Virus record (IMG/VR): IMGVR_UViG_3300032893_000044
Location: 1-61,743 of that record
Length of the DNA stretch: 61,743 nucleotides
Strand: one strand, 5' to 3'
Source of the DNA: a virus
Position numbers and translations under genes: made by a program. Below, piece after piece: positions 1 to 61,743 of this stretch. Within the stretch, counting starts at the first letter, position 1. Each line of letters starts with the position of its first letter. Under the pieces are notes generated by a model that saw only the letters and a program-made list of their open reading frames with translations, did no database searches and was not told where the DNA came from.

Positions 1-188
1 ACAGTCTGATTGTGGATTATCCCAACGACAACATTCCGATTCTGACTCATGAAGCAGATTGGCAAACCTGGGGTGGTTTTGTCATTGAAACCAACAGTTT
101 TGCTCAAAACAACGCGCCAAGGCCTGCCAATTACCCTGATTGGCAAAGTTGGGCTAAGGCGATTTTTTCAACGATGAACAACACGTGA
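1..188 (+). CDS. small protein downstream of hub, 3' part
   Basis: Open from the first complete codon (base 3) to TGA at 186-188, ten bases before the next ATG. It encodes the C-terminal 62 residues of the gene whose start is at 61677. The two parts differ at two codons within the shared 27 bases (Gln-Ser at the end copy, Leu-Ile here), so the assembly holds two variants of the junction. Confidence 0.8.
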   Translation, partial: SLIVDYPNDNIPILTHEADWQTWGGFVIETNSFAQNNAPRPANYPDWQSWAKAIFSTMNNT

Positions 189-198
189 GGAACACGAA

Positions 199-795
199 AT
201 GGCAGCATCATTACTCGAATTTTTAGCCCCCATGGCCGGTCAATTGATTGGCGGGATGTTTGGGGGAGGAGGCGGACATCAAGGCTATGCCCAAGGCGGA
301 TACGCTGAAGGCGGCATGACTCCTCAAGACATGTATCAACAATTACATGCGCAAGTGCATCCCCTGCAAAGCGGCTATGCCCAAGGCGGATACGCCCAAG
401 GCGGAATGCCTCATTACGGCTTTGGCGGATTTTTAGGCGGCCTAGGCAACATGGCTAAAGGCATGTTAGGAAACGCTGTGCAAAAATTTGGCCCGCAAAT
501 TGGTCAAGCTGCCATGAACTTTGGCCAAAACGCACTACAAACCGCAGGAAGCAACTTAGCCAATAAAGTAGGCAGCGCTATCGGGAACCGCTTTGGCGAC
601 CAAGCCGGACAAATGGCACACGGATTGATTGGACAAGGCACTCAAATGGGTCAAAACGCTCTGCAAGGGGCCGCAGGAAACATGATGGGCCGATTCTTCC
701 CGCAGCAAGCCGGACCTCAAATGGCCGCAACCGGCGGATACATGCAGCAAATGCCCAGAGCTTCTTTGCGTGACTATTCGGAGATGATGCGATAA
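199..795 (+). CDS. glycine-rich virion protein with GYAQGG repeats
   Basis: 198 residues starting at ATG 199 behind GAGGAA. The N-terminus is hydrophobic (LLEFLAPMAGQLIGGMFGGGGG). Residues about 28-70 hold imperfect repeats GYAQGGYA[EQ]GGM, and a Gly/Ala/Gln-rich middle (about 75-165) reads like amphipathic small-residue helices. The same YAQGGM element recurs in the next gene, and similar Gly-Gly elements in the proteins at 42061 and 42795. It lies in a tight row of late genes between hub and fibre, so it is probably a virion or ejected protein. I know no enzyme domain in it. Confidence 0.7.
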   Translation: MAASLLEFLAPMAGQLIGGMFGGGGGHQGYAQGGYAEGGMTPQDMYQQLHAQVHPLQSGYAQGGYAQGGMPHYGFGGFLGGLGNMAKGMLGNAVQKFGPQIGQAAMNFGQNALQTAGSNLANKVGSAIGNRFGDQAGQMAHGLIGQGTQMGQNALQGAAGNMMGRFFPQQAGPQMAATGGYMQQMPRASLRDYSEMMR

Positions 796-805
796 GGGGA
801 ATATC

Positions 806-1909
806 ATGGGTTTCTTAAAAAAGCTGGAAAAGAAAGTCCGCAAACCCTTTAAAACGCTAGCGCCTCTCGTTGGAACCGCCGTTGGCAGTTACTTCGGCGG
901 TCCTCTAGGCGCGACGATTGGGGGCGGGATTGGCAATGCTCTGACCTCTCGCAAACATCCACTAGATCACCTCCTCGGCGGCGCTGCCCTGGGCGCTGGC
1001 TATGGCGCACTCATGCCGCAAGTAGGGAATGCCTTTGGTGTCAATGAAGCGAGCACTTTAGGGAAAATTTTTAGCATGGGAAAGCCCGGTCTTGGCGAAC
1101 AATTGGGACTAGGGCCTGCCTTGTCGAAAAGGATTGGTAACGGCAAAGCCACTCCCGTTGCTGAAGCGGCTGAACAAGCAGCTCAACAAACGCCCGGTCT
1201 TTTTAATAGCGACTTAATGCAGACTCTTTTATTAACAACCGCTGTGGGGGGAGCCTTAGGCGATAGACCAAAGTACACCGGTCCCACCATGGATGAGCAA
1301 ATTGCCGCTTTTCAAAAACATCGCGGCAAACGTCCGATTCTAACGGAAGCTAAACCGAAACGTCGCCGCTACCGGCCAAGACCTCATGTCTATACCCCTG
1401 AATCTACCTATGAGCATGACTACTTTGAGGAAGAACCTGAACAAGGCTACGCCCAAGGCGGCATGGTCAAAACCGGTTATATCGCAGGGGGCTCAGGCGG
1501 TCAGACCGATAATCGGCATGTCAAAATTCCCGAAGGCGCTTATGTCATGGATGCAACCACCACTTCCTTAATGGGCGATGGTAATACTGAAAACGGCATT
1601 CGTAAAATAACGGAATTAGAGCAGCATTTCTTAAACCGTGCACCGAAGAAAAACCACTTAAATTCTATGGTGATTCGAGAAAACGCTTCTTATGAGCCGC
1701 GCTATATTGATGCTATGGTGAGCGATGGCGAATACATTATTCCCCCGCAAGTGGTAGCAGCTGCCGGCAAAGGCGATGCAAATAAAGGCGCAAAAGAGAT
1801 TGATAAATTCAGGAAGAATTTACGCAAACAAAAAGGCGTTAAACCCTTCTTACCGCCTAAAACTAAGTCATTACATTACTATCTAGGAGGACGTGCTTAT
1901 GGCCGCTAA
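806..1909 (+). CDS. virion protein, GG-rich with conserved phage VSDGEYIIP motif
   Basis: 367 residues, ATG 806 behind AAGGGGA. The N-terminal 60 residues are Gly/Ala-rich (GTAVGSYFGGPLGATIGGGIG). From about residue 215 come a GYAQGGM element, IAGGSGGQTDN, and two copies of a motif seen in many phage structural proteins: IPEGAYVMDATT and VSDGEYIIPPQVV. That pattern is known from podovirus virion proteins of unknown function. Its C-terminus is basic. The last 11 bases overlap the next gene. Confidence 0.75.
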   Translation: MGFLKKLEKKVRKPFKTLAPLVGTAVGSYFGGPLGATIGGGIGNALTSRKHPLDHLLGGAALGAGYGALMPQVGNAFGVNEASTLGKIFSMGKPGLGEQLGLGPALSKRIGNGKATPVAEAAEQAAQQTPGLFNSDLMQTLLLTTAVGGALGDRPKYTGPTMDEQIAAFQKHRGKRPILTEAKPKRRRYRPRPHVYTPESTYEHDYFEEEPEQGYAQGGMVKTGYIAGGSGGQTDNRHVKIPEGAYVMDATTTSLMGDGNTENGIRKITELEQHFLNRAPKKNHLNSMVIRENASYEPRYIDAMVSDGEYIIPPQVVAAAGKGDANKGAKEIDKFRKNLRKQKGVKPFLPPKTKSLHYYLGGRAYGR

Positions 1910-2750
1910 TCCCCAAGCCGTGTTTCAAGAACAAGGCGTTCCACCGGATTTACAAGAATATTTTAACCGGATTTATCACCGCGCAGAAGAATTGGCTAAT
2001 ACTCAGCAGCCTAAATATCAAGGTCAACGCGTTGCCTCTACGCCAGACCAAGTCAGACGTGCCAATGAATTAGCGAATCGTACGGGTCAAGCAATGCCTT
2101 TTTATCAAGAGGCCGCAGACATTGCGAGACGCTCGCAGCAGCCTTTTTATCAAGGCTACCAGCAATATATGAATCCTTATATGCAATCGGTCGTTAACCG
2201 CATTGCAGAAGAAGGAAATCGTAATTTGACGGAACGGGTACTGCCGGCGTTACAAGACCAGTTTGTTGCCGCAGGGCAGCAAGGTTCGTCTCGTCATCGC
2301 AAGTTTGCCACAAAAGCGGCGCGTGATATTCAAGGTGAAATTTCTAATCGCCAATCCCAAGCCTTATCCTCTGGCTTTCAACAAGCAGGACAGCTTTTTA
2401 GTGCAGATATGGCGAGACAATTAGAAGCTGCTAAACAATTAGCGCAAAGCGGCGCATTAGCTCAAGGCAGCAATATCGCCGATATCGCCTCCTTAATGGA
2501 CCAAGGACGTTACGCACAACAGCAGCAGCAAGCCGTACAAGATGTCTTATACGAAGATTATGTCCGTCAACGAGAAAATCCCTGGGTCCAATTAGGTAAT
2601 CAAGCGGCAATTGCCAAAGGTATTCCTAACCCTATCCAGCAAACGCAGTTTTCAACGGTGCCGCAAAGTGCGCAAACAAGCGTCTTGGGCAGTGTTGGTA
2701 ACTTAGCCGCTTCTATTTTAGGCGCAAGCTTGATGGGAGGGAGGCGCTAA
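1899..2750 (+). CDS. putative internal virion protein
   Basis: 283 residues. I chose ATG 1899 (MAANPQAV) over the in-frame GTG at 1893, because the strong AGGAGG at 1885-1890 is eight bases before the ATG but only two before the GTG. The protein is Gln/Ala-rich and predicted mostly helical, with a middle like other phage internal proteins (PALQDQFVAAGQQGSSRHR) and a small-residue C-terminus (LGASLMGGRR). Position and composition suggest an ejection or tail-interior protein; no family is certain. Confidence 0.7.
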   Translation: MAANPQAVFQEQGVPPDLQEYFNRIYHRAEELANTQQPKYQGQRVASTPDQVRRANELANRTGQAMPFYQEAADIARRSQQPFYQGYQQYMNPYMQSVVNRIAEEGNRNLTERVLPALQDQFVAAGQQGSSRHRKFATKAARDIQGEISNRQSQALSSGFQQAGQLFSADMARQLEAAKQLAQSGALAQGSNIADIASLMDQGRYAQQQQQAVQDVLYEDYVRQRENPWVQLGNQAAIAKGIPNPIQQTQFSTVPQSAQTSVLGSVGNLAASILGASLMGGRR

Positions 2751-2756
2751 CCCTTC

Positions 2757-3503
2757 ATGAAAAAAAATCAACAGCTAGCAGATTGGAAAAAAGCAGAGTC
2801 TTTGGGTCAAGAGATGGAACGCTATTATGTTGCTTTAAGGCACCAGGAAGAAGAAGACCAAGAGACCAAAAGACAATTAGGCTTCATCAAACAAAAAGGA
2901 CAGCGTGCGCTTGCAAAAAGAGAAGCCTCTCATAAAGGCAAAGCCAAAGAAGTACCCGAAGCAAAGCCTTATACGCCGCCTCCAAGAGGCCCGTTACCAG
3001 AGCCCGTCCCTTATGGGTTTAAGTTAAAGGTACCGGTTGGCACTAATTTTACGAATGAACCTGAGTATACAGTAACAAACCCCAAAGCGGTTCCTATGCC
3101 GGCAGGGACACCTTATCTAAGACCGGGCGCAACGCCGGCGGAAGTCGCTAAATATACTGATGAATTTGCGCGTTATCATCAAGCGCCGCTGCCAGAGCCG
3201 GTTGTTCAAAAGCCAGAGAGACACGCAGCCCCTCAAAAAGGAAAACAGCGAGAAAGCGATTTGATGGCGTTAGCAAAATTTTATGCGCCTCCGCAATTTG
3301 TGCAATTTTTAATGAATCGCCCGAGCGGTTCGCATATGCCTTACTTAAATCCCTATAGCATGAATGTGATGCGAGAACAACAAGCCTTTGGTTTGCCAGA
3401 ACAAGTGGAGGTAGAGCCAGAACCCACTATTTATGAAAAAATCATGAAATATTTTAGCCCAGATTTTTTTAATCCTCAACAGTATTATGAGGGAGAGATT
3501 TAA
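2757..3503 (+). CDS. hypothetical virion-region protein
   Basis: 248 residues, starting six bases after the previous stop. The first 75 residues are charged and probably coiled-coil. Residues 75-165 are Pro-rich, with PLPEPV twice, like an extended linker. The C-terminus is aromatic (FSPDFFNPQQYY). No domain is recognised. It lies in the same late gene row as its neighbours and ends exactly where the next gene begins. Confidence 0.65.
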   Translation: MKKNQQLADWKKAESLGQEMERYYVALRHQEEEDQETKRQLGFIKQKGQRALAKREASHKGKAKEVPEAKPYTPPPRGPLPEPVPYGFKLKVPVGTNFTNEPEYTVTNPKAVPMPAGTPYLRPGATPAEVAKYTDEFARYHQAPLPEPVVQKPERHAAPQKGKQRESDLMALAKFYAPPQFVQFLMNRPSGSHMPYLNPYSMNVMREQQAFGLPEQVEVEPEPTIYEKIMKYFSPDFFNPQQYYEGEI

Positions 3504-4835
3504 ATGTTTGACTTTACCCGCTTCATGACCCCTGCGATGCAAAAAATGTTTTATACCCAAATGATGGCCAATCAAGGTCAAGGGAATGAAGCGCAACAAA
3601 CGCCTCAATTGCAGCCTTTAACGCCTCCCACAAACACCCTATCTCTAAATCCCACCGGCAAAGGGGCTGCTGCTGCTATTGAAGCCGCTAGAACTTCAAT
3701 GGCTTTATCACCGGGTCAGCAAAAAAAGGCATTAGGACGAGGATTAGTGCAATTTGCAGCCAGCAGGCCTACGCCTCAACCCGGTACGGGTTTTAGAGGT
3801 GCGCTGGCCTCTATCGCAGAAGCGATGCCGCATGCAGTCAATGCTTATCAAAATGAAATGGATAGGCAAGAACTCCTGAATCTAGAATTAATGAAGATGG
3901 AACAGCAGCAAGAAAAAGGTCAAATGGAAAAGCTTTTTGCCTTAATGCAGCGCCAAGACCAAATGGAAGAAACCAAGCGTCATCACCAGATGATGGAAAA
4001 ACTAACCGAAGGACGGCAAACAGAAATGAACCGTCATCATTTAGCCACGGAAGAATATCAAGGCTATAATGTGGCGCAAAGAAAGAAATATGAAGAATTA
4101 GAAAAGAAATTACCGCCCGGCGTGGAATATTTAGACAAGTATCCTTTGAATAGCAATACCCGTATGTTTTGGGAAAAGACCATTAAAAAACAGATTGAAG
4201 AAGGTGACGAAGCAAATCGCGCTTTAACCTATTGGGATGAGCTAGATAAAATCTTTCAACGCAATCCGGGCTTTCACAAAAGTATGAATTATATTCTCCT
4301 GCACGGGCAAGATGGCGAAGACCCCAGTTATTGGCAGCAAAAAGCCATTGAACTCAACGTCCCCGAAAAACAATGGGCAGACTTCGTCGCGGCGGGTAAA
4401 ATCTCTGCGCGATTATGGGCTTCAGAAGCTAGAAGTATCCCCGCTAAGGGCTTGTCAGTTTATGGGGAAAAGCAATTGTCAGCTGGTAACCCTAAACTGG
4501 GTATTCCTTATGCAGCGTTTAAAAAACTCCGCAAGCTCTCGCAAAAAGAACTCATGCATAAAGAAGATACCGGACTTAAAACCAGTCAATATGCGCAACA
4601 AGGCATGATTTATCGAGAACCTGCGATGGCGCAAAAATACCCTTCGCATATTTTAGAAAAAGCGATTGAGGAGGATGCCGCTCAACAAAAAGCGCAAGCG
4701 GTGGCCGCACAACAAATGCAAGTCAAGCAACAAGATGATGCAGCGTTACAAAAGGCGATCGCAGAAGGTCAAGCACGCGGCATTCCCCCCGAGCTCATCT
4801 TACAAGCCAAGGAGGCCTTAGATAATGGCTTATAA
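3504..4835 (+). CDS. putative ejection protein, coiled-coil
   Basis: 443 residues, ATG 3504 right after the previous stop and behind GAGGGAGAG. A long Gln/Glu/Met-rich helical stretch (about residues 120-210, HQMMEKLTEGRQTEMNRHH) suggests a coiled coil, followed by a mixed region and a Gln/Ala-rich tail. Size, composition and place just before a very large protein resemble the internal/ejection protein sets of P22-like podoviruses. This is inference, as no conserved motif was seen. Its last 11 bases overlap the next gene. Confidence 0.6.
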   Translation: MFDFTRFMTPAMQKMFYTQMMANQGQGNEAQQTPQLQPLTPPTNTLSLNPTGKGAAAAIEAARTSMALSPGQQKKALGRGLVQFAASRPTPQPGTGFRGALASIAEAMPHAVNAYQNEMDRQELLNLELMKMEQQQEKGQMEKLFALMQRQDQMEETKRHHQMMEKLTEGRQTEMNRHHLATEEYQGYNVAQRKKYEELEKKLPPGVEYLDKYPLNSNTRMFWEKTIKKQIEEGDEANRALTYWDELDKIFQRNPGFHKSMNYILLHGQDGEDPSYWQQKAIELNVPEKQWADFVAAGKISARLWASEARSIPAKGLSVYGEKQLSAGNPKLGIPYAAFKKLRKLSQKELMHKEDTGLKTSQYAQQGMIYREPAMAQKYPSHILEKAIEEDAAQQKAQAVAAQQMQVKQQDDAALQKAIAEGQARGIPPELILQAKEALDNGL

Positions 4836-7437
4836 TCCTGCTGATTTAGAAGCTGCTAAAGCGTTATTACGCGCTGCCGGTTATCAGGGAGCAGCGGCTC
4901 AACAACCCCTAGAACAAGCCAAAGCCTTATTGTTAGAGCAAGGTTATCAACCGCTGGCCTCGAATGCATCAGCTTTAGCGCCCGAAGAACCTGAAGAAGA
5001 ACTGAATGAGCTGAATGAACCCAGTACCGTGCGTTTTTGGCTAGAGCAAGCGGCTAAAGCGGGTTTAAATGCGGCGGATTTTGCCGCTATGATTGGGCGC
5101 GGCATGATGGGCGGAGAAGCCGGACAATTCCTTCGCCGTAATCCAGCCGAAGCCCAAAGAGAAGCCCCGATGGAGCATACGGAAGATATTTTGAAAAAAA
5201 ATATCGGACTTGATGTTAACACGCAACCGGCTGATACGCCGTTAAAGCGTATGGGCGCAGGCGCAATTCAAGCAGGCGTTAGTACCTTATTGTTCCCCGG
5301 AGGAGGCCTCTGGAATATGATGAAAAATGCTGCTATTAGCAGTGGTTTTGGGGCAACTAGCGCAGGCCTGCAAGAAATGGGCGTTCCTGGTCCTGTTGCA
5401 GATTTGGGGCTTTTAGCGGGAACTTACTATGGCGCTAAGAAATTACCCAAAATTCAAGAAAAGATTCATAAAGGTAAAACAGCTGCTTCTAATTATTTGA
5501 GTTCCAACTTTGGCTCTCCTAAAACAGCCGCTGCTAGAACGCTGCAAGATTTTGTGCCTGCCGCAGAACGAGAAGCGGTCACAGAACGATTAATGCCTGG
5601 GGGAAAAAAGGTAGCGCCTTATGCTCAGTCAGGTTATCAGCCAACAAGTGCAGAATTGGCAGATAATCCGGGATTAGCCGCTTTACATCGCAACTTTTAT
5701 GAGCAGCCTCAATCGCAATTAGCGACCCATGTCGGTAGAGAAAGCGACAAATTAAGACATGCTCTTGAAAACGCTTCTAGCGGAGATGTTGCGGCAACTC
5801 AGCAGCATATCGCAGACCGATTAAATCAATTAGAGGGCAATGTTGCACAACGCGTCCGAGAAATTGGTCCCGGGGGCGGCTCTGCGCAAGATGCGGGAGA
5901 AGCCATTCAAAATGCGTTGTTAAATGCGGTAGAAACAAGGCAGCAAGCTAAAAGACAGCATATCGAACCCTTTCGGCAGGCTATGTTAAATAGTGAGGCC
6001 GCTGTTCAGCTGCCAACTGCTAATCGAATCATGAGAGAAGAATTACGAAAAGCAAAGGGCGATACGGAAAAAATTTTAAATGAAGCTTCAGAATTGTTTC
6101 AGCCGAATGCTGCGAACACGCCTGCCTCCTCAATCCTTGACCCGGTGACTAATCGTCCTTTTCAGGATAGGATGCCGGCTCGTTTAGATGCTGAAGAAAC
6201 CCAAAATGCGTTAGCAAAGCTTAATGACTTAATCGCCAAGTCTCGTGTAGACGGCAAAAGAACAACGTCAACAACGGCATTATTAAGGTATAAAAGAGCG
6301 ATTCAAAACGATTTAAGAGAAAGCGTGCCAGAAGTTTTGCGTTTCAGGCAAGAGTATACGCGCGCTATGGAGCCCGTCTCTGCGATTCGTGACCAGCCTG
6401 GCTTAAAAGAAATTATCAAAACAGATCGCTACAATCGAGAACAAATGACGCATGGCCGTGTCTTTCAACGTTTTGAAGGACGTTCTAGAGGCGCTGTCGA
6501 TGATGCGCGAGCGTTGATGCGAGAAGTGGGCCATGATGCGGGGATGCGCCAGTCAATTGAACAGGCGGTTAATCAACAGGCGATGGAAGCTATTGTTGAC
6601 CAGCACGGGCGTGTTAGCGAACGCTTGTTGAATAACTTTAGACAAAACAATCCGGGACTAGCTGTCTTACATCCTCAACTGTTTGGTCATCGTTTAAACA
6701 ATGTACATAACGCGCAAGTGGCCGTGAATCGCTATTATCGCGATTTAGATAGCTTGCAACAAACCTTAATGCGTAATGAATTAGGTCAATATATGCCAGG
6801 TTCTACGCAAAATTTAGGCGCTAAGATTTATCGAGCAGGCCAATCGGAGCGCACCGTAAACAATTTGATGAATGCCACAGCAGGAAATCCGCTAGCGCAA
6901 GAAGGGCTAAGACGAGAAACGATTGACCATTTTATGAGAACTATTTCCAATAATTCTCGTCAAGGCAGCGGCTATACCTTATCTTTTGCTAAAACCAATC
7001 GCTTTATGCAGCAGCATGAACGCGCTTTAGAAAGAGTTTTAACGCCAGAGCAAATGGCGCTTTTGCGGGAAAATCAAGCGATTTTAGCAGGGCAAAATAT
7101 TGCAGAAACTCAAGCAAAAAGCTTTGGTTCACCAACAGCTGCTCGCGACATTATTGAAAAAAATATTGGCAAGGGCATTGATGCCGGTGATTCCAGCTGG
7201 GCTAAATTTTACAATTACTTTGCAACCAAGCGGCGAGAAAACGCTCGAGAACTTTTATATCGCGCTTTGATTGACCCAGAAATTGCGCATGAACTTTTAA
7301 CCATGAAGGTCAAAAGCCAAGCGGCTTTCAATGCCAAGGCGCTTGATTTGAGCAAAGTGCCTTTAAAAACCCTGGCTAGAAATGTGGCGATGCGGCATAC
7401 AGAGCCAGAAGATGAAGACGAGGAGAAATCAAAATGA
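4825..7437 (+). CDS. large internal (ejection-type) virion protein
   Basis: 870 residues, the largest product here. ATG 4825 lies inside the end of the previous gene behind GGAGG. Residues 8-45 hold two copies of an element (AKALLRAAGYQ, AKALLLEQGYQ). A small-residue, weakly hydrophobic segment lies near residues 148-200, and the rest is predicted long alpha-helix, with an acidic-basic C-terminus (EPEDEDEEKSK). A single huge helical protein in the late block is typical of phage internal or DNA-ejection proteins; homology was not recognised by motif. Confidence 0.65.
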   Translation: MAYNPADLEAAKALLRAAGYQGAAAQQPLEQAKALLLEQGYQPLASNASALAPEEPEEELNELNEPSTVRFWLEQAAKAGLNAADFAAMIGRGMMGGEAGQFLRRNPAEAQREAPMEHTEDILKKNIGLDVNTQPADTPLKRMGAGAIQAGVSTLLFPGGGLWNMMKNAAISSGFGATSAGLQEMGVPGPVADLGLLAGTYYGAKKLPKIQEKIHKGKTAASNYLSSNFGSPKTAAARTLQDFVPAAEREAVTERLMPGGKKVAPYAQSGYQPTSAELADNPGLAALHRNFYEQPQSQLATHVGRESDKLRHALENASSGDVAATQQHIADRLNQLEGNVAQRVREIGPGGGSAQDAGEAIQNALLNAVETRQQAKRQHIEPFRQAMLNSEAAVQLPTANRIMREELRKAKGDTEKILNEASELFQPNAANTPASSILDPVTNRPFQDRMPARLDAEETQNALAKLNDLIAKSRVDGKRTTSTTALLRYKRAIQNDLRESVPEVLRFRQEYTRAMEPVSAIRDQPGLKEIIKTDRYNREQMTHGRVFQRFEGRSRGAVDDARALMREVGHDAGMRQSIEQAVNQQAMEAIVDQHGRVSERLLNNFRQNNPGLAVLHPQLFGHRLNNVHNAQVAVNRYYRDLDSLQQTLMRNELGQYMPGSTQNLGAKIYRAGQSERTVNNLMNATAGNPLAQEGLRRETIDHFMRTISNNSRQGSGYTLSFAKTNRFMQQHERALERVLTPEQMALLRENQAILAGQNIAETQAKSFGSPTAARDIIEKNIGKGIDAGDSSWAKFYNYFATKRRENARELLYRALIDPEIAHELLTMKVKSQAAFNAKALDLSKVPLKTLARNVAMRHTEPEDEDEEKSK

Positions 7438-9137
7438 GTTTTCAATTAGTCGGCGGGGGTCAGGTTGTTTATCCTGCTTATGTCAGTTATTTATCCTTAG
7501 AGTTTTCTACCGGGAATACCAATTTAAGTTGGCCTACAGAATATCAAAATCTAAACCCTGTAGTAGCGGCCTGGAATCGGGTTAAAGCGGATGCAGACAA
7601 TCTCACTTTAACATTGCCAGATGCGCGTAAAACCAGCGTGGGACAATCTTTTATCATTGATAACTATGGGACGCATGCTTTTAATTTACTCACCAATGAC
7701 GGGGTTGTGTTAGATGCTATTGCGGCTCCTAGCGTGCAATATTTTGTGTTAAGTGACAATTCGACACAAGCGGGCACCTGGATTACCACTGGCTGGGGCG
7801 GGGGTTATGCGGCGGTGACATCGGTGGCGGCTGCGCCAGCTGCCGGGGTGGCTACGAATAACTTAGATATTTCGGGCAGTCCTATTACGGTAAGCGGTAC
7901 CTTTGTCTTTGATTTAAAAGCTGACTTATTGGCTTTGACCTCATTTGATGCGGGGACAGCCACGGGGATCGCGGTTAGAACGGCGGGCACTCCGACTTAT
8001 AGCTGGTCTTTACGGACTTTAGTGGGGACCGCACAGCAGATTGCCATTACGAACGGGAACGGAGTTGCCGGCAATCCTACCATTGGCTTAGAGGCTAATG
8101 TGACCGGCATTGACAGTATGCAAATTGGCAATATTCAGATTGAAGATAATGCCATTGAGGCGTTTGCTGGCAATGAAATTTTATTAGGCGCAGGGATTGG
8201 GGCTGATGAAATCAAAATCTTATCCAACGAGGTACAGATTTTAAACGGGACTGTTTTAGAGCTGATGGCGGCCGATGATACGCATTATGTAGGTTTTGAT
8301 GCGGGCACTATGGCATCTTCTTATACCTTGACGCTGCCAACGACTGCGCCGACCGCAGGCCAAGTCATGACAGCAGGCTCTATCACGCCTACTGCGTTAA
8401 TTTGGAGCAATGCGGCGAGTTTTTCAGGGAGTTCAACGGCCAATACCCTGCCTTATTTTACCAATGATACTGGCACTATTGGCGATACCGGAATTACGGT
8501 TGGGGGGGGCGGTTTAAATGAATTGTCGGGCCTTCAGTCAGTAACGGTGCAAGATTTAGCCATTGGTTCGGCAGGCAGCACGATTATTTCCAGCACCACG
8601 TCGATTCAATTTAACTCCAATGTAGGGTATGACACGATCGTCAATCGTAATCTTACCTTATTAGCGGCGGGTGAGATTCACTTAAACAAGGCCGGAAATG
8701 ATTATTATAGCGGTTTTAGCGGGAACAACTCAGCGATTGCCAACAACGTGTGGATTTTACCAGCGGCTGATGGCGCTTCAGGCAGTTTTATCACCACTAA
8801 CGGCTTTAAGCAGCTCAGCTTTAGCTCAGTGACTGTGGCCTCCTTAACCAAGGCCTGGGTAACCTTTCAAGGGTCCACAGCTACCATTTATGAGGAATCT
8901 AATGTAGGGAGCGTTGCAAGCGCGGGAACCGGTACTTATACCATCACTTTTACCACGGCATTTTCAAATACCTATTATGGCATGGCAGGTTATGCTTATG
9001 ATGCTGGCGGCACAACGCCCGGTATTGTAGTGATTACAAATATTATCAGCACTTCCCAATGCACCGTGAAAACTTATAATTTAACAGGAAGCGCGGTGAA
9101 CTTTGGCTATGTGGCATTAAGCTTTTTCGGAAACTAA
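7434..9137 (+). CDS. tail fibre protein 1
   Basis: 567 residues, ATGA overlap with the previous gene and AGGAG upstream. The first 115 residues (through WITTGWGGGY) look like a particle-binding domain. The rest is Gly/Thr/Ala-rich beta-structure. Two blocks near residues 282-325 and 423-465 follow a pattern shared with the fibres at 49996, 54637 and 56886: [YV]xGFxA, then [WT]xLPxxDG, then GQxxTTNG. The C-terminal 95 residues form a small beta-domain (FGYVALSFFGN), a possible receptor-binding tip. It overlaps the convergent cluster A gene by 21 bases. Confidence 0.8.
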   Translation: MSFQLVGGGQVVYPAYVSYLSLEFSTGNTNLSWPTEYQNLNPVVAAWNRVKADADNLTLTLPDARKTSVGQSFIIDNYGTHAFNLLTNDGVVLDAIAAPSVQYFVLSDNSTQAGTWITTGWGGGYAAVTSVAAAPAAGVATNNLDISGSPITVSGTFVFDLKADLLALTSFDAGTATGIAVRTAGTPTYSWSLRTLVGTAQQIAITNGNGVAGNPTIGLEANVTGIDSMQIGNIQIEDNAIEAFAGNEILLGAGIGADEIKILSNEVQILNGTVLELMAADDTHYVGFDAGTMASSYTLTLPTTAPTAGQVMTAGSITPTALIWSNAASFSGSSTANTLPYFTNDTGTIGDTGITVGGGGLNELSGLQSVTVQDLAIGSAGSTIISSTTSIQFNSNVGYDTIVNRNLTLLAAGEIHLNKAGNDYYSGFSGNNSAIANNVWILPAADGASGSFITTNGFKQLSFSSVTVASLTKAWVTFQGSTATIYEESNVGSVASAGTGTYTITFTTAFSNTYYGMAGYAYDAGGTTPGIVVITNIISTSQCTVKTYNLTGSAVNFGYVALSFFGN

Positions 9138-9308
9138 GATGAGCTGGTAGTATTGTTTAGCCCATTTGATGTAGCGAATATGATGATATGTTAAGAGAGA
9201 GCGAATGACTTTGCTCGGCGGCCCATCTTTTTCGACTCTACAAGTGATTCCAAATAGATTTCCTAGAACGTAATGAGTTTTAGCAAAGTTTAATGCGGTT
9301 TCGGTCAT
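9117..9308 (-). CDS. PYY-module small protein A8
   Basis: 63 residues, last gene of cluster A. HYVLGNLFG at 12-20 matches A7; the helix PPSKVIRSLL is at 30-39 and the motif KQYYQLIL at 51-58. The start overlaps the end of A7 by ATGA. The 3' end runs 21 bases into the fibre gene on the other strand. Confidence 0.7.
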   Translation of the reverse strand: MTETALNFAKTHYVLGNLFGITCRVEKDGPPSKVIRSLLTYHHIRYIKWAKQYYQLILVSEKA

Positions 9309-9493
9309 ACTTTCCCCACTATGATTTTATAGTATTCTTTGGCCCCAATGTGGTCAAAATAATTTACTAAGAGGGCGCAAATGACTGTGCTTGGCGACGC
9401 ATTTCTTGCTATTATCAAACCGTATCCAAATACGCTTCCTACGACGTAATGAGTTTCAGAAATGTCTAATGAGGTAAATTCGGTATATGTCAT
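9305..9493 (-). CDS. PYY-module small protein A7
   Basis: 62 residues, THYVVGSVFG at 14-23, SPSTVICALL at 33-42 and KEYYKIIV at 52-59. ATGA overlap at both ends. Closest sibling is A8, with the same spacing between the HYV element and the YY motif. Confidence 0.7.
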   Translation of the reverse strand: MTYTEFTSLDISETHYVVGSVFGYGLIIARNASPSTVICALLVNYFDHIGAKEYYKIIVGKV

Positions 9494-9675
9494 TTTTCCC
9501 CCACTATGATTTGGTAATACTGTTTAGCCCAATCGATACCTTCAAAGTTATTATTTAACAAGTGATATGATAAGAATTCTTCGATAACTTCACAGGGTAA
9601 ACTTTTTTTTGGAACAAAACAACATGCGCTCGATCCCCTGAGGATGTAATAATTTTCATCAGACTTTTGTATCAT
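9490..9675 (-). CDS. PYY-module small protein A6
   Basis: 61 residues from ATG at 9675. An earlier in-frame start at 9690 would lie deep inside A5 and is less likely. Cys pair at 18-19, helix LPCEVIEEFL at 26-35, KQYYQIIV at 51-58, then GEK and stop. Confidence 0.65.
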   Translation of the reverse strand: MIQKSDENYYILRGSSACCFVPKKSLPCEVIEEFLSYHLLNNNFEGIDWAKQYYQIIVGEK

Positions 9676-9856
9676 TTTTCCCCCATACAACTAAATGATA
9701 ATACTCTTTGACGAAAAAGCATCTATTAGAAAGAGTACGTAAAAAGCATGAAAGTATTTCGGCAGGATGAATATTGCTAGGAATACCATAGGGAAAAGTT
9801 TTTGAGATGATATAATGGGAATCTAGATTAGAGATAAAGCGAGGAGCTTCTGCCAT
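9659..9856 (-). CDS. PYY-module small protein A5
   Basis: 65 residues, HYIISKTFPYG at 14-24, HPAEILSCFL at 30-39, KEYYHLVV at 50-57. ATG 9856 follows AAAGGA and lies inside A4 (34-base overlap), longer than the usual four-base junction. Confidence 0.65.
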   Translation of the reverse strand: MAEAPRFISNLDSHYIISKTFPYGIPSNIHPAEILSCFLRTLSNRCFFVKEYYHLVVWGKNDTKV

Positions 9857-10044
9857 AATTGGTCCTTTATAATATACTTGTAGTAAGCTTTAACCCATGC
9901 GAGCTCATGCCCCTTTAACATGTGTTTTAGCGTTTCAGTAGGTGTTTCACGACCACGCACGAAGACCAATCTGCCATAAGCTTTTAACGTTAGCTTAGGC
10001 GTGCCATAGTGTATATAAAACGCAGGATTTATGTTTTGCATCAT
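9823..10044 (-). CDS. PYY-module small protein A4
   Basis: 73 residues. It begins MMQNIN exactly as A3 does and shares its middle (LKAYG...VxGxxTPxxTLK), with KAYYKYII at 52-59 followed by an extra hydrophobic 14-residue tail. ATGA overlap with A3. A3 and A4 look like a duplicate pair. Confidence 0.7.
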   Translation of the reverse strand: MMQNINPAFYIHYGTPKLTLKAYGRLVFVRGRETPTETLKHMLKGHELAWVKAYYKYIIKDQLWQKLLALSLI

Positions 10045-10202
10045 TTTTGCCTCATTATACGCTTGTAGTAATCTTTAACCCACATGAGCTCATTGTTAGT
10101 GTCAGTGAACATGTATTTTAGCGTTTTAGGAGGTGTGCCAGGACCATATACGAAGCATGTACCGCCATAAGCTTGTAACACAATATTTATATTTTGCATC
10201 AT
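10041..10202 (-). CDS. PYY-module small protein A3
   Basis: 53 residues from ATG 10202, which overlaps the A2 stop as ATGA; the longer reading from 10241 would overlap A2 by 40 bases. YGPGTPPKTLKYMFTD at 19-34 and KDYYKRIM at 43-50. It is nearly the same as gene B7 at 35063 in another cluster on the other strand (YGPGTPPKTLTYLLTD). Confidence 0.7.
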   Translation of the reverse strand: MMQNINIVLQAYGGTCFVYGPGTPPKTLKYMFTDTNNELMWVKDYYKRIMRQK

Positions 10203-10414
10203 GCTTTCCCCACTATGATTTGGTAGTATTCTTTGGGCCATTTTAACAGACTACCGGTAATAAAGAGGAGACGTTCTAGCGCTGCGCCTGGGTTGGCATT
10301 TTTAGAGACAGCGCAACCATAACCAAAATAAAAATTGCTTGAAAGTATGTGATATTCAGTATAAATATGAGGAACAAAAGAATGCGTATACAGTATTACT
10401 TCCTGTTCCATCAT
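10199..10414 (-). CDS. PYY-module small protein A2
   Basis: 71 residues, aromatic N-terminal half (YHILSSNFYFGYGC), helix NPGAALERLL at 41-50, KEYYQIIV at 61-68, ending GKA. It ends with the same 3' DNA (a run coding YYQIIVGK) seen in A6 and A7. Confidence 0.7.
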   Translation of the reverse strand: MMEQEVILYTHSFVPHIYTEYHILSSNFYFGYGCAVSKNANPGAALERLLFITGSLLKWPKEYYQIIVGKA

Positions 10415-10424
10415 TCTTTCGCTC

Positions 10425-10787
10425 TCATACTTGTCGTGGCTTTGAAACAGTACATACTCGGCCTATCACAAATTGATAATATTCTTTCAAAAATTTCTGG
10501 TAGCGTGGATCTGCCCAAAAGTCAAAGCTGAGTTTTAAAAACTCAGTAGGACTCATCAAAATCATTTTTCGCGTAATAGTGTGTAGATAATGAAAATGAT
10601 GGTTAATCATACTAATTAGAAGTTTTCTTTCTTGTTCTGTATATTGGGAATACCCATTCTTAGTAACTAAACCATAATACTGCCTAAAAAAAGGCAAAAC
10701 AACGGACATCCAGCGTTGTGTTCTAGCGATATGCCACCATACTTCATAAGGAGCATAACCTAAGAAATCAGTAGGATTAAGTACCAT
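10425..10787 (-). CDS. PYY-module protein A1, two modules in one chain
   Basis: 120 residues, first gene of cluster A. It holds two modules: LNPTDFLG (3-10) with RQYYGLV (35-41), and MSPTEFLK (78-85) with KEYYQFV (101-107). This is the family's defining pair: a Pro-started helix, then a [KR]x[YH]Y[QKR]x[IV] helix. Here the two are fused, either by in-frame fusion of neighbours or as an ancestral double form. No known enzyme motif and no signal peptide. Function unknown. Confidence 0.65.
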   Translation of the reverse strand: MVLNPTDFLGYAPYEVWWHIARTQRWMSVVLPFFRQYYGLVTKNGYSQYTEQERKLLISMINHHFHYLHTITRKMILMSPTEFLKLSFDFWADPRYQKFLKEYYQFVIGRVCTVSKPRQV

Positions 10788-10883
10788 ATTTATTCCTAAG
10801 GTACGGCCTTTTCATAGCCAAATTCCCCCCGCTCTCAGTGCCTAAAGAGAGGGGAGGGTCCTTGGTGAGGGAAAGCAACAATA

Positions 10884-11294
10884 TTAGTCAATGACAGGGA
10901 AAATCTGCCCTTCTAAGTCTGCTTGACGCTGTGAGCGCATAATGTATAAGCCTTTTTTCAAAGGAACAGGATTATGCTCACCGGTGGGTCGATCTTCTTT
11001 CATATGGTGATGTTCTAGCGTTGTATCTTCTTTAACCACAACCAAAAAGGTATTGAAGCGATCCATATTGGCCGCTTTGTAAACCGTTACTTTGCCCGGA
11101 TCTGCTACCCGGTGATGATGCGCGGTTGCTTCACCTTCGATAATCGTAATGCCGCCCTTTTCATCTAATCCCAATTTTTCTAGCGTTTTTTCAAAGGTGC
11201 TCATATCTAAACTGCAATCACCAATCGCTAAACAAGTGCTATCGCTAACTCGATTAAAATAAACATCCCCTTGATGACCACTGTAATTTTCCAT
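10884..11294 (-). CDS. conserved phage protein with His-rich GEATAHHHR motif
   Basis: 136 residues, ATG behind AGGAG. HQGDVYF at the N-terminus, GEATAHHHRV at about 54-63, EHHH at about 93-96 and MRSQRQAD near the end. The GD-V ... GExTxHxHR ... layout belongs to a widespread uncharacterised family in phages and bacteria. The clustered histidines suggest a cupin-like metal site, which is inference. It is the promoter-distal gene of the 10884-13924 run; a short CTCTC/GAGAG inverted repeat lies after its stop. Confidence 0.7.
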   Translation of the reverse strand: MENYSGHQGDVYFNRVSDSTCLAIGDCSLDMSTFEKTLEKLGLDEKGGITIIEGEATAHHHRVADPGKVTVYKAANMDRFNTFLVVVKEDTTLEHHHMKEDRPTGEHNPVPLKKGLYIMRSQRQADLEGQIFPVID

Positions 11295-11356
11295 GTTAAC
11301 TCCTAAATTAGTTTAATTAAACTCTACCCAATTTTACCTCAATTTTGACAAAAAAG

Positions 11357-11590
11357 CTACTTCGCCTTCTTTTTAAGCGCAGGGGCACACTGCCCCTCTA
11401 ACGTTTGACGTAATTCTTCCAAATCCACCTTTAATTTTTTCAAATGGAAGATATACTCACTCATCGGCACTTGCTTTTTTGCCAAACTATTCATCTCTTT
11501 TTCAATATATTCGTCAACATCATCAGAATATGTTGCCAACGTATCGACTAACAACTCATATTGAAATTGAGTTAATACAATATTTAACAT
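11357..11590 (-). CDS. hypothetical helical protein
   Basis: 77 residues, predicted helical, with Gln/Glu/Leu heptads near 25-65 and a basic tail (KKKAK). The start overlaps the stop of the 322-residue gene by TAATG, so the two are probably co-translated. No family recognised. Confidence 0.6.
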   Translation of the reverse strand: MLNIVLTQFQYELLVDTLATYSDDVDEYIEKEMNSLAKKQVPMSEYIFHLKKLKVDLEELRQTLEGQCAPALKKKAK

Positions 11591-12558
11591 TAAGCCTCCA
11601 CCACCGGATTATATTCACCAGGATTAAGGCCCCAAGTCCAACCAATTGCATCCAACAAATTAGCAAAAGGTATATTCACTTCTACTATTTTTTGCGAATG
11701 AATCGGGTGATCTGCGGGTAATAATCCAGCCTTCTTCATAATCAATAAATTACTCGGCACCAAATCGACTTGATCAATATTACCAACAACCGCTAACGAC
11801 CGGGTTACCCTATCTTCATCTTCGTCCTCGTCGTCATCTTCATCACCATCATCGTTTTGAACCTTCGGAAGCTTCGCCAAAAGCGCCTTCACTTTTTCAT
11901 TGTCATAAGCAAAATATTGACCACAAGGCACTTCAGTTTTTTCTCCACCTTCAGTTTCAGCATCCATCTTTAAAAGGCCTTGCACATATATCTTAAAGCC
12001 ATCCGGCGTTAAACCAATTTTGACACGTTCTTCTGGGGTCATGGCATCAGCCCCGGGCTCCATCGTGCGATTAATCAGCTTTAAGGCAAACCCCACTCGA
12101 ATAGTCCCGTTTTCCTCAGGAATTTCTAGCTTATAAATAGCCGCAAATTGATAATCTTTATCATTAATAGGACTCATATACAGCGAACCGCCGCCATCTT
12201 TAATAAAGTCCTCAAAACCTTTGTTCTTCCATCGACGAATCATCGAAGTGCGGATTTCAGCATTGGGGATACAAAATATTTGGTCAACCCTTAATAAATC
12301 TCCTGACCAGAGAAAGAACAACGCATAAGGAATTTTATAGCGATTACTGGTGATTTCAATCATACCATCCGCTTCTACTGCATCAAAAAAACGATCTGGC
12401 GACATCGCAATTTCTAAATGTTGCATCTGTTCTTCTGAAAGCTTCCACTCTTTGACTTGATCAATCGTTAGTTTTAACTTATTTAAGCGCTCTGGCGATA
12501 AATCGCTAGGTAATACTAATCCAGTTAACTCGATACCTTCTGAAACTTGGGATTGCAT
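11590..12558 (-). CDS. hypothetical protein with acidic tract
   Basis: 322 residues, ATG behind AAGGAG. It begins with two short helical segments, then a mixed alpha/beta body. Residues about 236-250 are almost all Asp/Glu. No family recognised. It sits two genes downstream of the ERF recombination gene, so a role in DNA processing or in binding an acid-sensitive partner is possible but unproven. Confidence 0.65.
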   Translation of the reverse strand: MQSQVSEGIELTGLVLPSDLSPERLNKLKLTIDQVKEWKLSEEQMQHLEIAMSPDRFFDAVEADGMIEITSNRYKIPYALFFLWSGDLLRVDQIFCIPNAEIRTSMIRRWKNKGFEDFIKDGGGSLYMSPINDKDYQFAAIYKLEIPEENGTIRVGFALKLINRTMEPGADAMTPEERVKIGLTPDGFKIYVQGLLKMDAETEGGEKTEVPCGQYFAYDNEKVKALLAKLPKVQNDDGDEDDDEDEDEDRVTRSLAVVGNIDQVDLVPSNLLIMKKAGLLPADHPIHSQKIVEVNIPFANLLDAIGWTWGLNPGEYNPVVEA

Positions 12559-12610
12559 GCACGTTGCTCCTTGTTACCATAAATCCAAAAATCATTATAG
12601 AATAATTGAC

Positions 12611-12997
12611 TTAGCTTTGTAAGTCAATGACTTTATGACTCGCCTTTTTAAAATGATATTGATAAAAATTTTTCCATACTTGAATATAAAGCTCACGTAT
12701 CGAAAAATCTTCAAAAAGATATTGCATGACTGTTTTAAAATAAGAATATTTCAAACGTCTTTTTAATTTTGTATATTTATTTTTAACACAAAACAATCTC
12801 TCTACCCAGAGCGGCTCAAGGTTAAAGCTTTCCCAGTTACCATAGACTTTATAGCCATAATCATACTCACACGCTAAACTTCTATTTTTAGGAAGCATCA
12901 GCACCTGACAATCAAAAGCTATATGGAATTCTGGCCTACTCCAATAGATAGAAGGCCCTAAGAAAAGAGCCTTCTTTTTTCGTTTTTTATGGGCCAT
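12611..12997 (-). CDS. hypothetical protein, possible distant PYY-type C-terminus
   Basis: 128 residues, very basic N-terminus (KKRKKKA), aromatic throughout. The C-terminal WKNFYQYHF (about 108-116) resembles the YY helix of clusters A-D, but there is no preceding Pro-started helix and it is not in a cluster. Start coupled to the upstream gene by TAATG. Confidence 0.55.
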   Translation of the reverse strand: MAHKKRKKKALFLGPSIYWSRPEFHIAFDCQVLMLPKNRSLACEYDYGYKVYGNWESFNLEPLWVERLFCVKNKYTKLKRRLKYSYFKTVMQYLFEDFSIRELYIQVWKNFYQYHFKKASHKVIDLQS

Positions 12998-13215
12998 TAA
13001 GAAGTCCTGGCTAGATCATTAATAAAATAGCCATACAACTTTTCATCGACATGACCCGACTGAGCCGGCCATTCATCTGATTGCGGGGTTGCTTCATATT
13101 TAACGCAAGGTTCTCCGTCACAATATTCCCATAAACCCAAACTTTCCATTAAGTATTGCATTTTTAAAACAGGAATGTGACGACTCACCTTAAATGTTAC
13201 AATTATATCTTGCAT
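12997..13215 (-). CDS. hypothetical small protein
   Basis: 72 residues, ATG behind GGGAGA. The N-terminus is beta-like (DIIVTFKVSRHIPVLKMQYL) and the rest acidic. It lies directly downstream of the ERF gene. No family recognised. Confidence 0.6.
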   Translation of the reverse strand: MQDIIVTFKVSRHIPVLKMQYLMESLGLWEYCDGEPCVKYEATPQSDEWPAQSGHVDEKLYGYFINDLARTS

Positions 13216-13234
13216 ATCCTTATCTCCCTTTAAA

Positions 13235-13924
13235 TTAAACTTTAGTTTTCAGCCTTTTAATGGCCTGTAACGCTTGCTTTTCCGTTAGTTCATGGAAAGT
13301 ACCTACTTTATAGTATTCTAGCATTTTAGCAATACCCTCAGTATCTAATTTTTCAAAAGCGATTTCCTTTAACTCATTTAAGGTCGGCTCTAAAACAAAA
13401 TGCTGCGTCACATCATCGACACTAGACGGCCTGACCGCCGGTACGGGTATTGTTTTAACCGGTGCATTGATGCGCTTAGGTGAAGCTTTCTTGATATCAC
13501 CTTCCCCTTCATCTTCTGGACTTTCTTCAGACTGAGTAATGCCTAAAATAGCCATCAGAGCATATCTGCGCCCATAACTAATGGTAGCTCCTACAGATTG
13601 GATCCACCCTTTGCCCCGCATTTCTTCCACCATCAAATCTAAAGAAGACTGTAGCCATTGTCCAGAATTATGCAACAATAGAGTGGTAATTCTGACTGAT
13701 TTGTTGCATTCTCCTTCAATATGCTGTGTGATACTGAGCCCTTGTTGCGCTAAAAGCTTTCTTACTTGCCCTAATAAATTTTCTAAGGTGGCATAATCAT
13801 AACTATATTTTTTGCCTTCCCGAGTCAGCACATCGACATGACCATCTTTTTTAATATCCGAAACCAGCGTTTGAAATTGCGCTAAGGCTTGAGACAACTC
13901 TTTCAACTCTGTTGAATTATGCAT
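13235..13924 (-). CDS. ERF-family single-strand annealing protein
   Basis: 229 residues. ERF proteins anneal complementary single strands in phage recombination and in circularising or repairing phage DNA. Residues about 1-150 fit the family: YDYATLENLLGQVRKLL, a beta stretch with LLLHNSGQWL, then VGATISYGRRYALMAILGI, the most conserved ERF segment. An acidic linker follows, then a Pro-rich stretch and a helical tail. ATG 13924 sits behind AGGGGTAAGG. It is the first gene of a leftward operon, with its promoter in the shared region 13961-13991. Confidence 0.9.
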   Translation of the reverse strand: MHNSTELKELSQALAQFQTLVSDIKKDGHVDVLTREGKKYSYDYATLENLLGQVRKLLAQQGLSITQHIEGECNKSVRITTLLLHNSGQWLQSSLDLMVEEMRGKGWIQSVGATISYGRRYALMAILGITQSEESPEDEGEGDIKKASPKRINAPVKTIPVPAVRPSSVDDVTQHFVLEPTLNELKEIAFEKLDTEGIAKMLEYYKVGTFHELTEKQALQAIKRLKTKV

Positions 13925-13960
13925 CTTTCCTTACCCCTGTTATTTGTTAGATACCTAAAC

Positions 13961-13996
13961 CCTTTACTTTTAATACTTTACTTAGTAAAGTATAAT
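13961..13996. promoter_or_regulatory. divergent overlapping promoters with palindromic operator
   Basis: Rightward: TTTACT (13963-13968), 17 bases, TAAAGT (13986-13991). Leftward: TTTACT on the minus strand (13984-13989), 17 bases, TAAAGG (13961-13966). The two share almost all bases. The core is a 9-base inverted repeat, ATACTTTAC/GTAAAGTAT around TTA (13973-13993), and a perfect TATAAT lies at 13991-13996. This would serve the ERF operon and the ribbon-helix-helix gene. The latter is a natural candidate to bind the palindrome. Confidence 0.65.
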
Positions 13997-14023
13997 CATA
14001 TTTTTTTTTAGAGAGGATGTAAA

Positions 14024-14260
14024 GTGATTAAGAAAAAAAGAAGCACGGCGGAACGTTTGGCTTTACAAGAAGAACGCAAGAATCGGGTCACCTACATTAA
14101 ACTTCCTTCTTCGGCCGTGAAACAGGAACTAAAAGCGATCGCTCGCGCTGAAAACTTAACGTCTTTGTCTGCTTTGCTGCATATTTGGATTTTAAGAGGT
14201 TTAGAACAGTATAAAGCAGATAAGCAAATGAATCCGGAAACCAAATTAATTAAGTTTTAG
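14024..14260 (+). CDS. putative ribbon-helix-helix regulator
   Basis: 78 residues from GTG 14024 behind GAGAGG. After a basic N-terminus comes a strand TYIKLPSS (about 23-30), helix AVKQELKAIARAEN and helix SLSALLHIWILRGLEQ, the layout of a CopG/Arc-type ribbon-helix-helix fold. It is divergent from the ERF operon across a palindromic site and probably controls both. It overlaps the convergent VRR-NUC gene by 15 bases. Confidence 0.65.
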   Translation: MIKKKRSTAERLALQEERKNRVTYIKLPSSAVKQELKAIARAENLTSLSALLHIWILRGLEQYKADKQMNPETKLIKF

Positions 14261-14650
14261 ATAGTCGGTGAGACCTTTTTTAGCCTCATCGACGCTATAC
14301 CAGACCATAGTCTGATAGCCCAGTTCTTGGCAAGACGTTAAGAACTCCTGTTGGCTTTCAGTTAGTTTGTTTCCTTTAGTCTTAAATTCAGCGACAAGGC
14401 CGTGATAGGATGCTCGGGGATAAAGACAGATAATATCGCTGACGCCGGGAGTGACGCCTTCTGCTTTGAGTAGTTTTGCTTCTAGCGCATGACGGCTGCC
14501 GCCATTGGCGGGGTGAAAGGTCACTTTGCGTACCTGCGGGTATTGGTAGCGGAGCCATTGAAAAAATGCGCGTTGATGTTGCGCTTCTTGGCGTCGGGGT
14601 TTTTTGCGAGGCTTTTTAGGGGCTGGGGTAAGCAAATTTAGCATAATCAT
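14246..14650 (-). CDS. VRR-NUC domain nuclease
   Basis: 134 residues. The VRR-NUC fold is a PD-(D/E)xK nuclease often found in phages and in structure-specific nucleases. Seen here: QRAFFQWLRYQYP, HPANGGSR (53-60), GVTPGVSDIICL with the catalytic-type Asp, then AEFKTKGNKLTESQQ with the ExK pair and conserved Gln. A basic N-terminus (KKPRKKPRR) may bind DNA. Start coupled by ATGA to the AT-hook gene. It may act in recombination with the ERF protein. Confidence 0.88.
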   Translation of the reverse strand: MIMLNLLTPAPKKPRKKPRRQEAQHQRAFFQWLRYQYPQVRKVTFHPANGGSRHALEAKLLKAEGVTPGVSDIICLYPRASYHGLVAEFKTKGNKLTESQQEFLTSCQELGYQTMVWYSVDEAKKGLTDYLKLN

Positions 14651-15021
14651 AATCGGTCAGTTTTACGGGGCCTCCCTCGTCCTTTGTAAAAAGTGGGTAC
14701 TTCGGCAGCGGGAGGAGGTTTTAAGGATTTAGGTCTGCCGGGTCCTTTTTTCTCTGGCAAGAGCGATTGAATACCCAGCTTACGAGGATAAGGTAGTTTT
14801 TCTGCTGGGGGTTCAGCGCTGATTGTGTCAACCTTTTTGTCAACTTCAGGAAGGGGTTCAGGCTTAGGGGGGGTAATGGGCGCTTTAGTCTCAGCAACGG
14901 GATTTTCATTAGCGAAGGTATAAGCCATCCCAATCGCGGTTAAGTAGGTATGTCCTTCTTTGACTAAGGTTTTGACATTTTCCTCAATAATTTTGCGGCT
15001 ATTCCCAGTCTTCATCATCAT
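14647..15021 (-). CDS. AT-hook-like DNA-binding protein
   Basis: 124 residues. N-terminal helix of a type common in phages (NVKTLVKEGHTYLTAIGMAY), then a Pro/Glu-rich linker, then two AT-hook cores, GPGRPKS (about 94-100) and GRGRPRKTD at the C-terminus. AT-hooks bind the minor groove of AT-rich DNA. The start is one of three successive ATGs at 15013-15021 inside the end of the upstream gene. Confidence 0.6.
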   Translation of the reverse strand: MMMKTGNSRKIIEENVKTLVKEGHTYLTAIGMAYTFANENPVAETKAPITPPKPEPLPEVDKKVDTISAEPPAEKLPYPRKLGIQSLLPEKKGPGRPKSLKPPPAAEVPTFYKGRGRPRKTDRL

Positions 15022-15418
15022 TATCGGTTTCCTGTTTATTGCGTTTAGACTCCGTCATATACCCTTCTTCACGTCCTACCATATATTCCCATCGTTTAGG
15101 CGCTTCACAGGGTTTCCATACTTCAAACCATTGGGCTTTTTCGGGAAGGCCAATTTTTTGAGTAGAAATCTCATAGGCATAGGCATATTTTTCTAAATGC
15201 GTATCTAAAATGCGAAGCGTATCTAATGAATGAATGATCGCGTGCATATCTATAATATCAAAAATCGTTTCGCTTGCGCTTAAAAACTTGTTAAAACCGC
15301 GCAGTTCATCTTTAATCACTAAGCCTTTTTGATACTGCGGTTCATGCTTGATCATGCCAACCTTACGAAGGGAATGAGTATGGGGAATGGTCTTAATCAA
15401 CAAATAGCGATATTGCAC
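14999..15418 (-). CDS. hypothetical protein
   Basis: 139 residues from GTG 15418, with GAGGG just upstream. Mixed alpha/beta with an acidic C-terminus (DNDDEDWE). First gene of the leftward pair with the AT-hook and VRR-NUC genes, which overlap it and each other. No family recognised. Confidence 0.6.
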   Translation of the reverse strand: MQYRYLLIKTIPHTHSLRKVGMIKHEPQYQKGLVIKDELRGFNKFLSASETIFDIIDMHAIIHSLDTLRILDTHLEKYAYAYEISTQKIGLPEKAQWFEVWKPCEAPKRWEYMVGREEGYMTESKRNKQETDNDDEDWE

Positions 15419-15543
15419 TACACCCTCATTTAGCTTTTAAACTAAGTCAAGCATAAGAGTTTTTAAAATCGCTCGTCAACGCGCTACTACACATACTGCA
15501 AAAAATCAGTTATGCTGTGACGGTTTCACTAAAAAGGATTTTT

Positions 15544-15996
15544 ATGCAGCTAAACACCCTACAGGATACTAGTCTTTATTTTCATCTTCATAGTCTTTAC
15601 TTACACACGTCCCGCTTATACGGGAGTGCGCTACGTCCTTTAGGATTAGTGCCTGAACAATTTATGCTCTTAGTTGCATTGCAAACCATCCATATCGCAG
15701 CAAACTTAGCAAAAACTTTATCGGTTAATCGCACGACTTTATCGCGTACGTTAAAGACGTTAGCCGCGCGTCAGCAGATCCAAATCAAGAAAGTGAGAAC
15801 CGCTAAAAATCGCTTGCAAAAGCTTTATGAGCTCACGCCTAAAGGCCAAGATATTCTTAAAAAGGCTACGTTAGAATGGCGTAAGGTAGAGCTTTATCTG
15901 AAAAACAATTTAGAGCAAATGTTGCCGGATTTTGTCACAACTTCTGGCTGGATGACAGAAAGAATAAAGGAGTTAAAAATGATGACACACTCTTAA
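15544..15996 (+). CDS. MarR-type winged-helix regulator
   Basis: 150 residues from ATG 15544 (AAGGA upstream); an earlier GTG at 15517 has no site before it. Dimer helix at the N-terminus, PEQFMLLVAL, then the DNA-reading part LAKTLSVNRTTLSRTLKTL (about 57-75) and a wing with KKVRTAKNRLQKLYELTPKG, all as in MarR proteins. It stands alone upstream of the replication region and probably controls early genes, though its site is not evident. Confidence 0.85.
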   Translation: MQLNTLQDTSLYFHLHSLYLHTSRLYGSALRPLGLVPEQFMLLVALQTIHIAANLAKTLSVNRTTLSRTLKTLAARQQIQIKKVRTAKNRLQKLYELTPKGQDILKKATLEWRKVELYLKNNLEQMLPDFVTTSGWMTERIKELKMMTHS

Positions 15997-16099
15997 CTCC
16001 TTTCATGGTCTTTTTGAAAATTTTTGTTTAAAAGTTTTCGAGAAGATTTAGGCAGTTACAAGCTACTTAGGTGTGAAACTAATTAGCCTTAACTTTGAG

Positions 16100-16172
16100 A
16101 CGCTACCCCAAACACAAGCTCCAAAAACAACAAAAACAAACAAAACCCTGTTAGCGACCATAGGGGTAGCGT
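16100..16172 (+). promoter_or_regulatory. 10-base inverted repeat enclosing an A/C-only tract
   Basis: ACGCTACCCC (16100-16109) and its exact complement GGGGTAGCGT (16163-16172) flank 53 bases. Of these, about 40 are almost only A and C (CAAAAACAACAAAAACAAAC). If transcribed, this gives a stem closing a loop that cannot fold. It lies 48 bases before the initiator gene. It could be a leader RNA element or a pair of protein sites. Confidence 0.5.
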
Positions 16173-16219
16173 ATCAGAGCTGTAACTAAAGTGCAAGTAC
16201 AATTTACTTAGAGACAGCT

Positions 16220-16879
16220 ATGAAATTTGAAACCTGTAAATCTATTTATTCAACTTCTGTTAATAAACTAACTGGTATTGAGAAAGCTTTATTAATTTAC
16301 CTTTGCTATCGCACGAATGCGGAGGGAAATGCTTTCCCCAGTTTGAAGCGGATCAGTCGCGATATTAGTTACTGCTTAACAACAGTTAAAGGCACCATCA
16401 AAAGCCTCATTGAAAAAAACTTCATCCGGAAGATCCCAGCAGTCCCCCAATCCTCCCGACGCTCCAATGTTTATCAACTAAATCATAGCATGCTCTTTGC
16501 TCAGAAGCCTGTGGATAACTCTGTTGATAAGTACCGAAAATCTGTGGATAAGTTTGTGGATAAGTTGTTAGTAAATAGCCGGGTGGATAAACATACAGGG
16601 CGCGAGGCGACCACAGAATATATTAATAATATAAATACTAACCCTTATAATAATATTATAGTTAATCGAGGAGGGACGGCTTATCAAAAACAGCAATTAA
16701 AAGAAAAAGAAAAAAGGCAATTGGCTTATCTGCTCGCTTTATGCAAGCAAAGAAGCGTTTCTCAAAAAGCGGTACCTGTGGTCATTCCTGAGACTATACC
16801 TCCCTTAACCCCCCGTGCGCCTAAGACCTTAGCGGCCATCCTAGGAGAAAAAAATGTTACCTACGGCCAATTACGCTGA
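16220..16879 (+). CDS. replication initiator-like winged-helix protein
   Basis: 219 residues. Residues 1-85 form a helix-turn-helix domain found in phage and plasmid initiators (LTGIEKALLIYLCYRTN, FPSLKRISRDISYCLTTVKGT, LIEKNFIRKI). The middle (about 97-125) repeats VDN/VDK because the DNA there is a run of DnaA-box sequences. A basic tail follows. Initiators of this kind bind the origin and recruit the host replisome. The gene after it overlaps by 26 bases, and the two probably act together. Confidence 0.7.
   Translation: MKFETCKSIYSTSVNKLTGIEKALLIYLCYRTNAEGNAFPSLKRISRDISYCLTTVKGTIKSLIEKNFIRKIPAVPQSSRRSNVYQLNHSMLFAQKPVDNSVDKYRKSVDKFVDKLLVNSRVDKHTGREATTEYINNINTNPYNNIIVNRGGTAYQKQQLKEKEKRQLAYLLALCKQRSVSQKAVPVVIPETIPPLTPRAPKTLAAILGEKNVTYGQLR
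16510..16590 (+). other. candidate replication origin: DnaA boxes
   Basis: Three exact copies of TGTGGATAA, the complement of the DnaA box TTATCCACA, lie at 16510-16518, 16543-16551 and 16555-16563. Two one-mismatch copies are at 16522-16530 and 16582-16590. All are on the same strand inside the initiator gene. Confidence 0.75.
16616..16668 (+). other. AT-rich stretch, candidate unwinding element
   Basis: About 53 bases of nearly pure A/T (AATATATTAATAATATAAAT and TTATAATAATATTATAG) follow the DnaA boxes by 26 bases. Box array plus AT-rich element is the usual plan of a DnaA-dependent origin. Confidence 0.65.
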
Positions 16880-17531
16880 GTTAGTGGCTAGCGCGGAGCG
16901 CATTTTAACGCGCTTAACTCGTCACGTCCCCAATCACCAGCTAGATAACTGGCAAATGGTTAATTTGATTAAGCAGCATGGGGTGGAAAAGGTATTGATG
17001 ACGTTAAAGGCGGTGATCGAGAACAAGACGGGGAACGTAGCAAACTTTCCTCGTTATTTAAAAAGCTGTTTGCATGGTGGCTGGGAGCTTGCTGAAACGG
17101 GCCAAGGTGCCACGAACGGCAAAAACCGTCATCACACATATGAAGAAACGCAAGTCACGCTAGAATCGCAAAATCTTTCGTTTAAACGCACAGTTGAGAA
17201 AGAGCAGCGCATGCGAGAGATTTGGCAAGCATTACCGGTTGAGCAGCGTTACCGGATCAAGGCGTGGTTAAAAGCCTCTCCGTTGGAGCAATTGATGCCT
17301 GAGCAGATTTTGCAGCGGTCTTTACGGGCATTAGAGGCGGATGAACCTGATCGAGGGTCTTTTACGCTTTTGAATTTTGCTGAAACTCATATTCCTGAAG
17401 AATTTAGTTTACCCAAGCCTGATTTGAGTGTTTTAGGAGAAAAAGAAAAACCTGTTAATAAGCTGATTAATGAGCTAGAAAAAAAATTTGGCGCAGTTCA
17501 AGTGGAAGTTAAGCCCCAAACTTGGGGCTAA
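16854..17531 (+). CDS. putative replication accessory protein
   Basis: 225 residues, ATG 16854 behind AGGAG and inside the end of the initiator gene. Helical N-terminus, then NFPRYLKSCLHGGWEL (about 62-77), a pattern common in C-terminal parts of plasmid/phage initiators. Further segments WQALPVEQRYRIKAWL and an acidic-basic tail. It may be a separated initiator C-terminal domain or a helicase loader. Its own last codons (17512-17529) form the first AGCCCC hairpin. Confidence 0.6.
   Translation: MLPTANYAELVASAERILTRLTRHVPNHQLDNWQMVNLIKQHGVEKVLMTLKAVIENKTGNVANFPRYLKSCLHGGWELAETGQGATNGKNRHHTYEETQVTLESQNLSFKRTVEKEQRMREIWQALPVEQRYRIKAWLKASPLEQLMPEQILQRSLRALEADEPDRGSFTLLNFAETHIPEEFSLPKPDLSVLGEKEKPVNKLINELEKKFGAVQVEVKPQTWG
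17512..17529 (+). repeat. AGCCCC/GGGGCT hairpin 1
   Basis: AGCCCCAA/TTGGGGCT with a two-base centre, within the final codons of the gene ending at 17531. Preceded by GAAGTTA, as in hairpins 3 and 4. AT-rich downstream but no T run, so a weak terminator at best. Confidence 0.7.
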
Positions 17532-17612
17532 TAAATTAAGGATTAAAATATGTCTTGCACAATCCAATCTAGCGCGATTTTAAACAAATGTCAAGCGTAA
17601 TCTATCGAAAGT

Positions 17613-17633
17613 TTAGCCTCTAAGCGAGGCTAA
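17613..17633 (+). repeat. TTAGCCTC/GAGGCTAA hairpin 2
   Basis: Eight-base stem, loop TAAGC. An ATGTCAAG element precedes it at about 17588. No T run after the stem. Confidence 0.7.
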
Positions 17634-17718
17634 TGTAAGTGGTAAATTAGAAACCTATACAAAATGTAGCTTGAAAAATTAAGATAGCATAATGGCTAAT
17701 AAAATGTCAAGAGAAGTT

Positions 17719-17737
17719 TAGCCTCTAAGCGAGGCTA
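17719..17737 (+). repeat. TAGCCTC/GAGGCTA hairpin 3
   Basis: Same stem and loop as hairpin 2. Upstream is ATGTCAAGAGAAGTT. About 106 bases separate it from hairpin 2. Confidence 0.7.
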
Positions 17738-17818
17738 TATAGTATTTCACAGTTAAGAGGATCATGCCTGATCAAGTATAATATAGCCTAATAACTAGGT
17801 GCATGTCAAGTGAAGTTA

Positions 17819-17843
17819 AGCCCCCTTTGGGGCTATTTTTTTT
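17819..17843 (+). terminator. AGCCCC/GGGGCT hairpin 4 with T run
   Basis: AGCCCC, loop CTTT, GGGGCT, then A and eight T: a canonical intrinsic terminator. Upstream is ATGTCAAGTGAAGTTA, about 105 bases after the matching element of hairpin 3, so the three form a spaced series. Confidence 0.85.
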
Positions 17844-17863
17844 AAGCGTGACATGAAAAGTTA

Positions 17864-17879
17864 AGCCCCTCACGGGGCT
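17864..17879 (-). terminator. AGCCCC/GGGGCT hairpin 5
   Basis: AGCCCC, loop TCAC, GGGGCT followed on the plus strand by seven A, so it would terminate on neither strand strongly as read; the A run lies on its 3' side in plus. Preceded by GACATGAAAAGTTA, an imperfect copy of the series element. It lies 51 bases before the next start codon. Confidence 0.55.
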
Positions 17880-17930
17880 AAAAAAATGTACTTAGCAATG
17901 ATTAGCTTTTTTAGCTTATGGGAGAGACTT

Positions 17931-18173
17931 ATGATTGTCAACTGGGTTGCGGAATTTTTTGATACGGTGGTCTCGGTAGCTGGCAAATATGCCAGGTGGT
18001 TAAATATCAAAGGGAGACGGATTTGTTTTTTGATATGGGCTATCTGTTCCGTGTACTGGGTGGGGCGAGATATTGCGGTGGGACTTTATTCCCAAGCGGC
18101 TTTTGCAGTTTTTTCGGTAGGATTAAATGCCTATGGTTTTTTTAATTGGAAGAAAAATAAAATTGGAAATTAA
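17931..18173 (+). CDS. PnuC-like small membrane protein
   Basis: 80 residues from ATG 17931 behind GGGAGA; 17886 is an alternative start. Segments RICFLIWAICSVYWVGRDI and LYSQAAFAVFSVGLNAYGFFNWKK match the core of PnuC nicotinamide-riboside transporters, (W-x2-S-x2-W ... Q..F...N.YGF..W). It is much shorter than a full transporter (about 230 residues), with two or three membrane helices. Such fragments are common in phages; transport activity is unproven. Confidence 0.65.
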   Translation: MIVNWVAEFFDTVVSVAGKYARWLNIKGRRICFLIWAICSVYWVGRDIAVGLYSQAAFAVFSVGLNAYGFFNWKKNKIGN

Positions 18174-18249
18174 AGCTTGACACTTTTTAAAAGTCTCTTT
18201 ACACTTCAATTGACCATGAGTGTTAGTACTGTTATCGATGGTAAAAACT

Positions 18250-18265
18250 AGCCCCGGCAGGGGCT
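18250..18265 (+). promoter_or_regulatory. AGCCCC/GGGGCT hairpin 6 in proQ-like leader
   Basis: AGCCCC, loop GGCA, GGGGCT, ending 15 bases before the GGAGG of the FinO-domain gene. Position suits self-control of that gene by its own product. Confidence 0.6.
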
Positions 18266-18289
18266 CAACTTTATCGTTATGGAGGATGA

Positions 18290-18883
18290 ATGATGGAACA
18301 GCAACAAAAACCTTCTCGCAAAGTGCGGATGTCTGTTGGTCTTTTTGAAAAAGGACTAACCATTTTAAATGTTTTAAAACAAACTTATCCTAAATGTTTT
18401 TTTGAACCCGGTAAAGAAAAGCCTTTAAAAAAAGGTATTTTGTTAGATTTATTGCAAGCATCGGGTTTATCCTTTGAATCTCCTTCCTATCAAGCGATTA
18501 CAGCGGCAATTAATATTTACACAAGCACATTGAGTTACCGGGTAGGTTTAATTCGAGAAGACGCAGTACGCATTGATTTAGAAGGCAATGAAGTTGAGCC
18601 GATTAATTTACGGGAAAGAACTCAGGCAAAAATAGAAAAAATGAATTTTGAATGGAAGTTGAGCATGGCAGAAGCGGTGATGGCAAAAGATATTCGTAAA
18701 CAAGCCGGTTTTCATTATGCGCGCGATCGAAAAAGAAAAGAAGCTAAAAAGGCAACTATGTCCACGGTTGAAATGGCAGATAAAAGTGATGTGATAAACA
18801 CTGAAGCTGTATCAGCTTTGCCTGTCAAAAAGGAAACAATGCCTAAAATTGTTTTTAAAAAGAGGTTAAGCCAAGGGGTTTAA
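18290..18883 (+). CDS. ProQ/FinO-family RNA chaperone
   Basis: 197 residues, ATG 18290 (or 18293) behind GGAGG. The FinO domain spans about residues 20-125: LNVLKQTYPKCFF, then KPLKKGILLDLL, an AITAAINIYTSTLSYRVGLI helix and DAVRIDLEGNEVEPI, the order found in ProQ, FinO and RocC. A long charged helix (ERTQAKIEKM) and a basic tail follow. The family binds the base of terminator-type hairpins and matches small RNAs with targets. It lies next to a group of such hairpins. Known homologues on mobile elements silence host competence or plasmid transfer. Confidence 0.88.
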   Translation: MMEQQQKPSRKVRMSVGLFEKGLTILNVLKQTYPKCFFEPGKEKPLKKGILLDLLQASGLSFESPSYQAITAAINIYTSTLSYRVGLIREDAVRIDLEGNEVEPINLRERTQAKIEKMNFEWKLSMAEAVMAKDIRKQAGFHYARDRKRKEAKKATMSTVEMADKSDVINTEAVSALPVKKETMPKIVFKKRLSQGV

Positions 18884-18886
18884 AAG

Positions 18887-19327
18887 TTATGGTAATGTTA
18901 ATAAGATTTTCAGGAGTTCTTTTAAATCATTAAACTTGCTAAACAAAGTTAAATTTAAACGAGCATCCTCATCTATGGTGCTGTATAAAAATTTGTCATA
19001 TATCGATGTTAATGATGAGAAGCCATAACTCACATTTTTTATTCCTCCGTGCATGACATTTGCATAGCCAGTTGCTGATGATGAGAATCCATGACTAAAT
19101 CTCATAGACCTTCGAAAAGTAATGCGTTGACTGGTCATTCTTAAACTTAAAAACAACGCTTTTAAGACGCACCCTAAAAAATGCTTTGGATATCTTTTAG
19201 CATGTTGTAAATAAACTTTAAGCTGCACCTCAAACTCAACGACAGAGCTTTTTCTTTGATAAAGCCGCCAGATATCTTCAATGAAGACTTGTTGTTCAGA
19301 GGTAAACCAATCTACTTTTATATTCAT
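18887..19327 (-). CDS. hypothetical protein
   Basis: 146 residues. Helical N-terminal part (WFTSEQQVFIEDIWRLYQ), a basic Ser/Arg middle (SLRMTSQRITFRRSMRFSHG) and a Leu-rich C-terminus. Last gene of the leftward operon 20011-18887, ending four bases from the convergent ProQ-like gene. No family recognised. Confidence 0.6.
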   Translation of the reverse strand: MNIKVDWFTSEQQVFIEDIWRLYQRKSSVVEFEVQLKVYLQHAKRYPKHFLGCVLKALFLSLRMTSQRITFRRSMRFSHGFSSSATGYANVMHGGIKNVSYGFSSLTSIYDKFLYSTIDEDARLNLTLFSKFNDLKELLKILLTLP

Positions 19328-19332
19328 AAAAA

Positions 19333-19644
19333 TCAGTCAAAGAATATTTTTTTGGCTATGCTTTTGCAAGAATAATCTCGTAAAGCAGCGTAAAAGAGCG
19401 TTTGCAAGATCTCTTTTTTAACGGCAACACTGAAATATTCAACAGCCGAATGATCAAACATCATCGGGTCTTTGTTGATAAAGCGATACGCTATTTTTTG
19501 ACTTTCATTCCAAAGATTATAAAAAACAGGAGCGCCTTCTTTGATAGGCTCTAATAATACCGCCGCGTGGCCTAACCCCCATTCTGATTGATAAGCTTTT
19601 TCTTTTTTTTTCGTTCCTACAATAGGCTCTGTTAGCCAGCCCAT
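19333..19644 (-). CDS. hypothetical protein
   Basis: 103 residues from ATG 19644, just after the stop of the upstream gene and behind GAGAG. The longer in-frame reading from 19704 would overlap that gene by 58 bases. Pattern GWLTEPIVGTKKKEKAYQSEWGLGHAAVLLE, mixed alpha/beta. No family recognised. Confidence 0.6.
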   Translation of the reverse strand: MGWLTEPIVGTKKKEKAYQSEWGLGHAAVLLEPIKEGAPVFYNLWNESQKIAYRFINKDPMMFDHSAVEYFSVAVKKEILQTLFYAALRDYSCKSIAKKIFFD

Positions 19645-19646
19645 AG

Positions 19647-19805
19647 CTATCTCTCGACCGATGAAAGCCAATCTGAATCCGGCTTTAAAAGCGGTTCTTC
19701 GCAAAGATAAGTCAATATTAAGTCTGGCTTTTGCTTAGTATAGTCTTTAACCATCTCTTTTAAAATTTTGACCTCAATGGGGCTTAAATCAAAATCTTCA
19801 TTCAT
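19647..19805 (-). CDS. small hypothetical protein
   Basis: 52 residues, helical start (LSPIEVKILKEMVKDYTK). Its ATG overlaps the stop of the upstream gene as ATGA and its stop lies two bases before the next ATG, so it fits the operon exactly. Confidence 0.6.
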   Translation of the reverse strand: MNEDFDLSPIEVKILKEMVKDYTKQKPDLILTYLCEEPLLKPDSDWLSSVER

Positions 19806-20011
19806 GCTTCACCTCTTTCTTTTAGGGGCAACTCTGGCGCAGTATCACTTAAAACAACCGTTTCTTGCTTCCCCGTATTATCTTCATAAATAAAAGTTAA
19901 TGTCCAGCGGATAGGCGTTACCCGCTGACGAGCTTCTACGCAACATTGATGAATAGCTTGTTTAACCCGAATCAATAACCCATGATTTAGCCCGAACAGT
20001 CTTTCAATCAT
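19802..20011 (-). CDS. small hypothetical protein
   Basis: 69 residues. Helix LIRVKQAIHQCCVEARQ, then a beta hairpin RWTLTFIYEDNTGKQETVVL. First gene of the operon, 38 bases after a good leftward promoter. No family recognised. Confidence 0.6.
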   Translation of the reverse strand: MIERLFGLNHGLLIRVKQAIHQCCVEARQRVTPIRWTLTFIYEDNTGKQETVVLSDTAPELPLKERGEA

Positions 20012-20048
20012 TTTAACCTCGCTTTACCCAATCCTTTACCGCGCTTTA

Positions 20049-20077
20049 CTTATAGAAGATAAGAATCCTACTGTCAA
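20049..20077 (-). promoter_or_regulatory. sigma70-type promoter, leftward
   Basis: On the minus strand TTGACA (20077-20072), 17 bases, TATAAG (20054-20049). One mismatch from consensus in total. It serves the operon starting at 20011. Confidence 0.75.
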
Positions 20078-20146
20078 GTTATTTTTGTTGCATTTTTCTT
20101 AAACCTTCTTTAGAATAAGGCCAAATGTTTCTATTGGTCATAATTT

Positions 20147-20165
20147 AGCCCCTTCGGGGGCTTTA
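20147..20165 (+). repeat. AGCCCC-TTCG-GGGGCT hairpin 7
   Basis: Six-base stem closed by a TTCG tetraloop, followed by TTT. First of three hairpins in the leader of the rightward gene at 20381. Confidence 0.75.
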
Positions 20166-20222
20166 CTTCTGATTTACCCCTTGTTACTATACGTTTCGAT
20201 GTCGATGATATTTCTTATTTTT

Positions 20223-20241
20223 AGCCCCTTCGGGGGCTTTA
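20223..20241 (+). repeat. AGCCCC-TTCG-GGGGCT hairpin 8
   Basis: Identical in stem and loop to hairpin 7, 76 bases on, followed by TTAATTTTCTTC, a terminator-like T-rich tail. Confidence 0.75.
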
Positions 20242-20273
20242 ATTTTCTTCTCCTCTGTTAAAACGAAAAAGAT

Positions 20274-20289
20274 AGCCTCGTTAGAGGCT
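20274..20289 (+). repeat. AGCCTC-GTTA-GAGGCT hairpin 9
   Basis: Six-base stem of the CCTC type seen in hairpins 2 and 3. Followed by TAACTTTCTTG. Confidence 0.7.
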
Positions 20290-20380
20290 TAACTTTCTTG
20301 ACCGAATTTTAATTTACCCCTATCCTTTCTAAGATGCCTAAATTATTAGGTATTTAGTTATTAACTAACTAAGGGTGACA

Positions 20381-20926
20381 ATGGCCGCTCCGACAGGGAA
20401 CAAGTTTGGATTGCGATTTTCGAAGGGATTCGATCCACGAAGGAGTGGCCGTAAGCCTTGGAATCCTGATTTCAAAATCAAGTATGACAAAGAAGAACCT
20501 CAGCTTTTAGATAGGCTCTTTGATATTGCTCGTTTTGACCCCAATCCCGGGGTAGCTTTGAATGCGATTATTTACCTCATGAGTATGCGCTATGGCCGTC
20601 CGGTGGACATGGTCCAAATGAAGCAGCTGAATGAGGAATTTGAGCGTCGAGAAGCGGAAGAAAACGCCATTACCTTTACGCAAGAACACGCCCTTTTAGC
20701 CGCGGACGTGATTAAGAATCAAGGGGTGGAAGCTGACATTTTAAAACTCATGCGCACCCTTTATAGCTCGGGCATTTTAGGCTCTCTTTATAGTCAATTT
20801 GAAGCAGAAGCCCAACAAAGTGAACCTCTCTTAATTTCTGCTGCTGAATCCATTGACAATGACGCTTGCCAAGGATACAGTGAGGCAAGCAAACAAGGAG
20901 AAGGAGAGCAGGACAATGATTGCTAA
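20381..20926 (+). CDS. hypothetical phage protein
   Basis: 181 residues from ATG 20381 with AAGGG upstream; GTG 20375 is too close to that site. Begins GNKFGLRFSKGFDPRRSGRKPW, a basic N-terminal motif like those of some phage packaging or DNA-binding proteins, then a helical body (ALNAIIYLMSMRYGRPVD). It could be a terminase small subunit, but it lies 8 kb from the large subunit, so I leave it unnamed. Confidence 0.6.
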   Translation: MAAPTGNKFGLRFSKGFDPRRSGRKPWNPDFKIKYDKEEPQLLDRLFDIARFDPNPGVALNAIIYLMSMRYGRPVDMVQMKQLNEEFERREAEENAITFTQEHALLAADVIKNQGVEADILKLMRTLYSSGILGSLYSQFEAEAQQSEPLLISAAESIDNDACQGYSEASKQGEGEQDNDC

Positions 20927-21089
20927 AGCCATAGAACCCATTCTACAAGTTTCCTCTGATATTCTAGATTTACTCTGGCCGGAAGGTAAAACGGCTGTTT
21001 ATGACTTCAATGAACAGCGAGTTTATGTTTTTGACCCTGAGCTTAATCATTGGCGTATCCCCAATGAAATGGATTTACCTGATTACTAG
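20916..21089 (+). CDS. small hypothetical protein
   Basis: 57 residues from ATG 20916 behind GGAGAG, overlapping the previous gene by 11 bases. Compact beta pattern AVYDFNEQRVYVFDPELNHWRIP. A longer frame upstream has no ribosome site. Confidence 0.6.
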   Translation: MIAKAIEPILQVSSDILDLLWPEGKTAVYDFNEQRVYVFDPELNHWRIPNEMDLPDY

Positions 21090-21098
21090 GAGATAACA

Positions 21099-21362
21099 AT
21101 GCCAATGTTTGATTTTGAATGTGTTAAATGTAACACGCAACAAATAAATCAATGGTTAAAACTTTCTCATACGACCGAAGATTATCCCGTTTGTGAAAGT
21201 TGCGGGGACAAAATGAGTAAATTATATATTTCAGCCCCTGCCTTTAAAGGGGCTGATTTTATCAGTTCCAAGTTTAAACCCTCTAGCGCACCCGCGGGTG
21301 TTTCGGAACGTATCCATAAATTGCGCCAAAAGTCTGAGCTAGGCCCGGGGGTACAACCATGA
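21099..21362 (+). CDS. FmdB-type zinc-ribbon protein
   Basis: 87 residues, ATG 21099 behind GGAG. MPMFDFECVKC...CESCGDKMSKLYISAP has the paired CxxC sites and the trailing S-x-P of the FmdB putative regulatory family. A basic low-complexity tail follows. Its codons at 21231-21256 contain an AGCCCC/GGGGCT inverted repeat. Coupled by ATGA to the next gene. Confidence 0.8.
   Translation: MPMFDFECVKCNTQQINQWLKLSHTTEDYPVCESCGDKMSKLYISAPAFKGADFISSKFKPSSAPAGVSERIHKLRQKSELGPGVQP
21231..21256 (+). repeat. TCAGCCCC/GGGGCTGA inverted repeat in a gene
   Basis: Eight-base arms around TGCCTTTAAA, inside the zinc-ribbon gene. Same AGCCCC core as the intergenic hairpins. Confidence 0.6.
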
Positions 21363-21547
21363 AAATTCTAGCCTGTTTTGTCATGAGCTGCTTTTTGACT
21401 ATCATGATGGTCATCACTCAAACGATAAGCCGTTTTATTTGCGAATATTTAGTTGCTAACACTACTTATCAGCCAACCATGTTTTTTAAAACAGGATTGT
21501 TAGTTGTTCTCTATACTTTGCCCTTATTTTTTATCTTATTAGGCTAA
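21359..21547 (+). CDS. two-helix membrane protein
   Basis: 62 residues with hydrophobic stretches at about 1-22 and 40-62 (LLVVLYTLPLFFILLG). ATGA overlap with the gene before. A holin is possible from size and topology alone, but nothing else supports it. Confidence 0.6.
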   Translation: MKILACFVMSCFLTIMMVITQTISRFICEYLVANTTYQPTMFFKTGLLVVLYTLPLFFILLG

Positions 21548-21551
21548 TGGC

Positions 21552-22403
21552 ATGAGAAAGTTTTTTTCTTTTTTAAAAGCGTTATGGGACCGCTGGGTTA
21601 AAAAACCTCAATGTCGTGCCCTGTTAGAGACCAAAACCGAGCGGTCCCCCTCTTATGCTGTAAAGGATAGCACTGAAACAATCCCGTTACAAGAATTTTT
21701 ACCTCAAATGCTGGATTTCTTAAAAGAGGAAAGTAAAGATAATTTAAATTGGCTGACTAAAATTGAAACAGGCCAGCATGAATTAAATTTTGCTTATTAT
21801 TATTTGTTGGATGCCTTTAAAGCCTTGTCAAGAAAATATCGCGTTTTTTCAATTACAAAAGAGCATGAAATTCACGGTATTTATTTTGTTCACTCTGTTT
21901 CTCGTTTAGACAGTATCTTCAATGCTGCGCGACCTATTTTTGGGCAATTGGATGTGCAATTTTTGAAGGAAAATAATGAGCTTTATTTGCAAGATCGCAT
22001 TGCGCCTGCAATACAGTTTCGGCATCCTTGTATTTATAAAAAAGATGCTGACGCGGTCATGCAATTAATCAAAGATTGGCATCAAGTATATGCCTTAAGC
22101 GCACCGGACGCTACTACGCAAGAACGCATTGAGAGGGTTGTAGATGTCGGGGTTGCAAAAAATATCATTACAATAACAGAGCCTGGTACATCTATCTTCA
22201 ATTTGCAAAGAACTAAATTATTAGAACCTCGTATTTATTATCGGACGCATATTTTTAACCATGTTCAGTCAACGCTCAACCCTATTCACGCATGGCATGC
22301 AACGTTTTGTGAGCTCACTCCTTTTGACGATGTGCGCACCTTGCATTTACCTGAAATAGAGGCCCTAGTTTTTTTAGAAAAGAGAGTACCTTTCAATGGA
22401 TAA
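21552..22403 (+). CDS. hypothetical protein
   Basis: 283 residues, four bases after the previous stop. Basic aromatic N-terminus (FFSFLKALWDRWVKK), helical region, then mixed alpha/beta. No signal, no known motif. The next gene starts inside its last codons. Confidence 0.6.
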   Translation: MRKFFSFLKALWDRWVKKPQCRALLETKTERSPSYAVKDSTETIPLQEFLPQMLDFLKEESKDNLNWLTKIETGQHELNFAYYYLLDAFKALSRKYRVFSITKEHEIHGIYFVHSVSRLDSIFNAARPIFGQLDVQFLKENNELYLQDRIAPAIQFRHPCIYKKDADAVMQLIKDWHQVYALSAPDATTQERIERVVDVGVAKNIITITEPGTSIFNLQRTKLLEPRIYYRTHIFNHVQSTLNPIHAWHATFCELTPFDDVRTLHLPEIEALVFLEKRVPFNG

Positions 22404-22524
22404 TTTTTTAAAACGCTTAAATTTAGCACCCGGTGAACTTTTCCCCATTGTCCTGTCTTGCGTCTTTGTCATTGCCGGCATTGTGGGGTTCACCTTGTTA
22501 GCTATGAAATTAGCTTACTCATAA
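22396..22524 (+). CDS. 42-residue single-span membrane protein
   Basis: ATG 22396 overlaps the previous stop by eight bases. MDNFLKRLNLAPGELF then one clear span (IVLSCVFVIAGIVGFTLL). Too short for routine gene callers, but its place and composition support it. Confidence 0.6.
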   Translation: MDNFLKRLNLAPGELFPIVLSCVFVIAGIVGFTLLAMKLAYS

Positions 22525-22527
22525 ATA

Positions 22528-22560
22528 TCTCTTTACTTTGTAAAGAGATTGTTATAGAGT
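22528..22560 (+). promoter_or_regulatory. promoter of TTTAC[AT]-N17-TANAGT type with palindrome
   Basis: TTTACT (22532-22537), 17 bases, TAGAGT (22555-22560), 29 bases before ATG 22590. The -35 box lies in a perfect 9-base inverted repeat TCTCTTTAC/GTAAAGAGA around TTT (22528-22548). Confidence 0.65.
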
Positions 22561-22589
22561 AGGTATTAACATTAGTAAGGGAGGATCAC

Positions 22590-22781
22590 ATGAACATATT
22601 TCGCTATTCTCGGGAAGACTTGGAACAAAAGAAGCAGCGGTTTGTGGAAGAAATTTTAAGGTTAGAGCAGGAAGCCGCATTTGAAAGCCCCGCTGTCCGT
22701 CAGCAAATGCAGCAAGAGATACGACGGCATCAAACTTCTGTGGTCTTTTTAGAAGAAGACCTGTACGAAATGAGTGTTTAA
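22590..22781 (+). CDS. small coiled-coil protein
   Basis: 63 residues, ATG behind AGGGAGG. Charged helix with heptad-like Leu/Val spacing (EDLEQKKQRFVEEILRLEQEAA). First gene after the promoter at 22532. Confidence 0.6.
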   Translation: MNIFRYSREDLEQKKQRFVEEILRLEQEAAFESPAVRQQMQQEIRRHQTSVVFLEEDLYEMSV

Positions 22782-22791
22782 GGAGAAAGCC

Positions 22792-23034
22792 ATGTTTAAA
22801 AAGCCAGAGACAGAAAATGATACGATACTAGCATTAAGTGAAGAAGAAAGGAATTTGATTTGTTGCGCATTAGATGTTTTACAAAGCCAAGTCAGAGAAA
22901 TTTCAAATAAGTATGAAAAATCCAACCAATATTTACAATTACATCGTCGATATAACGAAATCGCAACGCTTGCGGATAAAGTGTCCGCTAGGAAAATTAG
23001 CAAAGAAGGAGAAGAAAATGCGAACCCTTTTTAG
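22792..23034 (+). CDS. small hypothetical protein
   Basis: 80 residues from ATG 22792 behind AGGAGA. Helical (LSEEERNLICCALDVLQSQV). Overlaps the lipoprotein gene by 17 bases. No family recognised. Confidence 0.6.
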   Translation: MFKKPETENDTILALSEEERNLICCALDVLQSQVREISNKYEKSNQYLQLHRRYNEIATLADKVSARKISKEGEENANPF

Positions 23035-23320
23035 TTTAATGCTGGCGGTCGTCTTTTTAGTAGGCTGCCATAAAAAAACAGAAATGGGGCTTACTAATCC
23101 GGATTTGTCCTCTTCTTTGGCTGCGCCAAAATCAGTTGATGAAAAGCTAAAGCCGGTTAACCAACGGCATCGACCGCCTACGCTTGAGGAGTATTTGGAA
23201 GATTTTGCTGAGATTCCCGTTGAAAACGATGAAGCTAAAGAATCGCATGCGGAAGAAATAGACGAAGAAATTGACTATGTTAAAGTAAGGCGGATGGTAG
23301 ATGAAAGAATGCAAAGATAG
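23018..23320 (+). CDS. lipoprotein
   Basis: 100 residues from ATG 23018 behind AAGGAGAAG. MRTLFSLMLAVVFLVGC is a signal peptide with lipobox LVGC, cysteine 17. The mature part is Pro- and acid-rich. Together with the single-span proteins after it, it could be an outer-membrane spanin partner, but no lysis genes were recognised nearby. Confidence 0.7.
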   Translation: MRTLFSLMLAVVFLVGCHKKTEMGLTNPDLSSSLAAPKSVDEKLKPVNQRHRPPTLEEYLEDFAEIPVENDEAKESHAEEIDEEIDYVKVRRMVDERMQR

Positions 23321-23414
23321 TATCGCAAAAGGCTTATTTATAGCGTCTGCGATTTTATTTATGGGGACCATTTGCTTGATTAGTTTATGGAAAGGGGGAT
23401 TTTTAAATGGCTAA
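23301..23414 (+). CDS. 37-residue single-span membrane protein
   Basis: ATG 23301 inside the lipoprotein gene's end. MKECKDSIAKG then a span (LFIASAILFMGTICLISLW). Ends eight bases into the next gene, which fits the overlapping arrangement around it. Confidence 0.55.
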   Translation: MKECKDSIAKGLFIASAILFMGTICLISLWKGGFLNG

Positions 23415-23538
23415 GGCGATTATAGCAAGTTTTTTAATCATGTTAGTTGCTTTGGTTGCATTTCTCATTTCTAGCGGCATTTTAGGCACCATTTGGTGCG
23501 TTAAACAGATTATTCAATTGGTGACGGGGGCAGCATGA
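23407..23538 (+). CDS. 43-residue single-span membrane protein
   Basis: Begins MAKAIIASFLIMLVALVAFL, almost all hydrophobic for 30 residues. ATGA overlap with the next gene. Confidence 0.6.
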   Translation: MAKAIIASFLIMLVALVAFLISSGILGTIWCVKQIIQLVTGAA

Positions 23539-23906
23539 ATAAAAAATTAGAGGGTATTGTAGATTTCATCAATATTTTATGCTGGATATCGGCTATCTGT
23601 CTTATTATTTTTTCTATCATTGGCATCTGGAACGCCTTAGAAAAGTCGGACAAGAGAGGGAAAATCCAAGAAAGTGCCCATGCGTTTTATGCTTCTCCCA
23701 TGATAGAGCAGCCAGACCACTTTGCTGTGTCGGTATTTCATCCCCATACTAATGGATGGCTAATCCCTTTCATGATAAATCAGGCACGCATTGCTAACAA
23801 AAAGAAAGTTGAAGTGCCTGCAAAAACTCAACCGCTTGTCCAAGATGAATGGCGTACCGAAGAAACGTGTACGTTTGATACCGAGGGCAAAACATGCGAG
23901 ATATGA
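23535..23906 (+). CDS. N-terminally anchored membrane protein
   Basis: 123 residues. One span at about 14-34 (ILCWISAICLIIFSIIGIW), then a polar domain with HPHTNGWLIPF and a Cys pair near the end (TCTFDTEGKTC) that could be a disulphide if outside the inner membrane. No family recognised. Confidence 0.6.
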   Translation: MNKKLEGIVDFINILCWISAICLIIFSIIGIWNALEKSDKRGKIQESAHAFYASPMIEQPDHFAVSVFHPHTNGWLIPFMINQARIANKKKVEVPAKTQPLVQDEWRTEETCTFDTEGKTCEI

Positions 23907-23950
23907 TAATAAAATTCATAATGTTTTCCATTTGATTAAAGGAGTGTTAA

Positions 23951-24943
23951 GTGATTATGTATTTATTTTTATTTATTGCAATTTTAGCGCCGGCGGCGTT
24001 TTTCCTTTGGCATCAATTTAAACATGATAGATGCTGTACTGAATTGGGATGGTTTATAAACGGGGGTATAGCTGCTGTCTATGTTGTACTGATGATGATT
24101 CTTACCTCCCAATGTATTGTGCAAATTAAGCCGGGAGAGGTTGGGGTGGTCGTGGACATGTTGGGGTCACAAAAAGGGGTAGAAGATGAAGAACTCACGG
24201 TGGGTTTCCATTTTCTGTTACCGTGGAAAGATGTCTATCATTTTCCGATTTATGAGCAAAATCATCAGTGGATTGATGCAGATGGCTTTAATTTCCAAAC
24301 CATTGAAGGGTTATCTGTACATGCTGATTTAGGGATCACCTATCACTTATCTCCGGACAAGGTACACGAGCTTTTTTGGCGTTATCGCCGGGGGATGGAA
24401 GAAATCACCCATCTTTTTGTGCGTAACAATATCCGAGATGCCATCAATCGGGTCTCTTCCCGGATGAAAATTGAAGAACTTTACGGTGATAAAAAGGAAG
24501 AATTTTTTACGACCGTTCAGCGTCAAGTTCAAGGAGAGCTAGAAAGCCTTGGGTTTAAAATTTCTCATCTCTACATTATCGGGCAATTTAAGGTCCCTCC
24601 CATGGTCATGGAGGCTTTAAACCGCAAGATTGAGGCAACCCAAAAAGCCCAGCAACGCGAAAATGAACTCCGAGAGGCCGAAGCCGAAGCTAGAAAAGAA
24701 ATCGCTAAGGCGGAAGGAGAAGCAAAATCTCGCTTACTCAAAGCCAAAGCTGAAGCCGATGCGATCTATGTTCAAGCCGAAGCTAAAGCTAAAGCCAACC
24801 AGCTTTTAACCAAGTCCCTCAGCGATGAACTCATCATGTGGGATATGGTAAACCGTTGGGATGGAGTGATGCCTAAAATTACGGGGGACAAAGGCATGAT
24901 TATACAATTACCTATGTTAGGGGCAGAACATGGCAAAAATTAA
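23951..24943 (+). CDS. SPFH/prohibitin-like membrane protein
   Basis: 330 residues. GTG 23951 lies seven bases after AAGGAG; the ATG at 23957 is an alternative. Two hydrophobic segments at about 1-17 and 34-54, then an SPFH domain from about 58 (IKPGEVGVVVD ... GFHFLLPWKDVYHFP ... VRNNIRDAINRVSS) and a long Ala/Glu/Lys coiled coil (about 210-285). SPFH proteins form large membrane rings that hold or regulate proteases such as FtsH. Known in some phages, role unclear. It follows five small membrane-protein genes. Confidence 0.85.
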   Translation: MIMYLFLFIAILAPAAFFLWHQFKHDRCCTELGWFINGGIAAVYVVLMMILTSQCIVQIKPGEVGVVVDMLGSQKGVEDEELTVGFHFLLPWKDVYHFPIYEQNHQWIDADGFNFQTIEGLSVHADLGITYHLSPDKVHELFWRYRRGMEEITHLFVRNNIRDAINRVSSRMKIEELYGDKKEEFFTTVQRQVQGELESLGFKISHLYIIGQFKVPPMVMEALNRKIEATQKAQQRENELREAEAEARKEIAKAEGEAKSRLLKAKAEADAIYVQAEAKAKANQLLTKSLSDELIMWDMVNRWDGVMPKITGDKGMIIQLPMLGAEHGKN

Positions 24944-25208
24944 CACAAAACAACGTATGTACTCTTTAGAATTAACCCAAAAAGAGTTAGAATACTTGCA
25001 TGACCTGGTTGAAAACGAGTGGGAAGTTTTAACTGACGAACAAACTCGAGACGAAATTGTTGAGCCTTTGTTAGAAAAGATTTTAGCGGAGGGAGAATTT
25101 AAACCTTCTCGCCACTGGGAGGAACGAAATGAAAAAGCAGACAACGACGAAGAAGAAGACGAAGACGGCTACCCGGATGACTGGGAAGAAGACGAAGAAT
25201 ACGAGTAA
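24930..25208 (+). CDS. small acidic-tailed protein
   Basis: 92 residues, ATG inside the end of the SPFH gene. Helical body (LTQKELEYLHDLVENEW) and a tail of almost only Asp/Glu (about 70-92). The DNA of that tail also codes the basic N-terminus of the next gene in another frame. Confidence 0.65.
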   Translation: MAKINTKQRMYSLELTQKELEYLHDLVENEWEVLTDEQTRDEIVEPLLEKILAEGEFKPSRHWEERNEKADNDEEEDEDGYPDDWEEDEEYE

Positions 25209-25557
25209 GAAGGGGGTCAGGAATGAGTTGGGTGAAGAAATTAGACAACGATTGCTTGAAGTCATTGTCCCTCATCCTTATTATTGCGTTATTGCATCTG
25301 GTGATACTTATTTAATTGTTCTAAAGCGTCAAAATTTGCGCATAGAGGTTAGTAAGAACATGGAGTCGATGCAGCCTTATCAGACTATCAAAGATAAGAT
25401 GGTCACCAGTATTCATATCATTCGCTGGCCGGATGAGAATGGGGCAGCACAAAATTGCAAGGATGACTTGTTTATAGCCTTAGAGCGTTTTGGTTTGTAT
25501 CAAAACTACCTCTATCCAGGGGAAGATATTCCGCAATTTTTGGAGAGATTGGTATGA
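25129..25557 (+). CDS. hypothetical protein with basic N-terminus
   Basis: 142 residues from ATG 25129 (GAGG upstream). The first 28 residues are Lys/Thr, from DNA overlapping the acidic gene by 80 bases. The body is mixed alpha/beta (PYYCVIASGDTYLIVLKRQN). The start could lie further in, since no other ATG fits well. Coupled to the next gene by ATGA. Confidence 0.6.
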   Translation: MKKQTTTKKKTKTATRMTGKKTKNTSKKGVRNELGEEIRQRLLEVIVPHPYYCVIASGDTYLIVLKRQNLRIEVSKNMESMQPYQTIKDKMVTSIHIIRWPDENGAAQNCKDDLFIALERFGLYQNYLYPGEDIPQFLERLV

Positions 25558-25808
25558 GGAGGGAACCGTTGCCGGGGGATATTGAAGAAACCGTTCATGA
25601 AACGGTGCTAGGAGACTTCCTGCATGTCATTAACGTCTTTCATGAAAACCAATGGCTCCGGGTCCATCACTGCCATTTACGTCCTAATACGCCTGACGGC
25701 GAGCCTGAGTGTAAGAAAGCTGGCAAGAAGGCGATAGATTTGGTGAAAGAGGGAGTTGCGAGACTAAAAGCGGAGGCGCAGGAGGGGGCTGAATGGGAAC
25801 ATTCTTAG
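25554..25808 (+). CDS. small hypothetical protein
   Basis: 84 residues. His-rich centre (VHHCHLRPNTPDGEPEC) that might bind a metal, then a Lys/Glu helix. The next tiny gene starts within it. Confidence 0.55.
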   Translation: MRREPLPGDIEETVHETVLGDFLHVINVFHENQWLRVHHCHLRPNTPDGEPECKKAGKKAIDLVKEGVARLKAEAQEGAEWEHS

Positions 25809-25855
25809 CATTTTTAATCGGAATTTTAATTGGTTATTTTTTATTAGGAGAATAG
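25793..25855 (+). CDS. 20-residue membrane peptide
   Basis: ATG 25793 behind GGAGGGGG, TAG at 25853. MGTFLAFLIGILIGYFLLGE is one hydrophobic span. The next gene starts one base after its stop. Tiny, but with an excellent ribosome site and neat packing. Confidence 0.5.
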   Translation: MGTFLAFLIGILIGYFLLGE

Positions 25856-25856
25856 G

Positions 25857-26480
25857 ATGTCAAACATTTTATCATTGGAAGAATTTAGAAAAGAAAGCCA
25901 TCGTATCATGAACGAAGCAGATGGGAAAATGACCAAAGAAGATGGTGTTTTTATTTTAGCCGCGATAGAAGAACTTGAAAGCGTCTTGTATAGTTTTTAT
26001 AAGAATTTACCTGAAAATCCTTCTTATGCTCTTTTGTTTAGCGGAGTGCTGCTCGCTGATATGACAGAAAGATGCATTAAACATTTTTCTAATCTGAAAG
26101 TATTAGGAGATGGCGACGGTCCAGTCATTGAGGGACAATCCTTTAAAAGTATTGTCACGAAAAAAGTCCTTGAATTAGGAGATTTCGAATCTTACGAGGC
26201 TAAAGCCAAAGTGAGGGGATGGGTAGTAGACAAGTCACCTATATTAAGTCAGCTTCCTATTGAACAGCGCGAGGCTTATATTGAAAATGGGATTGAAGGC
26301 GTGTACCCTGAGAAGCCTCAACAATCTACTCAATCCGGAATGCCCGCTGGTTTAGAAAAGTTCTTAACTGCACTTCAAGAAATGGGTGCTAAAGTTGTGA
26401 CCGCTGAACTATCCTCTGAGGATAGCCAGCAAAACAGTAGCGATGAACCTAGCAAATTACCAAAGGAGACTTTAAATTGA
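25857..26480 (+). CDS. hypothetical protein
   Basis: 207 residues. Helical N-terminal domain (SLEEFRKESHRIMNEAD, EDGVFILAAIEELESVL) and a Ser/Gln-rich tail. Overlaps the next gene by four bases (TTGA). No family recognised. Confidence 0.6.
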   Translation: MSNILSLEEFRKESHRIMNEADGKMTKEDGVFILAAIEELESVLYSFYKNLPENPSYALLFSGVLLADMTERCIKHFSNLKVLGDGDGPVIEGQSFKSIVTKKVLELGDFESYEAKAKVRGWVVDKSPILSQLPIEQREAYIENGIEGVYPEKPQQSTQSGMPAGLEKFLTALQEMGAKVVTAELSSEDSQQNSSDEPSKLPKETLN

Positions 26481-27016
26481 CCACAGAACCAAAGCCAAAA
26501 ACGCCGGCAGAAATGCTGTATCAAGCAACTAAGCGGGTAAATAAGATTTTAAAATCTGCTCAATATCCTCGTTTTAAAGTAGATGTTGCCGTAGATTTAG
26601 TGCATCCTCAACAGTTTTTACACAGCTTGTGTATAGAATTTTTAGATAATATAGCAGTGGACCCGCTTTTGTTTCAAGAGCCGGCAGAAAACGAGCTCTT
26701 TGTTGCTGTGAATAATGCGCAAATGAACATGCTTTCTTTAAATTATTTGGACAGACTTGTATTGTTAAGTACTTTAGCAGATCCAGTTAATCAGTTTTTA
26801 CAAAGTGTGAGGATTATGGCAGATGATGAAGCGGTAAAAAATAATCGACTCAATCTGTTGTTAATTACCTTCACTACCTTAACGAGTGTAGCAAATATGC
26901 AGATTGCCTTTGATGGTGTTGGAGATCAGACTGACTGTAAGCCTCCACCGCCAAAATATGATTTTAACTGGTTCAGCTATATCCTGCTTTCGGCTCGTCA
27001 GGCTAAAGCTAAATAG
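26477..27016 (+). CDS. hypothetical protein (TTG start)
   Basis: 179 residues from TTG 26477, which forms TTGA with the previous stop and sits nine bases after AAAGGAGA. Helical (NAQMNMLSLNYLDRLVLLSTLADP). A rare start codon is plausible because of the coupling. Confidence 0.55.
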   Translation: MTTEPKPKTPAEMLYQATKRVNKILKSAQYPRFKVDVAVDLVHPQQFLHSLCIEFLDNIAVDPLLFQEPAENELFVAVNNAQMNMLSLNYLDRLVLLSTLADPVNQFLQSVRIMADDEAVKNNRLNLLLITFTTLTSVANMQIAFDGVGDQTDCKPPPPKYDFNWFSYILLSARQAKAK

Positions 27017-27019
27017 CCT

Positions 27020-27355
27020 ATGTTTTCCAAAAGCAAAGTAACTAATAAAGATAGACAAAAGTTGCAGGAATATATTGAGGAAGTCGGAGGGCTAGAGAAG
27101 TTCTATGACATTCGCACTCTTAATTATTATGCTCAAGAGATAATTTATGGTTATCTCAATGATACCCCTATTCTTTTTGTATCACGAAACATGGAAGCTT
27201 TTTGGTTTGACAAAGAGAAGTTACGACAAATGCTTTTGGAAGACCCGGTGATAGGCCATCACTTTACAGACGCGGCATTGTTAAAAAACGCATTCGATTA
27301 TCATCCCGTTTTCGCCAAACGGCTATACCCTATTCTTTTAGGATTACCCCTATGA
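27020..27355 (+). CDS. hypothetical protein
   Basis: 111 residues, three bases after the previous stop. Pattern LEKFYDIRTLNYYAQEIIYGYL. Converges on the HTH gene with six bases of overlap. No family recognised. Confidence 0.6.
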   Translation: MFSKSKVTNKDRQKLQEYIEEVGGLEKFYDIRTLNYYAQEIIYGYLNDTPILFVSRNMEAFWFDKEKLRQMLLEDPVIGHHFTDAALLKNAFDYHPVFAKRLYPILLGLPL

Positions 27356-27664
27356 TTTTAGATTTTTCCACGTCAAAGTGATTTTTTTGTCCATGGCTGC
27401 GGCTAATTTAGCTAATGTATGAGCGGTTAAATTGGCCTGCCCTTTCAAAATTTTATCTAGCTGAGAAAAGGTGATACGTATTTTACGAGCAGTTTCGTTA
27501 ATACCTAGCTTATTTTCTTTAATATAAAGCTTAAGTTCTCCGGCTATTTGTTTTTTAAATTCCGCAAAAACTTCTTGCTCAACTTTGTTTTTTTGTTTTA
27601 GCCATTCAATTTCTTTGGTGTCTAAACGCGCTGCTAATTCTGTCTCATATGTTTTGATTTTCAT
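27350..27664 (-). CDS. helix-turn-helix (XRE/antitoxin-like) protein
   Basis: 104 residues. The DNA-reading part is LGINETARKIRITFSQLDKILKGQANLTAHTLAKLAAAM (about 55-92), like XRE and HigA-type antitoxins, after a charged helical N-terminus. No toxin-like partner is adjacent. It is the last gene of the operon starting at 28645. Confidence 0.65.
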   Translation of the reverse strand: MKIKTYETELAARLDTKEIEWLKQKNKVEQEVFAEFKKQIAGELKLYIKENKLGINETARKIRITFSQLDKILKGQANLTAHTLAKLAAAMDKKITLTWKNLKS

Positions 27665-27673
27665 CAGTTTCTC

Positions 27674-27898
27674 CTATAGATTAATCAGTGAATCATATTG
27701 ACCCGCTACTTCATATTCATAAATTTCTAAAAAATGATGAAGATAATTGCGGCTAGATTCTATAAAAAAAGCCCCTTTATGCGGAACATATATCACTTTT
27801 CCCGTAAACTTAGGCACCCCTTTGACATAGGCTGTCACAATGTGACCTTCTTCAATGTCAACGCCGTTTTTGTCTTTAATGCCAACCGCTTTATTCAT
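27674..27898 (-). CDS. YopX-like protein
   Basis: 74 residues. VGIKDKNGVDIEEGHIVTAYV and the following strands (FTGKVIYVPHKGAFFIES) fit the phage YopX domain (DxNGxxIxEGDIV). Function of the family is unknown. Confidence 0.6.
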   Translation of the reverse strand: MNKAVGIKDKNGVDIEEGHIVTAYVKGVPKFTGKVIYVPHKGAFFIESSRNYLHHFLEIYEYEVAGQYDSLINL

Positions 27899-28160
27899 AA
27901 AACCACTGGTATTTAACCATTGTTTGGCAAAATTTAGAGAGACGTGGCTCTATAGCAAGACCACCCCACAAATCATAGCCCTGAGTTAATTCTTTTTTTA
28001 CCTCTTTTTCTAAGCCATCTTTCAAGTAGTGACAAAAAATTTTATAGTCCACCACGCGCATGCGATAGGCAACAGGGGTTTCTTTTTGTTCTTCTACTCC
28101 TTCGGCAACACTGATACCCAAAAGCAGACTTAGTGCGAGCCCTTTAACCCATGCCTTCAT
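27891..28160 (-). CDS. secreted DUF1737-like protein
   Basis: 89 residues. Signal peptide MKAWVKGLALSLLLGISVAEG, cut probably after Ala19 or Gly21. The mature part YRMRVVDYKIF ... VKKELTQGYDLWGGLAIEP resembles DUF1737. Its start overlaps the speD stop by ATGA. Confidence 0.6.
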   Translation of the reverse strand: MKAWVKGLALSLLLGISVAEGVEEQKETPVAYRMRVVDYKIFCHYLKDGLEKEVKKELTQGYDLWGGLAIEPRLSKFCQTMVKYQWFYE

Positions 28161-28645
28161 GCCATTGTCCTTTTAAGCTTTTGCTCCATCGCGTCAATTT
28201 CTTGGTCCATTTCAGCCCAAGCGGTCTTAACTGACTTCTCATGCTTTAAAATCTCAATCTCAGATCCCCGTTTAGTCAACAGCAAACTATATTCCCGCGC
28301 CTGTAAACGTTTCACCAAAAAGTCTACAGCTAAAAGCGGATCTGCTTTTTCCCCACACGTGTAAAACGCAATGCTCGCCCGCCGATGCTCCGGCCAGGTA
28401 TGAATAGTAATATGTGACTCAGCTAACAAAATAAGAACGGTCACACCATGGGGCTTAAATTGATGGCTAATGCGATTGATTTGTGTGGCTTTAGCAATGA
28501 TAGCAGCGGACCCCAGCGTCTCTTCCAGAAAATCTCGCTCATTCAATAAAATCCCCGAACATCCAGACAATTCCAGACTCAAGTCTTTACCATCGGACGT
28601 ATAGGTGGGATAAACAGTTTCTACTAATCTAAATTGTTTTAACAT
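28157..28645 (-). CDS. speD: S-adenosylmethionine decarboxylase-like proenzyme
   Basis: 162 residues. SpeD splits itself at a Glu-Ser bond to make a pyruvoyl enzyme; classical members decarboxylate S-adenosylmethionine for spermidine synthesis. Here LAESHITIHTWPE gives the cut site Glu76-Ser77 and active-site His82, and FYTCGE gives Cys97. It fits the prokaryotic short class, with an extra helical C-terminal 40 residues. Some homologues have changed to ornithine or arginine decarboxylases, so the substrate is not certain. First gene of the leftward operon. Confidence 0.88.
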   Translation of the reverse strand: MLKQFRLVETVYPTYTSDGKDLSLELSGCSGILLNERDFLEETLGSAAIIAKATQINRISHQFKPHGVTVLILLAESHITIHTWPEHRRASIAFYTCGEKADPLLAVDFLVKRLQAREYSLLLTKRGSEIEILKHEKSVKTAWAEMDQEIDAMEQKLKRTMA

Positions 28646-28668
28646 TGTCCTCTCTCCTCAAAACCTAC

Positions 28669-28697
28669 ACTGTAAAGAACTTTCTTAAAATAATCAA
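28669..28697 (-). promoter_or_regulatory. leftward promoter for speD operon
   Basis: Minus strand TTGATT (28697-28692), 17 bases, TACAGT (28674-28669), 24 bases before the speD ATG. The -10 is of the TANAGT kind found at the other phage promoters. Confidence 0.6.
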
Positions 28698-28739
28698 GCT
28701 CCCCTTATGTGAATTTCAAAGTCAGCTTACACTCATTCT

Positions 28740-30353
28740 ATGGACAAGCTTGCCTTTTCTAGCTTGGAGTTTCCGCACTTGCTAGGGTATACGGACATTG
28801 CTCTCGCGGAACAGTCTCTTTATGCTTTTGTGAAGCAAGCGTGGCCTATTGTAGAGGGTCGACGGGTGTTTGTGGGTGGCTGGCACATTCAAGCCATTTG
28901 CGAGCATCTAGAAGCTGTGATTAAGGGCGATATTAAGCGGTTAGTCATTAATGTACCCCCGCGTACCAGTAAGTCAACGGTCGCGAGCGTGATGTTTTGC
29001 GCGTGGGCTTGGATTTCCCGGCCTGAGCTGCGCTTTCTCTATGCCTCCCATAAACAAGAGCTGGCCACGGTTCATTCGGTCTTATGTCGTAATTTGATTC
29101 TTTCTCCTTGGTACCAAGAGCGTTGGGCAGATCGCTTTCAGCTCGTCAAAGGCGAGATTCAAAAAGAAAAGTTTCAAAATGACCAGCGGGGAGAACGACT
29201 CACCACGGGTGTTACCTCAGGGCTCTTAGGAACAGGAGGCGATATCCTCTTGGCAGATGACCCCAATACGGGGGAAGATGTCACCTCCAAAGCCGAACGA
29301 GAAAAAAAAATCGCCTGGTTTCAGCATAGCTTCTCAACCCGTTTAAATGACCCCAAAAGCGGTTGTATCGTCGTGATTCAACAACGCCTCCATGAGAACG
29401 ATATCACGGGCTATCTCATTTCTAATGACCTCTACAAAGAGTATGTGAAGCTCATCCTCCCTATGGAGTTTGAACCCGCCAGACGCGCTAGAACCATTAT
29501 CTTACCCACATCCCATGGCAAAGTTTGGCAAGACCCGCGTAAAACCGCAGGCGAACTCCTCTGCCCTGACCGTATTGGCCCTAAAGAGCTTAATCGCCTC
29601 AAGAATCAGCTCGGCACAGAGCTCAATATCTCAGGACAGCTTCAACAAAGCCCCCATCCCGAAGGGGGTGCCTATATCAAAGCAGACTGGTTTCAATGGT
29701 GGGTGTCTAAAAGCGTGCCCAAGCTCATTCGTATCTTTCAAAGTCTCGATACCGCCTATACGGATAAAGCTGAAAACGACGCATGCGCAATCACCACCTG
29801 GGGCCTCTTTTATCATGAAAAGCTCAATTGCCGTTGCCTGCTATTACTAGATACCTGGTCTGACCGTGTTCTTTACCCTAAACTTCGTCGGATTGTCACA
29901 GCCGGCTATCATGACTACCGCTCGCACCATCGAAAAGTCCAACCCCATTCTGCCTATAAAACCGATACCCTTATCATCGAAACCAAGGCAGCAGGAGCCC
30001 CTATCCTCCAAGACCTGCATGAAGCAGGCTTACACGTGCACGAGTTCAATCCGGGTAAGATGGACAAAGTGGGACGCGTTTCTCTCTGTAGCGCACTCTT
30101 AGAAAATGGCCTTATCTTTGTTCCGGCAGACCCTAAGACAGACTTCAAAACGCTGCTACCCATTTCTGCCCAACTCATTGACCAATGCATTAGATTCCCT
30201 AACTCAGAGCATGACGATATTGTCGACACCATGACGCAGATGCTTATCTATGCACAGCAAAACCATATACTAGACCACCGCGACAACCCCAAATTCACCG
30301 AAGACTTCGGTCAACCTACCTCTATTGGCCTTTATAACGATTATACGCTGTAA
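28740..30353 (+). CDS. terL: terminase large subunit
   Basis: 537 residues, the motor that pumps DNA into the head and cuts it. Walker A-like PPRTSKST at 73-80, Walker B ILLADDP at 169-175. The nuclease half starts with SLDTAY (Asp337), and a later HDDIVDT holds further metal-binding Asp residues. Length is normal. It stands alone between divergent or unrelated genes, with no adjacent small subunit recognised. No strong ribosome site is seen before ATG 28740. Confidence 0.95.
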   Translation: MDKLAFSSLEFPHLLGYTDIALAEQSLYAFVKQAWPIVEGRRVFVGGWHIQAICEHLEAVIKGDIKRLVINVPPRTSKSTVASVMFCAWAWISRPELRFLYASHKQELATVHSVLCRNLILSPWYQERWADRFQLVKGEIQKEKFQNDQRGERLTTGVTSGLLGTGGDILLADDPNTGEDVTSKAEREKKIAWFQHSFSTRLNDPKSGCIVVIQQRLHENDITGYLISNDLYKEYVKLILPMEFEPARRARTIILPTSHGKVWQDPRKTAGELLCPDRIGPKELNRLKNQLGTELNISGQLQQSPHPEGGAYIKADWFQWWVSKSVPKLIRIFQSLDTAYTDKAENDACAITTWGLFYHEKLNCRCLLLLDTWSDRVLYPKLRRIVTAGYHDYRSHHRKVQPHSAYKTDTLIIETKAAGAPILQDLHEAGLHVHEFNPGKMDKVGRVSLCSALLENGLIFVPADPKTDFKTLLPISAQLIDQCIRFPNSEHDDIVDTMTQMLIYAQQNHILDHRDNPKFTEDFGQPTSIGLYNDYTL

Positions 30354-30433
30354 GCATGGGCGCACTTTACCGAATTTCAAACTTAAGCGATAATAGGTCA
30401 TCTGTCTTTTTGTTTTAACGTGGAGGAACAACC

Positions 30434-30697
30434 ATGAAAAAGCTATTATTAATCCTTCTAACTTTTTTGTTAGCAGCGGGTTGCTTTTCGACTGTTGTCA
30501 CTCATTTGAATGTCAATGTGAAGCTAGAACGCGCCCCTGTTCTTCCTCCTCAGTATATGTTGAAAGGAGCGGACCCAAACTTAATCAAGAATCAGTACTG
30601 CGTCAAAATCCCCTTGATTAAGCGCGAGCTCGGCCTCTCTCTGCATAAAGGAGGAGAGTGCGAAGGGAAAGCTATCCTTAACTTTCCCAAACGTTAA
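30434..30697 (+). CDS. lipoprotein
   Basis: 87 residues, ATG behind GGAGGAA. MKKLLLILLTFLLAAGC is a signal peptide with lipobox LAAGC, cysteine 17. The mature part has no known domain. Its end overlaps the convergent gene at 30678 by 20 bases. Possibly an outer-membrane exclusion or lysis lipoprotein; unproven. Confidence 0.75.
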   Translation: MKKLLLILLTFLLAAGCFSTVVTHLNVNVKLERAPVLPPQYMLKGADPNLIKNQYCVKIPLIKRELGLSLHKGGECEGKAILNFPKR

Positions 30698-31004
30698 AGT
30701 CTGGGGGAATGGTTTGCAGCATCGGCGACATTCCCCCTATGACTGTCTCGCTACTCTTAGCTGTCACATTATGCCCAATCGCGATACAGCCAGGTTCTGC
30801 GCTTGCCCCATGCCCAATAGCAACCGCAACCCCGCTCGCTCTGAGCTCTAGCAACCGCGCCATCATCTCAGAACTAATAACCACAATCCCGGAACTACAA
30901 TTTTCTTCGCTAATGTCTTCAAAATCGCCAATCAAAATCGCGCCTGTGCGTAAAAGCTTTATCTTCTTTAACACGTCTTCTGGCAACTGGTGGCTAATTG
31001 TCAC
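30678..31004 (-). CDS. small protein with YadA-head-like repeats
   Basis: 108 residues from GTG 31004, overlapping the upstream gene by 11 bases. Residues about 60-90 read VAIGHGASAEPGCIAIGHNV and go on to TVIGG. This is the [AS]xAIGxxAxAxxxxxIAIG pattern of the trimeric YadA head coil, here with two to three turns only, no signal peptide and no anchor. Last gene of the leftward operon. Confidence 0.6.
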   Translation of the reverse strand: MTISHQLPEDVLKKIKLLRTGAILIGDFEDISEENCSSGIVVISSEMMARLLELRASGVAVAIGHGASAEPGCIAIGHNVTAKSSETVIGGMSPMLQTIPPDFNVWES

Positions 31005-31323
31005 CGCTTGGTTCCCCCTTATTGTAAAATTTTAGACCCTCTTGATATTCTGTCTTTAATTCAGAAAGCTTAGTGGTTAGCCTCTCAGTAATTTGCGCTA
31101 GAAGCGTGACAGAGAAAAGATAATGTTTTTCATTTCTAGAATTGTTTATTCCGAGCTCATTGATGAAAGCAGAAATATGCGTTCCCCGTGGAACCCACAT
31201 TTCGTCATCTAAGGCTCCCATCCCCGATAGCTCGGAAGCTAGCTCACGAAAAGCTCTCGTGTAAACGTTAGCTCTTTTATGAAACAGATCTATAAACTCT
31301 TGCTTTGTCATACTAACTTTCAC
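30994..31323 (-). CDS. hypothetical helical protein
   Basis: 109 residues. GTG 31323 overlaps the previous gene; ATG 31311 is an alternative. Helical, with a C-terminal LKTEYQEGLKFYNKG. No family recognised. Confidence 0.55.
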   Translation of the reverse strand: MKVSMTKQEFIDLFHKRANVYTRAFRELASELSGMGALDDEMWVPRGTHISAFINELGINNSRNEKHYLFSVTLLAQITERLTTKLSELKTEYQEGLKFYNKGEPSGDN

Positions 31324-31729
31324 TTTTTTCTCCTTTTTTCATAACCGCTTGATAAAACTGCTTGAGATCTGAGAAAGGAAAATCATGCGCCATGCCTTTT
31401 AAAATAATGGCACGCTCTACCTTTAAACTTCGCACCTCTAGGGTACGCGATTCTGCCTCTTTCATGAAAAAGACTTCAGTGGGCCAGATATCCCAGTTCT
31501 CTCCTGAGTACTTTTTGTGCAACTGCCCCACTGCACCCCCAGGAAGCCGAAGCCAGCCTGCATTGAACTTTTTACTTATTCTTCTAGTATCAAAATCAGA
31601 CACCACAACCGACAAAGGCTTGCCCTCCTCTGCACACTTCTCACTTAGCCTTTTTAAGCCTTTATCCCAGGTCCTCATAGCGTCTGTCTCTTTAGTTAGC
31701 GTCTTCAAATCTTTTTTCCATTTCTTCAT
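31313..31729 (-). CDS. hypothetical protein with PYY-like C-terminus
   Basis: 138 residues. ATG 31729 inside the upstream gene (38-base overlap). Basic N-terminus. The end FSDLKQFYQAVMKKG (about 119-133) matches the YY helix of the small-gene families closely (compare KKYYQAVV in B4), though it lies outside the clusters. It may be the source or a stray member. Confidence 0.55.
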   Translation of the reverse strand: MKKWKKDLKTLTKETDAMRTWDKGLKRLSEKCAEEGKPLSVVVSDFDTRRISKKFNAGWLRLPGGAVGQLHKKYSGENWDIWPTEVFFMKEAESRTLEVRSLKVERAIILKGMAHDFPFSDLKQFYQAVMKKGEKSES

Positions 31730-32066
31730 AGCACCTGTCCTCTAAATCATCTAACTGACACTCAAAGTTCATCAATTGAAAACACGCGGCTTCTGTTTTA
31801 TCTGACAAGCCTTTAGTGGCTTCTCCCCAGGCTTTGTCAGCCTCAGCAAAAGCAAGGGCCATTTCTTTTTTGTTTTTAAAGGGGTCTTTAGAAACGCGCA
31901 AGTGCAGCTCGTCTTGAATAACTTTTAGCTTTTGGACTAAAAAAAGATACAAATCGAGCAAGTCGGACGAAGCCGTTTCGAGATTTGCTTCAATCTCTCT
32001 ACCTGCTAGTTGAAAGATAGCTCGATACAACTTAAAAAACTTTACCTTGTCATAAAAATTTTGCAT
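31692..32066 (-). CDS. hypothetical helical protein
   Basis: 124 residues, ATG behind AAGGAGA. Predicted all helical (DLLDLYLFLVQKLKVIQDEL, ACFQLMNFECQLDDLEDRC). No family recognised. Confidence 0.55.
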   Translation of the reverse strand: MQNFYDKVKFFKLYRAIFQLAGREIEANLETASSDLLDLYLFLVQKLKVIQDELHLRVSKDPFKNKKEMALAFAEADKAWGEATKGLSDKTEAACFQLMNFECQLDDLEDRCYEEMEKRFEDAN

Positions 32067-32079
32067 TTCTTTCTCCTTG

Positions 32080-32454
32080 TTAATTACTTTCTGCTGTTAA
32101 CTTTTCAAGCGTACTGACGGTTTTGTCATAGATATCTGTCAGATGACCATGAGTCAACTCTAGCCCATACTGCATCATGAGCTGCACAGTCTGTCTTTTA
32201 GACTTAATCACACCCTCCATCAACTTAATTTCGTGGTTAGTATGGTCTTTTAAACACTGCATCAAAAAGAGAAACTCAAGCTCAGTGAGTATCTTTTCTT
32301 GATCTAGCACAAACTCAAAGAAGGGGTCTGTCAAAAGCTCGCGCCCCTTTTTTGTTAACAGCTTATCCGAAGGTCTATCGTCTTCAGGTGCATGAAATTT
32401 TAAGAAGTTGAGCAACTTATTCATGTCATCATAAGAAAAAGTATTATCAGCCAT
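32080..32454 (-). CDS. hypothetical helical protein
   Basis: 124 residues, ATG behind GAGGAGAT. Helical, acidic (DPFFEFVLDQEKILTELEFLFL). Separate ribosome site, 13 bases from the next gene, unlike the tightly coupled clusters. No family recognised. Confidence 0.55.
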   Translation of the reverse strand: MADNTFSYDDMNKLLNFLKFHAPEDDRPSDKLLTKKGRELLTDPFFEFVLDQEKILTELEFLFLMQCLKDHTNHEIKLMEGVIKSKRQTVQLMMQYGLELTHGHLTDIYDKTVSTLEKLTAESN

Positions 32455-32466
32455 TGGTTATCTCCT

Positions 32467-32853
32467 CTAGTCTAAGGACCATTCGTCTACTAAAGACCAT
32501 TCAGCTTTGTCATATCCAGGCAAACTGTGTAAAGCACTTTTCATAATCGCCTTCAAGATAAATTTAGCCTCGCTGGTATTATAGTCGGGGGCATCTTCTG
32601 TTTGATACTCATAACATTCGCAAAGCTTCAAGGCCTGCACGGCCGAGATTTCGCTCGGACAGCGCTTAAAAGTGAAAGAAGGCGTACTAATTTTTTCTTC
32701 ATACCGATAGTTCACGCTAGCCATATTCTGCTGACGCAGCTTATCTCCCCAGATTTGCAGGTGTTTATCGGTAGCAGGATCTTCTCCTCGACTGTCACTA
32801 TAAAAATTTAATATCGCGTTCAAATGATTATCGCCCAATAAAAATGCGCTCAT
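32467..32853 (-). CDS. conserved phage protein (MSAFLLGDNHL)
   Basis: 128 residues, ATG behind AAGGAGA. The start MSAFLLGDNHLNAILNF is typical of a small uncharacterised family often seen on phages and plasmids of Proteobacteria. A Tyr/Glu-rich middle (CECYEYQTEDAPDY) follows. First gene after the promoter at 32882. Confidence 0.6.
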   Translation of the reverse strand: MSAFLLGDNHLNAILNFYSDSRGEDPATDKHLQIWGDKLRQQNMASVNYRYEEKISTPSFTFKRCPSEISAVQALKLCECYEYQTEDAPDYNTSEAKFILKAIMKSALHSLPGYDKAEWSLVDEWSLD

Positions 32854-32881
32854 GACTTTCTCCTTAATCTACATTAAACTC

Positions 32882-32910
32882 ACTTTACCACTACATATTT
32901 ACTTTGTAAA
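32882..32910 (-). promoter_or_regulatory. leftward promoter of TTTACA-N17-TAAAGT type
   Basis: Minus strand TTTACA (32910-32905), 17 bases, TAAAGT (32887-32882), preceded by AAAAAAGTTC. It is 28 bases from ATG 32853 and nine bases from the end of pth. Confidence 0.65.
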
Positions 32911-32918
32911 GAACTTTT

Positions 32919-33503
32919 TTAAAAAATATTCTCGCCTAAATTTGACATCTGACTTTGTATTAATAACTTTTGCAGTCGGATAATAGCGGTTTGAATAGCT
33001 GATTTAATTAATAACTTTTCTGTCGTAGGCGGTTTGCTTAGCACATAATCCGCAACCGCTTCTTTGTGACCCGGGTGATCAATGCCTAAGCGGATACGCT
33101 GGAAATCTCTACTATGGAGGTGATGAATAATGTCTTTTAGTCCATTGTGTCCGGCATGTCCTCCCCCGACTTTAAAGCGAAATTGTCCAGCTTTAAGATC
33201 CAGTTCGTCATGCGCAACCAGGATGTTGACGGGGGCAATGTGAAAGTATTTTGCATAAGCACCTAACGCTTGTCCACTATGGTTCATATAAGTGGTTGGA
33301 ATTAACAAAGGATATGTTTTGCCGCCAAAGCTCCATTCCGTCAAACGGGCACTAAATTTTGTTTCTGTATTAAGCTTTAAACGAAATTGCTGGCATAAGG
33401 CTTCAATAAACCAGGCACCCGCATTGTGCCGGGTTTCAGCATACGCTGGGCCGGGATTACCCAGCCCAGCAATGAGCTGTATGCTGCTACCAGGCTGAGT
33501 CAC
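32919..33503 (-). CDS. pth: peptidyl-tRNA hydrolase
   Basis: Pth frees tRNA from stalled peptidyl-tRNA. 194 residues if started at GTG 33503, which overlaps the previous stop as GTGA; that equals the E. coli length. An ATG at 33527 is an alternative. All key residues are present: GLGNPG (Asn16), RHNAG (His26), TTYMN (Asn74), AHDELDL (Asp99), GGGHAGHNGLKDI (Asn120), each six places after its E. coli counterpart. It looks like a whole, active bacterial enzyme; such genes are rare in phages. Confidence 0.93.
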   Translation of the reverse strand: MTQPGSSIQLIAGLGNPGPAYAETRHNAGAWFIEALCQQFRLKLNTETKFSARLTEWSFGGKTYPLLIPTTYMNHSGQALGAYAKYFHIAPVNILVAHDELDLKAGQFRFKVGGGHAGHNGLKDIIHHLHSRDFQRIRLGIDHPGHKEAVADYVLSKPPTTEKLLIKSAIQTAIIRLQKLLIQSQMSNLGENIF

Positions 33504-33811
33504 CAGGGTTGACCTGCTTCGAGCCATGCTGCAATGCCGTCGATGGTGCAGGGAATGTCGACATTAAAAAAGTCGTTCTCGGGATATTTTGCTTTTACCA
33601 AGGTGAGCATGCCCGTCTGGTCATTAAAGCCGGTGCTCTCTGTCAGCCTCTCGTCTTCTGGCAGGCGCACTAACGCACGCACGAGTTCAATAAGGAACCT
33701 GACCTGCTGCTCATCTTCGTCTGCGTTGGGATCGAAGGGCTCAAGCATGTAAGGCACGCCGGCGCGGTATCTGTCCCACTTCTGCTGTATCATCTCTTTG
33801 TAACTTTCCAT
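33500..33811 (-). CDS. hypothetical protein
   Basis: 103 residues. Acidic, with EPFDPNADEDEQQVRFLIELVRALV and a C-terminal IDGIAAWLEAGQPW. Co-translated with pth (GTGA). First gene after the promoter at 33846. Confidence 0.6.
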   Translation of the reverse strand: MESYKEMIQQKWDRYRAGVPYMLEPFDPNADEDEQQVRFLIELVRALVRLPEDERLTESTGFNDQTGMLTLVKAKYPENDFFNVDIPCTIDGIAAWLEAGQPW

Positions 33812-33845
33812 CTCATGTCTCCTCTGCTGTAGTGACTATAAGGCT

Positions 33846-33874
33846 ACTGTAGCATCACCTTTCTACTTTGTAAA
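33846..33874 (-). promoter_or_regulatory. leftward promoter of TTTACA-N17-TACAGT type
   Basis: Minus strand TTTACA (33874-33869), 17 bases, TACAGT (33851-33846), preceded by AAAAAAGTGC. It is 34 bases from ATG 33811. The same intergenic stretch must hold the rightward promoter of cluster B, of which only TAAGAT (33914-33919) is suggestive. Confidence 0.65.
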
Positions 33875-33926
33875 GCACTTTTTTAAAAAAAGTTTTCATC
33901 TGTGACAAGTGTGATAAGATAGCCAC

Positions 33927-34139
33927 ATGATAGACAGAACTAGACTACCCGATTTTCATCTTCGTCCTCCCTGGTATCGTGATGGGTTCACTCCGCAGAG
34001 TGCGGGCGTATACTATGGAATACAACATAAATGTTGTCCAAAAGGAGTGATTCAAGCTAGCTCTGCTTGGTGGCGACATCATCCGAACAGAACAATGACT
34101 TTTTGGCGATCTTATTATCAAACGGTATTAAAAAGATGA
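33927..34139 (+). CDS. PYY-module small protein B1
   Basis: 70 residues, first gene of cluster B. PDFHLRPPWY at 8-17, SAGVYYG at 25-31, CPKGVI at 37-42 and RSYYQTVL at 61-68. B2 is a near copy throughout (about half the residues identical). No clear ribosome site before ATG 33927. Confidence 0.7.
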   Translation: MIDRTRLPDFHLRPPWYRDGFTPQSAGVYYGIQHKCCPKGVIQASSAWWRHHPNRTMTFWRSYYQTVLKR

Positions 34140-34348
34140 TAGGCAGAACTGGCTTCCCCGCTTTTTACCTGGTTACACCCTGGTGTATGGCAAACGTTTC
34201 TCCGCGCTCTGCGGGGGTATACTATGGGATGCAGCCGGACTTTTGTCCAAAGCAAGTCATGCGAAGCGGGCTCGATTGGTGGCGAAATCATTCGCACCGG
34301 ACGCTAGAGTTTTGGCGGTCTTACTATCAAACGGTGCTAAAGAGGTGA
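34136..34348 (+). CDS. PYY-module small protein B2
   Basis: 70 residues from ATG 34136, an ATGA overlap with B1. The longer frame from 34067 is ignored because it lies inside B1. SAGVYYG, CPKQVM and FWRSYYQTVLKR are kept from B1, so this is a full-length tandem duplicate. Confidence 0.75.
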   Translation: MIGRTGFPAFYLVTPWCMANVSPRSAGVYYGMQPDFCPKQVMRSGLDWWRNHSHRTLEFWRSYYQTVLKR

Positions 34349-34494
34349 ATCTCTACGCTCGCATATTTAAGGCTGTCTTGACTTTTGACTGGGCCATGGT
34401 GGACGCGATGAGGACATACTACCGTGTCATCCTCCGAGAGCCGACTGAGGCAGAGCGTAAGATGATAGGGGGAGAAGATGACGGACAGGTTTGA
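34345..34494 (+). CDS. PYY-module small protein B3 (short)
   Basis: 49 residues from GTG 34345 (GTGA overlap with B2). RTYYRVIL at 23-30, then a charged 19-residue tail. It lacks the N-terminal half and the Pro-started helix, so it may be a shortened member. Confidence 0.6.
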   Translation: MNLYARIFKAVLTFDWAMVDAMRTYYRVILREPTEAERKMIGGEDDGQV

Positions 34495-34693
34495 AAAGTT
34501 TAATACTGAGTATATGTCAGAGTGGGCTCTCTGGGGAAACAAGCATCTTGCTGCTTACCTCTATTCCCTTCCTGAAGCGATTACTCGGTCAGAAACCTTG
34601 AGCTACATTTTGTGGAACTATGAGATCGGCTCAAGTGTCGGCAGATACTTTGTTTATACTCTAAAAAAATACTACCAGGCAGTCGTGAGATGA
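34478..34693 (+). CDS. PYY-module small protein B4
   Basis: 71 residues, ATG inside the end of B3. Begins MTDRF like B5. RSETLSYILWNYE at 38-49 and KKYYQAVV at 63-70. Confidence 0.7.
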   Translation: MTDRFEKFNTEYMSEWALWGNKHLAAYLYSLPEAITRSETLSYILWNYEIGSSVGRYFVYTLKKYYQAVVR

Positions 34694-34875
34694 CGGACAG
34701 GTTTAAGGAAAAGGATATACCGCTGTGGGCTATATATGGCGCAGCAGGGCTGCCCGACTACTTCTTCTACTCTCTTGATGAATCCAGCGCTTCTCGGTCA
34801 GAACTTTTGAGCTACCTTTTGTGGTACTATGACCCTGCTACTCTAAAAAAATACTATCGGGTAGTCACGCAATGA
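34690..34875 (+). CDS. PYY-module small protein B5
   Basis: 61 residues, ATGA overlap with B4. MTDRF start, SRSELLSYLLWYYD at 35-48, TLKKYYRVV at 51-59. Tandem sibling of B4 with a shorter linker between helices. Confidence 0.7.
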   Translation: MTDRFKEKDIPLWAIYGAAGLPDYFFYSLDESSASRSELLSYLLWYYDPATLKKYYRVVTQ

Positions 34876-35066
34876 AGCAAGATATATGGCAGAAGAACCT
34901 CGCGCACCGTATGCAGCATCCTGAACAGTATTATGTAATTTGGGGCTTTAACTACATCTCAAAAGATATACGCCCCAGTAAAGCTATGTGCGAGCTGATA
35001 TGTGATCGCCCTGCCTTTTTGGCAGTAGCCAAAGAGTACTACAAAATCATACTGAGAGAAGCATGA
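34872..35066 (+). CDS. PYY-module small protein B6
   Basis: 64 residues, ATGA overlap. RPSKAMCELI at 34-43, KEYYKIIL at 54-61. The N-terminal half (DIWQKNLAHRMQHPEQYYVIW) is unlike its neighbours. Confidence 0.7.
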   Translation: MKQDIWQKNLAHRMQHPEQYYVIWGFNYISKDIRPSKAMCELICDRPAFLAVAKEYYKIILREA

Positions 35067-35239
35067 TACAAAGCCTTAAACAATATCTTGGTGAGCCTAT
35101 GATAGTTTTAGAAGCCAATGGCGGATGGTGCTGGGTATATGGTCCTGGCACACCTCCTAAAACGCTGACATACCTGCTTACTGACAATGATTTCATATGG
35201 GCTAAAGCGTACTACAAGCACATCATGAGGAAAGCATGA
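35063..35239 (+). CDS. PYY-module small protein B7
   Basis: 58 residues, ATGA overlaps at both ends; below the usual length cutoff. YGPGTPPKTLTYLLTD at 26-41 and KAYYKHIM at 48-55. Closest relative is A3, 25 kb away on the other strand. Confidence 0.75.
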   Translation: MIQSLKQYLGEPMIVLEANGGWCWVYGPGTPPKTLTYLLTDNDFIWAKAYYKHIMRKA

Positions 35240-35460
35240 CACAGATATATTACTGGGGCCTTGTGACACGAGAAGACCACCTATCCCTCGCCATCACTGA
35301 TGTGCACATCCTACAGAAGCGTCGCCCAGAATGGTTTCGCACCTTCTTTCAGGGCGAAGAAGCTTTCTTGACCCCAGAAAGGGTGATGCGTTACTTTACA
35401 ATGCAATCTTTCATAAACCTCGCATTCATCCGCGACTACTACCAATGGGTCATGCCATGA
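35236..35460 (+). CDS. PYY-module small protein B8
   Basis: 74 residues, ATGA overlap. N-terminus YYWGLVTREDHLSL, LTPERVMRYF at 45-54, RDYYQWVM at 66-73. Confidence 0.7.
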   Translation: MTQIYYWGLVTREDHLSLAITDVHILQKRRPEWFRTFFQGEEAFLTPERVMRYFTMQSFINLAFIRDYYQWVMP

Positions 35461-35648
35461 GCACAGAATATCGTCACGCACTGGTAGAAGACTTTCTTCA
35501 CGTGTCGCGCCTATATATCGGCCTCAACTCTTTCCCTTTACGCTACTATTACCAGATGGCAATTCTGAATCCGTATCCCACCGATGAGGAATTTATGCAT
35601 AACGCTCATCTGCTATCTGAGAAGCTCGCCCTGCGGAAGAAAACATGA
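35457..35648 (+). CDS. PYY-module small protein B9 (MSTEYRH type)
   Basis: 63 residues. First of four tandem copies starting MSTEYRH. The YY motif is central (RYYYQMAI at 29-36) and followed by LNPYPTDEEF and a basic end, so this subfamily carries an added tail. Confidence 0.75.
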   Translation: MSTEYRHALVEDFLHVSRLYIGLNSFPLRYYYQMAILNPYPTDEEFMHNAHLLSEKLALRKKT

Positions 35649-35830
35649 GCACAGAATATCGTCACCCCATCGCAAAACAATTCCTCGACTACTTGCGCAC
35701 ATATCCAAGTCTGCGTTGTCTTATCTTACGCGCCCATTACCAGATGGCAATTCTCAACCCGAATCCCACCGATAAGGAATTTATTAATATGAGGATTTTG
35801 TTCCTAACCGGCGTCCGGAAGAAAGCATGA
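35645..35830 (+). CDS. PYY-module small protein B10 (MSTEYRH type)
   Basis: 61 residues, ATGA overlap. RAHYQMAILNPNPTD at 29-43; first Tyr of the motif is replaced by His. Tail shortened and altered (FINMRILFLTGVRKKA). Confidence 0.7.
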   Translation: MSTEYRHPIAKQFLDYLRTYPSLRCLILRAHYQMAILNPNPTDKEFINMRILFLTGVRKKA

Positions 35831-36015
35831 GCACAGAATATCGTCACCCGCTGATAAAACACTTTCTCCACGCGGTGCGCACATATAGCAGTATCAGACC
35901 TTTTGCCTCACGTCACTACTACAAGATGGCGATCCTCAATCCCTATCCCACCGATGACGAATATCTTCATAACGCTCGTCTACTAGACAAGCGCGCCCTG
36001 CGGAGGAAAGCATGA
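35827..36015 (+). CDS. PYY-module small protein B11 (MSTEYRH type)
   Basis: 62 residues, ATGA overlap. KHFLHAVRTY at 11-20, RHYYKMAILNPYPTD at 29-43. Shares KHFL[HQ]AVRTY with B12, so those two are the most recent pair. Confidence 0.75.
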   Translation: MSTEYRHPLIKHFLHAVRTYSSIRPFASRHYYKMAILNPYPTDDEYLHNARLLDKRALRRKA

Positions 36016-36236
36016 GCACAGAATATCGTCATGCGCCAGTAAAACACTTTCTCCAGGCAGTGCGCACATATCCAAGCCTGCGCTCTTTTCGCTTGCGGTA
36101 TCACTACCAAATGGCAATTCTCAATCCGTCTCCTACCGATGAGGAACTGGTTCATAACCAGCGTAAAATTCCACAAATAGTTTCTTCAGCTCCTCTCCTC
36201 CGGTTACTGCATTCTCGCCCGCTTCTGCTGCGATGA
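36012..36236 (+). CDS. PYY-module small protein B12, altered tail
   Basis: 74 residues. Follows B11 to LNPSPTDEELVHN, then changes to an unrelated tail (QRKIPQIVSSAPLLRLLHS) that runs 33 bases into the convergent coiled-coil gene. It looks like the broken last copy at the end of the array. Confidence 0.65.
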   Translation: MSTEYRHAPVKHFLQAVRTYPSLRSFRLRYHYQMAILNPSPTDEELVHNQRKIPQIVSSAPLLRLLHSRPLLLR

Positions 36237-36632
36237 AGACCCCTCCGGAGCTTCCTCCTCAAGCGATGCTGCAAAAGACTGCAACATCTCATCCTCGGTC
36301 TCCTTTATTTCTTCCCGCAACAGCGTTATCAAAGACTGGCTCTCAGCCCTATACCTTTCTGCCTCCAAGTGCTTTTGCTTAAGCTGCTCCAGCAAAGCCT
36401 CGTACTCTATCTTGGCCATCTCAAACTGCACTTCCTGCAAACGCGCCTCTAAGCCTTCCGCAAGGGGCTTCTGCTTTAACACCAACAGAAAGTCTCGCGT
36501 TGATTTTACCGCAGCAGTCAAAACTTGACACTCCGCCATCACCATCGTCAAGCGATTAGTCACCCTCAAAAACTGCTGATACCGCTGCCAGGCAGGGCTT
36601 CTCTTAGGCTGCTGCTGTAACTGTGTAAACAC
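36204..36632 (-). CDS. coiled-coil protein 3
   Basis: 142 residues from GTG 36632 behind AGGAGGA. Long charged helix (LEARLQEVQFEMAKIEYEALL), C-terminal basic SSSQQKRARMQ. Last gene of the cluster C operon. Shares the short MF start and basic end with the two genes before it. Confidence 0.65.
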   Translation of the reverse strand: MFTQLQQQPKRSPAWQRYQQFLRVTNRLTMVMAECQVLTAAVKSTRDFLLVLKQKPLAEGLEARLQEVQFEMAKIEYEALLEQLKQKHLEAERYRAESQSLITLLREEIKETEDEMLQSFAASLEEEAPEGSSSQQKRARMQ

Positions 36633-36644
36633 TATTTTATCCTC

Positions 36645-37037
36645 CTATTCTATCCTCGGGTTTTGTTGCTGAGACGACGGAAAGACATTATTCCAGCGGT
36701 CTAACCACTGCGTAACCAAACGCTTGCCTTCCTCGATATGGTGTAGGGCCGTACGCGATTTTTCTTCCATCCGAGCTTGTAGCTCACGAGAGGCTTCTAC
36801 TCCTTCTTCTATAAGCTGCGTCAGCTCCTGTATGCGCTCGGCTTCTGCCTCACCCTCAGCCTGCTCGAGCTCATCCTTTTCCGCGACCCACTCTTGGACC
36901 TGCATAGCGTGTGTGTCCTGCTGCCTTTGCAGTTCAAGCACTTCTTCTGCCAGCTGTTTGACGCGCACCATGTTCTCTAAGATAGCTACCCAACCTGGTA
37001 TGATAGGTCTAGCCATCAAACTAAATAAATTAAACAT
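36645..37037 (-). CDS. coiled-coil protein 2
   Basis: 130 residues, ATG behind AGGAGG. MFNLF start, heptad-rich Glu/Gln helix from about 20 to 110 (VEASRELQARMEEKSRTALH), end SSQQQNPRIE. No enzyme motif. Confidence 0.65.
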   Translation of the reverse strand: MFNLFSLMARPIIPGWVAILENMVRVKQLAEEVLELQRQQDTHAMQVQEWVAEKDELEQAEGEAEAERIQELTQLIEEGVEASRELQARMEEKSRTALHHIEEGKRLVTQWLDRWNNVFPSSQQQNPRIE

Positions 37038-37052
37038 CTAATAACCTCCTTA

Positions 37053-37514
37053 TTATTCCATTCTTGACTTCTTCGCCGGCGACTCCTCGCTCTCCTCTCT
37101 ACTCATGGGCTCATCCAACGGATGCACGTTTTTCTCAGGCTTCACCTCTGCCGTCATCACACTGTGCCACTCGCGCAAAGCCTGGTCGCGCTCACGATAA
37201 CATATGTTCGCTTGCTTTTGAAGCTCTTCCAGCTTCTGCGTTGTACTCCACAACTGCGTCTGCATCGTATGTATCTGCGCTTGCAGGATACGGTCGTGGA
37301 TATCTCCTGGCTTAAAGATGCCATTCTCTAGCCCGCTTAGCCGTGATTTTTTGTTGCGGTCGATGTCTTTTTGCAAGTTGGCCGCGTCCGTCGCGTAGCT
37401 GTCGTTTTCATCCATAAGCTTACGAAAGCGAGCAGTAATCTTTACTACCTTTTGAAAGGCGTCCCACTCAGCTTTGTTGCTTTGGTCGGGTTCTTTGCCA
37501 AACATGTTAAACAT
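37053..37514 (-). CDS. coiled-coil protein 1
   Basis: 153 residues. MFNMF start, helical body (LQAQIHTMQTQLWSTTQKLEE with breaks), acidic then basic end ESEESPAKKSRME. Its start overlaps the last PYY gene of cluster C by eight bases, so it is in the same operon. Confidence 0.65.
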   Translation of the reverse strand: MFNMFGKEPDQSNKAEWDAFQKVVKITARFRKLMDENDSYATDAANLQKDIDRNKKSRLSGLENGIFKPGDIHDRILQAQIHTMQTQLWSTTQKLEELQKQANICYRERDQALREWHSVMTAEVKPEKNVHPLDEPMSREESEESPAKKSRME

Positions 37515-37677
37515 TTTTATTCATCCTTATCACCCACTGATAATGTCTGCGCACAATGTGCGGAAACCTATCGAAAACCGCACACGCTTCCTTAAACGCC
37601 TCCGCCAACGTTAGTTCAGGAGGAACTATAGTTACATCATAAAGCGGAAGCCAGTTTCTCCACATATGTAAATTCAT
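37507..37677 (-). CDS. PYY-module small protein C8
   Basis: 56 residues from ATG 37677 (ATGA with C7). LTLAEAFKEACAVFDRFPHI at 22-41, RRHYQWVI at 43-50. Last PYY gene before the coiled-coil trio. Confidence 0.7.
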   Translation of the reverse strand: MNLHMWRNWLPLYDVTIVPPELTLAEAFKEACAVFDRFPHIVRRHYQWVIRMNKNV

Positions 37678-37925
37678 CCTTTTCTCCAAACGTCTCCGAC
37701 TGAGACTTCTTCCACATATTGTGCTATCTCCCGGTCACCCTTCACTATCGCCTTGTAATAGTCTTTCAAGGTATAGGAGAAAAGAGGCCAATGGTAAAAG
37801 AGGGGTTTAATCGAGTCGGCAGTAGATGCTTTTTTGCTTACAGCAGGAACAGGGAAAGCAGCCATTAGATTGAGTAACCGCCTTTTAAAGTGTTTTAACT
37901 TAAGGTGTTTTAACGTAAAGTTCAC
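37674..37925 (-). CDS. PYY-module small protein C7
   Basis: 83 residues from GTG 37925. Very basic start, FYHWPLFSYTLKDYYKAIVK at 43-62, then a 21-residue tail. Its YTLK[DG]YY[KQ]A core is shared with C6. Confidence 0.65.
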   Translation of the reverse strand: MNFTLKHLKLKHFKRRLLNLMAAFPVPAVSKKASTADSIKPLFYHWPLFSYTLKDYYKAIVKGDREIAQYVEEVSVGDVWRKG

Positions 37926-38067
37926 GCTTTTCTCCTTTAATTACCGCCTGGTAATAGCCTTTCAAGGTATAGGTGAAAAAAGGCCAGCTGCGAAACAACA
38001 TGGTCATCGTTGCAACCGTCTGGATAGGACATTGAGTAATATCAGGTACTTTGAACTTAACTGTCAC
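37900..38067 (-). CDS. PYY-module small protein C6
   Basis: 55 residues from GTG 38067. RSWPFFTYTLKGYYQAVIKG at 26-45. Overlaps C7 by 26 bases and the gene upstream by 11. Too short for routine callers. Confidence 0.65.
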   Translation of the reverse strand: MTVKFKVPDITQCPIQTVATMTMLFRSWPFFTYTLKGYYQAVIKGEKRELYVKTP

Positions 38068-38332
38068 CCTTTTCTCCTAACTCTACTTCTTCCTCCATAA
38101 ATCTCCCAATACACAGATTTCTGACAATCTCTGCGGTCACGTACATATCTGGCGGGTCTATATCGCGCAAGTCTCCGTCATATTTACGCCTAATCTCTTG
38201 GAGTTTGTTAATCTCAGAATCTAGGCATGCTTGAATGATTTCTATATGCTTGTCAAGAAGAAAGCGCGGATAGCCTATGTGTCGCCATAAATGTTTTCTG
38301 AGCTTGTCTAAGTCTTGCATGGAGACTTTCAT
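38057..38332 (-). CDS. hypothetical protein inside cluster C
   Basis: 91 residues from ATG 38332, an ATGA overlap with C5. The longer reading from 38578 would cover C5 and C4 in another frame. Helical (DLDKLRKHLWRHIGYPRF) with an acidic end. It lacks the YY motif, so it is an unrelated or strongly diverged gene in the array. Confidence 0.6.
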   Translation of the reverse strand: MKVSMQDLDKLRKHLWRHIGYPRFLLDKHIEIIQACLDSEINKLQEIRRKYDGDLRDIDPPDMYVTAEIVRNLCIGRFMEEEVELGEKGDS

Positions 38333-38514
38333 GACTTTTCTCCTTGAACTACCCTCTGATAATGTATACGCGCTATGTGCGGGAAAAGATGCCAAATCTG
38401 ACAAGCCAACTTCAACTCTCCAGCAAGCGATAAATGGTCGGGAACTACCAGAAATGAATGATCGAGCTTTGTATGGTCGAGATTTGGTGGCCATATGGTA
38501 AATGTTGTCATCAT
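38329..38514 (-). CDS. PYY-module small protein C5
   Basis: 61 residues. IWPPN at 7-11, LSLAGELKLACQIWHLFPHI at 28-47, RIHYQRVV at 49-56. ATGA overlaps at both ends. Confidence 0.7.
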   Translation of the reverse strand: MMTTFTIWPPNLDHTKLDHSFLVVPDHLSLAGELKLACQIWHLFPHIARIHYQRVVQGEKS

Positions 38515-38690
38515 TTTTTCTGCACCACTCTCTCATAATGCCTGCGCACAAGGCTTGGAAAAAACCCCCAAACCTCACAAGCCACTTTCAAAGCTTCAGC
38601 AGGCGTGAGGTTGTCTTTCCTTACCACGTAATCAAATGCACGCTCGGGATCTGGGGGCCAAGCTGGTGGCCAAGAAGGAATTTGTATCAT
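38511..38690 (-). CDS. PYY-module small protein C4
   Basis: 59 residues. WPPAWPP at 7-13, LTPAEALKVACEVWGFFPSL at 28-47, RRHYERVV at 49-56. 68 bases at 38540-38607 match C1 with one difference. Too short for routine callers. Confidence 0.72.
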   Translation of the reverse strand: MIQIPSWPPAWPPDPERAFDYVVRKDNLTPAEALKVACEVWGFFPSLVRRHYERVVQKK

Positions 38691-38941
38691 CTTTCCCCCA
38701 TTACTTGCCGATAATGTATACGCGCAAGCTCTGAGTCAGTATCCCAAAGCTCACAAGCTAACTGTAAGGCTTTGGCACGCGTGAGCCTTTCTGCTATCAT
38801 CACCCGATTAAATACAGACTCGAAAGATTCCGGCGGCCACATTAACATCCTTTTATGGAACAGATGATAGCATGCGCTATTTCTCCATAGGGTCATATAT
38901 CCCGTTCTGTGCTGTCCCTGAACACTTCGAGTTATAAACAT
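38687..38941 (-). CDS. PYY-module small protein C3
   Basis: 84 residues. MFIT start, MWPPESFESVFNRV at 34-47, LTRAKALQLACELW at 53-66, RIHYRQVM at 74-81. Pairs with C2 over its whole length. Confidence 0.7.
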   Translation of the reverse strand: MFITRSVQGQHRTGYMTLWRNSACYHLFHKRMLMWPPESFESVFNRVMIAERLTRAKALQLACELWDTDSELARIHYRQVMGER

Positions 38942-39192
38942 TTTATCTTCCTCATTACCCGCCGATAATGTCTACGCGCAAGTGTTGAGTCAATATGCCA
39001 GAGCGCACAAGCTAACTTTAACGCTTCCGAAGGCTTGAGCTTTTTTTCTTTTGCCAGGTAATTAAAGGAAGACTGCGCAGACTCGTGTGGCTGCAAGCCA
39101 TATCTGCACAAAAACTGATGATACAATCCGCCATCTCTAAATATGGGGCCATATCTTCGCAGTGGCTTAAACCATCCGCCAGTTATAAACAT
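38932..39192 (-). CDS. PYY-module small protein C2
   Basis: 86 residues from ATG 39192; the frame opens further up but there it covers C1. MFIT start, LKPSEALKLACALWHIDSTL at 52-71, RRHYRRVM at 73-80. The overlap ATGTTTATAAC at its start is the same as at the start of C3. Confidence 0.7.
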   Translation of the reverse strand: MFITGGWFKPLRRYGPIFRDGGLYHQFLCRYGLQPHESAQSSFNYLAKEKKLKPSEALKLACALWHIDSTLARRHYRRVMRKIKCL

Positions 39193-39347
39193 GTTCTTAG
39201 AGAGCCCCCTATCCCTAAAACTACATGCTGATAACGCCTGCGCACAAGGCTTGGAAAAAACCCCCAAACCTCACAAGCCATTTTCAAAGCTTCAGCAGGC
39301 GTGCGTTCTTTCGCCATAAAGCGCTCAAACAAATATTCATACATCAT
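39183..39347 (-). CDS. PYY-module small protein C1
   Basis: 54 residues, first gene of cluster C. RTPAEALKMACEVWGFFPSL at 15-34, RRRYQHVV at 36-43, then an 11-residue tail. The core is nearly the same as C4, but the N-terminal third is missing. Not covered by routine length cutoffs. Confidence 0.65.
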   Translation of the reverse strand: MMYEYLFERFMAKERTPAEALKMACEVWGFFPSLVRRRYQHVVLGIGGSLRTCL

Positions 39348-39436
39348 AGATATGTATCCATCTTAGGGAGACCCCTTACTTGAATTTTAAAGCTATCTTA
39401 TACTGCCTTTAAGCCCAGAATCTTTGCCTGGCTTGG

Positions 39437-39451
39437 ACCCCGTAAGGGGCT
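39437..39451 (+). repeat. ACCCC-GTAA-GGGGCT hairpin 10
   Basis: Short stem closed by a GNRA-type GTAA loop, 24 bases before the portal ATG, followed by AACAGC. A shortened member of the AGCCCC hairpin family in the leader of the head operon. Confidence 0.5.
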
Positions 39452-39474
39452 AACAGCTATGGATAAGGCAAAGA

Positions 39475-42060
39475 ATGGCTTTCGAAGACGAATTCGCTCT
39501 CCTAGAGCAAGACCTCTTACCAGACGATGCGTCTGCGTATGAAATCGCGGCAAAGGGCCCGGCAGACGGAGGAACAACCCCTGCCGGGAGCGATTTTTAC
39601 GAAAACCTCGCAGAGCACATCGATGTCTCCATTCTATCCGGTCTTGGGGCCAGATTACTAGACGAGATTAAAGAAGATATCGAATCCCGCCGTGAATGGG
39701 AACAAACCATCGCCCTCGTCATGAAGTATCTAGGCGAAAAGGTAGAAGAATCCAAAAGCGTTCCCTTCTTTCGCGCCTGTTCTTCCTTTGATACCACTCT
39801 CACCACGGCTGTCTATCGTAACTATAGCGTCTACAAACGCGAACTCTTTCCCCCGGAAGGTCCTTGCAAATCTAAAATCAATGGTATCCCCACCAAAGAA
39901 ACCGAAGAAATTGGGGAACGCCGCAAGATTTTTGCTAACTACTATCTAACGACAGTCGACAAAGAATATTACCCTGACAGCGAAAAACTGCTGTTATACA
40001 CCATCTATTGCGGCTCTGGTTTTAGGAAAATCTACCAAGACCCTTTAACCAAGATGCCGGTAAGCCGTTTCATTCGACCGCAAGATTTTATTGTCAACGT
40101 CCATACCACTACTATCCTTTCCTCCTCCCGCCTCACACACCTCTACGAGCTCCCCAAACAAGATATCTATCTGCGTCAGCAGGATGGGTATTTTACCGGG
40201 GAGTCCCTCCCTAATGTGAGCGACGATACGGAAAGCGAGCCCAGTGTTATCACGGAGACCACCAAAAACATCACCGGCATCCAGACGGACAATACCGAAA
40301 ACAAATCGCTGTTCAAGTTCTATGAATGTCACGTCATCCTAGACTATACCGACTTAAAGGGCCAAGACCCCGCTGCCGACCGCAACATTCCCTGCCCCTA
40401 CATCGTTACCATCTGCGAAGCCACAAAAAAGATTGTGCGCATTCAGCGGAATTGGGAAGAAGGCGACGAGCAGTTCAAACGCAAAGAATACTTCGTGCAC
40501 TACCAGTTCCTCCCAGGCTTTGGCATGTATGGCATCGGGATGGCCCATTTAACCGGATCCAATGCCATTACCCTGACAACGATTTTGCGTCAGCTCATTG
40601 ATGCTGGCACGCTCAAGAACTTCCCCGGCGGCTTAAAGTCCACGTCTGCACGCTCGAATCAAAACAACAAGTCGATCGGGCCCGCGGAGTGGCAAGAGGT
40701 GGAGACCGGAGGCAAAGCCATTCAAGACTGCTTCATGCTCATGCCCTATGCAGAGCCTTCCCAAGTCTTGGCTGCCTTGCGCGGTGAACTCAAAACTGAA
40801 ACCTTAAATGTCGTCGCAGCCGCCGAGGAAGGCCTCCAAGAAATGGGGCCTAATACCGCACCCACGACAGCCTTAATCAGCCAGGAAGTTGCAGCACGCT
40901 TGCAATCGGCTTCTTTAATGTCCATGCATTCGAGCTTGGCATACGAATTTAGCTTGCTGTTCGCCATCTTTGGCGAATGCTTGCCGGATGAGCCTTATCC
41001 TTTCAAGGTGCCAGGTTATGAGGGAGCCGTTCTAAAGACGGACTTTAACAACAATATTGACACAGTCCCGGTCTCTAATCCGAATGTGCTCACCTCATCC
41101 CATCGTCTTATCAATGCCGATGCTTTGCTGAAGCTCGCCTCCCAAGCTCCCGATGTCTACAACATCCGTGAAACCCAAAAACGCATGTTAGAGGCGATGA
41201 ACGTCGAAAACATCGACGCGGTCTTAAAGCCAGAGCCTGTCCCGCGCTCTTTAGATGCAGTCAGTGAAAACATGCTCATTTTAAAGGGGCAGCCGGTCAA
41301 AGCCGCGCACTTTCAAAATCACAAAGCCCATAACACGGTGCATAACAAGTTTATTCAAGACGTGAGTCAAAACCCTATCTTCATGCAGCTGAACCCCATG
41401 GCGGTTCCTGATACCACGCTGCATATCCAGCAGCACTCGGCCTTAGCTGTCTTGCAAGAGTGGTACGCACAAGACCCGCTCTTTGCCGACAGCATTGTGC
41501 AAAAGTTCATGCAGCAAAACAACATCAATCCGCAAGAAGAACTTTCTGAAGAACAAATCATGCTTATCCCAGAAGTGCAAAACCGGGTGACAGAGATTAA
41601 CGCCGAAGAAGCCATGCAGCAGATGGAAGCACAAGCCGCTCAGCAGCAGGCCATGATGGAAGCGCAGATGAATCAGGTTGACCCGGCGCAGGTGATGCTA
41701 GCAGACGTCGAGCAGCAGCGTGAAAAGACGCAGATTGAAGCCGAAGTTGCGCTGCGTAAAGTTGAGACCGAAAAAGAAATCGCTGACCAGAAAGCCGAGA
41801 CCGAAAGCTTTAAGACGCAGCTCAAGTTTGAGGGCGACCAAGCCAAGATTGAAGCGGACCAAGAGATGGCCCGCGAAAAGGCTGAAGTCGATGTGATGTT
41901 AGCGGAAATGAAGCAGCAGGCAGCCCACGAGCAAAACCTCTTAAAACATGAAGCAGCCAAACAGCAAAACGAAATGAAGCATCAGGCGGCCAGAGAACAA
42001 CAGGCCAATCAGCATCTTCACCAATCCTTACATAAACCTAACCCTAAAGAGGAAAGATAA
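39475..42060 (+). CDS. portal protein
   Basis: 861 residues, forms the ring at the head vertex through which DNA passes. N-terminal acidic segment, then a body that fits large podovirus portals (RREWEQTIALVMKYLG, FFRACSSFDTTLTTAVYRN, CGSGFRKIYQDP ... VSRFIRPQDFIVNVH, YGIGMAHLTGSNAITLTTIL). From about residue 690 a Gln/Glu/Lys coiled coil runs to the C-terminus, which may form the long barrel. It opens the head gene block. Confidence 0.88.
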   Translation: MAFEDEFALLEQDLLPDDASAYEIAAKGPADGGTTPAGSDFYENLAEHIDVSILSGLGARLLDEIKEDIESRREWEQTIALVMKYLGEKVEESKSVPFFRACSSFDTTLTTAVYRNYSVYKRELFPPEGPCKSKINGIPTKETEEIGERRKIFANYYLTTVDKEYYPDSEKLLLYTIYCGSGFRKIYQDPLTKMPVSRFIRPQDFIVNVHTTTILSSSRLTHLYELPKQDIYLRQQDGYFTGESLPNVSDDTESEPSVITETTKNITGIQTDNTENKSLFKFYECHVILDYTDLKGQDPAADRNIPCPYIVTICEATKKIVRIQRNWEEGDEQFKRKEYFVHYQFLPGFGMYGIGMAHLTGSNAITLTTILRQLIDAGTLKNFPGGLKSTSARSNQNNKSIGPAEWQEVETGGKAIQDCFMLMPYAEPSQVLAALRGELKTETLNVVAAAEEGLQEMGPNTAPTTALISQEVAARLQSASLMSMHSSLAYEFSLLFAIFGECLPDEPYPFKVPGYEGAVLKTDFNNNIDTVPVSNPNVLTSSHRLINADALLKLASQAPDVYNIRETQKRMLEAMNVENIDAVLKPEPVPRSLDAVSENMLILKGQPVKAAHFQNHKAHNTVHNKFIQDVSQNPIFMQLNPMAVPDTTLHIQQHSALAVLQEWYAQDPLFADSIVQKFMQQNNINPQEELSEEQIMLIPEVQNRVTEINAEEAMQQMEAQAAQQQAMMEAQMNQVDPAQVMLADVEQQREKTQIEAEVALRKVETEKEIADQKAETESFKTQLKFEGDQAKIEADQEMAREKAEVDVMLAEMKQQAAHEQNLLKHEAAKQQNEMKHQAAREQQANQHLHQSLHKPNPKEER

Positions 42061-42798
42061 ATGACCGACTATACCAAAATTAGAGCAGGCTTTCATGGTA
42101 AGAAAGACCCCTTGCGCTCTAATGCCGAAAAACTCTTTGGCCGTGCAGAAATGGGCTTTAGAGATAAAAACATTGCGCCAGCTCCTTCTAGCAGCGTCGG
42201 ACGAGAAAAGATGCGCCCTTTTAAGAAAGGGGGCACCGTTGGGTTGGAAGGTCGTAACGAACTTGAGAGCGCCAAGTCCATTGGGCGCTATAAATCAGAA
42301 AAGGAATTCTCTAAAGCTTTGCCCATGGGGCACTATAAATCAGAAAAAGAATTTTCTAAAGCTCGACCCATCGAACGCCATAAATCAACTGATGAATTTG
42401 AAAAAGCAAGAAGAAGCTATAAAACCGGCGGACACATCCACGGTCTAACCAAACAACAAACCGACTTATACATCCCAAAGCGCAAGAAGTCTACACCTTT
42501 CAAGCAGGAAAGCATGGCTAAGGCTACGTCCAATTACAAAACGGGCGGAGCAGTCAGAAGCCGTGATTCGCAGGGGCGTTTTGCTAAAGGCGGCTATGCC
42601 GATGGCGGCGGGATTGAGATGCCAAAACCCACGATGAAGCGCGGCGGTAAAACCAGTCAAAACGAATACGGCTGGGGCGGTGCAGTGGGTCAATTTGTTA
42701 ACAAAATCCCCTTAATTGGCGGCCTAACCTCCATGCTCGGCATGAAAGAAGGCGGCTCAACAAAGTCTAAATCTAAATCTAAACGAGGTTGCAAATGA
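42061..42798 (+). CDS. basic virion-region protein with KSEKEFSKA repeats
   Basis: 245 residues, directly after the portal stop. Residues about 73-118 hold three copies of a 15-16-residue unit (RYKSEKEFSKALPMG, HYKSEKEFSKARPIE, RHKSTDEFEKA). Then several Lys/Gly-Gly elements (YKTGGHI, YKTGGAV, FAKGGYADGGG) like those in the proteins at 199 and 806. C-terminus SKSKSKRGCK. Very basic, so DNA or capsid-interior binding is possible. Confidence 0.65.
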   Translation: MTDYTKIRAGFHGKKDPLRSNAEKLFGRAEMGFRDKNIAPAPSSSVGREKMRPFKKGGTVGLEGRNELESAKSIGRYKSEKEFSKALPMGHYKSEKEFSKARPIERHKSTDEFEKARRSYKTGGHIHGLTKQQTDLYIPKRKKSTPFKQESMAKATSNYKTGGAVRSRDSQGRFAKGGYADGGGIEMPKPTMKRGGKTSQNEYGWGGAVGQFVNKIPLIGGLTSMLGMKEGGSTKSKSKSKRGCK

Positions 42799-43046
42799 AA
42801 AAGTTATCAGCCGGCGGAAGCTCGGTTTATGAAAAGCAAATGGTAGGCGAAAAGCCCAGTCGCAAGATGCCTCACTTTAACTACGAATCTGAAATGCGCG
42901 GAGAGCATCCCATCTCGGTTCGTAAAAAGAAAGGCGGTGCGATTCGCAAAGCGGCCATTGGCGGTGCGCAAAAGATGCGCTTAGGCGAAATGACTAAAGG
43001 CGGGATGCAAGCCAAGCCTAAGCCGGTGAAGCGCGGGGGCACTTAA
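42795..43046 (+). CDS. small basic virion-region protein
   Basis: 83 residues from ATG 42795 (ATGA). LSAGGSS, KKKGGAI, TKGGM, KRGGT elements and many Lys/Arg. Same style as the protein before it. Its stop shares a base with the next ATG. Confidence 0.6.
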   Translation: MKKLSAGGSSVYEKQMVGEKPSRKMPHFNYESEMRGEHPISVRKKKGGAIRKAAIGGAQKMRLGEMTKGGMQAKPKPVKRGGT

Positions 43047-43288
43047 TGCTCTTTAAGTATATCGACATCTTGGCGGAACGCTTAAAAGCAGCCATCGAGC
43101 CTTATGACAGCCGGCTCGTAAAAGGTGATTTTAAGCCCGACGAGTTTCCCGAATACAAATACATTGCAGGCGTGCGTCAGGGACATTATGACGCGCTTAG
43201 GATTGCAAATCAGCTTTATGACGAGATGTTCAACCAAAACGCTAGGAGAGACACGGATGACTCAAGTATCGGTAGTGAATGGCTTTAA
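43046..43288 (+). CDS. small hypothetical protein
   Basis: 80 residues. YKYIAGVRQGHYDALRIANQLYDEMF is a pattern often seen in small phage proteins near the portal. Coupled by TAATG to the gene before and overlapping the next by 32 bases. Confidence 0.6.
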   Translation: MLFKYIDILAERLKAAIEPYDSRLVKGDFKPDEFPEYKYIAGVRQGHYDALRIANQLYDEMFNQNARRDTDDSSIGSEWL

Positions 43289-44009
43289 ATTTAAAGACCG
43301 CTCAAGTTTTATTGAAGACCATGAAGTCAAGGAAGCAAAAGACCTGATTGAAAAGGAGCTAGGCTTTGAGCCTCCGCACCCTTGCGGCTATCAGATGGTC
43401 GTGAAGCTTTATGTCGGGCTAGAAGACACGGTACCGGTTAAGAATGACGATGGGTCTCTAGTGTTAGGGCAAGATGGCAAACCTTTGCGCATTTTATTAC
43501 CTGAAGCTGAAACACGTAGCGAGAAGTGGTCGAGTTGTGTGGGATTAGTCATTAGGCAGGGCCAAGAAGTTTATAAGACAGGGAAGTTTAGACGCGATCG
43601 AGGCTTTATGAACTTTTCCTGCTATACCGAATTCTTATCATGCTGTCAGATGCTAAGCGAAAGCCGGTTTACCCCAGAAGAATATCGCGGCAATTTGCCA
43701 GATATCTTGGCAGCGGTACAGTTTGGTTTACGCTTAGACTTATCCCCCATTGAAGCTTTGCATCGTTTGCACTTAGTGAACGGTGTGCCAGCCTTTAAAG
43801 AAATTCCCAAAGATGGCGACTTTTCTCAAAACATTTTGCACTTCCTGCAAGAAAACAATATTCAGCCTTGGTGTCAGGTAGGCGACTGGGTCGTTATTCC
43901 TCGTCACGAAGGTACTTTAATCAACTACAGAGGCGTTCCCATGATGTTTATGCCAGATGACCGAATCTTGGCCGTAGTGGAGGACCCCTCTTACGTCACT
44001 CGTTTCTAA
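43257..44009 (+). CDS. GroES-like co-chaperonin with RecT-like insertion
   Basis: 250 residues from ATG 43257 behind AGGAGAG; an open frame further up has no site. Residues 40-112 (GYQMVVKLYVG ... CVGLVIRQGQEVYKTGKF) and 203-250 (QPWCQVGDWVVIPRHEGTLI ... DDRILAVVEDP) are the two halves of a GroES-like fold known in phages. Between them, 117-200, lies FTPEEYRGNLPDILAAVQFG and LSPIEALHRLHLVNGVPAF, the pattern of the N-terminal part of RecT-type annealing proteins. It lies before the scaffold gene, so a capsid-folding job is likely. Confidence 0.7.
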   Translation: MTQVSVVNGFKFKDRSSFIEDHEVKEAKDLIEKELGFEPPHPCGYQMVVKLYVGLEDTVPVKNDDGSLVLGQDGKPLRILLPEAETRSEKWSSCVGLVIRQGQEVYKTGKFRRDRGFMNFSCYTEFLSCCQMLSESRFTPEEYRGNLPDILAAVQFGLRLDLSPIEALHRLHLVNGVPAFKEIPKDGDFSQNILHFLQENNIQPWCQVGDWVVIPRHEGTLINYRGVPMMFMPDDRILAVVEDPSYVTRF

Positions 44010-44019
44010 GGAGAGACTA

Positions 44020-44997
44020 ATGCAAGACGAACGCGAATTAGACCAAGAATTCGGGGGTGCCGAAGAAGAAATTGTTCCCGAAGATAATGAGGATAACCTA
44101 GAACCGGAAGAAGGACCCGAACCGGATACAGACGACCCCGATGGTGAAGATAAGCCTGAGCCGGATGAAGACGAAAAGGAGAAACGTCGTAAGAAGAACT
44201 TAGGACAAGCCTTAAAGCGGGCTCATGCGGAAAAATATCAGGCTTTAGAACGTATCCGCCTTTTGGAAGAAAACCTGCGCCAAGCGCAAATTGCGGCTGA
44301 GCGTTCGTCTGAGGCTGCTATGCGCAGCTACGATGCGGAAGTCATTCATAAGGTCGCGATTGCTCGGCAAAAGCTGCAAGAAGCTAAAGAGTTGGGAGAC
44401 TCTCAAGCAGAAATTGATGCGCAAATCAGCCTGAACCTTGCCACCAATGAGCTGCAAAAATTGCAGGATTGGAAAGCGCAGCAGGAGATGCAGCAGGAAT
44501 GGCAGAAAAGCCAGAGCAATATTCAGCAACCGCAAACGAATCCAAACGTTAATCCTTATGAATATCATCAGGAAGAAACAGAAGAATGGATTACGCGCAA
44601 TGCGGACTGGTTCCACCCGGAAGGGGAAAACTACGACCCGTACTTCGCGCAAGAAACCAGCCGGTATTCGGAAGCCTTAAACCAGTTGTTAATGGAGCGT
44701 GGATACGGCCATTTGATTGGGTCACAAGAGTATTACGACACCATTGACAATCAAATTGCTTTAGCCAGACAACGCTTACAGCAATCGTATCAAAAACATC
44801 AACCCTATCAGCGAGGACCTCAAATGAAGTCAGTCAGAGCGCCGGTTGCCCCTAGCCGGGGAAGCATGAATCGCGTGACACCGTCTAGTAAAAAACCCTT
44901 GTCTGCCGCAGAGCGCGACATGATTCGTGGGCTGGGCGTCACAGAAGAAGCTTATCGTCAAAGTCAGGCTTCGCTTCGTAGAGCAGGGAAACTATAA
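44020..44997 (+). CDS. scaffolding protein
   Basis: 325 residues. First 60 residues extremely acidic, then a long coiled coil (about 60-165), a Gln/Asn linker and a basic C-terminus with a helical end (SAAERDMIRGLGVTEEAYRQ). This acid-helix-base layout before the capsid gene is typical of scaffold proteins, whose basic helix binds the coat. Confidence 0.8.
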   Translation: MQDERELDQEFGGAEEEIVPEDNEDNLEPEEGPEPDTDDPDGEDKPEPDEDEKEKRRKKNLGQALKRAHAEKYQALERIRLLEENLRQAQIAAERSSEAAMRSYDAEVIHKVAIARQKLQEAKELGDSQAEIDAQISLNLATNELQKLQDWKAQQEMQQEWQKSQSNIQQPQTNPNVNPYEYHQEETEEWITRNADWFHPEGENYDPYFAQETSRYSEALNQLLMERGYGHLIGSQEYYDTIDNQIALARQRLQQSYQKHQPYQRGPQMKSVRAPVAPSRGSMNRVTPSSKKPLSAAERDMIRGLGVTEEAYRQSQASLRRAGKL

Positions 44998-45009
44998 GGA
45001 GTCTTTATT

Positions 45010-45573
45010 ATGGCAAGAGAAGTCAGACGCGGCGAAGAAGCTGCCCGCGGTCAAAATGAAATGAGTCACGAGGCTCGTTCAGATAATCATCGACGCTTAC
45101 AAGAGCGTATTGCTGCTTTGAGAAAAGTACAAAACATGGATTATTCTAATCCCATGGCGATTTTGAAAGATATCGTTCCGCCCGGCTGGGAATATGCCTT
45201 CAAACGTATCTTCATTCGAGACTTTTATGACCAAGGCAACTGGGGGATGGCGCAGGCCAACGGCTGGGAACCTGTCCCAGCAGATAGACACCCAGAATTG
45301 GCATTGATGAAAGATATCACCGTGCATGAGCAGTTCAGAAACTCTTACTTTTATAAAGGCGGTATCTTGTGCGAACGTCCTTTAGTTATCAGCTTAGAGC
45401 ATCGCAAGAGAGTCCGAGACGAAGAGCTCAGAAAAGTTAATGACTTGGAAACTTTAAAGAACACCATGAACGAGGCTGGCATTATCCCCGGCAATTGGGT
45501 TGCTAACAAAGTGCAGCCTGCGCAAGGCGGCTCTTTTGAATCCAGCTATGATGAGTCTTTAGGTCGATTTTAA
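45010..45573 (+). CDS. hypothetical head-region protein
   Basis: 187 residues, ATG behind AAGGAG. Basic helical start, then PPGWEYAFKRIFIRDF and GMAQANGWEPVPADRHPELAL. Similar proteins occur beside scaffold genes of related phages, role unknown to me. Its last 15 bases overlap the last gene of cluster D on the other strand. Confidence 0.65.
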   Translation: MAREVRRGEEAARGQNEMSHEARSDNHRRLQERIAALRKVQNMDYSNPMAILKDIVPPGWEYAFKRIFIRDFYDQGNWGMAQANGWEPVPADRHPELALMKDITVHEQFRNSYFYKGGILCERPLVISLEHRKRVRDEELRKVNDLETLKNTMNEAGIIPGNWVANKVQPAQGGSFESSYDESLGRF

Positions 45574-45834
45574 AATCGTTTGGTAGTAATCCCGATATTG
45601 CACTAAATTGGGCGAGTTGGGATTACTATAGCGAGCTGTCAAAGCCTTAAAGTAAAGATGAACCTGAAGGGGCGGTATGCCTTGTTTCTTGCTTTCGTGA
45701 GCCAGAAAGTTTCCGAACTTGGGGTTAATTGGGTGCGGCGCAAGTAATATCGAATTTAGCCATGCGCTATAAATCTTATCAATTGCTTCAAAAGACGGGC
45801 AGATTTCTAATATGTCATCCCGATACCTTAGCAT
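45559..45834 (-). CDS. PYY-module small protein D10
   Basis: 91 residues from ATG 45834, inside the end of D9; the frame opens 90 bases earlier but there it covers D9. FLAHESKKQGIPPLQVHLYF at 43-62, RDYYQTIL at 81-88. Confidence 0.65.
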   Translation of the reverse strand: MLRYRDDILEICPSFEAIDKIYSAWLNSILLAPHPINPKFGNFLAHESKKQGIPPLQVHLYFKALTARYSNPNSPNLVQYRDYYQTILKST

Positions 45835-46127
45835 TTTGCAAGCTCCATAATCGTTTGGTAGTAAGACTTGAACTCCTCTAAAGCGCGGTCCATTGGAGAA
45901 GCAAAAGAGATATACTTTTGCCAAAATAATAACACATTTGCAGAGTGTATGGTATGTATGTGGCTGCGATTAGGATGAGGGTAAGAAAGAAAAAACTTGC
46001 CAAAGGAAGGAATACTATAGTCATGTCGATAAGCAAAATAAACATTATAAATTGCGTCAAACTGAGGCACGTGCGTGCGAAGAAAGTCATAATACCATGG
46101 AAGAATATGACTAACCATTTTGTGCAT
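45828..46127 (-). CDS. PYY-module small protein D9
   Basis: 99 residues (or from ATG 46118). Aromatic N-terminal half (ILPWYYDFLRTHVPQF), SPMDRALEEF at 77-86, KSYYQTIM at 87-94. No clear helix gap: the Pro-started helix runs straight into the motif. Confidence 0.65.
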   Translation of the reverse strand: MHKMVSHILPWYYDFLRTHVPQFDAIYNVYFAYRHDYSIPSFGKFFLSYPHPNRSHIHTIHSANVLLFWQKYISFASPMDRALEEFKSYYQTIMELAKC

Positions 46128-46449
46128 CCTTCATGATGGCTTTATAGTAGCGAATTGCATAAAAATCCCAATCCATCCCTAACGTCCCGCACATTAAAAA
46201 TTTTAACGCCATTCCTGGGGGAACCTTATGTTGATTGACGTAAAGATAGTGGGCAAACCCTTTAGGTAAACCTTCTATATTATGCCAATGCTCGCTTTCT
46301 AGCAAGATATACTCTAGCGATATACTCTTTATATCATCCCAATGTCGATTGTCTATCGGGCAATAATCTTTATTAAAAAGCCGAATAATTTTAAGATTCC
46401 AGTGTTTCAGTTTTTGCTTTCTGTACCAGCTGCGTAAAGCTTTTAGCAT
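46111..46449 (-). CDS. PYY-module small protein D8
   Basis: 112 residues. HYLYVNQHKVPPGMALKFLM at 67-86, IRYYKAIM at 99-106. N-terminal half parallels D7 (RSWYRKQK..., F[LN]xDY). Confidence 0.7.
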   Translation of the reverse strand: MLKALRSWYRKQKLKHWNLKIIRLFNKDYCPIDNRHWDDIKSISLEYILLESEHWHNIEGLPKGFAHYLYVNQHKVPPGMALKFLMCGTLGMDWDFYAIRYYKAIMKDAQNG

Positions 46450-46733
46450 GATGCATCCTTCATGACGGCTTGGTAGTAGAGTTTTGGGTCAGGATATCTT
46501 GTTAAGTTAGGTTCGTCTGTTAATAAATAATAAAGCGTCATTGCCGGTGGGATTTTACGCTGTTTTATATAAAGATAGCGCAGAAAGCCGTACAACCCTG
46601 GGTGATGGAAATCTTCTGTCCAATAGTTGGGATCTCCCTGGGGGAAATAATCATTCAGAAAAATTTTGCGAATTGTATACACCCATTTATTTAATCTTTT
46701 TTCTCTGTTTCTTTGACGTATCCACTTAAACAT
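46443..46733 (-). CDS. PYY-module small protein D7
   Basis: 96 residues. RYLYIKQRKIPPAMTLYYLL at 52-71, KLYYQAVM at 84-91. Longer sister of D8. ATG behind GGAGTAA, the end of D6. Confidence 0.7.
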   Translation of the reverse strand: MFKWIRQRNREKRLNKWVYTIRKIFLNDYFPQGDPNYWTEDFHHPGLYGFLRYLYIKQRKIPPAMTLYYLLTDEPNLTRYPDPKLYYQAVMKDASC

Positions 46734-46735
46734 AT

Positions 46736-46906
46736 TTACTCCTTTAGTTCTAAGATATATTGATAGTAACGTCGTGAATAAACAAGAGACCGCCGTGTAC
46801 TCTCAAAGCAGGAGCCACGCAGAAGATATCTAAAGATATCAGAAGGAGGTTTATGATACATATAAAAAATATCAGATGTTGCTCCAATGAATTTGTTTTT
46901 ACTCAT
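46736..46906 (-). CDS. PYY-module small protein D6
   Basis: 56 residues, ATG inside the end of D5. KPPSDIFRYLLRG at 19-31, RRYYQYIL at 45-52. Below routine length cutoffs but packs exactly between D5 and D7. Confidence 0.68.
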   Translation of the reverse strand: MSKNKFIGATSDIFYMYHKPPSDIFRYLLRGSCFESTRRSLVYSRRYYQYILELKE

Positions 46907-47132
46907 CTTCTGCTTCGTTTGAGTTTACTATCGCTTGATAAGACCGCTTTAGCTCTGACAAATCTGTTAATCGAGGATGACAAACGAAATGAGTAAGGCT
47001 AACTTTAAATCTTTCGCTGGTGGTTTTGGCGGCAAGCATCGCCAGCTCTCTCCGAAGCATAATAGCGCTTACCTGTGCCATCACATTGTTCAGCTCTGAG
47101 AACAGATTAATACCCCGAGCAGTTCTTATCAT
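46899..47132 (-). CDS. PYY-module small protein D5
   Basis: 77 residues from ATG 47132 (ATGA with D4). The frame opens earlier, inside D4. HPRLTDLSELKRSYQAIV at 52-69; the first Tyr of the motif is Ser. Acidic end. Confidence 0.62.
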   Translation of the reverse strand: MIRTARGINLFSELNNVMAQVSAIMLRRELAMLAAKTTSERFKVSLTHFVCHPRLTDLSELKRSYQAIVNSNEAEDE

Positions 47133-47362
47133 TCCCTTCCTCTTATGGCCAATTGGTAATATCGTTTTACGTCTACTAAGCCAAATTTCCAGCTTAAAAA
47201 TCTTAAAGCGATTCTTCTTGGTACATTTGAATGATAATACAAATATTGATATAAGCGCACACCTTGCCGTACTTGCCGGGAGCGCCAGTAGGCTTTTAAA
47301 ATGGGCCAGTTCCACTGGTCTAGTACGTTATCCCTCTCATCTAGCTCATCTAAGATGCTCAT
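47129..47362 (-). CDS. PYY-module small protein D4
   Basis: 77 residues. RLYQYLYYHSNVPRRIALRF at 36-55, KRYYQLAI at 66-73. Shares the YLY...[VI]P...AL.FL layout with D7 and D8. Confidence 0.7.
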   Translation of the reverse strand: MSILDELDERDNVLDQWNWPILKAYWRSRQVRQGVRLYQYLYYHSNVPRRIALRFLSWKFGLVDVKRYYQLAIRGRE

Positions 47363-47559
47363 TTAGGCATGCCCATCACATGTTGATAATAATGCTTAAT
47401 CCTTGGTAGCCGATAATAGCTTAAAAAATAGTTAAATACTTCAGATTTTGAAAGGTCAGTTGTATTAAATAAATATTGATGAGGAAATTCATAGGGCGAA
47501 ATAAGGTAACCGTTGACAATTCTTTCATTTAAAGAATCAAGATATTCCTTGTCGCTCAT
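47359..47559 (-). CDS. PYY-module small protein D3
   Basis: 66 residues. LSKSEVFNYFLSYYR at 36-50, KHYYQHVM at 55-62, end GMPK. The 3' junction GGCATGCCTAAATGAGC is repeated at its own start. Confidence 0.7.
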   Translation of the reverse strand: MSDKEYLDSLNERIVNGYLISPYEFPHQYLFNTTDLSKSEVFNYFLSYYRLPRIKHYYQHVMGMPK

Positions 47560-47808
47560 TTAGGCATGCCCAGTATTAGTAATTCCTGTTACTAACTTAT
47601 AATACCATTTCATGTCACTTATAAATGGCTCGCTGATGCTTTTGTCAAAAGTGCGTAAACACTCAAAAGCAACGTTAATTGCATAACACTGTTCATATAA
47701 AAAGTGGGCAAAAGTGTATTCTGAGTAAGGCCGCTTCTCCGATCCTAAGTTGAACAAATACGTCGACAGCATCGATGCCCATAGAGCGCGCTTATCATTA
47801 TTAGTCAT
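47560..47808 (-). CDS. PYY-module small protein D2
   Basis: 82 residues. Pro-helix not evident; YSEYTFAHFLYEQCY at 28-42 and KWYYKLVT at 67-74. Stop directly followed by the D3 ATG. Confidence 0.62.
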   Translation of the reverse strand: MTNNDKRALWASMLSTYLFNLGSEKRPYSEYTFAHFLYEQCYAINVAFECLRTFDKSISEPFISDMKWYYKLVTGITNTGHA

Positions 47809-47817
47809 TCAAATATC

Positions 47818-48045
47818 TCACTTATTCCTTGTTAGGTCCCGATAAAACGGCTTAAACGCTTCACGCCAACCTGGCCCAAACTCAATCAAGAGCCAAGCAA
47901 GCACTTCATGAGCGGGTATCTCTGTCAAAATAAAGCTTATAAAGTCTCGGCTCAGGACATCAAATCTTGTCCCCGCGCCAAACCTGTTTTGTACAAAAGG
48001 CTTCCAATACAATTGGTTTAAAATCCGAAGTCGCTTTTTAGTCAT
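47818..48045 (-). CDS. PYY-module small protein D1
   Basis: 75 residues, first gene of cluster D. EIPAHEVLAWLLIEFGPGW at 42-60 and KPFYRDLT at 65-72 (first Tyr is Phe). No ribosome site seen before ATG 48045. Confidence 0.65.
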   Translation of the reverse strand: MTKKRLRILNQLYWKPFVQNRFGAGTRFDVLSRDFISFILTEIPAHEVLAWLLIEFGPGWREAFKPFYRDLTRNK

Positions 48046-48102
48046 GCGTCATTTTAGTCGCCTCTTGACCCAATTTCAATCCTGTTGGAAACTAAGCTTA
48101 GA

Positions 48103-48153
48103 CGGACCTGAGTCTTACAAACGGTCAAGCGGACCTGAGCTTTCAAAACGGTC
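48103..48153. repeat. two 24-base direct repeats before capsid genes
   Basis: 48103-48126 and 48130-48153 share CGGACCTGAG and CAAA[CA]CGGTC-type ends, 20 of 24 positions equal, period 27. They lie between the divergent cluster D and the decoration gene, as operator sites would. Confidence 0.5.
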
Positions 48154-48194
48154 GGAGCATTCCCCGGTTGTCTGAGCCACAAATCAGAGCGGAT

Positions 48195-48210
48195 AAGAAC
48201 GCAAGTTCTT
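48195..48210. promoter_or_regulatory. AAGAAC-GCAA-GTTCTT hairpin
   Basis: Perfect six-base stem with a GNRA loop in the 231-base gap before the decoration gene. Possible leader structure or operator. Confidence 0.45.
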
Positions 48211-48276
48211 AAAAGTTAAGTTTTGCGGGCTGTCTTTTCCCCTTTGCAGATAAGCTCCTAGTGTGGAGTTTTCCTC

Positions 48277-49056
48277 ATGGCTTACGGCACAAACGCGCCG
48301 TTTGGTCTGCAACCCCGTTACTTTTTGAACGGTTCAACCTGGAATGACCAAACTCGCCAATATGACATTGCCTCAGGTTACACACCTGAAATCGGCGGTA
48401 CCCCTTTACCTGGACTCTTTATCGGTGATCCTGTTATTCGCCTCTCAGATGGCACTATTGGCATCTGGCCCGGCTTAGGCTCTCCCGGAAATCCTTCTGC
48501 TCCTATTTTAGGCGTTTTCTTCGGCTGCTTCTATTACGATACCAACGGCACCTACGTCCCCAGTAACTATTGGCCCGCAGGAACCGTCACACGCGGCGCA
48601 CAAAACGCTAAAGCTCTTATCGTTGACGATCCTAGCGTTATTTTCAGCGCTCAGGTTTCTACTAGCGCCGGTAATCCTTCTACTGCTGTAGGTATTCAGC
48701 TAAAGAACTTAGGCTGCAATATCTCTCCCGGAATGGGAAATAATCTCGGTGCAGCTGGTAACGCTTTTAATCCGGTAACAGGACCTGGTGGTGTTTATAC
48801 CCCTCCGGCTAACCCATTACCCTCCGGTGCAAATGGCGGACAGTCTACTTTTTATCTTGATTTCAGCGAAATGTCCAATACGGCCACTTATTGCCTGAAA
48901 TTAATTGATTTAGAACCCAATCCAGCACCCGGTCAACAATTCTACGTCGCAGGCCCCCCCACGAAAGGCGTCTTCAACAACGCTCTCGTAATCATCAATA
49001 GCCACTACTACAAAGGCGGCACTGGTACAGCAGGTACCGGCACGGTCGGGGTCTAA
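48277..49056 (+). CDS. head decoration/stabilising-type protein
   Basis: 259 residues. MAYGTNAPFGLQPRYFLNGS ... YDIASGY ... LFIGDPVIRLSDGTI is the start of a beta-rich family commonly placed right before phage major capsid genes. Gly/Pro/Asn-rich with a C-terminal Gly/Thr tail. I assign it to the head by position and pattern. Confidence 0.7.
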   Translation: MAYGTNAPFGLQPRYFLNGSTWNDQTRQYDIASGYTPEIGGTPLPGLFIGDPVIRLSDGTIGIWPGLGSPGNPSAPILGVFFGCFYYDTNGTYVPSNYWPAGTVTRGAQNAKALIVDDPSVIFSAQVSTSAGNPSTAVGIQLKNLGCNISPGMGNNLGAAGNAFNPVTGPGGVYTPPANPLPSGANGGQSTFYLDFSEMSNTATYCLKLIDLEPNPAPGQQFYVAGPPTKGVFNNALVIINSHYYKGGTGTAGTGTVGV

Positions 49057-49066
49057 GGAGTAAATC

Positions 49067-49975
49067 ATGGCAATTAATACCTCGCAAATCCAACAACTCT
49101 TAAGGCCCGGCCTAAGCGCCGCGTTCGGGGACTTCGCAATGTACCCCGCTCAATGGCCTGAAATCTTCGATACCTATGAATCTGACAAGAATCAGGAAAT
49201 CGAATCTGAACAAAAATTCTTAGGCCTAGGTCAGATTAGACCCGAAGGAGCGCCTACTGCCGTGGACACTATGGGCCAACGCATTGTGACGACCTATGTC
49301 CATAGATATGTTGGTTTGTCCTTTGTCATCACGCGCATGGCTTTGTTAGACAACTTATATAAGTCAAAATTCCCACATATGGTGAAGAGCTTAAAACGCT
49401 CCTTAGCGCAAACGAAGGAAATTTTGGCAGCTAGCGTACTAAATAATGCGTTTGACGCTGCTTTCCCACTCGGAGATGGTCAGCCATTGTGCTCACTTAA
49501 TCATCCGATTGACGGGGGTGTGGTCGCTAATACGCCGGTGGTACAAAGCGATTTAACTGAAGCTGCTTTAGAGGCTGCGGTTATTACCATTCAACAATTT
49601 AGGGACCAGGCTGGACTCATTATCCATACCAAACCTAAGAAGATGATTGTGCCCACAGCTGGACAGTTTGTGGCCGAACGTCTATTAGGGTCTGCGTTCC
49701 GCGTGGATACCAACGTCAATACTATCTCGGCTATCTACAACACGCAGGTAGTTCCAGAAGGGTATCGCGTTAACCAATTCTTGACACCCCTCCAACCTAA
49801 TGCTTGGTTCTTACTCACTGATTCACCTGACTCATTTAAGCATTTTATTCGCGAGAAGGTCGAAACAGACGTGTACACGGAGCAGAGCACCGATAACCTC
49901 ATCGCAAAAGCTGTGGAAAGATACAGTTTTGGGGTATCTAACTTCCGAGGCGTTTACGGCAGCAATGGACCCTAA
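49067..49975 (+). CDS. major capsid protein
   Basis: 302 residues, ATG behind AAGGAG. Pattern of HK97-fold coat proteins of the Mu/podovirus sort: early helix with PAQWPEIFDTYESDK, a glycine-rich GLGQIRPEGA, a spine helix region (AQTKEILAASVLNNAFD), PLCSLNHPI, then AVITIQQFRDQAGLIIHTKPKKMIVP and a C-terminal DNLIAKAVERYSFGVSNFRG. Size fits without a delta domain or protease. It follows the decoration gene by ten bases. Confidence 0.85.
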   Translation: MAINTSQIQQLLRPGLSAAFGDFAMYPAQWPEIFDTYESDKNQEIESEQKFLGLGQIRPEGAPTAVDTMGQRIVTTYVHRYVGLSFVITRMALLDNLYKSKFPHMVKSLKRSLAQTKEILAASVLNNAFDAAFPLGDGQPLCSLNHPIDGGVVANTPVVQSDLTEAALEAAVITIQQFRDQAGLIIHTKPKKMIVPTAGQFVAERLLGSAFRVDTNVNTISAIYNTQVVPEGYRVNQFLTPLQPNAWFLLTDSPDSFKHFIREKVETDVYTEQSTDNLIAKAVERYSFGVSNFRGVYGSNGP

Positions 49976-49995
49976 GAGGTTTCTAGGAGCAGAGT

Positions 49996-51927
49996 ATGGC
50001 TATTAACTTACTTGCCCCTGGCGGGGCCTCGCCTTCGGGCTACCTGATTTACGACACGGTCAAAGCTTATCCCGCTCAAAACGGGTTGCCCGCGGCGGGT
50101 CCTGGTGGAACAGCGTCTTTTACGAAAGTTGATGTTGACGGTGTAGAAACAGTTGTCTCAGCGGCTTTAGAAATCCAATCGACATTAGGGGGATTATTGA
50201 TCCCTCGCATGACCACGGATGAACGTGAAGCGTTAGTGGTGACTGATGGGTTTTTGGTTTTTGATACCGATGATGTTGTTTTTTACATGCGGGCTTCTGA
50301 CGAATGGCAGGTGATTGCTAACCAGCCAGCCGGAGGGTATGTAGAAGGTCCTGAAACCACAACGGTTAACAGCGTTGCAACTTGGGGGAATGGTATTGGT
50401 ACTTACCTCAAAGAGGCAGTAGTAGAGATTGCGCCTGTTACGGGTAATATGACTGGTGTTGGAATTATCAATGCAACCGATATTGGCGATGCAATTACTC
50501 CTACTTATTCTTTTACGGGTAGAACGGATATCGGCATGTACACCAGTGCGGACGATACGCTTGATTTTGCAACCCATGGCGCAAGACAGTTCCAAATTTA
50601 CTCTACCGAGGACTCTGTTAACTTTCTTCAAGTAAGAGGAGCGGTTGCGGAAAATAATCCGTCAATTGTGTGCGTCTCTGAAAATTCACCTCCTGACACC
50701 AATTTTGGTTTAGATATTTTTACGTCTGGTGACGGGGCCGTTACTATCAAAGATGTTTTAGCTGAAAATGGCGGTCAAATTCGTTTAGCTCAAGACGATG
50801 GCACAGAGTTTGTCGGCTTTAAAGCGCCTACCAATGGCGTTACCACAACGATTTGGCAATTGCCTGCAACCGATGGTACGAATGGTCAAGCGCTGATTAC
50901 CAATGGGTCTGGCGTTTTATCCTGGGGTAGTTCGGGCACTGTCACCATTACCGGCACCCAAACGGCTAATCATGTCACTACCATTAATGCCAGCAACGTT
51001 TTACAGCAAACACCGGTGCTCATTGCGCAGGGAACTGGCAACGTAACAGGCGTTGGGATTGTTAATGCAGGCAATGGGGCAGAAGATGCACCCACTTACT
51101 CGTTCACCAGTCGAACTGATACGGGCATGTGGACCGATGGGGCAGCTATTAACTTTTCAACAGCAGCTGCTACTGCTTTTCAAATTGCTCAAACAATTAG
51201 TGCCACCGATTATATCATCGTCAAAGCGAGCATTGATGGTTTGCCGAGTTTCACGACAAGCGGCGACAGTACCAATATCGATTTAGATATTCTCTTAAAA
51301 GGTACGGGTCTTGTCAGAATTTCGTCTACCGGAGCTCATCCAGGCAGATTGATTTTGACAGACAACGCCGGAACAGGTTGGGTGGGTTTTTCAGCTCCTT
51401 CAGATTTAAGTCTTGCCGAACTCATTTGGCAATTACCTTTGGCTGACGGAACGGCTGGTCAAGCTTTAACCACCAACGGTTCACAAGTTTTAAGTTTTTC
51501 TAGCGTTGTTCAGGTTGCAACTGGCACTTTGAGCTCTGCTCAATGGCAAGGCATGTATGCAACACCGGTTGATTTAATTCCTGCACCGGGTGCCGGAAAA
51601 ATGGTTGTAGTCGTGAGTTGCAGCATTGAACTTGTGTGGGTTTCAGCCGAATACACCGGCGGAGGCACTGTTGCGCTGCAATATGGCTCAGCTGCACATG
51701 ACGTTGGACCGTTAGCGACTGCAACGATTGCTGCAAGCGCTTTCACCGTCGCACGAGTTGGTAATGGCGCAAATTCTGTTGCCGGAGCCGCAGGAGCTAT
51801 CCCACAAGCAGCCGCAACGAGTCTTGCCAATACTGGCATCTATATCAGTAACGGCAGCGCTGCCTTTGCAACGGGTGACAGCACTTTCAAATACTCGATC
51901 GCTTACTACATTGCTTCAGTGAGTTAA
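49996..51927 (+). CDS. tail fibre protein 2
   Basis: 643 residues. Short N-terminal segment, then LEIQSTLGGLLIPRMTTDER and FLVFDTDDVVFYMRASDEW, a fibre module also in the protein at 54637. Two repeats of a unit: TGVGI[IV]NA...PTYSFT[GS]RTD[IT]GM[YW] at about 154-175 and 350-375, and two of GFxAP...WQLPxxDGTxGQAL. C-terminal Ala-rich beta domain (AITAAQ-free, SIAYYIASVS end). Probably host recognition. Confidence 0.75.
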   Translation: MAINLLAPGGASPSGYLIYDTVKAYPAQNGLPAAGPGGTASFTKVDVDGVETVVSAALEIQSTLGGLLIPRMTTDEREALVVTDGFLVFDTDDVVFYMRASDEWQVIANQPAGGYVEGPETTTVNSVATWGNGIGTYLKEAVVEIAPVTGNMTGVGIINATDIGDAITPTYSFTGRTDIGMYTSADDTLDFATHGARQFQIYSTEDSVNFLQVRGAVAENNPSIVCVSENSPPDTNFGLDIFTSGDGAVTIKDVLAENGGQIRLAQDDGTEFVGFKAPTNGVTTTIWQLPATDGTNGQALITNGSGVLSWGSSGTVTITGTQTANHVTTINASNVLQQTPVLIAQGTGNVTGVGIVNAGNGAEDAPTYSFTSRTDTGMWTDGAAINFSTAAATAFQIAQTISATDYIIVKASIDGLPSFTTSGDSTNIDLDILLKGTGLVRISSTGAHPGRLILTDNAGTGWVGFSAPSDLSLAELIWQLPLADGTAGQALTTNGSQVLSFSSVVQVATGTLSSAQWQGMYATPVDLIPAPGAGKMVVVVSCSIELVWVSAEYTGGGTVALQYGSAAHDVGPLATATIAASAFTVARVGNGANSVAGAAGAIPQAAATSLANTGIYISNGSAAFATGDSTFKYSIAYYIASVS

Positions 51928-51957
51928 ACGGATTTTTTAAAAACCAAGGAGAGACCC

Positions 51958-52224
51958 ATGAAAAATGCAAACGATGTTTTACAAATCCTCGAACAGAAGT
52001 TGAAAGAAGTCAACGAGCGTATTCGGGCTTATCAAACGCAAGTGTTAGCTATCAAGTCTGATATTGAAAAGTTCCAATCTGCAAAAGAGCAAATGGAAGA
52101 TGCGCTAAAAGCATTAGACGGCGCAAGACAAGCGTATGAACTCGCTATTTCTGAAACCAAGGATTTAAGCGCCAAGGCAGAAAATACCGAAGCTGAGAAA
52201 ACCACAGAGGTTAAAAAAGCCTAA
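51958..52224 (+). CDS. small coiled-coil protein
   Basis: 88 residues, ATG behind AAGGAGAG. Heptads throughout (LEQKLKEVNERIRAYQTQV, KEQMEDALKALDGARQAYE). May be a chaperone or connector for the adjoining fibre or tail protein. Shares a base with the next start. Confidence 0.65.
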   Translation: MKNANDVLQILEQKLKEVNERIRAYQTQVLAIKSDIEKFQSAKEQMEDALKALDGARQAYELAISETKDLSAKAENTEAEKTTEVKKA

Positions 52225-52964
52225 TGAAACCGATTGTTTTTGCCTGGCCTCCCGCTTCAACCACTTTCGTCGCAGCTTCACAAAACACGGCGAGCGCAGG
52301 CGCGTTGATTCTGAATGGGGCCGGGTCAAACATCGGGAATGGCGGATTGGTTTCAGTGCCTTTTTGGAATGTCAATCGTACCGTTAGCCTCACTTCAGTC
52401 AATAACTTAAGCGGTGTAACCTTTACGGTGACAGGCACGCTCAACGGCCAAACGGTTTCTGCCAGCTTGGCAGGACCTAACAACAATACCGTCTATACCA
52501 CGCAAACATTTAATACCGTCACCGGTGTGAGTGTGAGTGGTGCTGTGACGGCGGTCAGCGTGGGCTCTGGGACCACCGGTTCGACGAACTGGGTGCGCTA
52601 TAACCATTATGCCACCGTCAAAGGTTTTGCCGTTCAAGTGCAAGTGACAGCAGCCACGATGGACAACACTATCACGTATGAGCTGCAAACCACGATGGAT
52701 AACGTGGAAGTGGTAGCCTCCCCCGCGTTAACGATTGGCGCAGTGGTTAGGAATGCAACAGCGGTTGCAGACCCTACTACGGATGCGCAAACGGCGTGGA
52801 CGACCATTATGAACGGAGCTGACCCCATTACCGCAGCAGGTACTTTGGTTGCCTCTGACTTTTTACCCAACGTTTTTCAATATGCGCGTATTGCGATTAC
52901 TGCTCAATCAGCCACCTTTGCCGGCCAATTAAACGCCAGCTTTATGCAACAAGGAGTGACTTGA
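52224..52964 (+). CDS. beta-rich virion protein
   Basis: 246 residues. Thr/Val/Gly/Asn-rich strands (VSLTSVNNLSGVTFTVTG) like an Ig or jelly-roll fold, ending in FAGQLNASFMQQGVT. Possible head or tail decoration. Coupled by TAATG and TGATG to its neighbours. Confidence 0.65.
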   Translation: MKPIVFAWPPASTTFVAASQNTASAGALILNGAGSNIGNGGLVSVPFWNVNRTVSLTSVNNLSGVTFTVTGTLNGQTVSASLAGPNNNTVYTTQTFNTVTGVSVSGAVTAVSVGSGTTGSTNWVRYNHYATVKGFAVQVQVTAATMDNTITYELQTTMDNVEVVASPALTIGAVVRNATAVADPTTDAQTAWTTIMNGADPITAAGTLVASDFLPNVFQYARIAITAQSATFAGQLNASFMQQGVT

Positions 52965-53149
52965 TGAATAGACCGCAAAAAAACTGGATTCAGGGCGCGA
53001 TTAAAAAACCCGGGGCACTGCACAAACAATTGGGCGTACCGGAGGGTAAAAAAATCCCCGCCGCAAAGCTCAATAAAGCTGCTCATTCTGATAACCCTTT
53101 GCTTAGAAAACGAGCGAATTTAGCCAAAACCTTAAAGAAATTTCATTAA
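52964..53149 (+). CDS. small basic phage protein
   Basis: 61 residues from ATG 52964. WIQGAIKKPGALHKQLGVPE, then KKIPAAKLNKAA and LRKRANLAKTLKKFH. This Lys-rich pattern is common in phages next to adaptor genes and may bind packaged DNA. Confidence 0.75.
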   Translation: MNRPQKNWIQGAIKKPGALHKQLGVPEGKKIPAAKLNKAAHSDNPLLRKRANLAKTLKKFH

Positions 53150-53171
53150 ACGGAAATTCATGGGATGGTGA

Positions 53172-54305
53172 ATGCTCACGACAACTTCGGGTTTATATAC
53201 CTACAATACCCCGCAAAATAGACTCCTCATCGACGATGCGTATGAGCGTTGTGGTATTGTCCCCCAGTTGTTAAGTGATGAACAGTTAAGGGCAGCATCT
53301 AGAACCGCTAACCTCATTTTACAATCTTATCCCAATCGCGGGCTTAATCTTTGGTTAAGACGAACCGCGATGTTAGCGCTCATTCCTTATCAAGCTCAAT
53401 ATAATCTGCCGCTTTATACCCTCGATGTTTTAGAAATGACGCTGCGCCGTTCCGTCAGAAACTTAAGCGGAACCGCTTATTCCAGCGCAGGGGGTGTGGC
53501 TGCAAATGCGTTTGACGGCAATCCCGCCACCGCTTGTACACAAAATGCGCCTAATGGCTTCATCAGCTATCAATGGCCTTATACCATTACTCAACCCGTT
53601 GGGAATGTGGTCTTAAATCCTTACACGAATGGTACGACCGCGATTACTTTAGTTGGTGTAATCTCTAACGTCACCCGCGATTATACCCTAACGTTTTCGT
53701 GGTCGCCTTATGTAACCAATTGGGACCCCAATACCGCAACCTGGTATCCCGTTCTAAGCGTTCCTACCCAAACTTATACGGCCGGTCAATTGTACTGGTT
53801 TAGCGTTGTTGCACCGGCTTTTGGTACTGCTTTTAGATGCCAAGAAACGAATGGCGCAACCCTAGATATCCAAGAACTCTATTTTAACAATCAGGTGAAC
53901 GATGTCTTGATGACACGTATCTCTGAATCTGAGTACATGTCTTACCCTAACAAAAGCTTGCCGACCATGACGTGGCCGAGCAGCTTTTATGTAGACCGGC
54001 AAATCAATCCCGTGCTCTATGTCTGGCCTTCGCCGGCTCCTCAATATAACAACATTTTTTATTCCTATACGCAGCAAATCCAAGACTTTGGACAACTCAT
54101 GAATGCGCCGCAATTGCCCGCTCGTTTCTTGAGCGCGTTTACGGCGGAACTGGCGTGGCGTTTAAGCGCAAAAGTCGCCCCTGACAGAAGCGAATCTTTA
54201 AAAGCGGATGCCAAAGAAGAATACGCAGCCGCGCATAACGAAGATAGAGAACGCGTGCCCTTACGCGTCTTTGGCGATTACATGCAAGGGTGGGCGCAAG
54301 AATGA
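53172..54305 (+). CDS. head-tail adaptor (P22 gp4-like) with inserted discoidin-like domain
   Basis: 377 residues. Residues 1-95 (IDDAYERCGIVPQLLSDEQL, ASRTANLILQSYPNRGLNLW) and about 240-377 (YEYMS-like ESEYMSYPNK, ELAWRLSAKVAPDRSESLKA) belong to the gp4-type adaptor that closes the portal. Between them, about 100-235, is a beta-sandwich (AANAFDGNPATACTQNAPNG ... QWPYT ... LDIQELYF) like an F5/8 type C domain. The same domain sits in the hub at 59752. The adaptor family normally lacks it. Confidence 0.72.
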   Translation: MLTTTSGLYTYNTPQNRLLIDDAYERCGIVPQLLSDEQLRAASRTANLILQSYPNRGLNLWLRRTAMLALIPYQAQYNLPLYTLDVLEMTLRRSVRNLSGTAYSSAGGVAANAFDGNPATACTQNAPNGFISYQWPYTITQPVGNVVLNPYTNGTTAITLVGVISNVTRDYTLTFSWSPYVTNWDPNTATWYPVLSVPTQTYTAGQLYWFSVVAPAFGTAFRCQETNGATLDIQELYFNNQVNDVLMTRISESEYMSYPNKSLPTMTWPSSFYVDRQINPVLYVWPSPAPQYNNIFYSYTQQIQDFGQLMNAPQLPARFLSAFTAELAWRLSAKVAPDRSESLKADAKEEYAAAHNEDRERVPLRVFGDYMQGWAQE

Positions 54306-54634
54306 GCTATAGACCCCACGGAAAACTCGTTCGCATTGACAGCATGTCGCCTAAAGGATTGGGCATTTGCGATAAAACTCAGTTCATTTGCTTGCACGAA
54401 GATTTGGTCAAACAAATGGAATGGCGCGGCAATTCCCTGCAATGGACCGGCTATATGGTGCATCGCGACTACGTGGATAAGCCCAATGAACAATTGCGCC
54501 CTCCTATTTTAGCGCCGGACCCCGTTCCCTTAGTCAATCCGCGGCATGAGCAAATTCCCCCCAACGGGCCGCCCAATGTCCCGGATTTTCAAACTTCTTA
54601 CCTCATCCTCAATCAAACCTACTTTGGCGGTTAA
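54302..54634 (+). CDS. small tail-region protein
   Basis: 110 residues from ATG 54302 (ATGA overlap). Cys pair in GLGICDKTQFICLHEDL, then WRGNSLQWTGYMVHRDYVDKP and a Pro-rich end. A known small family beside gp4-type genes in podoviruses, role unknown. Confidence 0.65.
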   Translation: MSYRPHGKLVRIDSMSPKGLGICDKTQFICLHEDLVKQMEWRGNSLQWTGYMVHRDYVDKPNEQLRPPILAPDPVPLVNPRHEQIPPNGPPNVPDFQTSYLILNQTYFGG

Positions 54635-54636
54635 AC

Positions 54637-56883
54637 ATGGCAAACAATCTTACAGCCCCTAACATTCAACCTTCGGCTACCGTTATCGCCGATACCGGTC
54701 TTTTCTTTGTGCCTTTAGATGCAAACAACGACTACGACCCCTTAACGCGTAACGGAGTTGTACAAGGCATTCAGTTAAGCCCCGGAGCATTACCGCCTTC
54801 AGTCAGCCAAGTGGTCCGGGAAGGCGAATATTATCCCGTACCCGTTTCTGCTTGCCTAGATTTGAATTCTGTGAGCGGCGGCTTACTCGTACCCCGTCTC
54901 ACCAACGACACCATTACTTCAGATGATTTTGTGCCAACCAACGGCATGATTGTTTACAACACAACGCTCGGCTCCATGGACATGTTCATTGACGGCGCTT
55001 GGGAAAACTTCACCCAAGGCAACGGCGATGTCGCAGGACCCGCAGAAGCAGTGGAAGGAAATATTGCTGTTTATGGTGATATGACCGGGAAAGTGATTAT
55101 TGATAGCGGGGTCGGCATTGAAGCTGTCGAGGCTTTAAATGGCAGTAAGGCCGCTACCGTCAATTTGCTGACAGATTTAGGGTTTTTACAGTTCACCAAC
55201 TTGATTGGCGCTATTTACGTCACGGATACCGGTGTTACTAATTACCTCGCACAAGAGTTTGTTTTAAATACCGTTGGAGGATTAACCCAAGGTTGCACCA
55301 TTGTCAATGGAACAACTGGCGGGGTTAGCTCCACTAGTATTAGTGCTTTATTGGAGATTCAATCCACCACCGGCGCATTGCTGCTGTCAAGAATGACAAC
55401 CGTAGAGCGTGATGCTTTAGTCAATCCCGTTAACGGTTTGATGATTTACAACACAGATTCCGGTGTCAATGCCGTTCAAGCCTATGAAGGCGGCACTTGG
55501 AAAACCTTGTCAGATGCGGGCACCGGCACCGTGACTTCTGTTGCAACCACCGGTTTTATTACCACTGAAAGCGGCTCTGCCATCACTAACTCTGGGACAT
55601 TAAAAATTGCAAACTCTAATCCTGATACTTTGCTTGGTTTTGAATCGGGCACCGGTATTCCCACCAATATTACGGCGGGCGCCGGTATCAGTATCACAGG
55701 CGGACAAATTAGCGCCACGGGAGCGGCAACGGTTGCGATTACCGCAGGAACAGGATTAGGCGCCTCGCCTGCAAGCCCCATTGAAGGAGTAGGCGAACTC
55801 TTTATTCAAAATACCGGCTTAACGGCAGGTAATTACTTTGCCAGCATCATGAGCTTTAATGCGCAAGGACAAGCCACTGGCGTTGTACAGCCCGTGAGCT
55901 TATTCGATACCAACTTGGCCTCGATTGCCATTCCCAATCAGCTAGGTTCGCTATTAGGACTTAATCCTACCGTTTCACAATATGTGACTGCGTTAGGGTG
56001 GCAAGCGATGCCCAGGGTCGCAACCAATGGACCCACTTCAGCTGCTTATAACACGGCACTTGGAGCTGCCAGCTTAGATTATTTTGGGTTTGGTCAATAC
56101 AACATCGGTATCGGATATGGTTCGGGCGCTTATAACGGCACCGCAGTGAATGCCTACCAAGCCAATAGTTGTATCTTTATCGGCTCCTTTACGACCACTA
56201 ATCAGGGCACGCTCAGTAATGCGATGGCCTTAGGAACTGGTACGTCAGTCAATAGCTCCAACTCCACCGTTATCGCCAATAAATCCTACATCGGCTTTAA
56301 CGAACCAGATCCGCAATATCCGCTTGATATCGGCCCCGTTGCAAGAGGGGATGTTGGTCAAAAGATTGCTGCTATTCAACTACAAGCCAGCGAAGCCGTT
56401 CCCACAACGCCCAATAGCGGAAATGTTGTTTTATACGCAAATTCCGGCGTTTTAGCCTACCGGTTAGCCTCCGGTGACACGCAAAATGTGCTCGGTATCA
56501 GCAGCAGCATCACGCCAGGCACTTATAACAAATTCACCATTAGCAGCGAAGGCGTCATTACCGCGGGTGTTTCTGGCGGACAAATCGTGAGCGTGACGAC
56601 GGTTTCTTTAGCTTCCAGCGCTTATAACGTGTTAGCGACCGATTACATCGTAGCGGTGACCAGCACCACCAATTCCAACAACGTTTATCTGCCTGCTGCA
56701 ACACCCGATATTGATGGGCAAACCTACATTGTGAAAGACCAAGGCGGCAATGCTGCATCTTCTAATATCGCCGTGCATGTTTTTGGGGGCGGAAGTATTG
56801 ACGGGGTCAGCGCCAAACTCATCAGCACCAATTACGGCTATCTCTCTTTCTACACCGACGGAAACGCTTGGTATACGGGATAA
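54637..56883 (+). CDS. tail fibre protein 3
   Basis: 748 residues. Two copies of the module [DE][LI][NQ]S..G.LL..R.T...GxxxYNT (about 75-130 and 246-290), a Gly/Thr-rich stalk, then TALGAASLDYFGFGQYNIGI and MALGTGTSVNSSNSTVIANK, like the YadA-type coil of S74 fibres. There is no C-terminal peptidase, unlike fibre 4; it ends in a beta domain (IDGQTYIVKDQGG). Confidence 0.75.
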   Translation: MANNLTAPNIQPSATVIADTGLFFVPLDANNDYDPLTRNGVVQGIQLSPGALPPSVSQVVREGEYYPVPVSACLDLNSVSGGLLVPRLTNDTITSDDFVPTNGMIVYNTTLGSMDMFIDGAWENFTQGNGDVAGPAEAVEGNIAVYGDMTGKVIIDSGVGIEAVEALNGSKAATVNLLTDLGFLQFTNLIGAIYVTDTGVTNYLAQEFVLNTVGGLTQGCTIVNGTTGGVSSTSISALLEIQSTTGALLLSRMTTVERDALVNPVNGLMIYNTDSGVNAVQAYEGGTWKTLSDAGTGTVTSVATTGFITTESGSAITNSGTLKIANSNPDTLLGFESGTGIPTNITAGAGISITGGQISATGAATVAITAGTGLGASPASPIEGVGELFIQNTGLTAGNYFASIMSFNAQGQATGVVQPVSLFDTNLASIAIPNQLGSLLGLNPTVSQYVTALGWQAMPRVATNGPTSAAYNTALGAASLDYFGFGQYNIGIGYGSGAYNGTAVNAYQANSCIFIGSFTTTNQGTLSNAMALGTGTSVNSSNSTVIANKSYIGFNEPDPQYPLDIGPVARGDVGQKIAAIQLQASEAVPTTPNSGNVVLYANSGVLAYRLASGDTQNVLGISSSITPGTYNKFTISSEGVITAGVSGGQIVSVTTVSLASSAYNVLATDYIVAVTSTTNSNNVYLPAATPDIDGQTYIVKDQGGNAASSNIAVHVFGGGSIDGVSAKLISTNYGYLSFYTDGNAWYTG

Positions 56884-56885
56884 AC

Positions 56886-59123
56886 ATGTCGACGACAAAT
56901 CCTTTTCGACAACTCATTTTATATCCGGGGACCGGCCTCACAGGCGGTCCCTTCGGGATTTTGTCGTTTCCATTGCCTTACATTCCTCCTACGCCCACGC
57001 AAACGGTTATCAAAGACAATGGCGAAGATTATTACACCGCTGATTATATTAGCTTAGCAGACAGCGGCGCAACAGCAGGAACTTATTATTTTCCTAAACT
57101 CACCATTCAAACCACAGGCATTATTTCTGCGATTGATTCTCATGGCTACGAAGATGCTTCAGCTAATTTATTTTTAAGCAATAACGCAGGCAATAACACG
57201 CTGAGCGGTATTAATAACGTCGGAATTGGTTATGGTGCTTTAAAGCTGATTTCCGGAGGAAATTATAATTTCGGCTTAGGCGCACAAGCATTAGCCTCAT
57301 TGACCGGCGGCTCAGGTAATGCCATGGTAGGCTTCCAATCGGGAGCCAGCATTGTTAATAACAATAGCAATGTAGGATTTGGTTATGGTGCTTTAGCAGC
57401 TTTACTGACCGGCGATGATAATACTTCAATCGGCGCACGTGCGGGCATTGCCAGAACTTCTTATAGTTCCTGCACGTTTTTAGGTTATTCAGCAGATGCC
57501 ACCACCGGCGGCTTAAGTAATTCAGGTGCCATTGGGGCTAATGCCACCATTAGCGTTAGCAATGGAATTAATATCGGCAGCGGTACTTATGTCGGCGTTA
57601 ACCAGCCGTCTCCCGCTTATTCTTTAGATTTAGCCAACGTCAGTAGTCAATGTGGCCTCCGCTTAGCCGCCAGCACTGGAACCCCTACAACGCCTGGAAA
57701 TACCAATGATATTGTTATTTTCAATAACGCAGGAGCTCCTTATTGGAAAGATACGGGAGGCACCTTGCATGCCTTTGGGAGCGGTAGCGGTTCAGTCACT
57801 AGTTTAACAGCAGGAACCGGTATTACCTTAACGCCCAGTACTATTACCACGACGGGAACCATTGCTTTAACCACACCCGTTGCTTTAACCAATGGCGGAA
57901 CCAATGCGAGTTTAACGGCTTCTAATGGCGGCATTGTTTATTCAACCGCCTCTGCTTTAGCCATTTTAAGCGGCACTTCAACCGCTCGGCAAATGCTGCA
58001 ATCAGGCGCCAGCACAACCCCTGCCTGGTCAACGGCGACATGGCCTGCCACAACCACGATTAATCAAATTCTATATTCCTCTGCGGCTAATACCGTAACA
58101 GGATTAGCTACGGCAAATAGCAGCGTCTTGGTGACTAATTCCAGCGGTGTTCCAAGTCTAACCAATATCTTGCCGGCGATTAAAGTTCAAGCGACTAATA
58201 CCGATGCTTTTGATGTGCAAAATTCTGGTGGAAGCACGACGCATTTTAAAGTAGATACCACGAATAGCGTCATTTATTTAAATGATGTGACGCAGTTGGG
58301 CGGATTTAATAATGCGACTGCCTTTTATATTCAAGATTCTGGTGCAAATGTTTATTCGAGCTTTTCAACGGTTAATACCGCATCTGTTTATACCGCCACG
58401 CAGCCAGGTGGTACCAGCTCTCCGGCCATCTTTTTAAATGGCACCGGTACCGCTTCTGGCTCAGGAACTTATACAGCGGATGGTATCGCTTTTGCACTTT
58501 TTTATACCAATAATCTTGGCAATATTCAAAGCGTCATTACTCAAAAAGGTTGGCTAGGAGATAGTACTAAAACTATTTTACGCGTTTATGCGCAACAGAG
58601 TGGCGTGACAACTATGGTGGTTGATTGCGTTAAAGGGGATAACTCGGGTTCTGCCCCAATTTATTTTGGTAATGGAATTTATGCTAATTCAGACAATTCT
58701 TACACCTGCGGTGCAAGTGGTCATCGTTGGTCAGCAGTTTGGGCCGCTAACGGCACCATTCAAACCTCAGCACAGTCGCAAAAAAATAATGTTATTGATT
58801 CGCCTTTAGGCTTAGATTTTATCAACAAATTGCAACCTAAATGCTGGAAATGGAATAACGGACCTGAACAAACAAAAACCCATCATGGCTTTGTTTATGA
58901 AGATGTAGCATCGCTTATTTCACCAGAATATTTTGGAGGATTATATCCTGCCGAGAATCTAGAACATGACATTCGAGATGAAGAAACAAAAGAGATTAAA
59001 AAATTTGTTGAAGAAGGTACTCATGGCTTAAATTATGCCGCTTTCATTGCGCCCATGGTCTCCGCCATTCAAACCTTATCCCAAAAAGTCATGCGCTTAG
59101 AAGCGCAATTGGAGGCCGCATGA
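56886..59123 (+). CDS. tail fibre protein 4 with S74 chaperone domain
   Basis: 745 residues from ATG 56886. N-terminal Pro/Gly segment, coil repeats NVGIGYGALKLISGGNYNFG and onward (about 110-210), Gly/Thr stalk, and a C-terminal intramolecular chaperone (about 630-745): TSAQSQKNNVIDSPLGLDFI, KCWKW, HHGFVYEDV, FIAPMVSAIQTLSQKV. S74 domains trimerise fibres and then cut themselves off. The usual D-x-R before the Lys is replaced here by Q-S-Q, so cutting may be altered. Confidence 0.82.
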   Translation: MSTTNPFRQLILYPGTGLTGGPFGILSFPLPYIPPTPTQTVIKDNGEDYYTADYISLADSGATAGTYYFPKLTIQTTGIISAIDSHGYEDASANLFLSNNAGNNTLSGINNVGIGYGALKLISGGNYNFGLGAQALASLTGGSGNAMVGFQSGASIVNNNSNVGFGYGALAALLTGDDNTSIGARAGIARTSYSSCTFLGYSADATTGGLSNSGAIGANATISVSNGINIGSGTYVGVNQPSPAYSLDLANVSSQCGLRLAASTGTPTTPGNTNDIVIFNNAGAPYWKDTGGTLHAFGSGSGSVTSLTAGTGITLTPSTITTTGTIALTTPVALTNGGTNASLTASNGGIVYSTASALAILSGTSTARQMLQSGASTTPAWSTATWPATTTINQILYSSAANTVTGLATANSSVLVTNSSGVPSLTNILPAIKVQATNTDAFDVQNSGGSTTHFKVDTTNSVIYLNDVTQLGGFNNATAFYIQDSGANVYSSFSTVNTASVYTATQPGGTSSPAIFLNGTGTASGSGTYTADGIAFALFYTNNLGNIQSVITQKGWLGDSTKTILRVYAQQSGVTTMVVDCVKGDNSGSAPIYFGNGIYANSDNSYTCGASGHRWSAVWAANGTIQTSAQSQKNNVIDSPLGLDFINKLQPKCWKWNNGPEQTKTHHGFVYEDVASLISPEYFGGLYPAENLEHDIRDEETKEIKKFVEEGTHGLNYAAFIAPMVSAIQTLSQKVMRLEAQLEAA

Positions 59124-59752
59124 GCTTAACTTATGACAGTCTTGTCCAGCAAATCATGGACAACCTCGATCGCACCGATAACGCCACTCTCTTAGAAGTG
59201 CCTAACTTTATCGCGAGAGCGGAGCAAATCGGGTCACGCAAAATCTTAAGTATCGGGATGCTTCAGTATGTGACCGGCACTTTAACGCCAGGCATTAATC
59301 AATATGAAAAGCCCGCGAATTGGCGGCAAAACATCACTTTTAGCTGTCAAAGTTTAGATGGATTGCAAACCGTTTCAACCCTGCAATTACGCAGCTATGA
59401 ATACATGGTTCAATATTCACCGCAACCAGGATTACAAAGTATCCCTATCTTTTACGGGGATTTTGATTATAACACCATTTATATCGCGCCAACGCCTGAT
59501 TTAGCGTATCCGTTCTTATGGGGCTATTTACAATTACCTTTCCCCTTAAGTCCGCAAAATCAAACCAATTGGTATACCAATAATGCGCCGGATTATATCT
59601 TCTACGCTTCCATGGTAGAAGCCATGCTTTATCTTAAAACAGACGATAGATTGCAGCTTTTCCAAGGCAAAATGCAAGAGGCTATCGATAGTCTTAACGA
59701 ACAAGATAAACGCCGCGTCATTGACCGTTCAGCAAATGTGGGGGCTGCATAA
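59120..59752 (+). CDS. head-tail connector / tail accessory protein
   Basis: 210 residues, ATGA overlap. Begins SLTYDSLVQQIMDNLDRTDN, PNFIARAEQIGSRKILSIGM, the pattern of phage adaptor proteins with a four-helix and beta body, ending in a long helix (QGKMQEAIDSLNEQDKRRV). It lies directly before the hub gene. Confidence 0.72.
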   Translation: MSLTYDSLVQQIMDNLDRTDNATLLEVPNFIARAEQIGSRKILSIGMLQYVTGTLTPGINQYEKPANWRQNITFSCQSLDGLQTVSTLQLRSYEYMVQYSPQPGLQSIPIFYGDFDYNTIYIAPTPDLAYPFLWGYLQLPFPLSPQNQTNWYTNNAPDYIFYASMVEAMLYLKTDDRLQLFQGKMQEAIDSLNEQDKRRVIDRSANVGAA

Positions 59753-61677
59753 TGGCTATGCAACAACAAAATCTCCCTCATATCTCGCCTTTATTGATGA
59801 AGCCTGGCATTTTGCGGGATGGCACAACGTTTGCTAAACCTAATTATGTTGATGGTCAATGGATGCGTTTTTATCGGGGACTGCCTAAGAAAATGGGCGG
59901 CTATCAACAAATTACCGCCGATTTAACCGGCATTGCCAGGGGGGTTTATGTCGTTCCTCGTTCTCCTAATTTTGATGTGTATGTTGGTGATGCTAACAAG
60001 CTTATTGTAGTACCTATCAATTATCAAGGTATTCCTATCGGCAATGTCAGTACCGATAGAACGCCGGCTAATTTTGCCACTAATCCGGCAAACGATTGGC
60101 AATTTGATGTGATGTATTCTAACAATTTTGATTCCAGTATTTTAATTGCTTTTGCGGCACCCAACTTAAATTCTATCGACAGCCGCATTGAAAGACCTGT
60201 TTATTACGGAAAAACCTATCCTTTAGTGGATGCGGATGTTCCGCTGCAATCAACCGGCATTAATGTCAGCGGCGGCATTATGGTGCTTCATCCTTTCTTA
60301 TTTTATCTCGGTAATGATGGACAAGTGCAATGGAGTGAAGCCAGTAATCCCAGCGTGATTGCCGGAGAAAGCCGCATTGCGCCTTATAAACTGGTGGCAG
60401 GATTAGCCACCCGCGGGGGCACCAATTCACCAGCGGGTTTAATTTGGAGTTTAGACAGAGTCATTCGCGTCACCTTTGTGGGCGGCGCTACGCAATTTAA
60501 CTTTGATACCGTCACAGGACAAAGTTCAATTTTATCTTCGCGCTCCATTATTGAATGGGATGGCCTTTATTTTTGGTGCGGAGTAGACCGCTTTTTATTC
60601 TACAACGGTGCGGTTCAAGAATTACCCAACGATATGAACATGAACTTCTTTTTTAATAACCTGAACTATGCGCAGCGTCAAAAAGTGTGGGCCACCAAAG
60701 TCACGCGTTGGGGTGAAATTTGGTGGTTTTTCCCCAAAGGGGACAGTATCGAGTGCAATTGGGCTATCGTTTATAACGTGCGCCAACAAGTTTGGTATGA
60801 CACGCCCATCAATCGAGCCGATGGGTATTACGACAATGTGTTTGCGCAACCCATTTGGTCTGACACGATGCCCATTGTCACTCAGCAGCTTAATGGAACG
60901 CCGAGCGCTTCTACCGGCGATGCCAGCGGTGTGTTTACGGGTGTTTCTCCTTGCACCCAAAGCGCGCCTAATGGCTATATTCGCTATCAGTGGCAAGCGC
61001 CCGGATTCCCCATCGCGGTCGTTAAAATCACGTCTGAAACGACACAAACTTATCAGCTCTCGTTGCAAAGTTCTAATGATGGCGCTACGTGGAATACTGT
61101 TTTAGCGATTCCTTCGCAAACCTATACCGCTGATACTGAATATGTGTTTAACGTTCCCGTTCCTGATTATGGCACTTACTTTCAGATTTTAGAAACGGGC
61201 GGTCATACGCTCAATATTCAAGCGCTCAACTTTAGCACCAATAACTATCCCATTTGGATGCAAGAGGTGGGTGTTGACCAGGTGGTCGATGGCAAAGTCT
61301 CGCCCATTTATTCTTTCTTTGAAACGGGCTCTTTGTCTTGGGTCGCGGTTGATGCGGAAAAGGAACGTCATGGTTATGACCGTTGGTATTACCTGTATCG
61401 GGTAGAACCAGACTTTTTACAAGAAGGCGACATGACATTGAGCGTGATGGGACAACAGTATTCTCGCGTTCAAAGTCAAAACACCAATACTTTGTCCGGA
61501 CCTTATACCTTTTCTCCTACCACAGAAAAAATTGATATTGGCACGCCGCGTCAGGCGCGAGAAATGACCTTGAAGTTTGAAAGCAACACCATCGGCGGCG
61601 ATTACGAAATGGGTCAAATCTTAGTGTTGGCACGCATTGGCGACGGTCGTCAGTCACCTCCGACGGAGGCCACCTAA
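59752..61677 (+). CDS. P22 gp10-like tail hub with inserted discoidin-like domain
   Basis: 641 residues. Fits the packaged-DNA-stabilisation hub: PLLMKPGILRDGTTFAKPNY, VDGQWMRFYRGLPKKMGGYQ, HPFLFYLGNDGQVQWSEASN, GLIWSLDRVIRVTFVGG, FYWxG-type LYFWCGVDRFLFYNG (beta-propeller repeats). Residues about 390-490 (SPCTQSAPNGYIRYQW ... LAIPSQTYTA ... GTYFQILETGGHTLNIQALN) match the inserted domain of the gp4-like adaptor. After it the hub pattern resumes (YDRWYYLYRVEPDFLQEGDM). Confidence 0.8.
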   Translation: MAMQQQNLPHISPLLMKPGILRDGTTFAKPNYVDGQWMRFYRGLPKKMGGYQQITADLTGIARGVYVVPRSPNFDVYVGDANKLIVVPINYQGIPIGNVSTDRTPANFATNPANDWQFDVMYSNNFDSSILIAFAAPNLNSIDSRIERPVYYGKTYPLVDADVPLQSTGINVSGGIMVLHPFLFYLGNDGQVQWSEASNPSVIAGESRIAPYKLVAGLATRGGTNSPAGLIWSLDRVIRVTFVGGATQFNFDTVTGQSSILSSRSIIEWDGLYFWCGVDRFLFYNGAVQELPNDMNMNFFFNNLNYAQRQKVWATKVTRWGEIWWFFPKGDSIECNWAIVYNVRQQVWYDTPINRADGYYDNVFAQPIWSDTMPIVTQQLNGTPSASTGDASGVFTGVSPCTQSAPNGYIRYQWQAPGFPIAVVKITSETTQTYQLSLQSSNDGATWNTVLAIPSQTYTADTEYVFNVPVPDYGTYFQILETGGHTLNIQALNFSTNNYPIWMQEVGVDQVVDGKVSPIYSFFETGSLSWVAVDAEKERHGYDRWYYLYRVEPDFLQEGDMTLSVMGQQYSRVQSQNTNTLSGPYTFSPTTEKIDIGTPRQAREMTLKFESNTIGGDYEMGQILVLARIGDGRQSPPTEAT

Positions 61678-61743
61678 TGGTTTTACCTATCAATATTTCT
61701 CTCAAAGATTGGGCCCACAGTCAGAGTGTGGATTATCCCAACG
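61677..61743 (+). CDS. small protein downstream of hub, 5' part (continues at base 1)
   Basis: ATG at 61677 follows directly on the stop of the gp10-like hub gene (61675-61677 reads TAA into ATG). The frame runs off the window end as ...AHSQSVDYPN and is continued at base 1 by SLIVDYPN, because 61717-61743 repeats 1-27 with two mismatches. Joined, the protein is 75 residues, Trp-rich (DWQTWGG, DWQSWAK), with no family I recognise. It is probably a small virion or tail protein, judged only by position. Confidence 0.8.
   Translation, partial: MVLPINISLKDWAHSQSVDYPN

Follow-up and report, generated by a model that had tools for sequence, protein, structure and literature searches.

Candidate small RNA genes and a family of tailed hairpins around a FinO/ProQ-domain gene in a tailed phage

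FinO-domain proteins are thought to be rooted in mobile elements, and reviews mention copies in phages. These proteins, which have been reported from Proteobacteria, bind an RNA stem with a short 3' tail (PMC9977716; PMC9674577). The phage-encoded sRNAs VpdS and PreS also need an RNA chaperone, but that of the host (Hfq), and neither ProQ nor FinO is named in a review of phage sRNAs from 2025 (PMC12197685). In the literature that we searched, no phage FinO protein had a known RNA partner. Does a phage that encodes such a protein also encode the RNAs that the protein would hold? A phage locus with a FinO protein beside candidate RNAs, as described here, would permit a direct test of viral FinO function. 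The locus lies in IMGVR_UViG_3300032893_000044, an IMG/VR virus record taken here in full (61,743 bases; hereafter the window), which we assign to a tailed phage because terminase, portal and other annotated virion genes are present.

28740-30353: terminase, a virion gene
39475-42060: portal gene, a virion gene
18290-18883, plus strand: FinO/ProQ-domain protein of 197 aa (PF04352; predicted fold)

An initial annotation had named the FinO/ProQ gene, and the gene is real: the PF04352 match has an E-value of 1.7e-16 (60.6 bits versus a cut-off of 27), and the AlphaFold model, built from two sequences and with a mean pLDDT of 72.7, has RocC as its best PDB match (TM 0.80 on target length, E 2e-6). 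The assignment to this protein family is firm. The domain covers approximately residues 24-117 and is followed by a basic helical C-terminal extension. In RocC, Gly52, Tyr87 and Arg97 hold the RNA 3' end (PMC9674577), and in the alignment this pocket is kept as G49, Y83 and R94. At the N-cap stem-contact site, by the same alignment, Ser70 of RocC is kept, Lys71 is replaced by Tyr and Arg75 by Thr71; Arg75, which in RocC may also touch the first uridines of the tail, is 80% conserved in the family and is otherwise mostly Lys. Close relatives of the phage protein were absent from IMG/VR, GTDB genomes and INPHARED, and matches in the plasmid collection were to ordinary ProQ only.

Nine near-identical hairpins lie within 2.8 kb around this gene, all of them where the initial annotation had placed them. 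All nine have the form UAGCCYC-loop-GRGGCU, in which the loop measures 4 to 6 bases.

17512-17529, 17613-17633, 17719-17737, 17819-17834 and 17864-17879, minus strand by the tail: left-block hairpins
18250-18265, plus strand by the tail: pre-proQ hairpin
20147-20162, 20223-20238 and 20274-20289, plus strand by the tail: right-hand hairpins

The pattern AGCCYC-N3-12-GRGGCT has 10 matches versus 0.11 expected in shuffles, the tenth being at 21233-21254. Five of the six stem pairs are invariant, and at the remaining one a double substitution turns C-G into U-A in three of the nine hairpins; the loops vary in length and sequence while the stem pairing is kept. Below the stem, every unit has U-U, U-A or U-C. 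To avoid circularity, a covariance model was built from the five left hairpins alone. With E-values of 6e-6 to 1e-3 it recovers precisely the remaining four, each in plus-strand orientation, and the next match (E 0.014) lies in an ORF and forms no hairpin. The hairpin family, which has no further members elsewhere in the 61.7 kb, is also firmly assigned. Two additional hairpins that had been proposed do not belong to it: the one at 21231 has a longer loop, lacks a tail, lies in a zinc-ribbon gene and scores just 12.8 bits, on the other strand, and the one at 39437 has an imperfect ACCCC/GGGGCU stem and no covariance-model score. The "105-base units" of the same annotation are real as a spacing, the starts at 17512, 17613, 17719 and 17819 being 100-106 nt apart. 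Mobile hairpin repeats were considered and rejected, since copies occur nowhere but in the proQ leader and two intergenic blocks and the annotated genes include no transposase. Rfam gave no match above threshold anywhere in the window, and weak matches in the region (including a repBA pseudoknot, E 3.5) were dismissed as chance.

The hairpins are symmetric in themselves and the flanking sequence is asymmetric, so that each has a tail on one side only, with AACUU in seven of the nine. The sequence GRGGCTWAACTT occurs 11 times in the window when one mismatch is allowed, versus 1.4 expected; the minus strand has five exact copies, within 17506-17869, and plus-strand copies stand at 18260, 20157 and 20284. 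In most units the tail starts with (U/A/C)AA instead of UUU. RocC and ProQ favour tails of about 5 nt, and by this comparison the stem with its tail fits a FinO-domain ligand in size and is a putative binding site. That the altered stem-contact site and the non-UUU tail start go together is a guess; a constant tail combined with an altered contact site offers a clean test of FinO-domain RNA recognition.

Promoters were scored on both strands (123,406 positions) with an approximate sigma-70 matrix. Four minus-strand sites in the left block rank 2, 3, 8 and 31 and the proQ promoter is in the top six; a plain consensus scan found the same sites, that at 17941 excepted. This 0.8-kb region holds four sites of at least 11.4 bits versus 0.07 expected, a number that none of 300 resamples reached. 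A family hairpin lies about 30-50 nt 3' of each of the four and of the proQ promoter, in the same direction. There are eight such promoter-hairpin pairs in the window, from six promoters (including one on the plus strand at 17753), and 0-3 in each of seven related phages, where they are unclustered. Because minus-strand promoters are followed by hairpins, the left block can be read as four tandem sRNA genes, here called U0 to U3, with products of about 50-69 nt.

17913-17941, minus strand: U0 promoter, TTGACA-17-TAAGCT (matrix rank 31)
17857-17906, minus strand: predicted small RNA U0, about 50 nt, hairpin 17879-17864 (from promoter, hairpin and tail; ends estimated)
17819-17834, minus strand: second family hairpin behind U0, without a promoter of its own
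17780-17809, minus strand: U1 promoter, TTGACA-18-TATATT (matrix rank 2)
17711-17773, minus strand: predicted small RNA U1, about 63 nt, hairpin 17737-17719, with an extra 5' stem-loop (ends estimated)
17681-17710, minus strand: U2 promoter, TTGACA-18-TATCTT (matrix rank 3)
17606-17674, minus strand: predicted small RNA U2, about 69 nt, hairpin 17633-17613 (ends estimated)
17566-17594, minus strand: U3 promoter, TTGACA-17-TAGATT (matrix rank 8)
17505-17559, minus strand: predicted small RNA U3, about 55 nt, hairpin 17529-17512 (ends estimated)

The 5' ends were set about 7 bases past the -10 box and the 3' ends at the tail, both as estimates. The predicted folds have a mostly free 5' part and a 3' hairpin, with z-scores of -2.0 to -3.3. 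Within 17532-17930 no frame is open for 40 codons or more; a small peptide in U1 (15 codons) was set aside, as the other units lack it. U0 to U3 are antisense to the plus-strand leader 17532-17930 and to the end of the plus-strand ORF 16854-17531, whose 3' end U3 overlaps. From this arrangement we infer that small RNAs are made from the minus strand of the left block, which we consider quite probable; provided that they are made, it is likely, if with rather less assurance, that the phage FinO-type protein holds them.

The locus as a whole is best explained, with a little more than an even chance, by a phage-borne FinO/ProQ-type chaperone that has short cognate RNAs of its own. The four minus-strand sigma-70 promoters at 17.5-17.9 kb would be used by host RNA polymerase. 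In each transcript of 50-69 nt, a 5' part peculiar to that RNA (roughly 25-45 nt) would precede the 3' handle shared by all, namely the stem UAGCCYC/GRGGCU and a short tail ending in AACUU. Gripping this handle at the 3' end, the chaperone would protect the RNA and aid the 5' part in pairing with a target. The initial annotation had suggested a FinO-type RNA control system aimed at host or phage genes, and its first half, a chaperone with cognate hairpin RNAs, is backed by the promoters and tails; its targets are unsupported. Several observations count against a chaperone with sRNAs: the tails are U-poor for strong intrinsic terminators, the stem-grip residues are altered, the array is missing from relatives, the one other phage found with a FinO gene (G008, below) lacks the hairpins, and no significant phage pairing target was found.

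An O-like/DnaD-like initiator gene stands about 0.6 kb upstream of the array, which occupies an intergenic stretch of 35% GC and has a spacing of roughly 103 bp, as might be expected of a replication origin or of protein-binding palindromes beside a replication initiator gene. Such repeats would act as DNA, but a one-sided tail in a fixed direction relative to promoters suits RNA better than a symmetric DNA site, as do loops that vary while pairing is kept and the double change in three of the nine stems; we regard this explanation as very improbable. Hairpin promoters of the N4 type were rejected, since the largest ORF has 870 aa and there is thus no giant virion RNA polymerase.

The remaining elements are on the plus strand.

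18177-18205, plus strand: proQ promoter, TTGACA-17-TACACT (among the six best of the window)
18212-18272, plus strand: proQ mRNA leader, hairpin 18250-18265, tail CAACUU (left-five model E 3e-4; alignment)
17753-17782, plus strand: promoter TTAAGA-18-TATAAT, upstream of a small membrane-protein gene (matrix rank 21)
20147-20162, plus strand: hairpin, tail UUACUU; weak upstream promoter 20088-20116 (rank 134)
20223-20238, plus strand: hairpin, tail UUAAUU; weak upstream promoter 20162-20190 (rank 91)
20274-20289, plus strand: hairpin, tail UAACUU, just 5' of the rightward promoter
20298-20326: rightward promoter (rank 16), serving the gene at 20375

Aligned with U0 to U3, the proQ leader has the common plan of TTGACA, -10 box, private stretch, hairpin and AACUU. 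Because it shares this layout and handle, autoregulation of proQ is suggested: with the handle behind a strong promoter, the protein would regulate its own production, through either attenuation or leader binding, and the leader hairpin is a possible attenuator or autoregulatory site. PcnR of IncI2 plasmids, a FinO-type protein on a leader stem-loop, provides a model for the proQ leader; unlike the phage system with its candidate RNAs, PcnR acts on the leader of a replication gene without an sRNA (PMC9977716). In its fullest form the preferred reading would be a complete private sRNA regulon, in which a FinO-type chaperone serves four or more guide RNAs in tandem, alike in their handle and different in their 5' parts, and a handle-bearing chaperone leader senses free chaperone; this we propose tentatively, at somewhat less than an even chance. 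If the RNAs are guides, the virus would bring a complete RNA-silencing kit and not borrow Hfq. The initial annotation had overlooked the strand of the tails, the minus-strand promoters and the copying of the unit layout by the proQ leader.

The handle in the proQ leader is also what one would expect if the hairpins were partial terminators placed before genes, at which the chaperone binds and alters read-through, the short transcripts being by-products and not guides. The genes behind the hairpins would then be proQ, the membrane gene and the rightward genes from 20375. The plus-strand promoter at 17753 is followed by hairpin 17819, which, read on the plus strand, is followed in turn by ATTTTTTTT (a T8 tail) and resembles an ordinary terminator; three handles stand just ahead of the rightward promoter at 20298, and PcnR is a precedent for binding a leader stem-loop (PMC9977716). 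Such a switch leaves unexplained the four minus-strand cassettes, which have no same-strand gene before the next cassette, and we think it unlikely. The leader of the membrane-protein gene contains hairpins 17819 and 17864, and because of its homologue in G001 this gene more probably starts at 17931 than at the listed 17886.

The terminase and a conserved virion gene led to about 40 related records; the nearest are IMG/VR records with about 49% terminase identity, and the array region has no relative among GenBank phages. The only FinO gene among the 40 or so encodes a 126-aa protein in IMGVR_UViG_3300049216_000357 (G008), directly 3' of a probable replication-protein gene; G008 has no family hairpins, and the remaining records have neither FinO gene nor hairpins. 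The array was likewise not found in IMG/VR, GTDB species genomes, plasmids or GenBank phages, in scans that may omit records very near the window, and a search of IMG/VR and GTDB genomes for the array pattern gave single matches only. The array is thus unique within the data searched, and there is accordingly no evidence from conservation. In IMG/VR, 11 contigs have a single similar hairpin, none with an array or a FinO gene; because of these lone copies, a single hairpin of this type is ordinary. Lone hairpins of the same type and tail in other phages and genomes would be expected if those described here were plain gammaproteobacterial-type terminators or insulators in the main early control region, where many of the phage's best promoters are located, and the adjacent FinO gene were a coincidence. 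Against this, the same hairpin and tail occur nine times, four of them in promoter cassettes without ORFs, the conserved tail is U-poor, the rest of the 61.7 kb has no other family member and related phages lack such clusters; ordinary punctuation is in our judgement also an unlikely account.

In pairing with about 100 phage gene starts, the bodies of U0 to U3 scored no higher than shuffled bodies, the sole exception being U0 with its own opposite strand, and a search for exact complements returned the hairpins for the most part, together with a few 11-12-mers. We therefore claim no target, and there is no indication of competence genes as targets. Because U0 to U3 are all antisense to the leader on the plus strand, they may act in a FinP-like cis mode, although they cover no known start codon; pairing in trans may equally apply.

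The preferred reading would make the locus a phage variant, resting on one genome, of the theme known from FinO/FinP, FopA/Inc and RocC/RocR. RocC/RocR likewise combines a FinO-domain chaperone, the best structural match, with a short sRNA that has a terminal hairpin and short tail; the RocR tail ends in U-C-U and the phage handle in A-A-C-U-U, and known stem-contact residues of RocC are changed in the phage protein. In Legionella pneumophila RocC is chromosomal and has one main sRNA, whereas the phage has the protein and several candidate RNAs. Legionella elements had been cited as carrying FinO-type proteins, which is a misstatement: in the literature that we searched, the plasmid-borne RocRp elements carry the sRNA only and use the host's RocC (PMC9977716, PMC11472951). 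With protein and candidate RNAs together in the phage, its locus appears closer to plasmid FinO/FinP or FopA/Inc than to RocRp elements. FinO/FinP, FopA/Inc and RepX also unite a mobile element, a FinO protein and an RNA of 70-80 nt antisense to a leader, and the FinO gene of FopA, as in the phage, is near replication functions. Each of these plasmid systems has one antisense RNA that overlaps the start of its target, whereas the phage has four tandem candidates with a common handle, none overlapping the translation start at 17931. Their predicted lengths are near those of Inc (70 nt) and RepX (75 nt) (PMC8136791). The RepX tail, GCUCU, indicates that a pure U run is not required for binding by a FinO protein. 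FinP and RepX have a purine-purine mismatch below the stem, which no phage unit has; the U-U, U-C or U-A found there resembles RocC and ProQ ligands (PMC12001967).

A FinO-domain gene is also carried by a second related phage, G008 (IMGVR_UViG_3300049216_000357; L037:1453-1833), where it lies directly 3' of a probable replication-protein gene; this suggests that, within this group of phages, FinO genes repeatedly lie close to genes for replication. The hairpin family that surrounds proQ in the window is absent from G008.

Four further features were noted in the window:
13235-14650, minus strand, genes for an ERF-type annealing protein and a VRR-NUC nuclease
17931-18173, plus strand, small membrane protein gene upstream of proQ
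23951-24943, plus strand, gene for a member of the SPFH/Band 7 family (PF01145, E 5e-25)
32919-33527, minus strand, peptidyl-tRNA hydrolase gene (PF01195, E 5e-58; also PHROG 30156)

The ERF-type and VRR-NUC genes form a recombination module. The small membrane protein has a homologue (56%) in record G001; its match to the NMN transporter family (PF04973, E 2e-4) is weak, below the cut-off, and involves that family's C-terminal portion. Peptidyl-tRNA hydrolase is an unusual cargo for a phage.
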